DNA of 64,000 nt from Brachycybe producta (Eukaryota > Arthropoda > Diplopoda > Playtdesmida > Andrognathidae), in assembly GCA_036925085.1 (NCBI GenBank), contig JAUPFP010000142.1:1-64000 (forward strand), in the 5' to 3' direction. Below are positions 1 through 64,000 of this stretch, one piece after another. Below the pieces are notes generated by a model. It had not been told where the DNA came from. It did not search any database and was given only the letters and a program-made list of their open reading frames with translations. A program made the position numbers and the translations under genes. Numbering within the stretch: the stretch's first letter is position 1; each line of letters begins with the position of its first letter.

Positions 1-185
1 AATCTACAGTAGGCCTACAAGCATATGTGCATTATGTGGTGTTTCGCTTTGTGTCAGTCTTTTTTTTTTTGGGGGGGGGGGGGGAGAGAGTCTGACAAAA
101 TGTGTCAAATGTGTCAGTAACCGTTTAATAGAACCATGAGCATAAAATGGCTTCAGGTCGCTAACACCTTAAAGCAGTGGTTCAC
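1..185. other. AT-rich flank with T/G homopolymer
   Basis: No gene is visible. A run of T followed by a run of G (about 60-84) and a short GA stretch make up the only structure. The last nine bases, GTGGTTCAC at 177-185, are the left target duplication of the adjacent A element. Confidence 0.7.
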
Positions 186-388
186 ACAGGCAGTTAGAAA
201 TCGGAGAGACCTTCAGTTGGCTCCGCCCTTGTTATGACTGGCAACTTCTAATTGGCTGGTTATGAAGTCTGACGTCACATGCTCTGCCCTTTTCAACGTC
301 GAACCACACAACAAACCAATTAGAAGTTGCAGGTCGTCATAACAAGGGCAGAGCCAACTGAAGTTCTCCCCGATTTCTAACTGCCTGT
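186..388. mobile_element. MITE family A, copy 1
   Basis: A palindromic non-autonomous DNA element of about 203 bp. It starts ACAGGCAGTTAGAAATCGG, and the right end is the inverse complement, closing in CTAACTGCCTGT. The arms carry the family blocks GGCTCCGCCC, CAACTTCTAATTGG and TGACGTCACATGCTC. It is flanked by GTGGTTCAC (177-185) and GTGGTACAC (389-397), a 9-bp target duplication with one mismatch. It has no coding capacity; the 66-residue open frame across it is an accident of the palindrome. Long inverted repeats with a 9-bp duplication would suit a Mutator-like element, but other superfamilies are possible. Confidence 0.9.
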
Positions 389-397
389 GTGGTACAC

Positions 398-933
398 AAA
401 GTGTGTACTGCAAGTTTGAAAACTACTGCCATAAGGTGGAGTTCCCTAGGAACAACCTTCGACCTGGCGACCGGATTTGATTCAATAGTTCTATATCTGA
501 GCATGTCTTAGTGACAACCTCTTGTGATTGGGAATTGTTCCCCCCCCCCCCTGCCACATGGCTCTAGAGCTGATTGCTGACTGAATTGGAAGTGCCTTTG
601 ACGTGAACGCGACCAGCATCTCTACTGTGCGACTGCGATCATACTGCTCATAGAGCAGTGGTGGTCGTGTGGTGAAGAATTGTCCCACTTACATGTTTTC
701 GTTTACGTTTTCTGCATATGTGTCCCCTGGCTTTAACTAACGGTCATTACTCAGAAACACTCAGAAAAAAGGACCTAACAGCTATATAATAAAATAACAA
801 CCAAGTATTGCTAACGCTAACGTTGCAAACCATCAGCTATGATCAGCTAACAGAATCCGGAAAAAAAACAAAGCCTCCTCATTTAAATAAGTCATCCAGT
901 ATTCTTTAGTTGCAGTGTTTTCTCTACAACTGG
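398..933. other. unassigned intergenic sequence
   Basis: No repeat partner within the window and no convincing exon. It contains a C-run at 541-550 and a short A-rich stretch near 860. The open frame on the minus strand at 491-688 lacks any recognisable domain. Confidence 0.5.
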
Positions 934-1585
934 TATTACACTAGCAACCTCCAATGCAATTTCAACTTGCAATGCAACCTGTGATGTGACTTGCGACTAG
1001 AACTTTGTAATAAACTTCTATATCACACTATGCAACCTATAGTTCCCAATCAAGTTTTCAAAACTTCGTTTATGTCAAGGGGCCGACACATTCGGGTGAA
1101 TCTCGTACGGTGGTATCGGAAGCCATTTTATTTTTAATCCGCGTTTTACTGAATTTTAAAATTTCAATTCTATTCTGGATTATCCAAGTAAAATGCAGCT
1201 AAAAAGTAAAATGACTTTCCATCCACATGATTCTGCTAAGAATCTTAGTGAAAATCGTACATGATTTTCTTCAATGTCTGCCCCCTTGGTTTGTGTGTCC
1301 ATATTGGGCTCCACTAACAGGAAGTTCATAAAGTCCATAAGTCATGAAACTGCGAATTCATTCAATGTTACATGTCATTTCCGCAAACGGCCTGATTGGT
1401 TTGTTTGTCAGAAAAGTTTACTTGAAAAGTCTCTTCAAAGTTGAACCTGAGCAACTCAATGAGACTTGAGTTTGACACAAGTTAAAAAGAAAGTTTTATC
1501 AAGTTGCATGTCATATCACACAATAAACAAGGAAGTTGCAATGTCACATTGCACATTTTATTGCATTAAAAGTTGCTAGTGTAAT
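934..1585. mobile_element. inverted-repeat element W, split by element I
   Basis: The left end reads TATTACACTAGCAACCTCC and the right end is its imperfect inverse complement, AGTTGCTAGTGTAATA, closing at 1585. The inverted similarity continues inward through TTGCAATG/CATTGCAA blocks. A 213-bp family I element sits inside it at 1076-1288, so W was present first. It has no coding potential. I cannot see a reliable target duplication for W itself. Confidence 0.65.
1076..1288 (+). mobile_element. hAT-like MITE family I, copy 1
   Basis: The terminal inverted repeats read CAAGGGGCCGACACATT on the left and AATGTCTGCCCCCTTG on the right. It is flanked by GTTTATGT (1068-1075) and GTTTGTGT (1289-1296), an 8-bp target duplication with one difference. 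The interior begins GGTGAATCTCGTACGGTG, as in the copy at 10446. An 8-bp duplication with a C-A-rich tip is typical of hAT transposons; assignment to hAT is inference because no transposase is present. Confidence 0.85.
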
Positions 1586-2369
1586 AGTGGCTTTACTCTG
1601 CGTTTTCCCTCTTTTTTTTAAGCTTTTGCTCCAAATCTATGTCAATTTGTTCCCTATTTTTTTTGTATGTGTCTGTAAATTCTTCTTTTTTTTTTTTGTA
1701 TGTGTGTTTTTACATTGACTCAGTTAACCAAATTTAAGACCTTTTGATTTAAAGTCTTTCAATTCAAATGAAACCTCGAGAAGACAAAAAAAAAACCCTC
1801 ACAAAATGAACTAAATAACTAGAAGGGGAAAGAAAAAAAAAAACGCACAGAAAGAGACAAAAAAAATACTTAAGAATGCGTTTCTCTGCATACTTGAAAT
1901 ACCTTCTTGCCACCCACTCTTTGATTTCAACCCTCATAAATTAAGAAATCTTTGGAGTTTCTTCCCCACCCCCCTCTCCTCTCCTCTCTTTTTTCTATTC
2001 ACCTTTTCTCCTTTAAACAAATGAAAAAGAAAAGGAAAACAGAGGTAAAAAAAATATCTTATTTGGAATACAAAACACACCTCCATACTATAAAAAAAAT
2101 AACTTTCTTTGAAGAATCAATTTTAGAAGAAAAAAAAATACCAACAACAAATGTTTACAAACAAATTCTCTTCTGATGTCAATCGAAGTTGAGATAAATA
2201 AATAAATAAATGGAGTCGCGCCACTTCATTTTGTTTACCGTGGAATCATGGATGCATTCAAATATCATGTAATATGGTGGGTGGGTGGCTCGCACAACTT
2301 TTATCTGCTTGCGAACACACCACCCCCCTTGTGTGGCATTTGAAAACTCCTAGTTATGCTCCGATGGTA
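1586..2369. other. AT-rich, low-complexity intergenic sequence
   Basis: Poly-T and poly-A runs dominate, with a pyrimidine-rich patch near 1965-2015 and an (AAAT)n stretch at about 2194-2211. The small open frames here come from the homopolymer runs. No gene or element end recognised. Confidence 0.6.
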
Positions 2370-2585
2370 AATACAAGCATTTAGAAATCGGGACGAACAG
2401 AAGTTGGCTCCACCCCTTTTTATGACGAACGGCAACTTCTAATTGGTTGGTTATGTAGTCTGACGTCACATGATCTCCGCCCTTTTCAACGTCGAACCAA
2501 ACAACAAACCAATTAGAAGTGCCCGGTCATCATAAAAAGGGCGGAGCCAACTGGGGGTTCGTCCCGATTTCTAAATGCATGTATT
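2370..2585. mobile_element. MITE family A, copy 2
   Basis: Palindromic copy with ends AATACAAGCATTTAGAAATC and its inverse complement, and the family core TGACGTCACATGATC. The tip differs from the ACAGGC consensus (ACAAGC), so it is a diverged or older copy. No target duplication could be aligned. Internal blocks for the pairing CAACTTCTAATTGG / CCAATTAGAAG are intact. Confidence 0.85.
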
Positions 2586-3458
2586 CCCTATTCCTATTCA
2601 ACTCAATACAACCTTCTATGAGGAATAATTCAAATATTAAATCCATAGTACTTTGAAGTGAAACTTGTAATTAGAGCTGGTGATCGCAACACATTAGAAT
2701 TCGAGTAGAGGAGTAGACTTTGGTGGGTTTTGTTGCCAATGTCTGTTGTTTGGTGGCGCACCCATCTGATAATTAAATTTTAAAAATCGTTTTGGTAATC
2801 ATTTAGTAATAATTTCTGACCATATTTTGGCAAGAAATTTCTGAAGGTAATGAATGGTCTCTTCAAGACAATTCCAACACAAAGCCATTCTCCTCTCAAG
2901 ATGCAACAACAATCAAGACCACATTTTTTGGACACTTCGTTCTTCACAAATGTCTCAAAAATCCTTTTCAAATAATAGAATCATTGACACATTGAAATTC
3001 TTTCAAGCCAAAACAAAAATGCTTAAGTTGCATAAATCCCTCCACCCATCTAACATCTTGTCTTTTTAAGTCGAAAAGGGTCTAATTTGTTAGGTGGTGT
3101 CTTTTGAGATGACGAAAACCACAAAACATGCCAGAATTAAGACAAACAGAAAAGTCATTCGATTCACAATTTTTGTTGTTGTTGTTTCTTACTGGAGCTG
3201 TTAAAAAGAACTTTTTCAACAAAAGAATTTCTCTCTCAAAGACAAGCAACCAAACATCACCACCACCACCAACCACCAAATAAATCAAACAAATAAATTC
3301 AAAAGCTACTTTTTCATTGACTTTTATTCAAATAAAACTCGAATGAAATCAAGTGTTTGTTAGCTGCTGCTTCTTTGAATACAAAAACGATACCCAAAAA
3401 ATAACTTAAATGAATGGGAAAAAAAAAGTCAAATGAGATGAATTCAAGCACACACAAG

Positions 3459-3497
<39 letters not shown>

Positions 3498-4033
3498 ATC
3501 CCACTTTACTCCCATCTCAACCCCAGAAAAATAAAAAAAATAAAAAGAATCCAGACAGAAAAATGTTTCAATCAATTCTTAAAGCAAATTCATCATCAAA
3601 ACTAATGAGGAATTGTGCTTTGTCAAGCAGATCACATTGCATTAGACAGTTGGATTTCAAAAATTTTCTCTCTCTCTCTCACTCTATCTATCCCCTCTTG
3701 AGGCTTTTTTGTCCCTTTGTTATACACACACACACACAAAATTATGTACATGACAACATAAGAATAATAAATCTATGCAATGGAAATATGGAATTCTATA
3801 CGAAAACACAAAGGGAAAAATATAGAATATTATATCTATTCTAAATATAATATATATTGTATGTCAACCTCAGAAACCATATACATTATATATATAAAAA
3901 TATTAAGTAGGTTTACATATACAAAGCTGAGGTCATGCTACTCAACAAATTGTTGCATAATGGTGGCTGCATAACCTATGAACATACAGTAGGTTATGCA
4001 GGGCTGAGTTAAGTTTGAAATTGTTTGTGAAAA
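2586..4033. other. intergenic sequence with short microsatellites
   Basis: No gene is recognised. It contains (CT)n at about 3461-3493, (CA)n near 3725-3738 and many short A or T runs. GCATAACCTA at about 3970 pairs with TAGGTTATGC around 3990-3999 as a small hairpin just before the LINE fragment. Confidence 0.6.
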
Positions 4034-4243
4034 ATGACACGGGGTGATTGTCCTAAACTGCAGTCCAGTGATATTCATAAAGCACTATACATGGGCAGGG
4101 CTGACCACTCTAGGAAAATTAGGAATATTTTTGCTAGGACAGATTCATATTATTGGTCTTTTTTTCCTAGAGTTCTAAGACAATGGAACTCTCTTCCTGA
4201 GGAAGAAGTGGTGAATGGGGATAATTCTGTTTTGTGGGATTGA
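4034..4243 (+). pseudogene. C-terminal tail of a non-LTR retrotransposon reverse transcriptase
   Basis: The 69-residue frame contains SYYWSFFPRVLRQWNSLP followed by acidic residues. This is the pattern that closes the ORF2 protein of many CR1/Jockey/RTE-type LINEs, where an SFFP..I..WN.LP block lies just before the stop. A basic RKIRNIFARTD segment precedes it. The frame starts right after an in-frame stop, and no catalytic FADD-type core lies upstream, so this is a 5'-truncated copy, as expected for LINEs. The motif is seen directly; the clade is not determined. Confidence 0.75.
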
Positions 4244-4440
4244 CATTTGTATATTCATTTTGTTTTTATATATGTGCATGTGTATGTCCTTGACAATGCT
4301 TAATGCTGCATGTGGACTTTTATGTCCCTCTGTCATAGGCCTATTTGGTTGCTAGCAGAGTACTGATTATAATTGTAATTGACAGCCTCTATTCAGCAAT
4401 ATGCTTGTTTGACATCAAACTCATCAATAATCCTTAATAG
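4244..4440 (+). other. probable 3' untranslated tail of the LINE fragment
   Basis: This immediately follows the stop codon of the reverse-transcriptase tail and precedes the next mobile element. It is T-rich, with TTTGTATATTCATTTTG and GTCCTTGACAATGC. A clean poly-A or microsatellite end was not identified, so the 3' boundary is inferred from position only. Confidence 0.35.
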
Positions 4441-4448
4441 TAAAATAG

Positions 4449-4653
4449 ACAGGCAATTAGAAATCGGGACGAACAGAAGTTGGCACCGCCTTTTTTATGA
4501 CGAATGGCAACTTCTAATTGGTTTGTTGTGTGGTTCGACGTTGAAAAGGGCGGAGCATGTGTCGTCAGACTACATAACCAACCAATTAGAAGTTGCGTTC
4601 GTCATAAAAAGGGCGGAGCCAACTTCTGTTTGTCCTTATTTCTAATTGTCTGT
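4449..4653. mobile_element. MITE family A, copy 3
   Basis: A 205-bp palindromic copy starting ACAGGCAATTAGAAATCGGG. It has an exact 8-bp target duplication, TAAAATAG, at 4441-4448 and 4654-4661. The interior carries CTAATTGGTTTGTTGTG and the inverse arm. This is one of the best preserved copies; the duplication is one base shorter than in copies at 186, 33373, 37981 and 61554. Confidence 0.93.
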
Positions 4654-5126
4654 TAAAATAGTGGTGCCACACTGCACGAAACGAAAAAGAATTTAAGGCG
4701 GGTTCACACTGCATCGTGAATTGGGCGAGAGAGCACTACCTTTAGGCTAGCAGTAGTAATCACTACCTCTCATGTGAACCAAGTGGTCGTGGAAGTGGGC
4801 GGTCGTACACACGACCTTAAAAAGTGAGATCGTGCTCACTCCAACCTACCGGAGTGACAACGACCGCTTCAGTCGCGAATTCGGCAAGTGCAACCTACCA
4901 ACCTCTTTGCAAGCACAACCGTCACCACAACACAATGGATGGGTTCAAGGTCCTAAGCGCTTTAAACGTTGTTTGGGGAGCTGTCTTGTGTATGAGAGAT
5001 AGCGACAACGCAATTAAAAGTTTGTCGCGTGAAAAAAAGCGAAGAAGGGCTAGGGCTAGAAGGGCTTCTATGGGAGGAGGGCTAGTGGCGCCATCTAACG
5101 TTACAGGGACAACATTGCATTCTTAA
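4654..5126. repeat. motif Q and partial element U
   Basis: TTAAGGCGGGTTCACACTGC at about 4693 is one of at least four dispersed 'AAGGC...TTCACAC' starts (others near 28061, 34336, 48757). From about 5060 to 5117 the inverse strand of element U is recognisable by GGCTAGTGGCGCCATCTAAC and GCATTCTTAA. The open frame at 4824-5126 crosses both and is not a gene. Confidence 0.5.
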
Positions 5127-5186
5127 ATAACTTTCTCAGTAACTTTTTCTAGTTATTCAGTTACAATTTTCGTTTTTGTTTTCACT

Positions 5187-5529
5187 CTTTCTCTCTCTCT
5201 CTCTCTCTCTCTCCCTCCCTCTCTCTCTCTCTCTTCCCGCCCAAACTTAAATGTGTGACATATCACTTAAGCCACATAATCAACTAACCCATATGTCATT
5301 TAAAAATAATTGCTTTTATAATCACAGAATAAATAAATAAATAATTCAAACTTCCATGTTTATGTACAAAGAGAGAAAGAGAGAGAGAGAGAGAGGGAGG
5401 GAGAGAGAGAGAGGGAAGGGGAGAGAGAGAGAGAGAGAGAGAGGGAAGGGGAGAGAGAGAGAGAGAGAGAGAGAGGGAAGGGGAGAGAGAGAGAGAGGGA
5501 AGGGGAGAGAGAGAGAGAGAGAGAGAGAA
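5187..5529. repeat. (CT)n then (GA)n tracts
   Basis: A (CT)n tract at 5187-5234 is followed, after about 135 bp, by a (GA)n tract at 5371-5528 that is regularly broken by GGGAAGGG. The two tracts are inverse complements and could pair or form triplex DNA. Serine/leucine- and arginine/glutamate-rich frames here are artefacts. Confidence 0.9.
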
Positions 5530-5559
5530 AAGCCACCACCACATTTTCACCGAGGTTTG

Positions 5560-6524
5560 TAAAATGACAAAAACAAACAAAGAGCGACAATTTCACTGTC
5601 ATAATTAGATGCAAAACAAAACAAAAACATGTCTTGCTTCCACGAAATCGATTTGCAAAACTTCTGCGACAAACTGACAAAAAAAAAGAAAAACTTTCAC
5701 CGCATTTGGCAAAATCAACAAATTTTGATGTTAATTAAAGCTAAAGGTAGCTTTTTTTAGTATAGTAGGATAAATGAAGCGTACATATTTCCAAAACGTT
5801 GCAGATGCCAAAATTTCATTTTTTTTTTTCAGGAGATAGAAAAAGCTAAAATTTTCTAAACCAATTTACATTAAAGGCGTAAAATATTGTAATACAATTT
5901 ACAAAAGGAAGCTAAGAAATGAAGAGAAATCTATTAAAAATTATTAATCAGTATTAGAATATTATTCTTTTTTAAAAAAATTTAAAACTTCAGTACCAAA
6001 AACGTTGTAAATGCCAACAACATGCAACATATGCTGACAAGTTGTCCACTATAGAAGGACATTGTTGCCGTCTACAACGTCATTATAGTCACTAAGTGAC
6101 AGGTCATGTTGCCACTCGAATTGCTATTGGCTGTTACAACGTTATGACTTGCACAACAATTCTACTTCAATTTTTTTACCACTAGGAACAGCACTTTCGT
6201 GACAAGCAAATTCTCCTGCAAAAAACTATGGCTATACTATGTTTAAAACTATGTTTACAACCCATTTTCGAATTTTAAAAAAAAAAACGTATTTCACCTT
6301 TACGTGGCATTTACAACGTTATGGAAATTGGCTTAAGTTTAGCTGAGCATCAGCAATGTATTATTGTTTCACCTAATCGTCATTCAGTCATCATTTTGAA
6401 TTTGAATTTAAAAAAAAAATAATCTGCAAACAGAAAAGAAGGCCTGTGGCAGAGAGACAAAAGTCCAATAGCAGCATGTGAAACACATTGTCAAAACCAC
6501 AAAGATATAAACTCAATAATAATT
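5560..6524. other. AT-rich sequence with an ACAACGTT word cluster
   Basis: At least five copies of AACGTTG/CAACGTT-type words occur between 5798 and 6320. The outer ones face each other: CCAAAACGTTGCAGATGCCA at about 5792 and GGCATTTACAACGTTATGG at about 6306. This suggests a worn inverted-repeat element of roughly 530 bp, but the ends are not well defined. Confidence 0.4.
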
Positions 6525-7322
6525 GCAACGCTTTCAGAGGCTACATCACAAAATTACTTCGAAAAATCTCCGCAAAGAGCGCTAGCATCGATTTCTATTT
6601 GAGCCCATAGACCCAATGTTTAAAAAAACGTTAATGTTTAAAATAACAAAGTCGCGGTGGCATTATGTTTATTTTTCATATTTAAAGTTGTCCAATTTTG
6701 ATGGTTCAAAGTGCAATGTGCACCTTAAATATATGCAGATCGAGTGATAGAATGAAAACAAATTGGTAAGTGCGGTTCTATTTTTCTAACTCTTACGTTC
6801 AAGTTTAAAGTCCATTGAGTACGCGCTCGTAAGCAAAAAACATCCATTAAAATGTTCGTAAAAATACGTAAAAATAATTATAAAAAAAAAACACAATTAA
6901 ACCACAGTGAAGCCAACACATTGGTGCACGTGCTGATTATTTTCTGGGTTTTTTAAATTATTTTTACGCATTTTTAAGAGCGTTTTAATGGATGTTTTTT
7001 CTTTTTTTTTTTGGCGTACATGAGTTAGAAATTCGCGATTTTGAAATATTTTTTTAAAAATAGAACCGCACTTACTAATTTTTGGTCAATCTATCACTCG
7101 ATCAGCATTAAGCTTAAGGTGTACATTGCACTTTGAAAACTTAATATTGGACAACTTTAAATATGAAAAATAAACAACAAATTGCCGCCGCGACTGTGTT
7201 ATTTTAAAAATTAACGTTTTTTCTTTAACATTGGGTCTATGGGCTCAAATGAAAAACGATGCTAGCGTTCTTTGTGGAGATTTTTAAAAGTAATGTAGCG
7301 ATGTAGCCTCTTCAGCTCATTG
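6525..7322. mobile_element. palindromic foldback element R, copy 1
   Basis: An 0.8-kb element whose two halves (about 6525-6915 and 6925-7322) are imperfect inverse complements over almost their whole length. Paired landmarks: AGGCTACATCACAAAATTAC on the left with its inverse at the right end, GAGCCCATAGACCCAATG with CATTGGGTCTATGGGCTC, and CGCTCGTAAGC-type with TTGGCGTAC blocks near the centre. There is no coding capacity. A second copy lies at 21215-22600 and is split by a solo LTR. Confidence 0.85.
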
Positions 7323-8580
7323 AAAATTACATAATAATTCAATTTTTTTTTTCTAATTTCTTTTTTTCAGTTAAAAAAAACTAAACCCCTCTCTGTTTTT
7401 AAAAGCTTAACCATTATTATCTGCATTAACTCGATTTATTTTGTAGTTTTTCTATGAGAAAATAAAAAGCTGAGATTTCAGAAATGATGGCGTAGAAACA
7501 CAAAGCGAATCATCATTCCCCCCCCCCCCCCAAAAAAAAAATGACACCAGTAAAAATCGGGAAATAATCTAAGGGTTACCCGAAATGTCACATTTTTTTA
7601 CGACAACGCAGAAGAAAAAGAAAAAGAAAAAAATCAGCTGCGAGTCTTAAAAACATGTTTTGGTCAAAATGGATAATCAGCTATTTTGCAAAATTACTAG
7701 CCGTTTTGCAAAATAAAACCAATTCGATAACATAGGCGATGATAGGCCTATCCACAAAGTGACTAGCAATATCAGACGAAGTGCAAAATGTCTATCAAAA
7801 TTTTCTGACGACATTTTCAGTAAACGTTAATTAAGAAGCAGCTTGCAGAATTTATTGAAGCGCAGCGACGCTTCCTTGGAATTTACTCATCTTAATCGGT
7901 TCAGTACAGAAACCGATTTTCTCAGCAACTGCTCGACCGATTTTTGATGAAATTCTGAACATAATCTAACTAGAACTAAACAGGTGTCACAGCTCGTGAC
8001 GAAGCCCGAATTTTGAATTTTGATCTGTGTCCCGAGATATTCGAGGAGGTCAAAGGCCATAATGAATTTCGCACGCAAAGCGCCTGAATAAAGACGAGTT
8101 TATGGTTGAACACATGGACAAATTGACGGTATGTCAGCATCTCAGCTATCCGTCTAAAACAAGTCAGAATAGATTTTCTTTATCGAATATTCCGTTATGC
8201 GTACTTTTTTTCTTTCTTCATAGATCTGCTTTGTGTACGCTGGCCCGCTGCGCTTCAGTTTAGAGGTGGGTTGATCCAGCCTAGTAATGTATGAGACGCC
8301 AATTATGTCAAACATTTGACTAAATTGTTTACATCAATAGTTCAACTGCCCCTTCATACGACGCAAATTCTTGAAGTGGCTTAAAAAAGCTGAGTAACTG
8401 AACGTCTATTGTTGTTGTATATAGGCAATTTTGCACATCATTAAAACACTAATATAATGGAAGAGAGTTAAGAGCGTTCAGAGAGTTTCTAGGTATTTTT
8501 TAATGTGCTCTAAGTTTCTAAGCTCTTTTGAAAATGTTTGAAAAAGTTTATTGCGTATGAGGCGCCTTTCATGTCAAAAA
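7323..8580. other. unassigned intergenic sequence
   Basis: There is a C-run/A-run at 7519-7541. The patch 7860-8100 is less AT-rich and has an open minus-strand frame (7887-8078), including a stretch reading GACCGATTTTTGATGAAATT on the plus strand, but I recognise no protein. Stretches near 8460-8540 repeat GTTTCTA words. Confidence 0.45.
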
Positions 8581-8587
8581 AAACAAA

Positions 8588-8885
8588 CAGGCAAAATGTC
8601 TTAACCATAAATTTGAAATCAGATGAAAATGAAATGGAATTTTATTCTATATGAACAGCACTTCATAAATAGCAAAGCTTTATCAAGCTTATTTTTATTT
8701 AAAAAAAGTCCATTAGAAACTTGAACACCGCACTAAATATGCATTGGTTTGAAAAGTTTCAAGTTTCAAAAACAGGCAAAATGTCATAACATAAATTTGA
8801 AAGAAGATGCATAGCAAAGTATAACACATTGCTTTATCAAGCATTTAAAAAAAAATGCTTAGAAACTGAACGGACTAAATGTGCA
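8588..8885 (+). repeat. imperfect direct duplication
   Basis: Two consecutive units share CAGGCAAAATGTC, ATAAATTTGAAA, TTTATCAAGC, TTAGAAACT and ACTAAATRTGCA in the same order, beginning near 8588 and 8774. The second unit is shorter. It is probably a tandem duplication of a repeat end. Confidence 0.6.
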
Positions 8886-10009
8886 GAGTTACTACCAACA
8901 ATTGATGGTGGTTTTTTTTTTACACAAATCAACTTCGGCATTGTGCAGAATGACTAATATTGGCACATTGACGCTAACATAAAATACAAAGAGAGAGAGA
9001 TAGTCAAGCTTTTTCTCTATCTCTCTCTCTCTCTCTCTCTCTGTGTGTCTCTGGGTATTGGAAGATATCATAAAAACTGAATTAGGAGTCATTAACTCAA
9101 CTACAAGGGGGAGCCCCCAATTTAAGTATCTTGCAGAAGAACCTAGGAAAAGCAACAAAAAAAAAGTATGGGTTTCAACAAGAAAACTACCGGGTTCACT
9201 ACACCATTCTCTTGTCTACCGTCTACTTATGCCTTCATTTTTACCTCACCCTCCCCCCTTTTCTCTTTACCCCCCCCCCCCCCCCCCTTCAATAGTGCCA
9301 AAGAAACAGTTTGTCTCCAACTCTTTTTTAGGGGGCCTACTTTTTTTGTCATATAAGTAGTTATCAAAGGCAGTTATTTTGGATTCTCTCAGTTTTCTTT
9401 ATATATTTTTTTTGCAGAAAAAGAGGGTGGGGGGGGGGGGGAAGTAGAAAGTAAACGATCCATGGATAACAATCATAGGGCCCCCTATTATTTTGGACAA
9501 TTTTCTCAAACTTTGAGCTTTTTTTATTTGTTTCTTCTGACAGTTTTTCTTGTCTCTTAAACAATTCCTCATAATCTTTCTCCAAACAAAAAAAAAATCT
9601 TCCACATCTTTTGTCCAATTCCTTCAAATAACAGAACTTTTTTTTTCCTCCCAAATATAAAATACCCCCCTCAAAAAATAAAAGTTTTGACTGGTTGCGC
9701 ATTTGAGAATGATGAAAAAAACCTTAGGTTATTTAACGACATTTCGTAAAAAAAAAAAGTGTTTGAGAATGTCGGTTATTATTATTATGTTTCATTAATA
9801 ATAACTACAATGATGGCCGTAGAATGCAGGTTGTCCATGATGTGCAGGAAGGAGCAACAGACAAGTTGTTTCCCCACATTCCCCCGTTATTCATCTTATT
9901 TCTTCAGTGGTGTGACGTCATGCCACAGTGATTGATAAATCATCGATGAATGACGGAATGAGTGTTTGAAAAAAAAGATGGCGTCTGTCGATGTGACATT
10001 CACGTTGAC
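8886..10009. other. low-complexity intergenic sequence
   Basis: It contains (GA)n facing (CT)n around 8989-9042, a C-run near 9270-9287, a G-run near 9430-9441, and T-rich stretches. Open frames across these runs are not genes. No element ends recognised. Confidence 0.6.
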
Positions 10010-10232
10010 ATGTCGACTTTCATTCTCGACACGTCGACTTTCAATCCCTTTTATTCGGTCACGTTAATTAATGGCCTGTTACGCGCACCATACTCTAATA
10101 ATTAAATTATTGCCGCTACAAGAGGGCGCTTGAATTAATTTCATTATTAGAGTATGGTGCGCGCAACATGGCCGAATAAAAGCGAGTCAAAGTGTTGAGT
10201 TTTAAAAAAGTCGAGAATAAAAAAAAAAATTG
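10010..10232. mobile_element. palindromic element T
   Basis: The arms pair outward from a short centre near 10120. GCGCACCATACTCTAATAAT at about 10084 pairs with ATTATTAGAGTATGGTGCGC near 10144. CTTTTATTCGGTCACG pairs with GCCGAATAAAAGCGAG, and GTCGACTTTCATTCTCGAC with an AAAAAGTCGAGAATAA block. It is about 220 bp, non-coding, and has a single copy in this window. Confidence 0.75.
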
Positions 10233-10348
10233 CAAAAGACCTCGGCAAGGCTCCGTATAAATGTCTTTTGTGCAGACGACATCATTAGTTTATCATTTTG
10301 TCATGAATGGCGTCTCATAATGATACCCATAAGCCGTTTATAAATAAA

Positions 10349-10856
10349 CTAGTGGGGTAACCCACCGTCAAAAGTGACGGGAGCAAAATTCTAGTTTAAT
10401 TTTGCTATTAAAATTATTTAAGTATTTTATTCAAATACTTCATAAGAAGGGGGTAGACATTATGGGGTGAATCTCGTACGGTGTTGGCTAGCCATTTTAG
10501 TTTTTATCCGCGATTAAACACGTTTTACTGGATTTTCAGATTTTAATTCTATTCTGGGAATCGAGTAAAACGCGGATAAAACAGTAAAATAGCGTTCAAT
10601 ACAATACGATCTGCTGTGACTCTAGATGAATCTTTGTAAATCTTAGTGAATGGCATACATGATTTTCTTCAATGTCGGCCCCCTTGCTTCATAAACACCT
10701 TACTATTGTTTGAGTTCTTGGATCGGGAGAGCGCAACATAGAAGTTGACCATGAGAAATAAAGAACCGGTTCATTTAAATTGAAATAAATTCCGACGTGC
10801 TTAAACACGTTTTTGGCTTTGTTTGTACAGCGTTATACACACACAGACAACGCTTA
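10349..10856 (-). mobile_element. Helitron-like non-autonomous element C, copy 1, split by I
   Basis: On the minus strand it ends in a hairpin, CCCGTCACTTTTGACGG, followed by TTACCCCACTAG and then T, the usual Helitron 3' structure (hairpin a few bases before CTRR). The body (plus strand) contains TTCTTGGATCGGGAGAGCGC and ACGTGCTTAAACACG, shared with the copy at 30385. A family I element (10446-10686) interrupts it. No target duplication is expected for a Helitron, and none is seen. The 5' end is placed approximately. Confidence 0.8.
10446..10686 (-). mobile_element. hAT-like MITE family I, copy 2
   Basis: The terminal repeats are GAAGGGGGTAGACATT and AATGTCGGCCCCCTTG. The exact 8-bp duplication CTTCATAA lies at 10438-10445 and 10687-10694. 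The uninterrupted version of the site is visible in the element C copy near 30540 (GCTTATGAAGTATTTGAAT), which proves the insertion. The interior shares GGTGAATCTCGTACGGTG with the copy at 1076. Confidence 0.92.
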
Positions 10857-11330
10857 GACTCTCGCAAGAGTTGCTATATTTTCTCTAAACTTTTATAACT
10901 TTTAAGAGGCTTTTCATAACTTTTTTTTAAAAAAAACTATTATTCAAAAGGTAGATCGTTTTTTCTTGGTCGAATGGACCAAATTGACCAATTCTAAGAA
11001 ATTAACTTTGAGAAACATCTTTACAAAAAATTCCGATAAAATGACAAGTCATAACCAACAACATTTTCAATACAAAGTGAAAATAACAATGAAATTCGAA
11101 CCCAAATCTCTCCACATTTGCAACAACAAAAAAGGACAACAACAAAAAAAATATAAATCAAATCCTTGAAGATATAAAAAATATCCTCTCTTGAATAAAA
11201 AAACCCCCCCAGGTCGAGCTCCATTCAACATGCTCAAACATCGATATATTGATTGATTTGCAAATCGATAATGCAGCAAAAGTGTTGATGCAAACCAGAA
11301 AAATTCCTTTATATATATATAGAAATTCCA
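10857..11330. other. A/T-rich intergenic sequence
   Basis: Short A-runs and a C-run at about 11203-11210. The overlapping open frames on both strands (10966-11279) show no recognisable domain. Confidence 0.55.
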
Positions 11331-12170
11331 TTAGCGGTTTTATCTCGTTACCGGTAAACCGGTATTACCGGTCTATTTTGTTACATCGGTATTAATCTAA
11401 CGGTAAATTGACCTTTCAATACCGGTTTTATGGTAATTTGGATAAAAGAATTGACCAATATTTAAGAACCACTAAGTTTAAAATTAAAATTTCACATAAT
11501 TATGCATAGAAACCAAGAGTTTTTTTTTTAAAAAAACTGAAGTAAAAAAAAATGGTATTCGTATGCTATTCCTAGAGCTCAACAAAACCTTCTGAAATGA
11601 TGGCTTTTAAAACTTTTTCCTTCTAAAAACTTGCCCTTTTCAGAAGGTTCTGAAAAGAGAAAACACTAAAAACTGGCAGCACTGTGGCAGTGTGACCATG
11701 TGAAAATGCACTGCCAAATTGTTATTCAAATAGGCCGACCACATACTTTCACTAGGTGGCGTTCATTATTTCAGAATTTTCATTTTAGAGATTTTGTTGA
11801 GTAAAACTTTAGAGAAAACATTAGGAATAGAACTCTAGTTTTCATTTCAGAAATATCTTTTTTTAGAAATAGTTTGTTAGAGTTCTAGGAAGGCCTTCAC
11901 CGTAAACCTAACGTAAATGTTCGTACAGTTAAAATGCTTTCTGTGCATTATTATACCGTACATACGCTTGTGATATATAAAACAATTTATTTTTATTTTT
12001 TTTAACATGGGAACATTTTTTTTTTCAATTTTTGAGGGGTTTTTCTTTTACAGCGCTTATTAAAGTGTTTGCTTTATTACCAAAATTTACCGGTATTACC
12101 GGTTTCGGTAACACTATATTACCAAAAAAACCGGTATTGGCTATAAAGTGACCGGTAATGGAAACCTTAA
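11331..12170. mobile_element. ACCGGT-rich inverted-repeat element H
   Basis: The left end TTAGCGGTTTTATC is followed by a cluster of TACCGGT/ACCGGTA words (11348-11440). The right end repeats the cluster in inverse order (12085-12150) and closes with GGAAACCTTAA. The outer tips are weakly inverted and resemble hAT-type TAGGGGT ends, but no target duplication was found. The middle is AT-rich and non-coding. The dense palindromic words at both ends look like subterminal transposase-binding repeats. Confidence 0.6.
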
Positions 12171-12812
12171 TACCGAAAATACAAAGCGATTCATTCGTAT
12201 AAAACAAAACCCGAATATACTTGTCCGCCCTTAAACGTGGCAGTGTCGGCGACGTGAACACGAGCCTTTCGGCTCGTATCACGCGGCGCGGGCACCTGTA
12301 ATGCACCAACAACAACATACAGCAATGCTCGTTCTGAATTCTCTAGTACAATCAGTATATTATAAAAGGGCATTTTTGTCCCTCAAACAAAATTGAAAAG
12401 GGCAACTCAAAACATTTGAACCAGCTTCAACAAAAAAAAAAGAGATAAAGAAAAACTACATTGGTTCTACTCGAAAAAGCATAGGAGATTGCGATTAGCT
12501 CAGCAAAAAAAAATATCAAGCAGAATGTGTTCACCTCCTATTCTTAAAGAAAACAGAAATAAATACAGAAAAAAGGATTGCCAGAAAAAAAAACTCCTTT
12601 GTTAAAAAAAAGCTTTTGAAGCCTTTAACCCTTTTATAACAAATACATATATATATAAATCGAGAACGTGATTTACGTCACTTTTCGAGAGAAAAAAAAT
12701 CAAACAAAACGATTTTCGAAAGATTTTAAACCTCTTTCTTATGTTGTTATCGTTTTTTTACTTGGTATCAAAGCTTATTTAAACTTATATGAACTGCAAA
12801 ATCTTTAAAAGA

Positions 12813-12815
<3 letters not shown>
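12171..12815. other. intergenic sequence with a less AT-rich patch
   Basis: The patch 12225-12310 is comparatively GC-rich (GAACACGAGCCTTTCGGCTC) and holds the minus-strand open frames at 12025-12373, with no recognisable protein. The remainder is A-rich. Confidence 0.45.
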
Positions 12816-12862
<47 letters not shown>

Positions 12863-13222
12863 TTCTCCCTGTCTCTCTCTCCCCCTGTCTGTCTCTCTCT
12901 CTCTCTCTCTATGTCTCTCTCTCTCTCTGCCTCTCTTTCTAGGTCTCTGTCTCTCGCTCTCTCTCCATCATTCTGTCTCTCCCTCTCCATCTCCATCTCT
13001 CTCTGTCTGTCTGTCTCTCTCTCTCCCTGTCTGTCTGTCTCTCTCTCTCTGTGTCTGTCTGTCTCTCTCTCTCTCTCTGTGTCTGTCTGTTTCTCTTTCT
13101 CCCTGTCTGTCTCTCTCTCCCTCTCTCTTTCTAGGTCTCTGTATCTCTCCCTCCCTCTCTCTGTCTCTCTGCCTCTCTTTCTAGGTCTAGGTCTCTGTCT
13201 CTCTCTCTCTCTCTCTCTTTGT
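12816..13222. repeat. (CT)n / CTGT-rich microsatellite
   Basis: About 400 bp of TCTC broken by CTGTCTGT, CCCTGTCTGT and TTTCTAGGTCTC. The last phrase recurs three times, pointing to a higher-order duplication in the tract. Serine/leucine-rich frames on the plus strand and Arg/Glu-rich frames on the minus strand are artefacts. Confidence 0.95.
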
Positions 13223-13439
13223 TTGATTCAATCTATCTAAAACGTTTCATGCTCGATATTCAATAATTTATTTCTTGAAATATTTCTTCTATTTGCCAAA
13301 AACTGTAACAAGAAAGAAAGAAAAAAAAAACGCTCGAAATGTCATAACCTTTAAACTGACAACAAAGATAAAGTTGGCATAAAGTTAAATCAGCACAAAA
13401 ACAGGAATAAAAATCATGTACAAACACTAAGTACACCTT

Positions 13440-14175
13440 GAATCACAAAGTTCTATCCTATAGCATAAAAAGATAAGCTGTCTGTCTGTCTGGAACGCAG
13501 GACATTTTATCCTGCGTCTATCCTCTAGTGTAAAATTTCAGCTGACTGTCTAATCTGGAACGCTAATGTTATAATTCAAGCTTTTTTTATTTTCTATTAT
13601 AAAAGCTCAGCTTTTTTTATTTTCTACTATAAAAGCTCAGCTTTTTTTTTAAACTAGCAGGCATATAGAACAAGTATCTTATACTTTAGTCTTCATTTAT
13701 ACTTTACTAGAAATATCCAGCTGTCTTGTATGGAACGCTGTTATAATTTATGCTTTCTCTATCCTCTACTATAAAAGCTCAACTGCTTAACTAGTATAGA
13801 ACAAGTATGTCACACTTCAGTCTTATTTTATGCTTTACTAGAAATATTAAGCTTTGTCTGTCTCTCTGGAACGCTGATGTCGTATTTCACGCTTTCTCTA
13901 TCCTCCATTATAAAAGTTCAGCTGCTTAACTATAGTGAAGAACAAGCATGTTACACGTAAGTCTTCCTTAATGTTTTACTACAAATATTCAGCTGTCTGT
14001 CTGTCCCTCTGGAACGCTGATGTTATAATTTACGCTTTCTCTATCCTCTACTATAAAAAGCTCAGCTGCTTTAACTAGTATAGAACAAGTATGTCACACT
14101 TCAGTCTTATTTTATGCTTTACTAGAAATATTAAGCTGTATGTCTGTCTGGAACGCTTATGGTCATAATTCACTA
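13440..14175 (+). repeat. Helitron-related tandem array, about 140-bp unit
   Basis: Four to five units repeat CTTTCTCTATCCTC, ACTATAAAAGCTCAGC, AACTAGTATAGAACAAG, CTTTACTAGAAATAT and CTGTCTGTCTGGAACGCT. The clearest unit starts are near 13748, 13889 and 14033. The CTGTCTGTC and AACGC blocks resemble the 5' part of element C (CTTTGTCTGTCTGTGTATAACGC), so the array may be tandem copies of a Helitron 5' end. That link is inference. Confidence 0.7.
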
Positions 14176-14448
14176 TAACCTTTAGTTATGAAAATTTGGA
14201 ATTATAAGTTATCAATATATAAGACAAGAAAACGTATAATCATAATATTTGTTTGCAAAAAAAAAAAAGAAGATAAATGTGGAGGGGAATAAAGTCCAAA
14301 TAATTGATAAAGAGCTCAGGAACTTCTTACTTTTTCCATCCTAAGTAATGTAATTATATCATTGCATTAAAAAAAATTGCCTAATACCAAATAAATGCAG
14401 TTTCTAGATACATTTATATGTAGGTACTTATTTATTTATGACTGCTAG
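14176..14448. other. AT-rich spacer
   Basis: Nothing recognised beyond an A-run near 14261 and AT-rich unique sequence. Confidence 0.5.
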
Positions 14449-14780
14449 GGCTCGGATTTTTATGCAATATCAAAGCAAATGTTTCTCCATCTGTGACTCA
14501 AGTGCCACAATTGTGAAGACAATTATCATCATCATCATCATCAAGAGAAACCGCACTTATGCTTTATTATAATGACAAAAAGACTGGTTAGAGGCTAGAT
14601 GTCTGGTTACAATCAATTGTCAACTAGAGTTCTAGCCTCCAATCAGTGTTTTTGATTGAAATAATGGTAATTGTTGGTTGATCTAAAAAAAAAACGCGGG
14701 ATTTGTTACTTCACAATTGGCACTTGGAGCCACAGATTGAGAAACATTTTCTTGATAGTTCATAATAATCCGAGCCCTCA
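14449..14780. mobile_element. inverted-repeat element S, copy 1
   Basis: The ends GGGCTCGGATTTTTATGC and AATCCGAGCCC face each other. Inside, CTCAAGTGCCACAATTGTGA pairs with TCACAATTGGCACTTGGAG, and ACTGGTTAGAGGCTAGATGT with TCTAGCCTCCAATCAGT near the centre. An (ATC)n stretch at 14527-14543 interrupts the left arm. Non-coding. Other copies lie near 33600, 40935, 52362 and 61485. Confidence 0.85.
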
Positions 14781-15329
14781 TGATTGCCCAAAGTAATCGA
14801 TATATGAGAACCCCGCCTACAACTAAATTAGAGGTCGCAGAAAAGCTTAAATACCACAACAAAAATAAGGAGTGGGGGCGGGGGGGGGGAGGAGAAGAAG
14901 AGGAGGACGAATCTATTTATATATTCATGTAATCAAATTACTAAATAATCACTTAAACATGTGAATATTAAATATTAAAATTAATAATCTGCATACAGTC
15001 AGAAGTGGGGTCAGAAAATGAATAAAACTAAAATATTCGCTTTTAATATCTACAATTAAAAGAAAATGGTGGACACTCTGAATGAACGCCACGCCACCAA
15101 ACTGAATAAATGCCAAAAAAAAAAAATTAGGCTGTTTTATAGTTTGACGATTTTTTTTTTTCAATTTTGCGTTTATTCACGTTTGCAATTGTACAATTTG
15201 GCGCTTATTCCGTTGCCTCAGGAAGCTCTCAGTCTAAAAACAGCGTTTGTTTGACGTTTTGCATATACTGTTGCAGGGGCGTCCTAAGAGAGGGGTGGGG
15301 GCAAAGCAAAATATCTATCCAGCCACCTT
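14781..15329. other. AT-rich intergenic sequence
   Basis: It contains a G-run near 14878-14889 and A-runs near 15116. From about 15309 ATATCTATCCAGCCACCTTAA matches the right end of element P (44548-45340). No gene recognised. Confidence 0.5.
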
Positions 15330-15440
15330 AACCACAGTTAAGTGTCTTAAAAATAGGAACAAACAAAAGGAGCACTTCTAGTTTGTCTACAGTTAACTAT
15401 CATAACCTTGGTTATATGTAACTGCAGTTAACAATGCAAG
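15330..15440. mobile_element. partial element L, copy 2
   Basis: CTTCTAGTTTGTCTACAGTTAAC, CATAACCTTGGTTAT and GTAACTGCAGTTAAC are the inverse of the blocks that flank element K inside the large L element at 16783-18811. Only this central part is recognisable. Confidence 0.55.
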
Positions 15441-15710
15441 TAGATCATTTATTTTGTGCGTGTAGCGTTAGATGGCGCCACCAGCCATTCCCTGGAAATG
15501 TACTTGACAAATTCCTTTGTTTCACGTGCCCACTTCACTTATAACTTCTCGGTTAAGTTTGTCACGTGCTGATAAATAGGTTGTTTTGGACGCTTTTAGA
15601 GCTAAAAGGTTGCATTCTATTTCAAGTAATTGGCACGAGTTGCAGGCGCCATCTACATTGCATTTACACAAGTATTTTTCTACAAAGTCCTCTTTCATTT
15701 TTTATAGAGG
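15440..15710 (+). mobile_element. element U, nearly complete copy
   Basis: It begins AATGCAAGTAGATCATTTA and runs through TTAGATGGCGCCACCAGCC, GTTGTTTTGGACGCTTTTAG and GCAGGCGCCATCTACATTGC. Outer ends in other copies read CTTAAGAATGC and CTCTTAAG, with GGCGCCATCTA inside both. Partial or complete copies occur near 5060, 24735, 51655, 56914 and 58955. Non-coding; superfamily unknown. Confidence 0.7.
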
Positions 15711-15740
15711 AAACGAGGCATCAGGTAATTTAAATCTTTA

Positions 15741-15926
15741 GGCCTTGTTTCTATTGGGGTGAAAATTTGAACTTTTTGAAAACTATTTTTCAACTGGTGA
15801 GAAATAGAAGAAACGTTGCCCCCGTCGCCCATTCACTATCATAGGCGGGGGCCACGTTTCTTCAATTTTTCACCTGTTGAAATTTATCAGAAAAGTTCAA
15901 ATTTTCACCCAAATGGAAACAAGGCC
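15741..15926. mobile_element. Harbinger-like MITE family B, complete copy
   Basis: The ends GGCCTTGTTTCTATTGGGG and AAATGGAAACAAGGCC are inverse complements. The arms continue through GAAAATTTGAACTTTTTG and CAACTGGTGA/CACCTGTTGA. TTA lies directly outside both ends (15738-15740 and 15927-15929). A 3-bp TTA duplication with GG-starting ends is typical of PIF/Harbinger (Tourist) elements. It is about 186 bp and non-coding. Confidence 0.88.
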
Positions 15927-16782
15927 TTAGGGCAGGTTCTCCGTTATAACTTCTCTAAGACACCTTGTACTACACATTACACAAAAGTCAATGAAATTAA
16001 GACAACCTCTTTTAAGATATCATCATTATCAGTTACCTCCCACCCCACCACCCTTTATCTCCCTTTTTTTTATTTTCCACCCATTTCTCATTGACTATTC
16101 CATTCATCCCACTTCCCGCAAACCTTCCAATCCTTCCCCTCTCCTTTTCTCCCTACGCTTTCTTTTTTTTTTTTACACACAAAACAATTCCCAAATGTCG
16201 TCATCACCTGCTCACAACTCAATCAAACTTTAATCAACTCTTCAATTGGTTAAATTCATTTACCAAACGTTGCTAATAAAATATTAAGTGGCTCCACCTC
16301 CTCCCCCCCCTCCTCTTCAATCAAATAAGACTTTTGTTTTTGGGACATTATTTCCTGACTGAATAAACTTATTTAAAAAAAGAAAGTTAAATTTAATTTT
16401 TAAACATAAGAAGAAGAAAAAAACCTCGAAAAAAAAGTAAAATTAATAATTTTTTTTTGGGGGGGGGGGGGGGGTTCTAATTAATTTAATCATTTCGATA
16501 ATATTGTGAAGGTGATGTGCAGAATCGCCAATTTTATAATTAAATATACTCATCGAATCATTAAATTAAAACTGTTAGAAAAAGTTTGAAGCCTTGAAGT
16601 GTTTTTTTTTTCTCTTAAAAGAAATGTTTTCAAACTATAATTTCTATAGTCGTTTTGACGTGAAGTAAAATCAATTTATTAATTTGTTGTTAGCAGTGAT
16701 TGCCTACTTACAAGGGGAAGAAAAAACCTAAACTGTTTGAACTCGTTAGTAATTAATTATGGTTAAAGTGAGCTCCTTATGA
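15927..16782. other. AT-rich intergenic sequence
   Basis: Pyrimidine-rich patch 16025-16175 and a T/G run near 16450-16474. TTGTTAGCAGTGATTGCCTA at about 16686 is one of four dispersed copies of this phrase (others near 24508, 46228 inverse, 51598). No gene recognised. Confidence 0.5.
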
Positions 16783-17289
16783 CCTCGTTTCAACTATAAA
16801 AATTAACTGCAATTATATAACCAAGGTTATAGTTAACTGCAGTTATACAGTGCGTTTCATATATATAGACGCACCCCAAAAATTGGTTATAACTCGAGTT
16901 ATAGTCAATGGATTCACCTGAAATTTTCAGCATAAAGAGATCATCTTATATTCTAAACTTTCTGCTAGGCAGAAATTTTTTTCTTTAAAAGGTAAAAATT
17001 AAAAAAATTAAAAACTGGAAAATGACCGTTTCATAATTATAGACGCACTAATGAACTTTTCACTTTTATTAATTATTGTGACAAAATAACATGCTGAATC
17101 ATTAAAAATAGTAAGGTATACGACTGTTATGATGTTTCAAAACTTAAAACATTCTTTTTTACAGAATTAAACAATATTTATAAGCAAATTTGCAGAAATT
17201 CTACCCCGAAACAGCTAAAATGGGACTTTTCAACTCTGCTATTGTAGTATAATCATAGCAATCTGTAAATCATTTTTGTATGATGTTGT

Positions 17290-17445
17290 CCCGAAAGTTC
17301 TCTGTAAGATTTAAGTCCGGGGACACCCTGGACATTCGAGAGTGGTGATATTCTGGTTTCGTAACCATTGATTCCTTAGATTACTGGAGCGAACTGGTGC
17401 ATTTTCTTGCTCGAATGCTAAGCTAACGCTAGGAAATCGACTTTG
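17290..17445 (-). pseudogene. Tc1-like transposase fragment, left arm of K
   Basis: Read on the minus strand, the frame gives FEQENAPVRSSNL, then WLRNQNITTLEC and a frameshifted stretch ending PRT. It matches the region around the second catalytic residue of Tc1 transposases (usually QDNAP). Stops and a frameshift break it. It mirrors the fragment at 17842-17991. Confidence 0.8.
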
Positions 17446-17841
17446 GCAGGTCAGTAAACACTATCATAATATTGTCTGATAATAAACATTATTTTTTGGT
17501 TGGTTCAAATGCGCTAAATACTTCGCATATTGTTAGGCCACCACCACCGACATATCTGAGTGCGTGAAAAAATTCAATCTCGATGATTCTGACGGTTTTT
17601 TTTTCTTTCTTCATATTGGAAGGATGTTACGAGAAAAACACAATATTTTCCTAAACAAAATTTCGGCAGTGGGGGAGCCTAATATTATGGGGAACATTTA
17701 GTGCCTTTCAAACGAGCAGCTTAGTTTTTGAAACGCGAGCTTAGCATTTATTTCAACCCAAATAAATATCAGTGATTATCAGACAATGTTACGAGAGTAT
17801 GTACTGCCATATTACATCGCTTCTATAGCATTTGCTTAGTA

Positions 17842-17991
17842 TTCCAGCAAGAAAATGGCCCAGTTTCCTCCAATAACCTAACGAAGGAATGGTTACGGAA
17901 CCAAAATATCACCACTCTCGAATGGCCGGCGTGTCTCCCGGGCTTAAATCCTGATGAAAACGTTTGGGACATCATTGTACATAATGATTAA
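17842..17991 (+). pseudogene. Tc1-like transposase C-terminal fragment, right arm of K
   Basis: The frame reads FQQENGPVSSNNL, WLRNQNITTLEWPACLPG and LNPDENVWDII before a stop. This is the D...PxLNPxEN.W block of Tc1-family DDE transposases; the terminal Glu of the NPxEN motif is kept, while the second Asp (QDNAP) is Glu here. Upstream, in other frames, LWGTFSA near 17693 and YQTMLREYVLPYY near 17780 are recognisable, so frameshifts separate the pieces. It is inactive. Confidence 0.88.
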
Positions 17992-18811
17992 GCAGATTGC
18001 CATCATGATAATACAATATCAAAGCTGAAAATTGCCATTTTAGCTCCTTTTCAGTAGAATTTCGGTAAATTTGCTTATAAATATTGTTTAATTCTGTAAA
18101 AAAGAATGTTTTAAGTTTTGAAACATCATAACAGTCGTATACCTTACTATTTTTAATGATTCAGCATGTTATTTTGTCACAATAATTAATAAAAGTGAAA
18201 AGTTCATTAGTGCGTCTATAATTATGAAACGGTCATTTTCCAGTTTTTAATTTTTTTAATTTTTACCTTTTAAAGAAAAAAATTTCTGCCTAGCAGAAAG
18301 TTTAGAATATAAGATTATCTCTTTATGCTGAAAATTTCAGGTGAATCCATTGACTATAACTCGAGTTATAACCAATTTTTGGGGTGCGTCTATATATATG
18401 AAACGCACTGTATAACCTGCAGACAAGCTAGAAGTGGTACTTAGTGTATTTCCATTTAAAAAAAATTAACCGTGGTTAAATAATTGTGTCACTTCCTGTT
18501 CATTTTCACCCATCCGTTCACCTATCCGTTACCCACCCATCCATTTTGAGAAATTTTCACTCCTCATTCAAGAAAAAAAACTGAACACGTGTTCTTCACT
18601 ATCCGCCATTTCGTTTGTAGGCTAAATTTGGTCTAAATACCGGAAGTGACGTTATTTAACCATTCAATGATATGGTTGTGCCAAAGCAGCTGAGTTAACT
18701 CCATTGTTCAGAAATGTAATCATTGGTTAACGTAAGCACATTCATTTCCGCTAGAAAATTAACTGTGGTTAACGTTTTAACTACAGTTAATTTTTGTAGC
18801 AGAAACGAGGT

Positions 18812-19683
18812 ATGAGGCAATATTAACCCCACATTTTATTACAAAACTAAGTTGTTTTAATAAATAAGTAAAATTATGCAACTTTATGCAAATTTTAAAA
18901 AAAAATTACGCAAATTTTTTTTAATTTACGGATTTTTATTTTGTTTATTTGAAACTGAGTTGAATTAGAATTTTGAAACTGAAGTTGATTACTGCACATA
19001 TGACATACATATGACATCCTAGCGTTTCCAGAAAGACATCAGAGTGGTCATTATGTGTTTTGTGTATTTTATGAAAACTGTAAGTCTAATAGTTTCTTTT
19101 CTAGTTTCTAACAAAAGTTTTCTAGTTTCTAATGGACCCTTCACAAGTTTTGCTTAAACATGTTGTTGACACAAAAAAAAAATGCAAAATGGTGACTTTT
19201 TTTCTGCACTTTTTTAATGTTCTTTCAACCACAACATTGAAAAATGAATTAAGCCTTTGTCATGAGGCGCTGTCACACAACATAAGTTAAATTATGCAAA
19301 TTTATGCAAATTAAAAAAAATTATGCCATTTTATGCATTTTTAGTAAAAACTGATTAATCACAGCACATATGACATCATAGTTTACCCCCCAAAAAAGGG
19401 GGGACCTCAAGTGTCAATACGTGTTTTATTCAAACGTTTCATCTTTGCCATTTTAGTTACTTTTCTAGTTTCTAATGTAGTTATGTTGACGTCAAAATGT
19501 TTATTACTGCACATATGACATCATAGTTCACTCAAAAATACATTAGAATACATGGTCATTTGCATGTTTGCTTGTTTTTTTTTTTTTTGCATTTTATATA
19601 AACTTTTGACTGTTTAGTGATTGAGTTACTTTTTCAAGTTTCTAAAAAAAAACCTTCGAAATGTTTCCTTAAAATTGTTTATG
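18812..19683 (+). repeat. diverged duplications with ATTATGCAAATTTATGC and ACATATGACATCATAG words
   Basis: GCACATATGACATCATAGTT-type phrases recur near 18993, 19364 and 19508. The block from CTGCACT to GAGGCGCTGTCAC (about 19205-19278) recurs near 19910-19985, an offset of about 705 bp. TTTCTAGTTTCTAA words recur near 19100, 19121 and 19460. The stretch appears to be a worn tandem duplication; no coding sequence. Confidence 0.6.
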
Positions 19684-19863
19684 TTACTGTCAAATCTGCA
19701 GATTTCCTGAGAAATCTGCAAAACTACCAACCTGCTAATGAATCTGTAAAATTCAACAACCTAAAAATGTATTGAATTTTGCAGATTCACTAGCAGGTTG
19801 GTGGTTTTGCACTTTGCCTAGGCAATCTGCAGATTGACTGATTTTTGCAGATTGGCAAGTAAC
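19684..19863. mobile_element. AATCTGCAG palindromic element Y
   Basis: The ends GTTACTGTCAAATCTGCAG and CTGATTTTTGCAGATTGG..GTAAC face each other. ACCAACCTGCTAATGAATCT pairs with AGATTCACTAGCAGGTTGGT around a centre near 19763. The word AATCTGCA or its inverse occurs repeatedly in 180 bp. It interrupts the duplicated region around it. Non-coding. Confidence 0.75.
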
Positions 19864-20729
19864 ATGTACACAAAACGGAAAGTATTGACTTGGTTTTTTT
19901 TTCTTTCTCTGCACTCTTAAAAGTGTACTTTAAAAACTACAACATTAAAAAATAAATTACGGCCTCGCGATGAGGCGCTGTCACGCACATAATAGAAGAA
20001 GAAGAAGAAAAAAACGAGGACAAGTGTCACCTCCATTCGGTTGTAAACACAAGACTTGAGTGAAAAGGTCTTTTTAGATAGATGGATAGATAGATAGAAA
20101 GATGGATAGAAAAGGTGGTTATTAAAGCCAAACACAGCGAAAGAAGGAGAGAAGTAATAGGCAATAGTAGTAGAAGGAGACCCCGGCCATTCCTATGGTA
20201 ACCGATGACGTTGCCATGGAAATGACACCAACTCATAGTTTGAACCTAACAAGCACAATTTTTTTATATCATCATCATCCTCTTCTTATTTTTTTTTTTC
20301 ATTCTATGTAAAAAAAATATTTTTAATTGATGAAAGATAAGATAAAAAAAAAGATGAATAAATTAAAAAAAAAAAAGAAATACCCCCTTAAAGCTGAATT
20401 TGTAATAGAAACATATTTTATATCAAAAGTGGATTTCAATTAAAATGAAATAAGATTTCAATTGATTCCTCCTCCTCCTCATTTTTTGTCTTATTTATTT
20501 TTTTTTCGTTCATATTTCAAGAAAAAGATAAAAAGGATTGAAAAAAAAAAACCCGCTGATTTTTGAACTGTGTCTTTTATACTACGGTTCCATTATCATC
20601 TAATAGGATGGAAGATAAGAGGATAGAACAGGCAGGTGTGCAAACTGGAGGCTCGCAGCTGGGTGAGTCGAAGGAAGTCTGGGGGTGCAATGTTAAGAAA
20701 GTATCAATTAGAGAGATACTAATTAGTAA
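19864..20729. other. AT-rich intergenic sequence
   Basis: Contains (GATA/GATG)n at about 20077-20112, (GAA)n near 19996 and several A or T runs. The patch 20600-20690 is less AT-rich and includes GCTGGGTGAGTCG, but no exon can be supported. Confidence 0.5.
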
Positions 20730-21024
20730 TACACTGTACACACATGAGTTAAATGAATTCAAATTAAATGTGTTTAAGGTGAATTATACGGAATCCAGTT
20801 AAGGACATGAATCCAAATCAAAATTGACTTTATTATTAATATTTTAAATTGAAATCCTAAATCATTATTTTTTGTCAATAGTTTATATATTTAAGTATTA
20901 ACTTAATATTTTGAGATTAACTGAATAAATTGAAATCGACATATTGTTTGTTTGTCCTTCACAGGGCTCTGTAGAACGTGTTTCATATTAAAATGCATTT
21001 AACTGTGTATGTGTGTGCCAGGTA
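20730..21024 (+). mobile_element. Harbinger-like MITE family J, copy 1
   Basis: Starts TACACTGTACACACATGAG and ends GTGTGTGCCAGGTA. TAA lies before it (20727-20729) and TTA after it (21025-21027). The body shares ACGGAATCCAGTTAAGGACA, the TTGACTTTATTATTAATATT tract and GGGCTCTGTAGAACGTG with the other J copies. A three-base TWA duplication points to PIF/Harbinger. Non-coding. Confidence 0.85.
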
Positions 21025-21859
21025 TTAGGCAACCAGAAAAAAAATGCACTTAATAACTTGAGTCTTTATAAAGCTATGCTAGATGCTCGTTTGGCCTTTG
21101 AATTCTAGCCTCTAAACAGGTTCTGCAACTAAAAAATGCAATGTTTCCTTTACCTATGGACTTCAATTTAAAAAAAAATGGGGATGGGGGGGGGGGGGGG
21201 GCGAACTGAAGATTTTTGCTCCAGGGCGGTTATATTTTTAAAAAGTATTTCAAAATTGCGAATTTCTAACTCTTATGTTAAACTCCGTTGAGTACGCCCA
21301 AATAAGAAAAAAACATCAATTAAATAAAATGCTCGTAAAAAATACCTAAAAATAATTTTAAAAAACCGCCGAGTAAATAACGCCAACACAGTGGCGCACG
21401 TGCTAATTTTTTCCTGGTTTTTTAAAAATTACTTTTTAGGTATTTTTAGGAGCATTTTTTAATGGATGTTTTTTTTTCTTATTTGGGCGTACTCAATGGA
21501 GTTTAACATAAGTGTGTGGCAACCTGGTCTGCTCCAATTTTAATTTTGATGGAGCAGACGAATTTCCCTATGGTGGTCTGCCTGACAGCTGCAGTAGGCT
21601 GTTAGGTCGGACGCCATTTTGGTGCCAGCAGACCTCTCACCATGAAGTCTATGGGTGAGAGGTCAGAAGTGACCTCTGTCCCCTCCAGGTGGAGTTGCCT
21701 GGAGGTTTCCTGTGGCCTAGTCAACCACAGGATCTGGGCAGTTGGTTGTAGGCTTCAAGACTGAGAGGACCTGTGGGTGGAGGTCAGGAGACCTCCACTG
21801 GCCAGTGCCTCTTTTGCTGATCTTTTGTTTGCCTTTGGCCTGTTGGCTCTTGTGCCTTG

Positions 21860-21870
21860 TATATATTTAT
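21860..21870 (+). promoter_or_regulatory. TATA-like box in the LTR
   Basis: TATATATTTAT lies about 345 bp into the LTR, 5' of the AATAAA signal, as expected for the retrotransposon promoter. Prediction from sequence only. Confidence 0.45.
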
Positions 21871-21953
21871 GGGGGCTTGGCTGGTAGAAGTTTACCAGCC
21901 AAGTTGTGTGAATATTATCACTGCCATCTTTTCATCTTAACTCATCGTAAGTG

Positions 21954-21959
21954 AATAAA
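21954..21959 (+). promoter_or_regulatory. polyadenylation signal in the LTR
   Basis: AATAAA about 85 bp downstream of the TATA-like box; T-rich sequence follows. Consistent with a short R region, but unproven. Confidence 0.4.
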
Positions 21960-22600
21960 TCACTTTTTACTTCATCTTACTTTGTGTCGTGTCTTTTCTT
22001 GGGGAGTACCGCGAGGGGGGGGTGGGTTTCTGGTTGTGGGGAAACTCCACCGTCCTATTCCGACTTGTTTCGGCCGGTCCTCGTGTCGGCTCGCGGTAGA
22101 ACCGGTGTTCTACCGCGATATTCTCGGCGTGGCGGCGTGGTCTTTCGTTGTGTCCGTCGTGGGTGGCTCCGTGGGGCCGACACAACTCAAGGAGCACCGT
22201 GCGGGAGACGGCTACGGGTACGGTCCCGTCCCCATAAGGAGCCGGTTAAGCGGTAAGTTTTACGTCCTTTTTGGGGTGAACTTACTGGGGTTATTGTGAC
22301 GGTCCGGCGGGACGTTACAAGTGTTAGAAATTCGCCACTTTGAAATACTGTTTAAAAATATAACCGCATTTACCAATTTTTTTTTGTCATTCTATCACTA
22401 GATGAACATATATTTAAGGTGCACATTGCAATTTGAAACATAAAATTACACAACTTTAAATGTGTATTTTAAAATTTAACATTTTTTCTTTAACATTGGG
22501 TCTATGGGCTCAATAGAAAAACGATGCTAGTGCTCTTTGCAGAGATTTTTCGAAGTAATTTTGGAATGTAGCTTCGTAAAGGTATTCAATAACAGATTTT

Positions 22601-23279
22601 CTGCGTAGGAATCTTATTATGAGGCTTCAAGATGAAAAAAATTCAAGTGCTACGTTTGTGTTAAATTAAAAAAAATTACAAAATTTGCAAAAAAACAACG
22701 ATCTAACAAATTAGAAATTTTGGAACTTCTAGAAGAAAAACAAATGTCGATAAACAATATCGATTGTGTCATCAATCATTCAAAATACACATATAAAGTC
22801 AATTTCTCACTTGTTAAAAATTGATACGAGGAAAATTAAACAATACAACACACGACAGCTTAATTTATTTATCATAAGCTTACATATTATGCCCCCAATT
22901 ACAACATGCGAAAATACGCTTGTATATATTATATATATATATTAAGCCAGGTCTATGTGTGTGTGGGTGGTGTGCGTGAGTGAATAACGCTGTACAATTT
23001 ATATAAATTTAAATGAATAAATGAACCTCTTTTTTTCTCAAGGTCAACTATATGTTGCACACTCCCCATCCAAGAACCCCATGATAAATTGGAGATGGGA
23101 AAAGGTTGGAAAGTGTAGAGGGAGAGAGAGAAACGGAGAGGGTGAAAAGGGGGAGGAGGAAAAGGGGGAGGGGGAAACTGAAATTGAAATGAAAGGAGTA
23201 AAAAAGGAACAAACGACGCGCATGCGCACACCAGAGGAAATGAAAAACTCATTTTCGCTTTCAAATATAAAAAGGGGAG
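22601..23279. other. AT-rich spacer and polypurine patch
   Basis: AT-rich to about 22950, then (TG)n near 22957 and a purine-rich stretch at 23115-23215 (GGGGGAGG and GAGAGAGAG words). Frames here on both strands are compositional artefacts. Confidence 0.6.
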
Positions 23280-23496
23280 GGGATAATAGTAGCAAAATTA
23301 AACCAGAGTTTATCACGGGCAACTGTGCCCAGCATTAGAATTTCTTTTGCTCCGCTCTTTTATGAACGTCATCAATTTCGAATTGGTTTGTTACTTGGTC
23401 TGACGTCATAAAAGGGCGGAGGAAAAGAAATTCTAATGCTGGGCACAATTGCCTGTGAATTTTGCTCACGTCATTTATGACGGGTTACCCCACTAG
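23280..23496 (+). mobile_element. Helitron-like element C, 3' part, split by A
   Basis: The left piece AATAGTAGCAAAATTAAACC and the right piece CGTCATTTATGACGGGTTAC followed by CCCACTAG are contiguous in other C copies. An A element lies between them (23315-23456). The hairpin plus CTAG is the Helitron 3' end. The 5' part is missing here. Confidence 0.82.
23315..23456. mobile_element. MITE family A, variant with CTGTGCCCAGCATTAG arms
   Basis: A short palindromic copy (142 bp). The left arm has AACTGTGCCCAGCATTAGAA and the right arm its inverse. The central part keeps TAATTGG-like and TGACGTCA blocks. The flanks GAGTTTATC and GAATTTTGC are consistent with a worn 9-bp duplication; the empty site in other C copies reads GAATTTTGC. 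Inserted into element C. Confidence 0.82.
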
Positions 23497-23984
23497 TATA
23501 TATATGAGTATATATTTTGAGAGTTGACTGTCATGTTAATTGTGTGTATTTTATAACAAATTAGAATTTTTAAAAAAAAAATACCTTTTCGAGAAGTTTA
23601 CGATCTTAAAATTGATCCATTTTAAAGTGTCCCGTAATAGTTTTTCGCGCAACATTTCAAAATTTAACATTCTAACAAAATTAGTTCATTAGAAAGTTTG
23701 ACTGTTTCCTGAGAGTTAAAATTTCGAACGTTTCTTGAGAGTTGACAAGGCCATGTTTCTTCGATTTTTCACCAGTTGAAATTTTCGCCTCAGTGGAAAC
23801 AAGGCCCAAACCCCCCTTAAATCCAATCTCACTTTTTTTTATTTCATTAACAAAATCATAAGTTTCATTCTATTGTTCCTCCTTCATTTGCATATTTTTG
23901 CAGTGGCCACTTAAAAACCTACTTAAACGAGATAACAGTTGGCTCTTATTTAGATTTACCTCAGCAGCTGGCTGCTGCTTCCAG
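23497..23984. other. intergenic sequence with half of a B element
   Basis: From about 23748 to 23808 the right half of family B is recognisable (TTTTTCACCAGTTGAAATTTT, AGTGGAAACAAGGCC). The rest is AT-rich, unassigned. Confidence 0.55.
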
Positions 23985-24335
23985 CCTCTACCTCCCTCCT
24001 TAGCCTCCACTCTTCTCTATCTCCCTCCTTCCTCCTTAGCCTCCACTCTTCCCACCCTCCCTCTTCCTCCTTAGCCTCCACTCTTCCCACCCTCCCTCTT
24101 CCTCCTTAGCCTCCACTCTTCTCTCTCTCCCTCCTTCGCCTCCACTCTTCTCTCCCTCCCTCCTTCGCCTCCACTCTTCTCTCCCTCCCTCCTCGTTAGC
24201 CTCCACTCTTCCCTCCCTCCTCCTTAGCCTCCACTCTTCCCTCCCTCCTCCTTAGCCTCCACTCTTCCCTCCCTCCTCCTTAGCCTCCACTCTTCCCTCC
24301 CTCTATCCTTCTTAGCCTCCACTCTTTCCTTCCTC
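23985..24335 (+). repeat. 28-bp pyrimidine-rich minisatellite
   Basis: Repeats of TTAGCCTCCACTCTTCCCTC with CCTCCTC, about ten copies; the cleanest units start near 24196, 24224 and 24252 (28 bp apart). Earlier units vary in length. A purine/pyrimidine-asymmetric tract of about 350 bp. Confidence 0.9.
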
Positions 24336-24865
24336 CAACAAACAACAACATTCCACATATACGCCATAAAAATCGATAAACACCAATCTGACACTAAATT
24401 AAACAACATTCAAAAAACAGTAATTGCATTTACAAAAATCCATTACACCCATCCACCAAAATCCATTTCAATGATTTGATGCTGCTATAATATTTTTGCA
24501 ACATCATGTTAACAGTGATTGCCTGCCTTCAGGATGCAAAAAAAAAAAAACTAACTACATTTCAAAATAAGTGCTCAAAACGTAAAAATGTCGACAAAAC
24601 GAAATTGAGGAACATTGAGGGAGGAAAAAAATATATATTATTAATATTATCTTTTTTTTCGTTCGAAATTGAAATTATAAGTCTTTAGGCCAAAAAAAAG
24701 CGGCCATAATTTTAAGTATAAAAATTCATTTTTGCAAACTTTTATTTACTAACTTAAGAGGGTTCTCCATAGAAAAAAATATTTGTGTAAATGCAAGGTA
24801 GATGGCGCCTGCAACCTTCTAAAAGTGTCCAAAACAACCCATTATGAGCACGTGACAAATTTAGT
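24336..24865. other. AT-rich sequence ending in a partial inverse U element
   Basis: ACAGTGATTGCCTGCCTTCAGG near 24512 is the dispersed phrase also seen at 16686 and 51598. From about 24735 to 24862 element U is present in inverse orientation (CTTAAGAGGGTTCTCCATAG, GTAGATGGCGCCTGCAACC). It is cut off by the N element that follows. Confidence 0.6.
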
Positions 24866-25378
24866 GTGTGGGACATTTGCCCTAAAGACACTTGCCCTAA
24901 CGGGACAGTTGCCCTAACGGGACAGTTGCCCTAAAATCATTTGCCCTAGAAGAACACTTGGCCTAAAACCATTTGCCCTAAAGGGACATTTGCCCTAAAA
25001 CCATTTGCCCTAAAGGGACATTTGCCCTAAAAGGACATTTGCCCTAAAACCATTTGCCCTAAAGGGACATTTGCCCTAAAACCATTTGCCCTAAAGGGAC
25101 ATTTTCTCTAAAACCATTTGCCCTAAAGGGACATTTTCTCTAAAACCATTTGCCCTAAAGGGACATTTTCTCTAAAACCATTTGCCCTAAAGGGACATTT
25201 GCCCTAAAGCCATTTGACCTAAAAGGACATTTGCCCTAATCAGTAGTGTAAATATACATCATTTGGCGTTTTTTGCATGCCTGTGGCGCACAGAACCAAT
25301 TTAATAAACTCCACCGAAAGACACTAAACCGTATGAAAAGAAAGAACAAAAAAGTTTCTTTAGGGCAAATGTCCTTAT
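24866..25378 (+). mobile_element. minisatellite-ended element N, copy 1
   Basis: Starts GTGTGGGACATTTGCCCTAA, then a tandem array of GGGACATTTGCCCTAAAACC..CATTTGCCCTAAA (32-bp period near 25081-25170). A unique centre follows (TTAGTGTAAATATACATC, then GCACAGAACCAATTTAATAA and CCGTATGAAAAG). The right arm is reduced to one inverse unit, TTTAGGGCAAATGTCC, at about 25362-25377. It appears inserted in element U. Copy 2 (54789-55381) shows the full structure with a target duplication. Confidence 0.82.
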
Positions 25379-26214
25379 AATGTTTTTTTTTTGTTCCTCT
25401 TATAAAAATTTATATTTTGTTAGTTACGTATTTTTAATTGATACTTAAAGACTTTCAAATGTATAAACTTTGTAGAGAAAAATGGCTAATATTTGCGAAA
25501 GTAAGGTATCTTGAAAACTTTTTTTCAGTTTTTTTTCTTCTAGTTTCTTATGACGTGGCAATACATTTAAACCATAAACTGATAAAACAGAAGAGAAGAA
25601 GTTAATTTATGCACGCGCTCCGGTTGTTATTTCAACAAAGCGAATAATTTATCTAAGTCACGTAAAAATCGTAAATTGGAGTCAAGTACTTTAAAAGGTT
25701 CAACAGTTAACTTATGGTTAATGTCTTGTTCCAATTCATATTCATTCAACAAATACAAATTTCACATATAATTTAAATTGGTGAAAGGATAATTTTAATA
25801 TTATTTTTTTTTTTCAAGTTTTCTCACACAAAATAAAAAGTACGAATTTCAGTTGCTTTTATTCTACAATTTAAAAAAAAAGAAATCTAACAAACACGTC
25901 AAAACGTTTTTTATTTTTATTTTTTAGAAAACTAGAAGAGTAACTGAATCACTTAGAAGAATTTTCACATTGGTATCTTTCAATTTCTTTTTTTTTCTAT
26001 TGCATTGTTCTAAATCATTTGCATATTTTTGCAATGACTGCTCATAAAACTAAATTAAGTGGAGTTTTTTTTTTGCCTTTTATTTGTTTCTTTCTAGTCT
26101 TGAAATTGAATTTCTTCTAAGAATCATTTCATATCATAAGAAAACACAAAACTCCAATATATAACGATATATCATATAAGACTCATTATCAAATTGAATA
26201 AATATTTGATCATA
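25379..26214. other. AT-rich intergenic sequence
   Basis: Two short traces of repeat AA are visible (AAACTAGAAGAGTAACTGAA near 25928; TTCTTCTAGTTTCTTATG near 25536). Otherwise AT-rich unique sequence, no gene. Confidence 0.55.
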
Positions 26215-26611
26215 AAATAGAGAGAGACAGACAGAGAGAGAGAGAGAGAGGGAGTGAAAGAAAAATAGACAGAGGGAGAGATAGAAAGAGAGACATATAC
26301 AGTAGTTAGACTGAGAGGAAGAGAGATAGCCAATGAGACTGAGAGAGAGAGGGGAAAGAAAGAGGGAGAGAGGGACATAGACTGAGAAGAAGAGTGAAAG
26401 AGAGAGAGTGAGAGATAGACACAGATAGAAAGAGACATATAGTTAGACTGAGAGAAAGGGAGAACGAGTGAAAGAAAGAGACAGACAGAGCGAGAGAGAG
26501 AGAGACAGAGATAGAAAGAGAGACAGAGAGAGAGAGAGAGATAGAAAGAGAGAGACAGAGAGAGATAGAAAGAGAGAGACAGAGAGAGAGAGAGATAGAG
26601 AGAGAGAATGC
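26215..26611. repeat. (GA)n microsatellite with AGACA and AGATA interruptions
   Basis: About 400 bp of purine-rich repeat on the plus strand with recurring GACTGAGAGA, ATAGTTAGACTGAGAG and GAGACAGAGAGAGATAGAAA phrases, indicating internal duplication. Serine/leucine-rich frames on the minus strand are artefacts. Confidence 0.95.
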
Positions 26612-26927
26612 GCAGCTGTCACCACAACCTGCTAACTCAAATGTCACTGGACAAACACATTTTTAAAGAAATCAAGCAAACCAATGAGATGTCCACCAGC
26701 GCCCATCGTTATCATAGCTTGTATTTCATATTTATTTAAATATGTCAATATATTCAAATTGAAACAAGATATCAGCATCAGAATGACGTCAACATCAACC
26801 GACAAAAGTGTCAAGAAAGGACACACAACACACATACAACAGGACAGAAAAGATAATAAAACACACAAAGTTCTGTCAAACATGGACAGAAAAAAAAAAG
26901 ATAACACAACACAAACACACAGAGAAA
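26612..26927. other. unassigned intergenic sequence
   Basis: Slightly A-rich with CACACAACACAC-like patches. Open frames on both strands have no recognisable domain. Confidence 0.5.
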
Positions 26928-27078
26928 GGGAAGAATCACACACGCTGAAAAAAAAACCCACTGAATTTCACTTTTTCACAGAGGGCGCCATAATCTTTTA
27001 AGTGCAAAAGAACGAAGAATATTTTTGTTTTCTGTTTCTATTTTCTGGTCGTTTTTCAGTGCGTTTCGATTCATCTCT
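26928..27078. mobile_element. inverted-repeat element D, copy 1
   Basis: Starts GGGAAGAATCACACACGCTG; the right end (TTTTTCAGTGCGTTTCGATTC) is a worn inverse of this. The interior has CCACTGAATTTCACTTTT and AGGGCGCCATAATCTTTTAA, matched at 60384 and, more loosely, at 40563. About 150 bp, non-coding. Confidence 0.7.
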
Positions 27079-27082
27079 ACAG

Positions 27083-27337
27083 CCAGGATCACACATACAG
27101 AAAATAATTCCAATGAAAAATAAATTTATCTAATTTGAATGTAATTCTATTCCAATTTTTTCTATTCCATTTTTTCTACGCAGAAAAAACTGCGAAATTG
27201 TTTCGTTTTGCCGCACGAAATTATATTTTATCAACCAATGAAAAGCGTCCTTCAGTGGCATTATTGTTATAATTGGCCTGACGCTCATAAACGGGCGCGG
27301 GGCCAACAAAAATTTTCTGCTGGGCACACTTGCCTGT
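27083..27337. mobile_element. related element D' fused to part of an A element
   Basis: The left part (GGATCACACATACAGAAAAT, CGCAGAAAAAACTGCG) resembles 60120-60300, including TTATCAACCAAT.GAAAGCGT. The right part, from about 27270, is the right arm of a family A variant (TGACGCTCATAAACGGGCG, then TGCTGGGCACACTTGCCTGT). This is a chimeric repeat. Confidence 0.55.
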
Positions 27338-28060
27338 AAACTCAACCCCCCCCCCCCCCCTCTCCACCTAATCGATTGTTTTCAGTGTGAATGCTTCCTA
27401 ACAGCCAGTTATCTTTTTTTTCTGTTGTGACCTGAATAGTCATCAAAAGTTGATGGCAACTTAAGATATTAGTTACTGTGGGGGGGTTGGACACACAAAA
27501 ACTCCAAGAAATATGAATGACATGTTGACGTTTATATGAGACTGACTGACTGAAGGGGGTGGGTGGAGGGTTGTTGAAGCTGTCAAAACTAAACGTCAAA
27601 AAACACTGGCCACTGATAATAATAACAGAAATGCCATTTGCTAAACGACTAAAAATAAGAATTAAGGGGCCTTTTTTGCAAAACATAAGTCTATTTCTTT
27701 GAAGAAGAAACAAAAAAAAAAGGGGGGGGGGGGGGGTGGGGAAACGCTAAATGACATGTGACAAAGTGCCAATAAAATCAACAGAAAATCTGTCTAAAAA
27801 TTACTCATAAATAGATAAAATAAAACCGATAATGCAAAACAAAAAAAAATCTCTCTTTAATTGTGTTTGTTCATTAAAGTACTTAAGTTAATAAATGCTT
27901 TGTGCATTAGCATAGGGTTAATTTTAAATTCATTTCATTTTTATTTTTCACCTCAAGTTTGGGTCAAAAGTGATGAAAATTCGTTTACTTTTAAATGGCT
28001 ATCTGGGGCACCGTTGCACCCGAGGAACAAAAACAAAATAGACATCTATTCAGCCACCTT
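27338..28060. other. unassigned intergenic sequence
   Basis: C-run at about 27346-27360 and G-run at about 27722-27736. AAAATAGACATCTATTCAGCCACCTTAAG (28036-28064) is the right end of element P, preceded by ACCGTTGCACCCGAGGAAC. No gene recognised. Confidence 0.5.
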
Positions 28061-29010
28061 AAGGCTGGTTTCACACAGTCCGGGTTTTCCCCGTCCGAGT
28101 TTTTTGTCCGTCACCAAAAGCTACACGTAGGAAGGCATGGGGTTTATCACACCATCCGGACCAGGGTAAATCTCCTTCCAGACGTAGGAAACACTCAAGA
28201 TTGCCCTGCTACAAACCTCTGGGTCTGAGACGGAGGCATTCATTCGGACAGCACCCTAACAGATAACAATGGGTGCAATGCATGCCTTCACATGACCCCG
28301 GCATGTTTAGTCGTCCCGAGTGCTCTCTTGGTTTGAGAACAAGTTTTTTTTTTTGCATCCGCCATTCATCGCAACCTGCGAAAAAACTTTCTCCCAATAT
28401 CAAGAAAAGCTCTGGACCCAGATGACATTTGGATACATAATGTTTATCAACTGAAAACAGCATCCGGATACTGCCAATCCGGGTAATCTCCCTCAAACGG
28501 GCAAACACCCAGAACGTGTTGCAAATATAACTACAGTCCACCTGCTGATAGGCTTAAGGTCACTTACACGATTTGGTGTACACCGAGAGTGGGAATCGAG
28601 TTCGCCCTATTTGCCTCCTACCTGTTCTGGGGAAAGTGTTAAACAAACTTGTGGCTTGCCGACTTAACTAATTTTTTAGAAAACAGTCTTACAAGTCTAC
28701 AGTCCACAACAGTCTTACAAGTCTACAGTCCACAACAGTCTTAACTAGGAGAATGTTCACTAGGGGAGTAGACTATTGCCTAGGTTTCCCTACCCCTCCC
28801 GGATGTTACGTAAAATTATCACTAGGTTAGCAGCTAGGATTTATGCACTAAAATGAGATTAACAGGTCGGTTTTATCAGAGTTTTAAATTCAACTTGAAC
28901 GAGTCCACTCGGACGATGTTAAACCAGTCTAAGTGACTCCTCCCCAGTCACTTTTAGAGTTACTCAAGTGTTTGCTTCACTTTATTGTATTATTGTTTTT
29001 TTTTAAATAA
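28061..29010. other. moderate-GC unassigned sequence with a short tandem repeat
   Basis: Starts with motif Q (TTAAGGCTGGTTTCACACAG). The 28080-28560 part is less AT-rich than the surroundings and holds a 110-residue minus-strand frame (28209-28541) without a recognisable domain. A 26-bp unit (CAGTCTTACAAGTCTACAG...) is repeated from 28684, 28710 and, in part, 28736. AATAAA occurs near 29007. A remnant of a longer element or pseudogene is possible. Confidence 0.4.
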
Positions 29011-29664
29011 AGATGAATGAAAAAAGTTTACTACAAAGATTAGCTTGATGTTTAGACCACTTTTCTACATTGTTTGTACAGATAGATAGATATATCTACT
29101 GTAGTAATAACAATAGTTGTAGTAGATTCTCAAACCAAAGAAAATGAAAAAAATGGAGCGTCAAATCAAATCATAAAGCATATACAGAGAGATATATCTC
29201 TCTCTATCTCTCTCTCTCTCGCTCCCCCCATCACATCCCTGTATATTTTTACGCTTTCTCTCTATCCCTCCCCCCCTTTTCAACCCCGGTTTGAAACCCA
29301 CAAGGATTTCAAACCCGAATAGAAAGAGAACAGAAAGAGAGAAACGTGCTCGGATTTCCCAATTGGCGAAAAAGGAGAGAAAAAAACCGGATCCCTCCCC
29401 CCCCCCCCAAAAAAAGGAAAAACAGAATCTCACTTCTGTTTGCAGTCTATTTATTCCTTGTGTTTTTTCATCTCTATACCAATATAATATATATAAACAA
29501 GATGGCGCATATAAAATGCGTCCCGTTTATAAGCTGAATTTTATCGCAACAAACATTAAAATCTAAAATTACTTTTAAAATTAATAAGGTGGGTTTTTTA
29601 AAAAAGCGTAAACAGCCTCTCTCAAACTCCTGGATTACTCTGTATTTCAGAAGAGGAAAATAAA
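29011..29664. other. low-complexity intergenic sequence
   Basis: GATA and (CT)n words near 29080-29220, and a C-run/A-run near 29396-29415. The frames at 29161-29566 lie on these. From about 29596 AAAAAGCGTAAACAGCCT matches 63905 near the window's end. Confidence 0.55.
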
Positions 29665-29915
29665 GAGAAACTCGAATGTGCTTTAGAAACTAGAAGGGTA
29701 GCTCAACCACTTAAGGGTATTTTTTTCTTGTTGATATCTTTCAAAATAAGCTTTTTATGATAAGTATGAAAACGACCCAACTTTATGCAGTCGACGTTAT
29801 CTTGTCCAGAAAAAGTTTATTTTAAAAGATATCAACATGAAACACATCCTTTTAAGTGATTTATCCACCCTTCTAGTTTCTAATCAAAAACATACATTCA
29901 AGTTTCTCTCAATTT
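29665..29915. mobile_element. inverted-repeat element AA, complete copy
   Basis: GAGAAACTCGAATGTGCTTT and AACATACATTCAAGTTTCTC face each other. Inside, TAGAAACTAGAAGGGTAG pairs with CCACCCTTCTAGTTTCTA, and TTGTTGATATCTTTCAAAAT with AAAAGATATCAACATG. The arms are about 95 bp. The TAGAAACTAGAAGG end occurs alone at many other sites (34308, 45416, 48727, 51547, 63983). Non-coding. Confidence 0.75.
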
Positions 29916-30384
29916 TGTTTAAATGTAACATTGATTGACATTTTTTTTCTAAACTCATTTTTTTTGTTGCTTATTTTGCTTAGAAACCGTTTTTAAAAAA
30001 CTTTATAAAAAGTTTATTTTTGAAGATATTTTTGTGTTAAAATTATTTCTTAGTATAATTCTAGTTTTTAATAAATTTCAAAATTTATGATTAAGCTGAC
30101 AAAACAGGCGACAAATTGGCGACAATTCTAAAACATTTATGCGACTGCTGAGAGGTCTACGTGTAAACCTAGCCATAGCTAAATGTTCAAATGCGGTAGT
30201 TCGTATAGTTTCCGAGATTATTCATCTTTAAACGGGACGCATTTTAGGTGCGCCACCTGGTAATAGGTGCGTGTCTATATTTCAATAACAACAAAAATAA
30301 GTAAAATAAAACCAACTCTAGTAAGGACAAACATTGGCGCAACCTTTTTATTCAATTCTATTCATTCAATTCAATTCAATATTT
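29916..30384. other. AT-rich intergenic sequence
   Basis: T-runs near 29940-29960 and a TTCAATTC repeat near 30345-30380. GGACGCATTTTAGGTGCGCCACCTGG near 30236 is the only less AT-rich patch. No gene recognised. Confidence 0.55.
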
Positions 30385-30636
30385 ATTAAGCTATGCTTGT
30401 CTGTCTGTGTACAACGCCGTACAAACAAGGACAAAAACGTGTTTAAGCACGTTGGAATTTATTTTAATTTAAACGAACCGGTTTTCAACTTTATGTTGCG
30501 CTCTCCCGATCCAAGAACCCAAACAATAGTAAGGTGCTTATGAAGTATTTGAATAAAATAAAATAGTTAAATAATTTTAGTAGCAAAATTAAACTAGAAT
30601 TTTGCTCCCGTCATTTATGACGGGTTACCAAACTAG
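30385..30636 (+). mobile_element. Helitron-like element C, copy 2, intact
   Basis: Runs from TTAAGCTATGCTTGTCTGTC through ACGTGTTTAAGCACGT, TTGCGCTCTCCCGATCCAAG and ATAATTTTAGTAGCAAAATT. It ends CCCGTCATTTATGACGGG-TTACCAAACTAG followed by T. The 18-bp hairpin and CTAG are the Helitron 3' signature. At about 250 bp this is the reference uninterrupted copy. Its 5' TC end is not certain. No protein. Confidence 0.82.
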
Positions 30637-30689
30637 TATATTAATAACGAAGTTCTTTGAAAATTTTGTTTAGACTTTTAGAACTGAAG

Positions 30690-30700
30690 AAGACGAGAGA

Positions 30701-30748
<48 letters not shown>

Positions 30749-30760
30749 AAGGGAAAGAAA

Positions 30761-30803
<43 letters not shown>

Positions 30804-31289
30804 AGGGAAAGAAACAAAGAGGGAGAGAAAGAAAGAGAGAAAGAAAGAGAGAAAGAAAGAAACAAAGAGAGAGAGAGAAAGAAAGAGAGAGAGAGAGAGA
30901 GAAAGAGAAAGAAAGAGAGAAAAAGAGAAATAAAGAGAAAGAGAGCGAGAGAAAGAGAAATAAAGAGAAAGAGAGCTAGAGAAAGAGAGAGAGCAAGAGA
31001 AAGAGAGAGAAAGAAAGAGAGAGAGCGAGAGAGATAGTGAGACAGATAGAGAGAAGAGATAGTGAGACAGATAGAGAGAAGAGATACAGAGACAGAGATA
31101 GAGAGACAGCCAGATAGAGAAAGAAAGATAGAGAGAAAGAGAGATAGAGAGAAAGAGATAGAGAAAAAGAAAAATAGAGATAGTGACAGATAGAGAGAAA
31201 GCCAGATAGAGAGAAAGAAAGATAGAGATAGTGACAGATAGAGAGAAAGCTAGATAGAGACAAAGAGACAAAGAGAGATACAGAGACAG

Positions 31290-31334
<45 letters not shown>

Positions 31335-31500
31335 TAGAGACAGATAGAGAGACAGAGACAGATAGAGAGACAGAGACAGATAGAGAGAGCAAGATAGAGA
31401 CAGAGGGAGAAAGATAGTGAGACATATAGAGATAGTGAGAAGAGAGATACAGCGACAGATAGAGAAAGAGAGAGAAAGACAGAGAGATAGAAAGAGTGAA
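30690..31500. repeat. (GA)n tract of about 800 bp
   Basis: Purine-only plus strand apart from rare C and T. Phrases such as AGAAACAAAGAGAGAG, GAAATAAAGAGAAAGAGAGC and GACAGATAGAGAGAAAGC recur, indicating unequal duplication of longer units. The minus-strand 318-residue serine/leucine frame is a consequence of the repeat. This is the longest simple repeat in the window. Confidence 0.97.
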
Positions 31501-31549
31501 GATGAGGATGAGGATGATGGAATCAGAATTATTTGATGATTAATTATTA

Positions 31550-31905
31550 AACCTTGTTTCCACTGGGGTGAACATTTGAACTTTGTGAAGATTTCAACTG
31601 GTGAAAAATAGAAGACACTTGGCTCCACAGGCAATTAGAAAACGGGATGAACAGAAGTTGCCTCCGCCCTTTTTATGACGAACGGCAACTTCTAATTGGT
31701 TTGGTTGTGTGGTTCGACGTTGAAAAGAGCGGAGCATGTGACGTCAGACTACATAACCAACCAATTAGAAGTTGCCGGTCGTCATAAAAAGACCAACTGC
31801 AACTTCTAATTGATTTGTTGTGTGGTTGAGGTCACGTGTGTTCTATTTTTCACCAGTTGAAATTTTCAAAAAAGTTCCAATTTTCATCCCAATGGAAACA
31901 AGACC
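31550..31905. mobile_element. MITE family B, split by an A element
   Basis: Left arm ACCTTGTTTCCACTGGGGTG and right arm CCCAATGGAAACAAGACC, with TTA outside both ends (31547-31549, 31906-31908). A family A copy separates the arms. Without it the B element would be about 140 bp. Confidence 0.85.
31627..31840. mobile_element. MITE family A, rearranged copy inside B
   Basis: The left arm is complete (ACAGGCAATTAGAAAACGGG), and the centre has TGACGTCAGACTACATAACC. The right arm is broken after GTCGTCATAAAAAG: instead of the normal terminal sequence there is a second partial arm, CAACTTCTAATTGATTTG. An internal rearrangement after insertion is likely. Confidence 0.75.
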
Positions 31906-31959
31906 TTAGAGAGAAAGGAGTATTTGAGTGGAATGAATATATCTTCATGAATGAACAAC

Positions 31960-32610
31960 AACCTTAGCTTAGAAAAATAACAACTCACTTCAAATAAGCA
32001 ACACCAACCAAAAAAGCTGTAAATTAAAAGCTAAACTGGACAAGAGATAAAAAAATAATGAAAACCGATAACGTAGTTGTAAATATAGTATTACTCAATA
32101 GACTCAAATCTCAAGAGCTAAAGAAGAATAAGAGCTAAACCAATAAAAAAATTAATAAACAGTTAAATTAAAACCAACAGCTATAAATTCAACAAGAACT
32201 ATAAATTGGATATGCGCTAAACTTGATCAACAACTAAACTAGACCAAGAGCTAAAACTAATCAAAAGCTAAATCATGTTGAGCTCACTCAACCCAGAGCT
32301 ATAAACTATAATAAAATGTAAACCAATCAAAAATTAACTCATAAACAGCTAACCTAAACCAACAACTAAACTGAAAAAAGAACTAAATTGAACATGAGCT
32401 AAACTAGACCAAAAGCTAAACTAGACCAAGAGCTAAAACTAATCAAAAGCTAAATCAAGTTGCGCTCACTTAACCCAAGAGCTAAACCAATCATAAATTA
32501 AACCATAAAAAGCTAAGTTAAACCAACAACTAAACTGAAAAAAGAGCTAAATTGAGCATAAGGTAAACTAGACCAAGCGTTAAACTAATCAAAAGCTAAA
32601 TCATGCAGTG
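31960..32610 (+). repeat. degenerate AGCTAAAC minisatellite with higher-order repeats
   Basis: Dozens of AGCTAAA/ACTAAACY words spaced by about 9-14 bases. Longer blocks are duplicated: AGACCAAGAGCTAAAACTAA occurs at 32241 and 32423 (182 bp apart), and ACCAACAACTAAACTGAAAA at about 32359 and 32522 (163 bp apart). The strand is C/T-poor and A-rich. No coding signal. Confidence 0.85.
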
Positions 32611-33195
32611 TTTTAGCTTAAATAAGCTGAGAGTAGGACCCCCCCCCCCCCCCAAGACTCACACCCACCTAAACACCAATAATAAAACTCAATATTTAAG
32701 TCACGCCCATCCTTCAATTTCGAGCTACCTGATTTGGTTTTTCCAAGCATGTAAGTATACTACTTACAAGAAATTAACTGAATAAGATCTAAAAATGAAC
32801 TTCAATTTATGAAGTTGAAATTGTGCCTGATTTGTGCAAACGTGTGCGTCCGTCCGTCTGTAGCCTCCCACCACATATCTCCTGTCGCCTACCCTCAAAT
32901 AAACCTTATTATCTTTTCGTCACCTAGCATACTAAGCAATCCACAACACAAATTCTTATTCTGTTCACATAATTCGAAACGAAACACCTTTTAAAAAAAC
33001 CTTTTTTTTTTCTATACAAAGTAAAAAGCCCGTCTTTAATGACACCTATTTTTAAAACCATTATTTTTCACTTATATTTTTAGAGGCTAACCTATATCCC
33101 AAGGTTCGTAAAAGTAAGATGTGTTGCTCATAACTCAAGGACGCCCCCCGCCTCAAAAAATAGGCGACGCCATATTGCTACGTCATGAAGTAAAG
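32611..33195. other. unassigned intergenic sequence
   Basis: C-run at about 32639-32653. Otherwise unremarkable AT-rich sequence; the open frames at 32603-32994 have no recognisable domain. Confidence 0.5.
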
Positions 33196-33365
33196 ACAGT
33201 AAGATAAAATCGTTTGCCCGCGCCTCCTTTTATGAAGACTGGCAACTTCTAATTGGTTTGTTATGTAGTCTGACGTCACATGCTCCGCCCTTTTCCATTT
33301 CCAATTGGTTGATATTTGGTCTGACGCTCACAAAAGACCGGGGCAAACGACTGTACCTCCCCTGT
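33196..33365. mobile_element. MITE family A variant, copy 7
   Basis: ACAGTAAGATAAAATCGTTTG at the left faces CAAACGACTGTACCTCCCCTG at the right. The core has CAACTTCTAATTGGTTTG and TGACGTCACATGCTCC on the left, but TTTCCAATTGGTTGATATTTG on the right. It is a mosaic of two A subfamilies. It abuts another A copy. Confidence 0.75.
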
Positions 33366-33372
33366 CTTTACA

Positions 33373-33560
33373 ACAAGCATCTGTAGACAGCATCAGAATT
33401 TCTTTGGCTCCACCCTTTTATGAGCGTCATCAATTTCTAATTGGTTTGTTGCTGGGTCTGATGTCACATGCTCCGCCCTTTTCAATTCCTAATTGGTTGA
33501 TATTTGGTCTGACGCTCATAAAAGGGCGGAGCCAAAGAAATTCTGAAGCTGTCTACCTGT
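33373..33560. mobile_element. MITE family A variant, copy 8, with exact 9-bp duplication
   Basis: TAGACAGCATCAGAATTTC on the left faces GAAATTCTGAAGCTGTCTA on the right, and CTTTGGCTCCACCC faces GGGCGGAGCCAAAG. GTCTTTACA occurs directly outside both ends (33364-33372 and 33561-33569), an exact 9-bp target duplication. The left copy of the duplication overlaps the last bases of the neighbouring A copy, so this one inserted next to or into it later. Confidence 0.88.
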
Positions 33561-33599
33561 GTCTTTACATGCCTGTAACTAAAAAAAGGCCTGAGTGGC

Positions 33600-33693
33600 C
33601 CACAGTTACAAACGATTGGCACAATTGGCACTTGAGTCACAAAATTGAGAAACATTTGCTTGTTTTATTTATTGCATAAAAATCCGAACCCCT
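33600..33693. mobile_element. element S, right arm only
   Basis: AATTGGCACTTGAGTCAC, TTGAGAAACATTTGCTTG and ATTGCATAAAAATCCGAACCC are the right arm of element S. The left arm is absent. Confidence 0.65.
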
Positions 33694-34138
33694 AGTTATC
33701 AACATGAAAATGCTATCACGTGATTGGCGCTACCATTCTGTCATTTCTAAGACACTTTTCAAAATTCATCTGAAACGCTCAGAATTCACAGACGAATTAA
33801 CAACAACACCATTTAAAAACTTCATTTTTAATCGATTTAAAAACAACACCCACAACACAGTAAGATTTGTGAGCAAATCGCTGTGAAAACCGAATTTATT
33901 TTTTTAAAAAAATTAATCCAACAAAAAGAGAAAAAAAAAAACTAGAAACCACCATGAAATTCCCCATCGCAAAAAAAAAAAAAAAGAGATTAGTTGCGAA
34001 AACTAACCTGAGCTCAAATCGCAAGTGCTTAACTTTTAAGTCTAACACGTCAATTTCGAATAAAATAAAATAAAATCCGTAGAGACAATTTGATTTCATA
34101 AAAAAAAACGAGAAAATAAGAAAGAAAAAAAAAAAGCC
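33694..34138. other. AT-rich intergenic sequence
   Basis: A-runs near 33930 and 33967. The plus-strand frame 33704-33886 (60 codons) shows no recognisable domain. No gene supported. Confidence 0.5.
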
Positions 34139-34892
34139 AAGCTTAAAATCTAGATACAGACGATCAATTCTGGCTTGTCCAATCTCTTGATTTTTTACGT
34201 TAACTGAGCATTTTTTTGCGCTTTTTAATGGTTTATGAACAGCTGATCTTCGAACTCTTATTATTCTGTCTTTCATGAGCAACATTAAAAGAAACTAAAA
34301 AGTATTTTAGAAACTAGAAGGGCAGCTCAATCACTTAAGGCCCTTACACACATGACCGGGCGGAGTCAGGACCGGAGGTCGGCCGAGTGACGGCCATCTT
34401 CTCGGTGGAGGAACTGCACCGTTAAACACACGTGACCTCCACCTATATGATAGTGAATAGGCAAAGACCACGCGTATTCTATTTTTCACCAGTTGAAATC
34501 TTAAAAAGTTCAAATTTTTGCACCAATGAAAACAAGGCTTTACTAAAGCATTACGATTTGAACAATTCACACCTCGGCTGGAAGCGTGCCACAACTAAAA
34601 AAAACACTTTTTTGGGGGAAAACGAGTTTAAAGTTGCAATTTTCTATCTCAACCTATTGTAAGGGGGAGCCAAATAAATCCATAATGTGAATAGTTAAAA
34701 CGGTATTTTTGCACTTGAAAAGCTAAGCAAAGAAAGCCATGAATCTTCTCTTAACTTTAAACTCATTTCCCCCCTCAAAAAAAAGTGTTGTTTTTTTTAG
34801 TTGTGCCACTCATGATGTCGAGGTGCGGAATTGTGCACGTTTCACATATAAAAAAAATTGACAAGCTAGAATCGATCGTCTGTACCCAGCTT
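34139..34892. mobile_element. inverted-repeat element DD, copy 1 (composite)
   Basis: The ends AGATACAGACGATCAATTCT and AGAATCGATCGTCTGTACCC face each other with GGCTTGTC/GACAAGCT just inside. The interior holds an AA end (TTTTAGAAACTAGAAGGGC at about 34302), motif Q (AAGGCCCTTACACACATGAC) and the right half of a B element at about 34470-34540. DD is thus an older unit that collected later insertions. Confidence 0.65.
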
Positions 34893-35452
34893 AAGAGCTA
34901 AAACAAAAGGCAAAAAAAGAAAAAAAAATCTCTTAAAAGTTCAAGTCTAATTACAAAATATATATATCTTCAAAATACCGTAAAAAATCTGGGAAATTAC
35001 AAAAAAAAAAGTTTGAGGTTTAAGAAAAAACTGAAAAGACTAAAAGGATTTTTTTTGACCATCTATGAGTATAGAAATTGGTCTCCAAAAGATGACAAAA
35101 ATGGAGGGGATCAGACTTCAGACAAGTTTTTTTTTCTTCTCTCTCAACTCTCTCTCTCTCTCTCTCCCTTCATTGAGGGAGTTTCCAGTTACAAGTTACT
35201 TAACTCTTTTGTTTTCTTCCATATACTATATGTTTCTAACCTAACATGAAACTTAAGCTTACTTATCAAAGTGTGACATGTTAGCGAATTAAGACGACTC
35301 TCTCTCCCTCTCTCTACAAATGTTAAAAGTGTTTGGACAACTAAAACAAGTTTCATTGGTCAATTTCCCAAGTGAAATATTAGATGACCACTAACATATC
35401 AAAATACATTCTGAACCAAAAACCAAAAATATATAAGTTCATTTGCTGTTAA
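34893..35452. other. AT-rich intergenic sequence
   Basis: Short (CT)n tracts at about 35140-35166 and 35299-35316. No gene or element end recognised. Confidence 0.55.
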
Positions 35453-36215
35453 GCCTCCTTTTCATGGCGATAGTTCTTTCGTGAGAGTAGAGCCCCGTTT
35501 TCACGATAGTTGCTCACATGAGAGCAACTTATTGCGAGAACTATCATCGTGCAGACCACATGATAGTCACTGTTGCGATAGCACTATCACAACTATCTCG
35601 TTTGACTAGATAGTTGATAGTACTGTCGCAAAATAGTAATAGTTGTTCATTGACCGCTTGTTGGGGAATTATCAACTTTGTAGGGAAATTTGGCTTCTGG
35701 AGGAAGAAAGAGAGACACACTGTTGTTGACTCAATGTTATATGTGAAGTAGACGTCACACTGTCATGTGACAGAACTATCACGTTAACTTCAACACGTGT
35801 AGACAGTTGCTATCGTGAGAGGGAACTATCGCAACTTTCATGACAGCAAACTCTCATTAAAGAACTATCGCCGTGAAAACGAGACTAAGCTGTCATGAAA
35901 GTTGCGATAGTTCACTCTCACGCGATAGCAACTGTCTACATGTCTTGAAGTTAACGTGATAGTTCTGTCATGTATGACAGTGTGACGTCTACTTCACAGA
36001 TATCATTTAGTCAATAAACAGTGTTGCCTCTCTCCCTCCAGAAGTCAAATTTCCCTACAAAGTGGATATTTGCCTACAAGCGGTCACTCAACAACTATTA
36101 CTATCGCGACAGTACTATCAACTATCTAGTCAAATGAGACAGTTGTGATAGTGACTATCATGTGGTCTTCACGATGATAGTTCTCGCGATATAGTTGCTG
36201 CTCTCATGAGATGAT
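35453..36215. mobile_element. GATAGT-rich palindromic element M
   Basis: Starts CCTCCTTTTCATGGCGATAG, with a second terminal-type start GCCCCGTTTTCACGATAG at 35493. Its inverse, CTATCGCCGTGAAAACGAG, closes at about 35884. The following half (35885-36215) is an inverse copy of 35510-35870; for example GTAGACGTCACACTGTCATG pairs with its inverse near 35965-35990. At least 18 GATAGT/ACTATC words occur in about 760 bp. Non-coding. Possibly two copies of one element head to head. Confidence 0.75.
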
Positions 36216-37387
36216 CATATGATCAACTTGACATGACTTATTGGGTGTACGCACATGGCGTCTAACACTACAATATGCACAATGTTTAGACGCCATAATG
36301 GTTCACCTAGATCTATATAATGTAAAAAAACCAATCTGTGCTTCATTATATTTTCTTTACTGCAGTCAGACTATGTTCGTTTTTTTTTTTAAGGAAAACG
36401 TATGAAGGCGGGTATTTTTTTTTTACGTTTTTTAATGACTTTTGCAATTTTTTCGGAGATTTTTCGCTAGTGATTTTCAGGTAGATCAGTTGGAAACCTT
36501 TCATTTTTTTTTGTATGAGTATTGTATCGAAGTCTGTAATTTGTATAGGCGCAATTGAAATCCCCTAAAACAGGTTATTGAGTGGGTGGGGCGGGGATTG
36601 CGCCACTCTGTATTTAACCAGGGCACACATCGTGTGGAACTGGCTTAAAGCGTACTAGAATTTGACAGTTGCTTAAACACCGTCATTATTTACATATATC
36701 TCCATAAACGCGTGTAACTCACTAATAAAGTAGGCTACAACTAACTACATTGTAAAAAAGAAAAAGTAAATTAATGCGAATTGCAATGATTTCCATAGTA
36801 TCACATACACTAGGAAATAAAACAAAACCACGCATTTGTGGCCAAAACCATCGTCAGCACGAACAGCAAACATACACAACAACAACAACAACAACTTGGA
36901 CATTATGGCTTCTCTTTTTCTATCTTTTGCCTCATAGAAGCGCAGTTTTCAGATACAAATGTTATACTCAATGGCGAATAACATCAAAAGCAATGAACAA
37001 AACTGCTATATATAGTTAGTTATGTACTAAACGCGATGCCACAGCTCCCTATTCTACACCAGGTGACGATGACAGTCAGGGCTGGATCACACATGCATAA
37101 AAAACAAAGCACGAAAATAGAAAATACGGGCTCGTACAAGATCAGAATAAATTTTCAGCTGTATTTCTGTATTTCCTCCACATTAAGCACCCTCATCTAT
37201 CTTTTTTGATATTATTCTCCCTCTGGAACGCTCTGTTATATCTTTATACCGTTATACCTTTACACCGCTAGATGGCGTTTGCAACGGCAGTAACCCTCTG
37301 TCGTTGTGTCAGTGATAACGATTATAACATATCACCACTAGATGGCGGTATACATCTGTTATATAATATCTAAACATTTTATATATA
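36216..37387. other. unassigned intergenic sequence
   Basis: Contains a palindromic patch near 36219-36229 (GATCATATGATC), T-runs near 36380-36420, (CAA)n near 36876, and a GCTAGATGGCG/CTAGATGGCGG pair near 37268 and 37339. CCTCTGGAACGCTCTGTTAT near 37211 echoes the tandem array at 13440. No gene recognised. Confidence 0.5.
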
Positions 37388-37575
37388 TTATAAGCTTTGT
37401 CTGTCTGTGTATAACGCTGTACAAACAAAGACAAAAACGTTTAAGCACGTCAGAATTTGTTTAAATTTAAATGAACCGCTTTTTTCTCTTGTGGTCATCG
37501 TTAAATAATTTTAGTAGCCAAATTAAACTAGAATTTTACTCCAGTCATTTATGACGGGTTGGGTTACCACACTAG
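37388..37575 (+). mobile_element. Helitron-like element C, copy 3
   Basis: TTATAAGCTTTGTCTGTCTG, GTTTAAGCACGTCAGAATTT and AATAATTTTAGTAGCCAAAT in family order. The end is GTCATTTATGACGGGTTGGG-TTACCACACTAG then T. Shorter than copy 2 through an internal deletion. Confidence 0.8.
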
Positions 37576-37980
37576 TACTGTATATTTATTTAAAAGGTTA
37601 ACGTTCTATCACGGGCAACATCCCCTATTCATATAAGTTCCCCCAATTCCCAAATCCTCCAATACCGCTTCAGAAGTCGCTCGTGTGCTAAGGACAGCAT
37701 CATTCCATAGCCATATACAATGCCAATCACAGCTCAGCCACCTGCGATAACATTTTTGCAGTCGAACTCGACCACCCAAAAGTGGCAACGTGCACCAACC
37801 AAGGCACTTAAAAATCTGCCATTTGCCCTAGAGGGCATTTCAGTGTGTAATAATATCTTCCCATTGCTTTTGCAACATAAGACTGTTGTTTGCCCTCAAG
37901 CCATGAGTGGCCTTAACTTGTCAGCAGGTTGGGCTGCAATGGTTACTTTCAAAACAACGTAGCAGAAACCGGTCTTTGGC
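37576..37980 (+). other. less AT-rich unique sequence with an 80-codon frame
   Basis: No repeat partner in the window, and base composition is more balanced than the neighbours. The frame 37720-37962 starts after an in-frame stop and I recognise no domain. It could be an exon, a remnant of a long transposon body or chance. It ends at the 9-bp duplication of the adjacent A element. Confidence 0.35.
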
Positions 37981-38189
37981 ACAGGCAATTAGAAATCGGG
38001 ACATACAGAAGTTAGCTCCGCCCCTTTTTATGACGAACGGCAACTTCTAATTGGTTCGTTATGTCGTCTGACGTCACATGCTCCGCCCTTTTCAACATCG
38101 AACCACACAACACACCAATTAGAAGTTTCCCGGTCGTCATAAAAAGGGCGGAGCCAAACGTCTGTATGTCCCGATTTCTAATTGCCTGT
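37981..38189. mobile_element. MITE family A, copy 9, with exact 9-bp duplication
   Basis: ACAGGCAATTAGAAATCGGG and its inverse frame a 209-bp palindrome with CGTCTGACGTCACATGCTCC in the centre. GTCTTTGGC occurs at 37972-37980 and 38190-38198. A full-length, well preserved copy. Confidence 0.93.
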
Positions 38190-38824
38190 GTCTTTGGCAT
38201 GTGTGTGTTTCAGTTATTTTCAAACACACAAAAGGCAAAAAGACATGCGCACAGCACACAGAGAAACAAGAGAGAAAGAGATACACAAACACTCAAAAAG
38301 CCACAAACAAAAACACACAAAACAACACTCAGAAAGAAGAAGACGAAAACGAAGAAAGCCGAGGAGAGAAAAAAAAAAGAGGTGACAGTCGAAATTGATT
38401 GTAACAGTGATTTATGGCGTATAATGTATGGGCATAAAAAACGTTTCAGGTCCCTTCACAAATTGTAAGTGACAAACTACATTGTATATAAATGAACATT
38501 GGGGGTAGTGCAGTAGCTTTAACAATGTTCAAAGATACAGAGAGAGACCTTCTTCTACTAGAGAAACACTGACAAAAAAAAACAAAAAACAAAAAACAAA
38601 AACTATGAATTTTATTTCAAATCCTCTTTCATTTTTCACCTTTTTTTTTGTTGTTGTTGTTGAAGGTAACAATAAGAAGAAAATTATTTTTCTTCAAAAA
38701 GTTTCATCTAAAAAAAAAGTTCAAAAAAACAAGTCAAAAGTTGGAATTGACTTTATTTTAACAAAAAAAAAAACTGAAAAGTAATAAATTTAGAAACACC
38801 TAAAAACTGAAAGCTCATTTAAAT
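38190..38824. other. A-rich intergenic sequence
   Basis: CACA-rich patch 38220-38340, then A-rich with (GTT)n near 38650. Lys-rich frames at 38061-38468 run out of the A element into this sequence and are not genes. Confidence 0.55.
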
Positions 38825-39018
38825 ACAGGCAAGTGTGCCCACCACTAAGATTTCGTTTGCCCCGCCCTTTTATGAGCGTCATCAATTTCTAATTGGGTTG
38901 TTACTTGGTCTGATGTTATATGCTCCGCCCTTATCAATTTCTAATTGGTTGATATTGGGTCTGACGCTCATAAAAGGTAGGAGTAACATACTATATTGTG
39001 CTGTGCTTAAATACCTGT
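38825..39018. mobile_element. MITE family A variant, copy 10
   Basis: Left arm ACAGGCAAGTGTGCCCACCA with CGTTTGCCCCGCCC; the centre has TTTCTAATTGG twice; the right arm is degraded (GTGCTGTGCTTAAATACCTGT). No target duplication found. Same subfamily as 39304. Confidence 0.8.
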
Positions 39019-39303
39019 ATTCTACACAGCGTATTAACTGCTGCCATCCAAGTCAATATTATATTTGCATGGATAAATTAGGTGAAAGAAGTTTATTTTC
39101 ACAATGCAATTTCTATATTGCTTTTGGACTAAAAAATAGTCCTTCTGCGACAGGCTACTTGCAGAGTAATTATTAAAATTCAAAATCGTCCAATACGCAG
39201 ATTGCGTAATGAGACAATGCAACTAAACCATGGAGTGGGGGGGGGGGGGGTTCTCAAACACACATACTGCTACCATAACCTCACAAAAAAGGCCATAAAA
39301 AGG
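39019..39303. other. spacer between two A copies
   Basis: Unique sequence with a G-run at about 39236-39250. TAAAAAGG at 39296-39303 is the left duplication of the next element. Confidence 0.55.
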
Positions 39304-39498
39304 ACAGGCAAGTGTGCTTAGCACAAATCCATCGTTTGCCCCGCCCCTTTTTATGAGGAACGGCAAATTCTAATTGGTCTTTATTTGGTCTGATGTCAGA
39401 TGCCTCGCCCTTTTCAATTTCTAATTGGTTGATATTTGGTCTGACTTTCATAAAAGGGCGGAGCAAACGATGAATTTGTGCTGAGCACACCTGCCTGT
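39304..39498. mobile_element. MITE family A variant, copy 11
   Basis: ACAGGCAAGTGTGCTTAGCA faces TGCTGAGCACACCTGCCTGT, and ATCGTTTGCCCCGCCCC faces GGGCGGAGCAAACGAT. The exact 8-bp duplication TAAAAAGG lies at 39296-39303 and 39499-39506. Confidence 0.92.
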
Positions 39499-39506
39499 TA
39501 AAAAGG

Positions 39507-40486
39507 TGGTCACTTAAAACAAGCTGCATCAGAATCAAAACATGGAGAGAGAGAGAGAGAGAGAGAGAGTGATTAAGGAAAGGGGGCGCCAACAGAAGTA
39601 ATATATCTTTTTTTAAAAAAAAAGTAATTCTCCATATGTTTACAAGAACGGATGGTGGGGGTGGGGATGGGAGAAGAAAGCAATGTGAATTTAAAGGTGT
39701 TTTCAAGGCGCCAACTAAACATTTTAATGTACTAGTTTCAAAACTTAAAACAACTAACTCTCTCTCTCTCTCTCTCTCTTTTTTTGTTTTACAGCCATAC
39801 ATAATTAAGAGGGGAGGGAGGGAGGTGTAGGCGGCCTACAACTTTAAGCTCACCATAAGGGCTAAAGCTCTTTCCCCCCTTTTCTCCTCACCCTTTTGTA
39901 ATTAAAAACTTACACCACACAATTAGGTGAAAATTTAAGCACTGAAAACCCCCCTCCTCCTCCTCAATAGTTTTCTATTGCTAAGTACACATGCAAATTA
40001 CGCACACACATTCATATTTATATTGCAACTTGGTTCCTTTTTCCTCTCTCTCTCTCTTTCCAGATGATGATGATGATGATGATGATGAAAGGAGTAATAG
40101 AAGGCACCATGGGGTCTACACAAAAGCCATTTAATATAAAATAGCCAAAGCCCATTTATATATACTATATATAGTGTATATATACATTATATTGTGTATA
40201 TATAAAAGCCCCCCCCCCCACACACACACCCCTTTCTTCTTTCTGGGTGTTGTTGTATTGGCCGCAATGACCGCGATCTACCCCCACATCCAACCCCCTC
40301 ACCCGCTGTTCAGTGCTTCTGCACTGCGACAACAACCTTTCAGTTATTGGAAGCAATATTAAGTCGTTACACACACGAAGGCACACACACACACACCGAC
40401 TGATTCTACCTATTTTTTGTTTATCCAGAATCTAACTGTGTGTTTTGTCTTAGTTTCGATTCTTTTTTTTTGTCTTTTCTGCTCGC
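39507..40486. other. low-complexity intergenic sequence
   Basis: Contains (GA)n at 39545-39568, (CT)n at 39758-39779 and 40045-40058, (GAT)n at 40064-40087, a TATA-rich palindromic stretch 40160-40203 and a C-run near 40209. No gene. Confidence 0.6.
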
Positions 40487-40840
40487 TTAATCTATGACCT
40501 TTTTCTGTTCTTAATCTATGCCTTTTTTCTGCTCTTAATCTATGCGGGTTTTTTCTACTCTTAGGAAAAAAAAAATCACACAAAGTGTTCTAAGGAAATT
40601 AACTGAAGCGCCGCCATATATCTTTCAGTGCAAAACAAAAAATTACAGTTCAATTCTGATTTTGTATTTCTATTTCTAATTTCTGCTTGGTTTTTCAGCA
40701 TGTGTGATTCTTCTCTTAATCAATGCTTTTTTCTTCCCTTAATCTATGTCTTTTTTCTGTTCTTCATGTATGCATTTTTCTGCTCTTAATCTAGTCCTTT
40801 TTTCTGCTCTTAATCGACACCTATTTTCTGCTCTTACACA
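40487..40840 (+). repeat. CTTAATCTATGCCTTTTTTC minisatellite split by element D
   Basis: About four 23-24-bp units (CTCTTAATCTATGCCTTTTT) precede position 40563 and about six follow 40718, in the same orientation. Element D lies between them. Either D inserted into an existing array, or the array grew from the end of D. Confidence 0.75.
40563..40718. mobile_element. inverted-repeat element D, copy 3
   Basis: A left-hand ATCACACAAAGTG end faces CAGCATGTGTGATTCTTCTC. The interior has GAAGCGCCGCCATATATCTTT and TTCTGATTTTGTATTTCTAT, as in the copies at 26928 and 60379. Confidence 0.65.
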
Positions 40841-40934
40841 CATATGCAGAAATAGATAAATGAAAACAGATTGTTATTTGACAAAAAGTTAACAGAAAAA
40901 AAAGCTGAAATTCTTTCAACATTTTTTCCTATTC

Positions 40935-41165
40935 TCAATCTGTAGTCCAAGTGCCAATTAGGAAGTAAAAATCTCCGTTTAAATCAACCAACAATTATGG
41001 TTTTTTTTTCAATCAAAAACACTGGTTAGAGGCTAGAACTCTTTTTGACAAATGATAGTAACCAGACAGCTAGCCTCTGACCAGCCTTTTTGATAAGAAA
41101 AAGCATAATTGTAGTTGCTCTATTGAAAAACAACTTAAGAAACATTTGCTTGATATTAAGCTTCT
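40935..41165. mobile_element. element S, copy 3, lacking its outer ends
   Basis: CAAGTGCCAATTAGGAAGT and AATCAACCAACAATTATGG on the left; ACACTGGTTAGAGGCTAGA facing TAGCCTCTGACCAGCCT in the centre; AGAAACATTTGCTTGATATT on the right. The terminal GGCTCGGATTTTTATGC is missing on the left and altered on the right. A short palindrome follows (CCACTAGGTCGGTGACG ... CACCGACCTAGTGG, 41171-41209). Confidence 0.7.
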
Positions 41166-41274
41166 CGTCCACTAGGTCGGTGACGTAGCGCAGCACCGAC
41201 CTAGTGGGCGAGAAGCTATCAAGAAGTTCCAGACTTTCTCTAGAGTATAATGCCGCGCCGCACTTCCGCCCTAA

Positions 41275-41578
41275 TACGTTGTACACACATAGAGATAAAT
41301 GAATTAATATTAAATGTGTTTAGGTGAATTATACGGAATCCAGTTAAGGACATGAACCAAATAAAAATTGACTTTAATTATTAATATTTTAAAATTGAAA
41401 TACTAAATCAATATTTTGTCAATAATTTATCTGATTATATTTAAGTATTAACTCAATTATTTTCAGATTATTAACTGAATAAATTGAATTCGACATATTG
41501 TTTGTTTGTCCTTCACAGGGCTCTGTAGAACACGTTTATTATTTAAATGCATTTAAATTATCAGGTATGTACTAGGTA
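41275..41578 (+). mobile_element. Harbinger-like MITE family J, copy 2
   Basis: TACGTTGTACACACATAG at the left, ATGTACTAGGTA at the right, with TAA on both sides (41272-41274 and 41579-41581). The body shares GAATCCAGTTAAGGACATGA and TTGTCCTTCACAGGGCTCTG with the other copies. Confidence 0.88.
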
Positions 41579-41620
41579 TAATGAACGGGACTTCATTCGG
41601 GGGGGGGGGGGGGGGACTTC

Positions 41621-41722
41621 GCGCATATTTTTACGTAAAGCTGGTGCTCGCAACAAACAAAATGCATTTATTTAAATGCATTTTGTTTGTTGCGAGCACC
41701 AGCTTTACGTAAAAATACGCGC
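41621..41722. repeat. near-perfect 100-bp palindrome
   Basis: GCGCATATTTTTACGTAAAG..CTGGTGCTCGCAACAAACAA is followed, after AATGCATTTATTTAAATGCA, by the inverse order ending CTTTACGTAAAAATACGCGC. The arms are about 49 bp with one difference and almost no loop. A G-run of about 17 bases lies just before it (41599-41615). Probably a recent foldback element or the fused ends of one. Confidence 0.88.
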
Positions 41723-42508
41723 CCCTAGTTCTTATGGGGGCTTCAACTTTCAAGATACAAGTTCAAATCATAAGTTGATTTATTTTCTTCATCTTTTTTT
41801 CTTGAATTTGGACCTTAATCCAATTCAATAAAAAAAAACCTTTCATTTTGACTTAACGTTTTAAAAAACTCTAAAAAAAAAAAAAAAAAGAAAAACAATT
41901 GATTTTTTCTTTCCATTTTTTTCTGTTATATACTGATTACATAAATCTCATATAAATCTTAGGAAAAAGAAGAAGAAGAAGAAGAAGAAAAATCGAAAGG
42001 AAAAGGAATAAAATAAAGAGATGTCAGAAAAAAAAAGAGAAAAACGAAAAGTAAAAGAAGAAAAAAAAAAGCTTCTTCAAAAAACAACAGAAGAAAAAAA
42101 AAATAAGCTCCATCAATTTTGCATCTGTTTTCACACACAGAAAACAAACTTTTATGTATAGAAAATGAATTATCAATAAGTGATTTAAGATAGAACAAAA
42201 AAAAGATAGATATAAAAGACAAACTCTCGAGTTTTTTTTTGGAGTTTAACTTTTTCTTTCAAAAATAGATGGACTTCATATTCCATTATGTTATATATAT
42301 ATCCTGCTGTACTTTTTTCTACCAAAAAAAAAAGATTTTTACACTAAAAGCATCTTCTAGTTTTTTTCTTCTTCAAAAAGTAAAGTGAAAATGATCCAAG
42401 GAAAAAAAAAAAACAATGAAAAATTCACTCCATTTTTTGTTTCTTCTCATGACTTTCACAACCAATAATAAAAGAAAAAACTTTGGGTTCTTTTTATTTG
42501 TTCTTCTA
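41723..42508. other. A/T-rich intergenic sequence
   Basis: Long A-runs (for example 41873-41889), (GAA)n near 41967-41990. Frames here are compositional. No gene. Confidence 0.6.
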
Positions 42509-42530
42509 AAGCTAGATACAGACGATCAAT

Positions 42531-42911
42531 CCTAGCTTGTCAATCCCGGCTTATTAATAAGGCGATTTTAAATACTATATGAGCCCTTGTCTCTTAAAAG
42601 TATTAAATATTAATGGGAAAAACAGGCAATTAGAAAACGGGATGAACAGAAGTTGGCTCCGCCCTTTTTACGACGAAAGCAACTTCAAAATTGGTTGGTT
42701 ATCTAGTCTGGCGTCACATGCTCTCCGCCCTTTTCAACGTTGAACCACACAACAAACCAATTAGAAGTTGCTGTTCGTCATAAAAAGGGCGGAGCCAACC
42801 TCTGTTTATCTCGTTTTCTAATTCCCTGTATCATAGCTTGTCAATCCTGGCTTATTAATAAGGCGATTTTAAATACCGTATGGATATGGTTGAGCCCATG
42901 TCTCTTTAACA
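42531..42911 (+). repeat. 75-bp direct repeat flanking an A element
   Basis: TAGCTTGTCAATCC.GGCTTATTAATAAGGCGATTTTAAATAC occurs at about 42529 and 42835, each followed by GAGCCC.TGTCTCTT. The intervening sequence is an A element at 42622-42829. This is far longer than the A target duplication, so it is a segmental duplication around or before the insertion. Confidence 0.8.
42622..42829. mobile_element. MITE family A, copy 12
   Basis: ACAGGCAATTAGAAAACGGG faces CTCGTTTTCTAATTCCCTGT; the centre is GTCTGGCGTCACATGCTC. No short target duplication is visible. It lies between two direct repeats. Confidence 0.88.
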
Positions 42912-42915
42912 GTTT

Positions 42916-43330
42916 AAATAGGAATGGGACAATTCGAATCCTCGAAATCCGGCGAATCTTGAAAAATATTCGAGCTTCGAAAACTCGAATCTTCGTGCTT
43001 TTTTTTCGTCTTTCGAATCTTTACTTTAAAAAAAAAAAACCTGTTAAAAACTTTGGTAAAAATTAGTTTTAACTCCTTTAGCGTCCGATAGAAGCGTTCA
43101 ATAACAAAAAAAAACCAGCGATGGTTGTAATTTCGTTGGTCAGACCCGGATCACCAATGGATCACCTTGTGGGGCGACCCTGAGTGAAGCCACAGTTGCT
43201 TTTTTATTATTAATAATTTAATATTTAATATTATTTCATTTATTTGTATCTTCTTAATGAATAATATAGGATTCTTATATGGAAGGATTCGAGAAATTCG
43301 AGAACCTTTTAGGATTCGGATTCAGATTTG
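42916..43330 (+). mobile_element. hAT-like element F, copy 2
   Basis: Starts TAGGAATGGGACAATTCGAA and shares with the copy at 51089 the blocks GGCGAATCTTGAAAAATATT, CGATAGAAGCG-like, CACCTTGTGG and AACCTTTTAGGATTCGGATTC. The right tip (TCCCACCTCTA in the other copy) is lost. Rich in ATTCGAATC-type palindromic words. Confidence 0.8.
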
Positions 43331-43561
43331 ATTTTAGAATTGGTTAAATTTTGTCAAATCGTCTCTACAATTTATATAAATTGTTTATCAACATTTTATT
43401 GTAAAAGCAACATTTTTATTTCTTAATTTTGTGTATTACTTGTGACAACAAATAATGTATTGTCTGTTGTGCCTATTGCTTGTTGTGCCGTTTATGTAGT
43501 CACATGTCAGCTAAGTCTTGTGCTCCTTTGTGGTAAATAAATTATTATTAAAATTAGATGT

Positions 43562-44005
43562 TTGCGAACCAACCGCTAGGGATAATTGTTCGATAGGTAA
43601 CTGTTCGCACCACGAACAGTTCTCGAGTTTGTCAAGAGTTCGCATTTTATTAAAGATGTCGTCAAACGATGAAACTTATCAACTGACGAAACGAGCTCAC
43701 TCACGCCTAGACCGGGTTCTCTGTTCGGCAGATGTTCGAGAACTAACCCTTTGATGCACAGCCTCAAGAGCGAACTTTGTAGCAGTTCACGAACAAGTCT
43801 AGAACTGTTTGCAAGTTCCCTGTCTAAACCGGCTTCTGTTTTTGTCTGCGAACTGTTCGAGAACCGCATGCGAGATTGATTTAAACGCGCCTTTAAAGGC
43901 GCGGATAAACCTAGCTCGCGAACCATTCAGGGCCCGTTCTCGAATAGAAACAGAATCTGCTTTAGATGGGAGCTCACAAACCGTTCTTGAACAACTATTC
44001 TAGTT
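43562..44005. repeat. GAAC/GTTC-rich block
   Basis: GTTCG, GAACAGTTC, TTCGAGAAC and CGAACTGTTCGAGAAC-like words recur in both orientations about every 20-40 bp. The block is less AT-rich than its flanks. Overlapping frames on both strands (43518-44003) arise from this. It resembles elements F, G and H in design and may be another transposon whose ends I cannot place. Confidence 0.6.
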
Positions 44006-44186
44006 TCTAACAAACTTCTTAAAATTTCTTCTTAATGTTACTTCTGAAAAGTAGAATAATCATGCGGCTTCTCAAACCACACCACACCTTCTCTTCAGTT
44101 CCATCCGTAAACAAATGAAGACAATCAATTTTATTCATTGATATGCAAGGATTGACAACCCAGAATTGATCGTCTGTACCCAGCTT

Positions 44187-44547
44187 AACAAGAAACAAAT
44201 AGTCCACACAAAAATTTCAAACAATAACCTTTTTATTTCTTTTTCTTCTTCTTCTCCATAGAATAAAAGCTAATATTGTATGTAAATTTACCATAAATTG
44301 ATAACAAAATAAACATTTTTTTAGTATTTTTACATTTATTTCAGTTAATTCAGAAAACAAAAAAAAAACAAGAAAAATAGTAAATTTAATGAACAAAAGA
44401 AAAGCTAAAATAACTGCAAATTCAATGAAATTTTTGTTTGGAGATTAGATTAGCTTTTTTTATGTTATTAAGTTTAGCTCTTGTTTAGGATTTCATTTGA
44501 AGCAAAACTTTTTGCGATTTCCTGCTGAATTCTAAAACGTTTCTTAA
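44187..44547. other. AT-rich intergenic sequence
   Basis: Nothing recognised beyond T-rich (TTC)n words near 44238 and A-runs near 44363. Confidence 0.55.
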
Positions 44548-45340
44548 CGGCGGCTGAATAGATATTTATTTTTGTTTTTGTATCCACGGACGACGCCACT
44601 GCAGTGGCTAATGATAAGCTCCATAGACGTTTTTTTGTGAAAATTTCGACGCAAAAACGTCAAGCGAACGTTTTTTTTTAGGAACAACATTATGAAAAAA
44701 TTCAAATTGTTTTCAAAACTAGAACGGTAAAGGATTATGTTTAAAGTTTTTTTCGTGGCCAATATCTTAAAAAATAAAAGATTTTATAAGGGTTGGTTTA
44801 TACTCCCTTGCTAAGCGGCAAAGCAGCCTGCGAAGCTTCAAAAATGACGTCAGAGCTTCAGGTTTTTGCCTTCGCCAGAGCATGAAGCTAGCTTTGAAAT
44901 TATTCAACTTTTCAAAGCTTAGCAACTCAAAGCACCAATCAGGAAACGGATAGACAAAAGGAGTGAATAAGTCACACCTTTTTTCTTCCAGAAGGGGAAG
45001 GGTTCTATTGTTTTGTGTATCTGTTTTATAGGATATAAAGGTCATAAAATAGGGTAAACTTTGCAAGGCCACATGTATGTGTGAAGAAGCTAAGCTTTGG
45101 GGAGCTAATTTTACAGAACTTCAAAGCTTGCAAATCTTAGCAAAGTTTGGAGTATAAACCTACCCTAACAGTTTGAAAATGAACCCGTTTTTTTTTTTTT
45201 TGGTTTTTCCATTGACATTTCATGAAAAATTATTTTCGCCTTTTTTAACACCTCTCCTTCCTATAGAACATAATAGCCACTGCAGTGGCGCCATCCAGAG
45301 GAATAATAACAAAATGAATATCTATTCAGCCACTTAAAAC
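44548..45340. mobile_element. inverted-repeat element P with O inside
   Basis: GGCTGAATAGATATTTATTT and ATGAATATCTATTCAGCCAC face each other. GACGCCACTGCAGTGGCTAA at 44593 faces TAGCCACTGCAGTGGCGCC near 45272. Element O copy 1 lies between them. The right end also occurs alone near 15309 and 28036. Confidence 0.65.
44789..45170. mobile_element. element O, copy 1
   Basis: GGTTGGTTTATACTCCCTTG and TTGGAGTATAAACCTACCC face each other, with TTGCTAAGC/CTTAGCAAAG just inside. The body has GAAGCTTCAAAAATGACGTC, CAAAGCACCAATCAGGAAAC and GAAGGGGAAGGGTTCTATTG. Its copy at 45497 is nearly identical. The overlapping 98-101-residue minus-strand frames in the two copies are similar only because the DNA is. 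Confidence 0.8.
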
Positions 45341-45496
45341 GCCTCACCACCTAAAACTCTCGTTGCGCTGTCATTGATATGTAAAATGGAAAGAAAAAAA
45401 ACTTGAAAGTGATTTAAAAACTAGAAAGGCAGCTGAATAACTTAAGGGCACTTTAAAATCTTTGAAAGTAATGTTTTTTATGTCATTTAGAAAATA
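45171..45496. other. spacer with the P end and an AA end
   Basis: Holds the right arm of P and, near 45411, TTTAAAAACTAGAAAGGCAGC, an end of repeat AA. No gene. Confidence 0.6.
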
Positions 45497-45877
45497 AACC
45501 AACTTTATACTCTCTTGCTAAGCAGCAAACCAGCCTGCGAAGCTTCAAAAATGACGTCAGAGCTCCAGGTTTTAGCCTTCGCCAGAGCATGAAGCTAGCT
45601 TTGAAATTGTTCAACTTTTCAAAGCTTAGCAACTCAAAGCACCAATCAGAAAACGGATAGACAAAAGGGGTGAATAAGTCACACCTTTTTTCTTCCAGAA
45701 GGGGAAGGGTTCTATTGTTTTGTGTATCTGTTTTATAGGATATAAAGGTCATAAAATAGGGTAAACTCTGCAAGACCACATGTATGTGTGAACAAGCTAA
45801 GCTTTGGGGAGCTAATTTTACAGAACTTCAAAAGCTTGCAAATCTTAGCAAAGTTTGGAGTATAAACCTACCCTAAA
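45497..45877. mobile_element. element O, copy 2
   Basis: Starts CAACTTTATACTCTCTTGCT and ends GGAGTATAAACCTACCCTAA. It is strongly similar to copy 1 throughout, about 708 bp downstream in the same orientation. Confidence 0.8.
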
Positions 45878-46135
45878 GCTTAGCAATTCAAAGCACCAAT
45901 CATAAAAATAGATACGCAAATGGGGTGAACAAGTCACACCTTTTTTTCTTCCAGAAGGGAAAGGGTTCTATTGTTTTATGTATCTGTTTTATAACAGGGT
46001 ATAAAGGTTAGAAAATATCGTAAACCTTGCAAGACCACATGTTTCTATGAACAACCTAAGCATTTGGGAGCTAATTTTTAGGAGCTTCAAAGCTTGGCGA
46101 ATCTTAGCAAAGTTTGGAGTATAACCCTAACCTAA
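45878..46135. mobile_element. element O, copy 3, left end missing
   Basis: Begins inside the element at GCTTAGCAATTCAAAGCACC, directly after the end of copy 2, and ends GGAGTATAACCCTAACCTAA. It is more diverged than copies 1 and 2, so it is older. Confidence 0.75.
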
Positions 46136-46373
46136 GAAGACGAGTTTTGGCACTCATAGTTTCAAAGTAAAATTCAAATGCAAACAACTTCATTTTAATC
46201 TCCCCTTCCCCTTATACGTAGGCAATCACTGCTAACAGACCACAAAAATGCCAACTTAGGAAATTTCTAGTTTAAAACTTCAAAAAAAAAAAAGAAGTAT
46301 TTTGAAAATGTTTTTTATAAACTAGCAGAGCAACTAAATCGCTTTTGGGCAATTTTTAAAAATAAAACTTTAT
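46136..46373. other. AT-rich spacer
   Basis: ACGTAGGCAATCACTGCTAAC near 46216 is the inverse of the phrase seen at 16686, 24512 and 51598. TATAAACTAGCAGAGCAACT near 46316 is a worn AA end. Confidence 0.5.
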
Positions 46374-46663
46374 AGCCTTGTTTCCACTGGCGTGAAAATT
46401 TGAACTCATTTAAAATTTCAACTGGTTAAACATAGAAAAAACACGGCCCTTCGCCCATTCACTAACACAGGCAAAGGCCACGTTTGTTCAATTTTTCACC
46501 AGTTGAAATTTTCAAAAAGTTCAAATTTTCACCACAAGGCCTCGTTTCCATTGGGTTGAAAATTTGATTTTTTTTTAAATTTCAACTGGTGAAAAATTGA
46601 ACAAACTTTGCCTGTGTTAGTGAATGGGCAGAAGGAACGTTTCAGCCCAGTGGACACAAGGCC
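46374..46663. mobile_element. two adjoining family B copies
   Basis: Copy one runs from GCCTTGTTTCCACTGGCGTG to TTTTCACCACAAGGCC; copy two from GGCCTCGTTTCCATTGGGTT to CAGTGGACACAAGGCC. They share the GGCC at about 46537-46541. Both contain CAACTGG and a CATTCACTA or TAGTGAATG centre. A head-to-tail insertion at or beside an existing end. Confidence 0.82.
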
Positions 46664-47204
46664 ATAAGCATCGAATTTTAATTCCCCCTCCCCCCCCCCC
46701 ACCAAAAAAACCGAAAATCCAGAAACTATCATAAAAATATTCTTATTTAAAAAAAACATACAAGGTGTGGAAGTAAACAACAAAAAACGACGAAATAAAA
46801 TGATTAACTTTTTGTGTTGTTCCAAATGACGCCTCTAAAACAACCTCTAAAACGCAAAATCTAATGCAAAAATGGGTGGAGAAAAAAAAAAGATTGAAAA
46901 CAAAAAAGAATGAAAAGAAAATAAAGAAAGAAAAACCCATAACCCAATTTTTCTCGGTTGTTTTTTGGTTCGAAAAATAAAAAAAGGATCATAGAAAGAA
47001 AAATATAAAGTCCCTACAAATAATAAATAAAACAAAAACCGAAGAAGAAGAAAAAAAAAATCTGTTCTTTCTTTCTCTCTCTCTCTACCCCTCAGAAAAG
47101 TTTCATTCATGTTTTCTGCGCACGAAATCAAAACATTCACTCATTAAATTGCTTTGATCATTCGTGAAATTGACTTGACTTGGTCATTCAACTGAATGAT
47201 ACTC
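46664..47204. other. A-rich intergenic sequence
   Basis: C-run near 46690-46700 followed by A-rich sequence; short (CT)n near 47073. No gene. Confidence 0.6.
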
Positions 47205-47600
47205 TCTCTCCGTCTATCTCTATCTATCCATCTATCTCTCTATCTATCTATCTATCTCTCACTGTCTCTCTCCCTCTATCTAGCCATCTATCCATCTATC
47301 TATCTCTCTCTCTCTCTCTCTTTGACTCTCTCTCTCTCCCTTTTTGACTCTCTCTCTCTTTGACACTCTCTCTCTCTCTCTCTTTGACACTCTCTCTCTC
47401 TCTCTCTCTTTGACTCTCTCTCTCTCTCTCTTTGACTCTCTCTCTCTCTCTCTCTTTGACTCTCTCTCTCTCTCTCTTTGACTCTCTCTCTCTTTGACTC
47501 TCTCTCTCTTTGACTCTCTCTCTCTTTGACTCTCTTTCTCTCTTTGACTCTCTTTCTCTCTTTGACTCTCTTTCTCTCTTTGACTATCTCTCTCAAGCTT
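47205..47600. repeat. (CT)n with regular CTTTGAC spacer
   Basis: After (CTAT)n at about 47212-47260, a tract of (TC)n blocks is separated by TTTGAC at roughly regular 14-24-bp steps, about 15 times. The CTCTTTGACTCTCTTTCT unit is almost exact from 47530. Highly charged minus-strand frames (47280-47615) are artefacts. Confidence 0.95.
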
Positions 47601-47641
47601 AGAAAAACTTGGCACTTATACTTAATGAACAGGGTTGTTGG

Positions 47642-47787
47642 AACTTCGATTTGGTTTGTTGTGTGGTTCGACGTTGAAAAGGGCGGAGCATGTGACGTCA
47701 GACTACATAACCAACCAATTAGAAGATGCCGGTCGTCATAACAAGGGCGATGCCAACTGAAGTTATGACCGATTTCTAACTGCCTGT
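47642..47787. mobile_element. MITE family A, copy 13, left-truncated
   Basis: Begins at the core (GGTTTGTTGTGTGGTTCGAC) and runs to a normal right end, GATTTCTAACTGCCTGT. It is directly joined to the next copy. Confidence 0.85.
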
Positions 47788-47986
47788 GTTAGAAATCGGG
47801 ACGAACATAAGTTGGCTCCGCCCTTGTTATGACGACCGGCATCTTCTAATTGGCTGGTTATGTAGTCTGACGTCACATGCTCCGCCCTTTTCAACGTCAG
47901 ACTACATAACCAACCAACTAGAAGTTGCTGGTCGTCATAACAAGGGCGGAGCCAACTGAAGTTCTGACCGATTTCTAACTGCGTGT
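47788..47986. mobile_element. MITE family A, copy 14, tandem with copy 13
   Basis: Starts GTTAGAAATCGGGACGAAC without the ACAGGCA tip and ends GATTTCTAACTGCGTGT. The junction GCCTGTGTTAGAAATCGG joins the two copies, so the pair arose by insertion into an end or by unequal exchange. The centre is a short tract where GACGTCACATGCTCCG leads into CAACGTCAGACTAC. Confidence 0.85.
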
Positions 47987-49012
47987 CCACTTGCTTAGTT
48001 AACTGGAGTTAGAAGGATAGTTATTTGGTCACTGGCACACTTGGCACTCTTAATGTAATCCCCTAATAGCTTAGCCTCCACCTCCAACCCTCGTCGTCAT
48101 GCGAAGTGGACTCGTGCGAGATAGGCACAGCCAAAAAAATTTTGTACCTTAAGCTACCCTCTTCCTCCATCAAGAGACAAAATATTATTTTACAATGTTG
48201 AAATTAGCCTCTATTGTTCTATCACCTTTAAGCAATAAAGGTATATTACATGAAGACCAAACTTTTGATAATGTAAAAGGTTGTAACGCAATGAGAAAGA
48301 GAGAAAAAAAGATTGGTCGATATTTGATATTTTATATGAGAAGAGAATGAAGAAGAAAAAAAAAACTGCCGCCAGAAATAACAGCAGAAGCAGAAGAAAA
48401 GACGATGATTTTCAGATAGAAAATGAAAATGTAATTATTTTCATATTATCTATCTATGTATGTCTCTTTTCTGTATGAATGTACCAGTGTAGGAGGATAT
48501 CTGTTAGCATTAGGTTTCATAAAAAAAAAAACAGTAATAAAAAAAAATGTCTGAGAGTTACTATCAAAAGTGTCGCCACCTGCCGTTTTATCATCAAAAT
48601 CACATAATATGAATTATTGTTTGTGGTTGCTAATATCAATACGAATATTTGTTGTTTTTTTTGTTGGTTAACCACATTTTACGTTGTAGAAGAAAAACTT
48701 ATTACAAGAAAACCATAGATTTGATAGAAACTAGAATGGGTAGCTTAATCACTTAAGGCCAGCTTCACACACACCAGCCACTGGGTAGTGCCACTTAAGT
48801 GGTCTCAACTGTGCACAAGACATAAGGTGGGCGGCTCCGTGTGAAGAAAGTCAATTGAAATTATAGCCAGTGTGCGGGTAACTTGTACGATCTTGATCAT
48901 CATTGACAAACAGGCAAGTGGATTCGCCACTAGTGGCAGGATTTCGGCGTCCGTCAGATGAGGGCACTACAGTGGCGCCACACAGTTATTTCAACCATGT
49001 ACATGCTATGTA
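47987..49012. other. unassigned intergenic sequence
   Basis: AA end near 48727 (TAGAAACTAGAATGGGTAGC) directly followed by motif Q (AAGGCCAGCTTCACACAC, about 48757). A-runs near 48361 and 48523. The stretch just before the minisatellite (48900-49010) is less AT-rich. No gene supported. Confidence 0.5.
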
Positions 49013-50000
49013 CAAGAAAATATTCCTCTTCAGCAAGAAAATGTTCATCTTCAGCTAGAAAATGCACATGTTCAACTGGAAAGCGTTCATCTTCGGCTAG
49101 AAAATGTTCATCTTCGGCTAGAAAATGTCCATCTTCGGCTAGAAAATGTTCATCTTCGGCTAGAAAATGTTCCTCTTTTGCTAGAAAATGTTCCTCTTCG
49201 GCTAGAAAATGTTCCTCTTCGGCTAGAAAATGTTCCTCTTCGGCTAGAAAATGTTCATCTTTTGCTAGAAAATGTTCATCTTTTGCTAGAAAATGTTCCT
49301 CTTCGGCTAGAAAATGTTCCTCTTCGGCTAGAAAATGTTCATCTTCGGCTAGAAAATGTTCATCTTCGGCTAGAAAATGTTCATCTTTGGCTAGAAAATG
49401 TTCATCTTCGGCTAGAAAATGTTCATCTTCGGCTAGAAAATGTTCCTCTTCGGCTAGAAAATGTTCATCTTCGGCTAGAAAATGTTCATCTTCGGCTAGA
49501 AAATGTTCATCTTCGGCTAGAAAATGTTCATCTTTTGCTAGAAAATGTTCATCTTCGGCTAGAAAATGTTCATCTTCGGCTAGAAAATGTTCATCTTCGG
49601 CTAGAAAATGTTCATCTTCGGTTAGAAAATGTTCCTCTTCGGCTAGAAAATGTTCCTCTTCGGCTAGAAAATGTTCCTCTTCGGCTAGAAAATGTTCCTC
49701 TTCAGCTAGAAAATGTTCCTCTTCAGTTAGAAAATGTTCCTCTTCAGTTAGAAAATGTTCCTCTTCAGTTAGAAAATGTTCCTCTTCAGCTAGAAAATGT
49801 TCCTCTTCAGCTAGAAAATGTTCCTCTTCAGCTAGAAAATGTTCCTCTTCAGTTAGAAAATGTTCCTCTTCAGCTAGAAAATTTTCCTCTTCGACTAGAA
49901 AATAATCATCTTCAGCTAGAAAATGTTCATCTTCAGCTAGAAAATGTTCATCTTCAGCTAGAAAATGTTCATCTTCAGCTAGAAAATGTTCATCTTCAGC
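49013..50000 (+). repeat. 21-bp minisatellite, about 47 copies
   Basis: Unit AGAAAATGTTCATCTTCGGCT with variants at two main positions (CA or CC in GTTCATC/GTTCCTC; CGGCT, CAGCT, CAGTT or TTGCT). There are almost no indels. Variants are clustered: CAG-type units lie at both ends, CGG-type in the middle. As 21 is divisible by three, at least two plus-strand frames stay open for the whole array (repeating SSARKC and ENVHLRL peptides). I regard this as non-coding because no flanking exon, splice context or known protein supports either frame. Confidence 0.95.
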
Positions 50001-51088
50001 ACGCTGTTTGTTAAACCAGCCTTTAAACCATAAAACAAGACCAAGTGCTTTTACCTGGTATCACATCATCCCCATTTCTCCCAAGTTGAATAAATACAGT
50101 AGTTTAGAAACACCCCACTTTTTAAAAAAAAACCGTCTCCATATAAAAAAAAAGGATTCGCAACTATAAAAAAAAGTAAACCCCCCTTAAAAACTTGTGC
50201 GAATCGACACACATAACCATCAGATTAGGAGAAAAAGAACTGGACATTTCAAAATATAATAGTCACAAGGCAAAAAAAAAAGCCACTGAAGATAACAATA
50301 GAAAGACAGAAAACAGAGAGAAGAAAACCCAGAATGATGGCGGAAAAAAAAAATTCAATGGTAGCCAAACACACAAAACGCAAAATGAAAACAAAATGTG
50401 GAACTATGAAGAAGAAGAAGAGAAAAAAATTCCCAAGTCCAACAAAAAAAAAATCCTGATAAATACAAAAAAAAAAGGATTCCTGCTGTGTATGTGTATA
50501 GAAAAATATATCTCACTGTTGAAAAGGGTGGGCGAAAATAGACAAAAAAAAAAAGAGCAAAAAAAGAGAGGGAGAGGAGGGGGGGGGGGGGGGGTCGGGA
50601 AGGAGGATAGTTGTACGGCGTTCTAAGAAGTAGCTTACAACAAAAAAAAAGTTCAAGGGAGCCTCTGTTTTTTTACTGAACGAAATCCAAAATATATAAT
50701 ATATAAACGTAATCTCATAGGAAGACGAAGAAGAAGAAGAAGGAAAAAAGAAGAAAAGTTGCCCATGGTGTTGCCGCCAGCATGTCTGATGTCAGTCAGA
50801 AAACAGGGCGACCAATGCACCGATCCATTCAATTGCATTCAAGCTCCCTAAGGAAACATGCGGCTGTCGAAAATTTCTTCCACCCTTCTTCATCTTACAT
50901 GAATGGATGGGATTTTTGCACAGATGCGAAAAGAAGAAGAAGAAGAAAAACTCGAGGAAAAAAAGAGAAAAAGTTTTCTCGAGAAACAAGAAAGAGGAAA
51001 AAAAAAATTATCCCCTTGTTAAGCAATCTCAAGTGAAAATGTTAGCAAAATTCTTTTTCCTTCTTCTTCTTCTGCACTTTTTAAGAAG
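50001..51088. other. A-rich intergenic sequence
   Basis: Many A-runs and a G-run of about 17 at 50579-50594; (GAA)n at about 50725-50750 and 50930-50948. The Lys-rich 143-residue frame at 50195-50626 follows the A-runs and is not supported as a gene. TTAAGAAG at 51081-51088 is the left duplication of element F. Confidence 0.6.
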
Positions 51089-51507
51089 TAATGATGGGAC
51101 ATTCGAATCATCGAATCCGGCGAATCTTGAAAAATATTCGAGATTCGAAAACTCGAATCTTTGAGCTTTTTTTCGTCTTTTTCGAATTCTAACTTTAAAA
51201 AAAAACTGTTAAAACTTTGGTAAAATTAGTTTAAACGCCATTGACATCCAATAGAAGCGGTTCACTAATAAAAAAACCGGCGATTGTTGCAATTTCGGTG
51301 GTTATCCGGATCACCAATATCACCTTGTGGCAACCCTGAGTGAAGCCACACTTGTTTTTATTATTATTAATAATTTAATATTTAATATTTCATTTATTTG
51401 TATCTTCTTAATGAATAATAAATAGGATTCTTATATGAAGGATTCGAGAGATTCAAAAACCTTTTAGGATTCGGATTCGAAAAAATTTAGAATTCCTCCC
51501 ACCTCTA
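51089..51507 (+). mobile_element. hAT-like element F, copy 1, with exact 8-bp duplication
   Basis: Starts TAATGATGGGACATTCGAAT and ends GAATTCCTCCCACCTCTA; the tips are imperfect inverse complements (TAATGATGGGA versus TAGAGGTGGGA). TTAAGAAG lies on both sides (51081-51088, 51508-51515). The ends carry many TTCGAATC/GATTCGAA words. No coding capacity. Tips and duplication length fit hAT; this is inference. Confidence 0.9.
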
Positions 51508-51863
51508 TTAAGAAGCAACACTTTAAAACAAAATTTCAATGCGTTTTAGAAACTAGAAAGGTAAACGACTGGGGTTAACCTTCCCCTTCAGAAAATTGTT
51601 AGCAGTGATTGCCTGCTATCAGGGGCTTTCCTTTTTATTCCGTTCCTTCCGCTATTTAAGAATGCAATACGATCATTTACTTTGTAGCGATAGATGGCGC
51701 CACTAGCACTCCTCCCATAGAAATGTACTGACACACTTTGAGCTGCTCTTCTAGTTTCTAAAGCACTTTCTAGTTTCTCTCAATTTTAGCTTCTGAAAGC
51801 CAAGAATAATCCGAGTTTGAAAACCAACCGCTCATAAACCATTTTCAATGTATAATAATAACC
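51508..51863. other. mixed remnants of AA and U
   Basis: TTTTAGAAACTAGAAAGGTA near 51544, the phrase TTGTTAGCAGTGATTGCCTG at 51596, and a partial U element at about 51655-51740 (GATAGATGGCGCCACTAGC). CTTCTAGTTTCTAAAGCACTT follows near 51750. Confidence 0.6.
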
Positions 51864-52360
51864 AGGGGCATCACTACAGAAAGAATATCATATGACAGTA
51901 AATTGTCACATCTATCTCATAAACTCACAGCAGCCACAAAAGCAAATAACAAATTAATTATCATTACGACAGATATTATATTACTGTCATTGGCTAATAT
52001 GCACACCATAATATGACAGTCATAAAATAATTCCATGCAAACAGTGACATCATAAGGTATGACTGTCACAATTATATAACTTTTTCTGTATGATCTCAAT
52101 GCTTGTGGGCTATTATTTTATGACTGTCGTATTATTCTATCCACTAGTCAATGAAATTAATAATATGACACTACTCGTCATAGAAATATTTTAGAATTTG
52201 CTTTTGTGACTGTTACAAATGTTATGAGTTAGAAATGACAACTTACTATCATGTCACAGCTTGTTAGAGCCTCATTACAGAATTAAAATTAGACTATCCT
52301 ATCTAGCTCATAACCATATAATAGTCACAAAAGTAAATTACATCATATTATTATCACCAA
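51864..52360. mobile_element. TGACAGTCA-rich element BB
   Basis: TATGACAGT, ATGACTGTCA and related words occur at least eight times in both orientations. CACAAAAGCAAAT at 51935 recurs directly near 52335 and in inverse form near 52199. The ends are not defined; the organisation suggests a worn inverted-repeat element. Confidence 0.5.
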
Positions 52361-52361
52361 G

Positions 52362-52690
52362 GCTCGGATTTTTATGCAATATCAAGCAAACTGTTTCTCA
52401 AACCGTGGCCCAAGAGCCCAATTTGTGAAATAATAAATCTCCATTCCGATCAACCAAAAATTATGGGGATTTTTTTTTTCAAATAAAAAAAACACTGGTT
52501 AGAGGCCATCTAGATGACAACTGATAGTAACCAAGATATCTAACCTCTAACCAGCGTTTTTTTTATTAGAGAAAAAAACCATAATTGTTGGTTGTTCTAA
52601 TGATAATTAATTACTTCACAATTGGCACTTGAGCCACAAATTGAGAAACATTTCGCATGATATTGCATTAAAAATCTCGAGTCCTAATTA
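52362..52690. mobile_element. inverted-repeat element S, copy 4
   Basis: GGCTCGGATTTTTATGCAAT faces ATTGCATTAAAAATCTCGAG. ACACTGGTTAGAGGCCATC faces ATCTAACCTCTAACCAGCG, and CCAAAAATTATGGGG faces CCATAATTGTTGG. A complete copy, about 330 bp, non-coding. Confidence 0.82.
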
Positions 52691-53352
52691 TGACAAATGC
52701 GAGGAGCGTTTACACTTGCAACAACTCTTCTAGTTTCTAAGAAGAAGAAGAAGAAAGAAAAAAACCATTAAAAATTCCGCTTTAAAGTTATGTACGGATC
52801 ATTATTATGCGTTAAAAACAAGTTCAGTGTGTAAACATAAAGAATTCAAAAAAGCCTTCAATTGAGAGTTTCTTAGTCCAGTTCAAAGTTTTCCCATCAA
52901 AGAGAAAGCTTGAAACGTAAATAATTGGGATACTTATCGATAAGCCCCCCCCTTTGCAAGAAATCGTTAGGATTGAAAAGAAAACGTCAAAAAAAAAAAA
53001 AAAAAAAAAGAGGAGAAAAAAAACGAGGCTAAAATTCTGGGTAGTTTTTGGTTGGTTGGGAACATCGTTAGCTGGAAGAAAAGAAAAAACACGAAGCTGT
53101 GTTTGCTTCAATAGATAGAAGGCATTCAATGATGAAAGAAAAAAAAAGGGAAAAAAAAGTCTAGTAAGGAAAACCAGGCTGATTGGTCAAGTTAAAATAA
53201 GGCATTAATATCCCTAAACGAGAAGGCAAAATTCGTTAAGATGGCTCAATAGTTATTTATTTTGCAGTGGAGTGGCTAAAGTAGGGTCAGTGCACACGAC
53301 GATGACGACAAGTCTGTCAGAAGTGTTCGGCCGACCAAAACGCAAGCGCACA
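52691..53352. other. AT-rich intergenic sequence
   Basis: (AAG)n near 52741 after CTTCTAGTTTCTAAG, an A-run near 52989-53008 and a less AT-rich patch 53290-53350. The minus-strand frame 52824-53129 depends on A-runs. Confidence 0.55.
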
Positions 53353-53450
53353 ACAGACAAATGTGCCCAGCACTAACTTTTCGTATGCCCCGCCCTTTTA
53401 TGAGCGTCATCAATTTCTAATTGGTTAGTTACTGGATCTGATGGCACATG
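53353..53450. mobile_element. MITE family A variant, copy 15, left half
   Basis: ACAGACAAATGTGCCCAGCA, CGTATGCCCCGCCC and ATCAATTTCTAATTGGTTAG are the left arm of the A variant; the right arm is absent. Confidence 0.75.
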
Positions 53451-53529
53451 CGTGGTTGTGAACCTTATTTTTTTATTTTGTAACATTTCAGTTTAGCTAT
53501 TTGCAAGCAAGTCAAGTTCAAGTTATGCA

Positions 53530-53563
53530 ATCCCCCGTGATTTTTCACGGTGTTCCGAGCTAG
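53530..53563 (+). mobile_element. diverged Helitron 3' end
   Basis: The hairpin CCGTGATTTTTCACGG is followed by TGTTCCGAGCTAG and T. The layout (stem-loop, about ten bases, CTAG) matches element C, but the sequence differs, so it is another Helitron-like family or an old copy. Confidence 0.6.
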
Positions 53564-53935
53564 TATAGGCTATATTTTTTTTTTTTGTTGTTGTTCACTC
53601 ACATCTAGCCGCTTCAAGAAAGCGCTTAGAAAACTGAACGCACCAATGGACTGAAGAAATAAAAAAAAAAAAAAATTGCAGTCAAAACACACACAACATA
53701 CAAGTCAATGAGAGTATCTTCCATAATAAATAAAATCTACCGTAGAAACACATCTCTATACAAGAAGAGACCAGACCCAGACCCTTTCCCACCCGCTCTC
53801 TCGTCCCCCCCCCCACACACACACACACATACAAAAGCCTAACATCAGCAGAATACAAAATCAAATTGTTGAACAGCGGTAAATCTCTGCAACAAACCGA
53901 AACTCATTAACATGCAACGTACACCTTTAAAGATT
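53564..53935. other. low-complexity intergenic sequence
   Basis: T-run near 53576, A-run near 53659-53674, C-run and (CA)n at 53804-53827. No gene. Confidence 0.6.
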
Positions 53936-54070
<135 letters not shown>

Positions 54071-54780
54071 GAACACAAAAAACCGTTTATCTATTTGACT
54101 CTGTCGAATCTACTCTTCTATTTTCCCCTATTTTTTTATTGTAACACTTCTTATGAGAAAGTTGCAATATGTTAAGATTTTCAATGAAGAAAAGAGAAAT
54201 TCCGTGTTTGCAATGTTGTTGTGAGCTTCCAATTGAGAGAGAGAGAGAGAGAAAGATTTTAAACTCTCTTGCATTTATTTAAGTCACTGAACAGACGACG
54301 ATCAAATAAAAAGAGTCTTGATGAGATTTAAGTGGATTCGAACCGAAATCTACATCAACATATTTGCATGTTTCTTGCTGTGTTTTGTGCGTGTTATATC
54401 GCTATGCCGCCCCTTTGTTTTAAAGAAATTCGCGCTCATTAAATGGGGGCGCGCCAATCAAATTAAGATTCCCCCCCAATCCTTCCTCAGCAAGGTAACC
54501 ACATACATGATAAGTAACTCAAAGTAAGACAAAGAGAAAAATCTTATTTTTCAACCAAAAATCTTAATCGGAGGCTAGAATTCATATGCAAAAGGACAAA
54601 CTTTTCCGGACATTTTTCTCCAACAACTTTTGTTCGCTTTAAACCAATCATGCCCGAGGGCATACAACAGTCCATGCTACTCCACACTGCAGTGCCAGAG
54701 GGCAAGTGTCAGACTAAGTGAGAGTTGTAGAGCACTGAAGAGTTCATGGCACTCTGGTTGATGGACACTTGCCATCTGTA
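54071..54780. other. unassigned intergenic sequence
   Basis: Short (GA)n at 54236-54252. From about 54640 the sequence is less AT-rich and not repeated in the window; it resumes after the N element at 55382, so N interrupted a unique stretch. GGATTCGAACC near 54332 looks like a tRNA T-arm complement, but no tRNA fold surrounds it. Confidence 0.45.
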
Positions 54781-54788
54781 CTAGATTC

Positions 54789-55381
54789 AGGGTGTGGGAC
54801 ATTTGCCCTAAAGCCATTTTCCCTAAAACCACTTGTCCTAAAAGAACATTTGCCCTAATCATTAGTGTAAATTTACATCATTTGGCATTTTTTGTGCATC
54901 TGCAGCATGCAGAACCTATTTAACATACTCTACCGTATGAAAAGAGAGAAGGAAAAAAGTGGTTTTAGGGCAAATGTCCTTTAGGGCAAATAGTTTTAGG
55001 GCAAATATCCTTTTAGGGCAATTGTCCCTTTAGGGTAAATGTCCCTTTAGGGCAAATGGTTTTAGAGCAAACGTCCTTTTAGAGAAAATGGTTTTAGGGC
55101 AAATAGTTGAGCAAACATCCTTTTAGGGCAAATGGTTTTAGAGCAAACGTCCTTTTAGAGCAAATGTTTTTAGAGCAAATGTTTTTAGAGCAAACGTCCT
55201 TTTAGAGCAAATGGTTTTAAAGCAAACGTCCTTTTAGAGTAAATGATTTTAGGCCAAATGGTTTTAGAGCAACCGTCCTTTTAGGGCAAATTGATTCGGG
55301 GCAAATGTCCTTTTAGGACAAATGTCCATTTAGAACAAATGGCTTTAGGACAAGTGTCCATAGGGCAAGTGTCTATATCCC
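54789..55381 (+). mobile_element. minisatellite-ended element N, copy 2, with exact 8-bp duplication
   Basis: Starts AGGGTGTGGGACATTTGCCC and ends GGGCAAGTGTCTATATCCC. CTAGATTC lies on both sides (54781-54788 and 55382-55389). The left arm has four CATTTGCCCTAAA-type units; the right arm has about 20 inverse units (TTTTAGGGCAAATGTCC, GGTTTTAGAGCAAACGTCC). The unique centre matches copy 1 (TTAGTGTAAATTTACATC, CCGTATGAAAAGAGAGAAGG). In copy 1 the expanded arm is the left one. No coding capacity. The duplication length suggests hAT or a similar superfamily. Confidence 0.92.
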
Positions 55382-55770
55382 CTAGATTCGCTACTGGTAC
55401 TGTTGTCGCTCCTCTGTCTGTCGTACGTACTGTCAACAACTGTAGTGGCATAAACGAAAACTGCCTCGTTTGCGCAGAAGGTACACAGGGCTGCCACATA
55501 GTTGAAGACCACTGATGGATTTGTAGGCCAGACAACACTCACTTTAGAGATCGCCGAGACTAGACGATCACGTGCAACGACACGACATGGGCGCGCATGT
55601 GTGCGCGCGCTTGCATTGTTTAGTTCTACAGACTTTTTTTTTCAATGTCCGCGTATCTGTCACACAAGTCTCCATTGCGCGTGCGCGCATCCGTTAAACA
55701 CACAAAAAAGTGATGTGTCAGATGAAACAAACATAATTCACTTGAGAATGTCTCTTTAAACTCTCCTAAC
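55382..55770. other. unique, CpG-containing, less AT-rich stretch
   Basis: Has no repeat partner in the window and more balanced composition than any neighbouring non-element sequence, with CpG-rich words (GGGCGCGCATGTGTGCGCGC near 55590). Frames on both strands are open for 65-86 codons, some with regularly spaced Cys (ENCLVCAEGTQGC on plus), but none matches a protein that I know. A promoter, a first exon or a pseudogene is possible. Confidence 0.4.
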
Positions 55771-56448
55771 CTTCAAAATACTCAATTTTATTTATTTTTC
55801 TTCTATTTTTTTTCTTCTTCTGAGGGAGTACAAGATGATGATGATGATGATGATGATGATGACTGAACAGTCAGATCATAAAATCTCTTGTACATTGAGT
55901 TGAACAGAGGGTAAAAGAAATTCTGAATGCAATTTGGTTAGAGAAGACTGAAGACACAGAGAGAGAACAAAAAAAAAATCATTTCATTTCGGCCCAGTGC
56001 ACACACTCTTTTGTTACTCAGATTGCCCACTCGGAATCACTCGACAAAGTGGAGTCATTCATTCGTCCATTTCTCTAAAATATATATATATAAAAAACCC
56101 TCTCCCTCCATCTCTGGAGTAAACTAAAATCTCCACATCACTAACTCTCTCTTTCTCTTTCTACCATCCTCCTCCTCCTCCATATACCACACCCAACATA
56201 AAAGACATATCTCTATAACCCAACACCCATTCCCTTCCCCAATTGTGTATTATTATTATATAAAAGAAAGAAGAACAAAAAAAGACAGTAGAAAAATGAC
56301 GCCCCAACATGAAAAAAAAATATTAAAACAAGACAACAGAAAAAAAAAACACAAAACAAAAACGGACAAGAATAAAAAAGAGGAAATGGAGATTCAATTT
56401 CAACTGGTTTTTGATTTATAAATTACAGCATGTCCATAAAGTTCCTAA
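55771..56448. other. low-complexity intergenic sequence
   Basis: (GAT)n at about 55834-55861, pyrimidine-rich 56096-56190, A-rich 56270-56390. No gene. Confidence 0.6.
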
Positions 56449-56755
56449 TACCTTGTACACACACACATGAGTTAAATGAATTCAAATTAAATGTATTTAG
56501 GTGAATTTATACGGAATCCCGTTAAGGACATGAATCCAAATAAAAAATTGACTTTATTATTAATATTTTAAATTGAAATACTAAATCAATATTTTAATGT
56601 CAATAGTTTATATATTTAAGTATTAACTCAATATTTTCAGATTATTAACTGAATACATTGAATTCGATGTATTGTTTGTTTGCCCTTCACAGAGGGCTCT
56701 GTAGAACACGTTTATTATTTAAATGCATTTAAATTATCAGGTGTGTTACTAGGTA
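56449..56755 (+). mobile_element. Harbinger-like MITE family J, copy 3
   Basis: TACCTTGTACACACACACAT to GTGTGTTACTAGGTA, with TAA on both sides (56446-56448, 56756-56758). Forward partner of the inverse copy at 56958; together they form an 814-bp inverted pair. Confidence 0.9.
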
Positions 56756-56794
56756 TAAGACATTTTTTTTGTGTGAACTACCTGGAAAATAACA

Positions 56795-56880
56795 ATGGAA
56801 TCTCGATTATCCGGACTAAATGGGACCGGACCTACTCTGGAATACCAGCAAGTACAGATTATCCGGAAAATCGCAGCTTT
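56795..56880. mobile_element. pogo/Tigger-like inverted-repeat remnant
   Basis: GGAATCTCGATTATCCGGAC resembles the CAGT...CTCGATTATCCGGAC tips of pogo-type elements. CAGATTATCCGGAAAATCG lies about 60 bp further on in the same orientation. No transposase. The assignment rests on the tip motif only. Confidence 0.4.
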
Positions 56881-56913
56881 TTTAACTTTATTTATCTACT
56901 TCACTATCTGGAA

Positions 56914-57600
56914 GTTAAGAATGCAAGTAGATCATTTATTTTATCCCTGTAGCATTATACCTAGTACACACACCTGATAATTTAAATGCATTTAAATAAT
57001 AAACGTGTTCTACAGAGCCCTGTGAAGGACAAACAAACAATATGTCGAATTCAATTTATTCAGTTAATAATCTCAAAATATTGAGTTAATTAACTTAAAC
57101 ATAATCAGATAAACTATTGACAAAATATTGATTTCGTATTTCAATTTAAAATATTAATAATAAAGTCAATTTTTATTTGGTTCATGTCCTTAACTGGATT
57201 CCGTATATATTCATCTAAATACCTTTAACTTGAATTCAATTAGCTCATGTGTGCACAAGGTATTAGATGGCGCCACTAGCCCTCTTTACATAGATAAGTA
57301 TTGACAACACTCCAACTCTTGACTCGCCTTCTTCCTTTTTTTTTTCACGTGGCAAACGTTTAATTGCGTCATCGCTATTTCTACACGTGCTGTCTCTCTT
57401 CACTTATACAGTATTATTATGTTCTGAGTTAAGTTTGTCGCGTGCAGATAATTTAAGGTTGTTTTGGACGCACTTTTAGAGCTAAAAGGCTGCATTCGAT
57501 TTCAACTAATTAGCGACAAGTGTACTTTGTCAACCTATGGAGGTTGCAGGCGCCATCTATTTTGCATATCTATTTTTCTATGGAGTCCTCTTATAAGTCA
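56914..57600 (+). mobile_element. element U, split by J copy 4
   Basis: GTTAAGAATGCAAGTAGATC at the left; GATGGCGCCACTAGCC, CACGTGGCAAACG, GGTTGTTTTGGACGCACTTT and GCAGGCGCCATCTATTTTGC after the J element. In intact U copies GTAGC.TTAGATGGCGCC is continuous, which defines the J insertion site exactly. U is about 380 bp without J. Confidence 0.8.
56958..57262 (-). mobile_element. Harbinger-like MITE family J, copy 4, inside U
   Basis: TACCTAGTACACACACCTGA to GTGTGCACAAGGTA in inverse orientation, with TTA on both sides (56955-56957, 57263-57265). The empty site is present in other U copies. The best evidence that J makes a 3-bp TWA duplication. Confidence 0.93.
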
Positions 57601-58689
57601 GAAACACTGAAAATTTGAACCACATAAAAGCTAGGCTACCAGCGATGAATCTCTGAATCAATTGCAGAAGAATTAGCTATAAATATCCAATTTGAAGCTT
57701 TCAAATTCAAAAACAATCCTAATCCATCTAGAAAATCGAAAGAAAATCGAAACAAAATCACCATAATTCGTAAAGAATTCCCCCCCCCCCACTTTTGTTT
57801 TATAACATCAGCCACAAATAAAAACTATAAACTACTTTTATCACTCATTTTATTTCATTTTTTTTTTTCTTCAACCACTTTTGTGTTAAAATTCATTTTC
57901 TGCTTGAGAAATTTACCCACACACACAACAACAACAAAAAAAAAAGACAAAAGCGGAAACTGGTTTGAAAAACGCTCGTTTCCGCACTCTCTCTCTTATA
58001 TGATGCACCTATATATATATACATTATATAAAGATGCATCTTTCATTTTCATTTTTTTTTTCTGTTTCTGCTCTTTTATTTTAAAGAACGAAAAACATAA
58101 GAAAAAAATCATCGCGAATTTCTAGTCTAGTGTCTCCTCTTCCTCCTCCCCCTCCCCCCTTCTCTTTTCACAATTTATTTTCTCATCTTAAAACATAACG
58201 ACACAATAGTGATTTTCTGTATCTCTCTTTTTCTGTCTCTCCTTCTCTTTTTATTATATGCCCACTTTTCTGTTTAAATCTACTCTCTTTTTCTTTCTGG
58301 TATTTAAGATACAATTGGAAGAGATAAGAGTCAATGCGCCATTTAACATCATCCAATGATGATGAACCATGACAATTACGAGAAAACGGTTGAGAAAACT
58401 AAACTAAGCTTCACTATCTATCTCTCTCTCTCTCTCTCTCGCTTTCTCTTTCTCGGTTAGCAATTGCTCATTATTACAAACTTATTTCGTTTCTCTTTCT
58501 GTTTCTCACAGCTAAAGGAATCACTTTTTTTCTTCAGCATTTTTTTTTCCTTTTTAAACAAACGTTTTTTAAGAAGAAAAAAAAAACCAATAGGTGGCGC
58601 TTACAGCAGAAACTTTCAAACAAGTGTCTAATATCGTCAGTTAAGAGGCTATTAGGCGTGACTGAGACAAGAATGACGCAATACCTGGT
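57601..58689. other. low-complexity intergenic sequence
   Basis: C-run at 57780-57791, A-runs, TATATATATA near 58010, pyrimidine-rich 58125-58165 and (CT)n at 58421-58441. No gene. Confidence 0.6.
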
Positions 58690-58895
58690 ATAGGCATTTA
58701 GAAATCGGGAAGAATTTCAGTCGGCTCCGCCCTTGTTAATAAGAACGCAGCTTCTAATTGGTTGGTTATATAGTCTGACGTCACATGCACCCGCCCTTTT
58801 CAACGTTGAACCACACAACAAACCAATTAGAAGTTGCAGGTCGTCATAACAAGGGCGGAGCCAACTGAAGTTCTCCCCGATTTCTAACTGCCTGT
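58690..58895. mobile_element. MITE family A, copy 16
   Basis: ATAGGCATTTAGAAATCGGG faces CCCGATTTCTAACTGCCTGT. CAACTTC is replaced by GCAGCTTCTAATTGG in the left arm. No duplication visible. Confidence 0.88.
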
Positions 58896-59489
58896 CTTAA
58901 GATGTGGTACATCCACTGATACAATTATATCAATCCAGAGTAACTAGTGACACCAGGAGTGTCAGTACATTTCTATAGGACGGCTAGTGGCGCCATCTAA
59001 CATTACACGCACAAAATACAATGATCTACTTGCATTCTTAAGGTTAAGTAAAAAGCGGGTTGTCACAATAGACATATTTCATATTTCTTTAATGTTTCTC
59101 ACAGTAAAAAAAAATATGTTCTCTCTTTTGAAACAAGCATTTTATAATTTTTTTTTTTTAAATGCTGTCTTTATTTTAAAACAAAGGTTTGCAACAATGG
59201 CCAATAGAGGCGCTTGAAGCATAAACATTCGAGTTGAAAAACCATGCATATCACGGTTTATCTGTTGTGTGAAAGTTAAAATCTTAATTTTCCGCATGTT
59301 TCAAAAGATTCTTTTGTTTTTACATTAAATTCAAAGAGTTTTCCATGAGTTTCTTTTCTTTAAAAAAATTTCAATTTCCCTGAGAACTTGAGATTTTGCA
59401 GGGGTTTTTTTTGTTGTTGTTGTTGTTGACGGGAACCCTGAAGTTTTTTTGAACAGTTACAAGGATTGCAATCCTGTACTTTTAGTAAA
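58896..59489. other. partial U element and AT-rich sequence
   Basis: An inverse partial U copy lies at about 58955-59045 (GGCTAGTGGCGCCATCTAAC, CTACTTGCATTCTTAAGG). The rest is AT-rich, with (GTT)n near 59411. Confidence 0.6.
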
Positions 59490-60540
59490 CTTAAGGCTTG
59501 GATCCCACATACGCGCAAAAAAAAAACTATAGAAATGAAAAAGAAAAAACAGAAAATGTTCTTCTCTACATTTCTGCTTCCATTCGCGTCCAAGAATTTG
59601 TTTTTGAGTTTATAGAAAAGGTTGGAGAAAAAAAGAGGAGGAGCTGCAAAAACCTGCGACTGAAAGAAAATTTTATTGGCTTGATGCATTGTACTCTTGT
59701 ATTCTGCCTTTACATTCCGCGAAATAAGTAGAAAAAATTTAAATTAAGACAAATTTCATGTTTAGTCGCATTTTCAGTAGACAACTTTTTTTTTTTGCAA
59801 ATTTGATCCAAGCCTAATTAACTTTGCTGGAAATTTTACTCAAACATTTTCAAGTTAATTCAACACTTAACTGAAAGATGTCAGACTGAAAATGAATTTA
59901 GTCAGCTGAAAATGTCAATACTCTTGTTTTACAAATGTATAGCTGTCAAAAGACAATTTCTCATCTAAAAGAAAGTTTATAAAATGTTAGAAAAGGGCCC
60001 CACACATGACGCTTATGAACATGCCTTACAAAGTGAAACTCAAGTGTGATCATTTTCAGCATGTGTGATTCTTCCCTTACACTCCAACGTGGCTAACATA
60101 AAAAAACACTGTTCTGCTAATGTCACACATATGCACAAAAAAAATTCTACTAAAAAAGAAATTGATCTAGTTTAAATATTTTCTATTCTATCCATTTGGC
60201 AGAAAACAGGTAGAAAAAATGTGTAATTGTTTCTCTTTACCTCACAGTATTACTTGTTATTATCAACCAATAGGAAAGCGTATTTCAGATGCATTATTCT
60301 TTATGGCTCCTCCATCCTAATTCTTTCTCTTCTTTTCTACAAATTCTAACAATGTCCTTGAAAAATTTTATTTTCTGTTTTAAGGGAAGAATCACAAATG
60401 CTGAAAAAAAAAAAAAAACCTCCCACTGAATTTCACTTTGTAAGGCATTTACTAGAAGCGCCTTGTATCTTTTGAGTACAAAGAAACACAGAATTTTATT
60501 TCTAATTCCATTTTCTGTGTGTGATTCTTCTGTAATGCGA
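59490..60540. repeat. cluster of D-type elements
   Basis: D-type ends (CCCACATACGCGCAAAA near 59503; TTTCAGCATGTGTGATTCTTC near 60055; GTCACACATATGCACAAAA near 60121; GAAGAATCACAAATGCTG near 60387; GTGTGTGATTCTTCTGTAAT near 60518). The clearest unit is 60379-60535, with CCACTGAATTTCACTTTGTA and GAAGCGCCTTGTATCTTTTG. The 60120-60300 part matches 27083-27250. Confidence 0.65.
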
Positions 60541-61484
60541 AGGAACGTGCAGAAAATATAGCAGAAACGTTATTCTCATTTTTTTTATTATTTCAAAATG
60601 TATTTTCCGCTTGTTGTTTACGCATGCGTGATGCAGTCACCTTCACCATAAAATAAAAAAAATAGTTAAACATTAATAAATAGAAAAATATCCTTTCTCT
60701 AAAGGCAAAAACCATTTAGTGATTCCACTTTCCGCTTAGTTTCTATTTATTTTTGAGGCCCCCCAGAGAGAGAATGAGAAAGAGAGAAAGAGAGAAAAGA
60801 ACTAAAGAAAACTAGAAACATAACAGTAGATTAACCAAATGATCAAAAAATGGGTTCTTAACATAAAAACACAACCCCAAATGTGTTGTGTGAGGTGGAG
60901 AAAGAATGAAGAAAAGTGTTTCTCGCTTGTTTAGAACTTTAGAAAACCAAAAGAAGGAGAGAGAGAGAAGAAAAAAAACGCCATGACGTAATGCCGAAGG
61001 GTTATTTCTCTTAGCTATAAACCTCCATTAATTTCGCCCATATAAAATTCGATGATGTTAATTTCAGCCATGATGAAATAAAAATACCACCTTACCCCCT
61101 TCCTCTTCTCTATTCCAATAGTAAAAGTTACTTTCATTGCCCACCCCCTCCCTCCAGCCCTCTCCCCCCCCCTCAACCCAACCTTCAATTCAAATCCTCC
61201 TCCTTTTAATACTTCATGCAAAATAATCTTTAAATTTCTTCTTAAGTACTTTAAAGATGAACGTTAATCTTTTGTCATTCATGAATTTAAATTAAAAGAG
61301 TTCAAATGGTGTAAACTTTGTGGCCCTCCATCCCCCTTCTTTCCACCTATCAGGTTGTTTAAGGGGTTTGTGTGTGGCCCACCTACTCTTATACATTAAT
61401 GTTAAAATAAAATTTGAAAAGTGGGGTCTCAGTACCTTCATTTCTTATTTAACATAGTTTATGAATTCCTATTCATCCCTTGAT
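60541..61484. other. low-complexity intergenic sequence
   Basis: Contains a purine-rich patch 60768-60800, (GA)n near 60956 and a C-rich pyrimidine patch 61130-61205. No gene. Confidence 0.6.
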
Positions 61485-61990
61485 TGGTCGGATTTTTATG
61501 CAATATCAAAGTTCAAGGTTTCTCCATTTGTGGCCAAAGTGCCAGTTGTGAAGACAGGCAAGTAGAAATCGGGACGAACAGAAGTTGGCTCCTCCCTTTT
61601 TATGACGAGCGCAACTTCTAATTGGTGGGTTATGTAGGCTGACGTCACATGTTCCGCCCCTTCTCAACGTCTAACCACACAACAAACCAATTAGAAGTTG
61701 CCGGTCGTCATAAAAAGGGCGGAGCCAACTTCTGTTCGTCCCGATTTCGAATTGCTTGTGTTGTGAAGTAGTCATCATCACTACAGCAACTGCAAGTATG
61801 CTTTTTTTTCTAATCAAGAAAGCTGGTTAGAGGTTAGATGTCAACTAGAGTTTTAGCGTCTAACCAGTCTCTTTTTGATTTTAAAAAAGAGATCTACAAC
61901 TGCAATTAGGTTGCATTTCAATTCAAGAATAACTCTAGCCTCTAATCAGCCTCATTGACTGCAAAAAAGCATAATTTTTCTTGCCTTATT
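61485..61990. mobile_element. inverted-repeat element S, copy 5, split by A
   Basis: CGGATTTTTATGCAATATCA, TTTCTCCATTTGTGGCC and GTGCCAGTTGTGAAG precede the A insertion. After it come AGCTGGTTAGAGGTTAGATG and TTTTAGCGTCTAACCAGTC as the central palindrome. The right arm is diverged. Confidence 0.78.
61554..61759. mobile_element. MITE family A, copy 17, with exact 9-bp duplication
   Basis: ACAGGCAAGTAGAAATCGGG faces CCCGATTTCGAATTGCTTGT, 206 bp. GTTGTGAAG occurs at 61545-61553 and 61760-61768. The empty site is recognisable in other S copies (GCCACAATTGTGAAG near 14503). Inserted into element S. Confidence 0.93.
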
Positions 61991-62215
61991 TATTAAGTAA
62001 TATATCTCAACAAATTGAAATTTTTAAGTCAATATTCTGTTAAATTAACCCACATTATATCAAAATACAAAAGGAATATATATTTACATATTTACTCAAT
62101 AAATAAGAGATATTTAATGAATAAATCGACTTCAACATGTTGTTGGCTTGTCCTTAACGGGGCTCTGTAGAAACATGTTTAATATTTATATGCATTTAAC
62201 TTTTTAAGTGCGGAT
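61991..62215 (+). mobile_element. partial family J or related element
   Basis: The end GGGGCTCTGTAGAAACATGT and TATATGCATTTAAC, preceded by TGTTGTTGGCTTGTCCTTAA, match the right part of J. The left part is too diverged to align and the terminal GTACTAGGTA is missing. Confidence 0.6.
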
Positions 62216-62239
62216 AAGTTACTTCTAGTTTCCAACTTC

Positions 62240-62711
62240 TAGAGGTGGCAACGAGTAGAACCGAACCGTTTCTACTCGGTTCGGAACCGGTTTAATCGGT
62301 TCGCAATTTTTTTTTTTTTTGGAAACCTGTTCTGATCAGTTTGTCGATCTTGATGAACCGGTTCCCAATATGCATTAGCAGATTAGTCTAATGTGTTGTG
62401 CAAATCTGCTCATGCGTTTCAACCAGCATATGCATATTAGGTTGAAGTCGATAAGAGTAGAACTGAACCGAATTTACTCGGTTTGGAAACCAGTTCTTAT
62501 AAGTTCGGCCTATACTGGTGAACCGATTTTATCAGTTCAAGTATCGGTTCGCGGTTCGGAAACCAGTTGTGATCAGTTCGTGGATCTTGACGAACCGGTT
62601 CCAAATATGCATTAGCAGATTTGCACAGCACATTAGTACTGGCGAACCGGTTCTATAAGTTCCCAGTAATTGGCAAACTGGTTCTACCGGTTCAAAACCG
62701 TTCACATCTCG
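62240..62711. mobile_element. GAACCGGTTC-rich inverted-repeat element G
   Basis: TAGAGGTGGCAACGAGTAGA at the left faces GGTTCAAAACCGTTCACATC at the right. GGTTCGGAACCGG, ACCGGTTC, GAACCGGTTC and related words occur more than a dozen times, near both ends and in the middle. GCATTAGCAGATT with CATATGCATATTAG-like words lies between. The TAGAGGTG tip resembles element F (TAGAGGTGGGA). Non-coding; no target duplication could be fixed. Confidence 0.7.
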
Positions 62712-62775
62712 TTTTTTTTTTTTTCAAACTTTGAATTTCTTTTTTAATCTTCTAAAAAATATAGCCTCTTAATAA

Positions 62776-63078
62776 TACCTAGTACACACTGATAACTTAA
62801 ATACATTTAAATAATAAATGTGTTCTACAGAGCCCCGTGAAGAACAAAAACAATATTGTCAAATTCAATTTATTCAGTTAATAATCTGAAAATATTGAGT
62901 ATTTTTAATACTTAAATATAATAATATAAATTATTGACATTAAAATATTGATTTACTATTTCAATTTAAAATATTAATAATTAAAGTCAATTTTTAATTT
63001 GGTTCATGTCCTTAACTGGATTCCGTATACATAAACACATTTAATTTGAATTCATTTAACTCATGTGTGTACAAGGTA
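62776..63078 (-). mobile_element. Harbinger-like MITE family J, copy 5
   Basis: TACCTAGTACACACTGATAA to ATGTGTGTACAAGGTA, inverse orientation, with TAA on both sides (62773-62775, 63079-63081). Confidence 0.9.
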
Positions 63079-63081
63079 TAA

Positions 63082-63360
63082 CCATAGACATCAAATCTGA
63101 TAAATCGAAAGCGCCACCTGGTATTATTTTTCATAAGTATGACACAGCGCCAGTCCTAATTGCAAATCAGTGCCAAATATATATAGAAACATAATATATA
63201 TACAATTTCTCGCATCGTAAATTCATTTTGCTTCATTTTTATGACAATGGAAAATACAAAAGCATATTAAAAATGAACGCCTCAATGGAAAAAAAACTAG
63301 AGAAAGGAAGAAATATCAAAAAAAAAACAGCCTCTAATTTTATAGAATAGTTAAGCAAGT
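63082..63360. other. AT-rich spacer
   Basis: Nothing recognised; TATATATA words near 63178-63201 and A-runs. Confidence 0.5.
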
Positions 63361-63823
63361 GTTGGCACGCGAGCCGACACTCAATTCCATCTCATCTCAC
63401 AATCATCAACTAAAGAAAAACCCTAAGAATAACAACAAAAAATATATACTTTTTCTCATAGAAATAAATAGCTTAAAATAAACTATTTATATACACACAT
63501 ACATGATGAGATGAAGGTTTTCGACTCATTTCAGCGTAATATAATAATAAAGCTTTCTTTCTTTACAACACAATTGAAAAGATACTTTTTTTTTTTGCAA
63601 CCAAAAAAAAAATTGCATAAAAAGCAATAATCGGAAAACAAATAAAAGAAAAACCACGGAAATAAAAAAAAGTTGGAAACAATAAAGTAGATTTACGTCA
63701 TTCAAACAACACTGACACAATGTCACTCACCATAACGCAATATTATTATAATAATAATAAATAGTTAAATGTTTTTTTGAGCTATTACGAAATGAGGGAG
63801 TGTGACTCGCGAGCCAAACGTTG
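63361..63823. mobile_element. candidate inverted-repeat element CC
   Basis: TGTTGGCACGCGAGCCGACA at the left faces GTGTGACTCGCGAGCCAAAC at the right, an imperfect inverse match around CGCGAG. The interior is AT-rich without a gene. A single copy in the window and no duplication, so tentative. Confidence 0.4.
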
Positions 63824-63894
63824 CCAATTGTTCATTTTATGGCCTTTTTCAAACTTAAGAAATCACCATTTTAGTTAAATTTTATTAAAAAAAA

Positions 63895-64000
63895 AGATGG
63901 CTTTAAAGCGTAAACCGCCTTATAAAACTCTTGATTATTCTTTATATTTCAGGTGCGACAAATGAAAAAAAAACTTTAATGTGTTTTAGAAACTAGAAGG
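63895..64000 (+). mobile_element. element AA, left part, cut by the window edge
   Basis: TTTAAAGCGTAAACCGCCTT, CTTGATTATTC, ATTTCAG and TTTTAGAAACTAGAAGG follow the order seen at 29596-29700. The element must continue beyond the window. Confidence 0.65.

Follow-up and report, generated by a model that had tools for sequence, protein, structure and literature searches.

The element at positions 16848..18410 of the window (the whole 64,000-nucleotide stretch of the Brachycybe producta assembly analyzed here) is a palindromic, TA-flanked, non-autonomous Tc1-type transposon of 1563 bp. From comparison with its relatives in the same genome, we consider it very probable that the outermost ~320–344 bp of its right arm were replaced by left-arm sequence, in the direction left to right, before the family spread.

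Results

Architecture of the element

The element ends in TA-CAGT...ACTG-TA and consists of two near-identical outer arms, two diverged inner arms and an asymmetric center:

16846..16847, unstranded: left TA target duplication (TA/TA in 45/48 young copies)
16848..18410, unstranded: whole palindromic non-autonomous Tc1-type element, 1563 bp, a unit that recurs at many loci
16848..17191, plus strand: donor-type outer arm on the left, 344 bp, with 343/344 bases shared with the right outer arm
16853..16874, plus strand: left-end outer direct repeat, a probable transposase site (putative binding) in the IR/DR layout; 91% match to 17027–17048
17027..17048, plus strand: inner direct repeat of the left end; 91% match to 16853–16874
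17192..17487, minus strand: left inner arm (arm positions 345–640), decayed transposase C-terminal part; 76–77% inverted match to the right inner arm
17528..17736, unstranded: asymmetric center
17771..18066, plus strand: right inner arm (arm positions 345–640), transposase C-terminal part, from the DDE_3 match and arm comparison
17776..17991, plus strand: 71-aa open frame, DDE_3 fragment (E 3.1e-05, below the cut-off)
18067..18410, minus strand: right outer arm, very probably overwritten by left-type sequence; left-type at diagnostic sites in 48 copies
18092..18334, minus strand: minimum overwritten tract (arm positions 77–319), from sites diagnostic between the L090 left and right arms
18210..18231, minus strand: inner direct repeat of the right end, from repeat comparison
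18384..18405, minus strand: outer direct repeat of the right end, from repeat comparison
18411..18412, unstranded: right TA target duplication (TA on both sides in 45/48 young copies)

The original prediction, made from the letters of the window alone, described outer arms of 344 bp each that differ at one base, and a sharp drop of identity at 17191/18067. Both descriptions hold. The single mismatch is at arm position 95 (window 16942, C, versus the complement of 18316), and identity plotted per 50 bp along the aligned halves is non-uniform: bins counted from the tip (identical/different/gap) read 50/0/0, 49/1/0, four times 50/0/0 and 48/2/0, then fall to 40/8/4 and 39/10/2, with similar values onward. 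Identity between the arms is ~76–77% from position 345 inward, and BLAST aligns the interior segments 4–319 and 559–872 at 76%.

Each outer arm contains two 22-bp direct repeats (arm positions 6–27 and 180–201, 174 bp apart, 91% alike), which we take to be the IR/DR layout of Tc1-type transposons, with the repeats as putative transposase sites. Folded as a single strand, the outer arm shows nothing unusual (z −0.86). The flanks at 16500–16847 and 18411–18850 contain many short inverted motifs such as TTAACTGCAGTTA and TTAACCGTGGTTAA, and the element may itself sit within another small inverted-repeat element.

A young family

In the genome examined (295 Mb, 442 contigs), all 40 scored matches to the 344-bp repeat (of 1083 candidates) and all 40 scored matches to the element interior (of 620 candidates) are full-length. 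A 55-base pattern across the right-arm junction occurs exactly at 98 places genome-wide and, at three or fewer mismatches, at 221 places, which include left arms (2 bases off the pattern); the left-arm pattern occurs at 225 places. From these junction counts we estimate a family of ~100–110 copies. Among the fetched loci, 48 young copies have both ends, with distinct flanks in 48/48 and TA on both sides in 45/48. The set of 69 distinct fetched elements, in which copies of identical element sequence were collapsed and one member (L014, 916 bp) was mis-paired by the script, holds 27 elements of exactly 1563 bp and 12 that lack TA on one or both sides.

Across 43 full-length young copies, the differences from the modal base amount to 45/14777 at the left end, 113/37615 in the interior and 50/14788 at the right end, that is, mean divergences of 0.30%, 0.30% and 0.34%, and the modal arms of the family differ at 1/344 sites. 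This low divergence marks a recent burst in which outer and inner parts have changed at a similar pace. One young copy lies inside the terminal repeat of an older palindrome relative and splits it (L066 on C17, 518–577 and 2136–3131), an arrangement that resembles nested insertion.

The right end carries left-type sequence

Relatives of the family were chosen by their similarity to the right inner fragment (L092, L093 and L095 by similarity to the right end of L088) and thus not at random. Four of them, L088, L089, L090 and L095, have the interior of the young family with a different right end. Compared with the young copy L004, their left ends differ at 0–3 sites of 180–239 and at 0–1/81, and their inner arms at 3–5 sites on the left and 5–11 on the right, whereas right-arm positions 240–320 differ at 14–16/81 sites and right-arm positions 1–239 at 5–10 of 226–239. 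The right ends of L088, L089 and L090 also contain an inserted block of ~11 bp, and L095 has a right repeat of 355 bp.

Sites that distinguish the left and right arms of L090 allow each young right arm to be typed. Over positions 1–344 the young right arms are left-type at 20/21 sites in 46 copies, at 20/20 in one and at 18/21 in one, while the right inner arm (345–640) is mostly right-type in 47/48 copies, L006 being the exception. These sites place the overwritten tract over arm positions 77–319 at the least and before 345, with its inner end between window positions 18066 and 18092; it may reach the tip, where L090 gives no informative sites. Because both arm types are identical over the stretch, the exchange point can be placed only between arm positions 319 and 345, and the identity of the two arms ends at position 344.

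Phylogenetic analysis gives the same picture. Trees and the net-divergence test described below used the 13 unconverted relatives with both arms usable out of L069–L095 (27 fetched). Six were excluded because an end or some of the interior is missing (L070, L071, L072, L074, L081, L092), and L073, L076, L078, L083 and L087, in which both inner arms are right-type, were kept apart as an older group; L091 is a young copy, L094 belongs to another family, and L095 was used only in the site comparison with L004. The trees included 6 young copies, and the comparison of outer and inner arm identity 12. In the trees, young right arms cluster with left arms over 240–344 and with right arms over 345–640. 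A topology that places them with other right arms is rejected for 240–344 (p-AU 1.7e-4) and for 1–239 (4.1e-4); one that places them with left arms is rejected for 345–640 (2.8e-6) and compatible with the data for 240–344 (0.32) and 1–239 (0.085).

The unconverted relatives, the 48 young copies and the tree tests together argue that the right end had been overwritten with sequence of the left type by the time amplification began. The suggestion in the original prediction that the outer arms were homogenized, for example by gene conversion, is thereby upheld as a gene-conversion-type event, and sharpened to a left-to-right direction and a boundary at arm positions 319–345. The unconverted junction is found at 33 places at three or fewer mismatches, 7 of them within one mismatch, and some of the 33 may be left arms of older elements; set against the 98 exact converted junctions, these counts indicate that it was the converted form which multiplied. 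A benefit of the conversion for transposition is not evident, since the strongest changes, those at 240–320, lie inward of the inner direct repeat (180–201); the right-end direct repeats seem undamaged in L089 and L090 and, except for one base, in L088.

A separate element, C3:4876499-4878087, has a 355-bp right-type repeat at both ends, with a left-type base 345 in one arm. It is possibly a candidate for conversion in the opposite direction; a left-type inner arm at this element was absent among 40 scored of 946 candidates.

Alternative explanations for the identity step

The right end could also have been acquired by ectopic recombination, through crossover with, or conversion from, a different genomic copy. 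This bears on the donor and overlaps the preferred explanation; we regard it as possible, at rather less than an even prospect. Near-identical left ends are indeed present at other loci, and for Galileo, exchange between copies has been invoked by its authors (PMC3573991). A different copy as donor would leave a trace no different from that of repair from the element's own arm; however, nothing favors another copy over that arm, and the donor belonged to the same close lineage as the left arms of L088–L090.

Selection for transposase binding might instead have conserved the outer arms while the inner arms decayed. The paired direct repeats of the terminal repeats do sit in the outer arms, and the outer arms of the relatives are already more alike (87–94%) than their inner arms (75–81%), so that part of the contrast between outer and inner arms predates the conversion. 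We nevertheless hold selection to be a very unlikely cause of the step, because divergence in the young copies is about the same for the outer as for the inner parts (0.30–0.34%), left–left distances among the 13 relatives are 0.063 at 1–239 versus 0.084 at 345–640, and young right arms change clade between 240–344 and 345–640. Mild constraint on the outer arms is possible; as the origin of the step, constraint is disfavored by the equal divergence and the change of clade.

The original prediction had offered a second option, two related Tc1 copies that shared recently amplified long terminal repeats. Inner arms that are diverged and oppositely oriented would suit a head-to-head insertion of two separate Tc1 copies that share a young terminal repeat of 344 bp, yet we consider such an origin highly improbable. 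The 48 young copies each combine both ends and the interior in a single element, this entire unit is repeated between distinct flanks (48/48) with one TA pair, and the unconverted relatives are already the same single palindrome. The search for the 344-bp repeat elsewhere in the genome likewise speaks against it, as all 40 scored full-length matches adjoin the interior of the window family (8 checked as loci and 32 by comparing their places with junction patterns that reach ~13 bases into the interior). Complete Tc1 copies with 344-bp repeats did not turn up in the scored part of the candidates or among the fetched loci. The description "head-to-head" is thus apt for two transposase 3′ halves pointing outward within one element and not for two copies.

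Inverted repeats can be misassembled, but an assembly artifact from collapsed inverted copies has next to no probability here, since the structure recurs at 48 loci that each have their own flanks, 45/48 are bordered by TA at either end, and each arm has private mutations.

Mosaic copies and a proposed route

Two of the 48 young copies are arm-switch mosaics. L058 matches the left arm up to 564 and the right arm over 566–641; after 6 bp of filler it returns to the left arm at 579. L006 keeps the normal order to 1195 and continues with an inverted left arm, and it therefore has left-arm ends at both termini. Both mosaics fit break repair with template switching, the outcome to be expected if an excision gap is refilled from a template and the strand being synthesized jumps from one inverted arm to the other. 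In three copies (L006, L043 and L058) rearrangement joins fall close to arm position 635 (632–641), perhaps a weak spot for copying.

We propose the following route. The ancestor was a palindromic Tc1 derivative with two outward-pointing transposase 3′ halves and terminal repeats. A break at its right end, e.g., an excision gap, would have been repaired by copying a left arm onto that end, the donor being the same element, the sister chromatid or another close copy. The copying strand would then have switched back inside the perfect homology at arm positions 319–345, so that the inner arms, older and diverged, stayed as they were. The converted element then spread to ~100–110 copies, presumably by cut-and-paste movement with transposase supplied in trans, as suggested by the family copies examined, none of which has an open transposase frame of more than 141 aa. 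The family-wide conversion would be a clean version of the process seen in L006 and L058.

Conversion seems rare at present. None of the variants in the 43 copies (60 left, 54 right) is common to both arms of one young copy, where label shuffles give a mean of 0.13 shared and power for weak sharing is low; ongoing conversion within young copies was rejected on this count.

Transposase remnants and classification

The transposase fragments of the inner arms are C-terminal halves that point outward. The 71-aa frame on the right, the longest frame wholly within the element, matches Pfam DDE_3 with E 3.1e-05 and 24.3 bits, below the curated cut-off of 28.6, while the two left-hand frames tested against Pfam gave no match. 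The claim that both inner arms carry Tc1 C-terminal fragments consequently stands for the right arm at this below-cut-off level; for the left it rests on similarity to the right inner arm. Two relatives of the family exceed the DDE_3 cut-off (C9:2448822, 31.6 bits; C17:3166803, 31.5 bits), and a 141-aa frame in the relative L073 matches the Sleeping Beauty transposase (5cr4_A, E 7.5e-07). Sleeping Beauty QHDN corresponds to QQEN both in the L073 frame and in the window frame.

With C-terminal fragments in place of a full transposase and an intact catalytic triad, the window element is a Tc1/mariner derivative and not an autonomous member, and the TA target duplication of that superfamily is present in 45/48 young copies with both ends. 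It resembles MITEs and other non-autonomous high-copy elements in having no full transposase frame, a uniform length and many copies; it is longer than typical MITEs. The P-superfamily transposase and 7–8 bp target duplication of Galileo/Foldback-like elements are replaced here by a DDE_3 fragment and a TA duplication.

A search with the 71-aa fragment for an autonomous parent gave no open frame longer than 141 aa in 150 scored matches (1064 candidates). L094 (C61:275850-278050) has an intact 363-aa DDE_3 Tc1 transposase frame and terminal repeats of ~245 bp, 90% alike; it was rejected as the parent, being of a different Tc1 family whose DNA matches to the window element reach only 26.5 bits. 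Further Tc1 frames of 362–363 aa occur at C5, C33 and C108, and the L094-type family may be active.

A probable earlier homogenization of the ends

Among the 13 unconverted relatives, net left–right divergence is 0.0002 over positions 1–239 (label-swap null sd 0.0007; 713/2000 at or above), compared with 0.083 over 240–344 (1/2000) and 0.137 over 345–640 (0/2000). The corresponding left–left distances are 0.063, 0.065 and 0.084, and the near-zero value at 1–239 is therefore not simply the result of low mutation. This pattern suggests that the ends would have been identical over ~239 bp in the common ancestor of the 13 relatives, at the base of an earlier radiation. By subgroup, the net divergence at 1–239 is 0.0076 (L075, L093, L088–L090) and −0.0001 (another subgroup). 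Since ~239 bp is close to the 245-bp repeat of the L094 family, the block may also be the original terminal repeat.

The older group, in which left and right are a labeling choice because the 69-element set was oriented by element center, shows nearly even identity of outer and inner arms in L073 (95.2/93.9%), L083 (94.9/91.6%) and L076 (89.8/87.5%), as a plain inverted duplication would give. L087 is uneven and goes against the even-arm reading (95.4% outer over 174 sites versus 87.5% inner), and L078 is too short to judge (88.9% outer over 99 sites, 91.6% inner). In a third, still older group of three partly truncated elements, net divergence is 0.005 at 1–239 versus 0.034–0.036 further in.

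A tentative and, in our estimate, rather unlikely extension is that terminal homogenization resets the ends to identity before each amplification wave, as a trigger or prerequisite of the burst. It would comprise two events, one from position 1 to ~239 before the radiation of the 13 relatives and one from position 1 to ~320–344 before the present burst. The third group, with its three partly truncated elements, would point the same way.

Other repeats in the window

At 49015–49997 the window contains a 21-bp minisatellite of ~47 copies (93% match). Several frames of this array stay open on either strand (368 aa and 350 aa among them), which probably follows from the length of the unit. Related short tandem arrays with units like CATTTGCCCTAAA lie in opposite orientation ~30 kb apart at 24870–25239 and 54960–55359, and a 259-bp unit is present in two tandem copies at 45621–46135 (85% matches).

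Discussion

Arm-to-arm gene conversion reportedly keeps the arms of inverted repeats alike in sex-chromosome palindromes (PMC8981503). Those palindromes are large and chromosomal and convert frequently, whereas the window family is a mobile element with rare events. For the C. elegans Tc1 element, Fischer et al. 2003, going by its title, is said to describe sequence exchange between dispersed copies.

A close parallel is Galileo, a P-superfamily transposon of Drosophila mojavensis and D. willistoni. Its long inverted repeats took in internal sequence, including the end of the transposase frame; break repair in which one terminal repeat serves as template for the other has been proposed, and exchange was suggested to be able to start new families and bursts (PMC3573991, PMC4168063). 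The likeness lies in non-autonomous copies and long inverted repeats with transposase ends, and the difference in superfamily and target site (P, with 7–8 bp duplications in D. willistoni, versus TA in the window family). In the window family the before and after states, donor side and exchange interval are resolved.

Within Tc1-mariner, passages of PMC4877112 describe a Bari variant with two identical long repeats. Bari belongs to the superfamily of the window family and likewise has a TA target, related MITEs and long terminal repeats, whose ends are identical in one of its variants; in contrast, this identical-end variant is putatively autonomous, and those passages contain no palindrome of transposase halves. 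A literature search over titles and abstract openings, mostly of papers outside subscription, and over passages of the papers named here turned up no Tc1 palindrome with resolved end conversion.

In sum, end conversion has already been proposed for other transposons such as Galileo, as a way of renewing them and founding new families (PMC3573991), and the value of the present case lies in its before-and-after record: unconverted sisters, converted burst copies and arm-switch mosaics in one genome. The coexistence of these forms makes the donor side, the boundary and the timing relative to the burst measurable, and the link between end renewal and amplification becomes testable. Conversion is a tentative and rather unlikely candidate cause of the burst; if it is borne out, end renewal would act as a trigger or prerequisite of transposon bursts.
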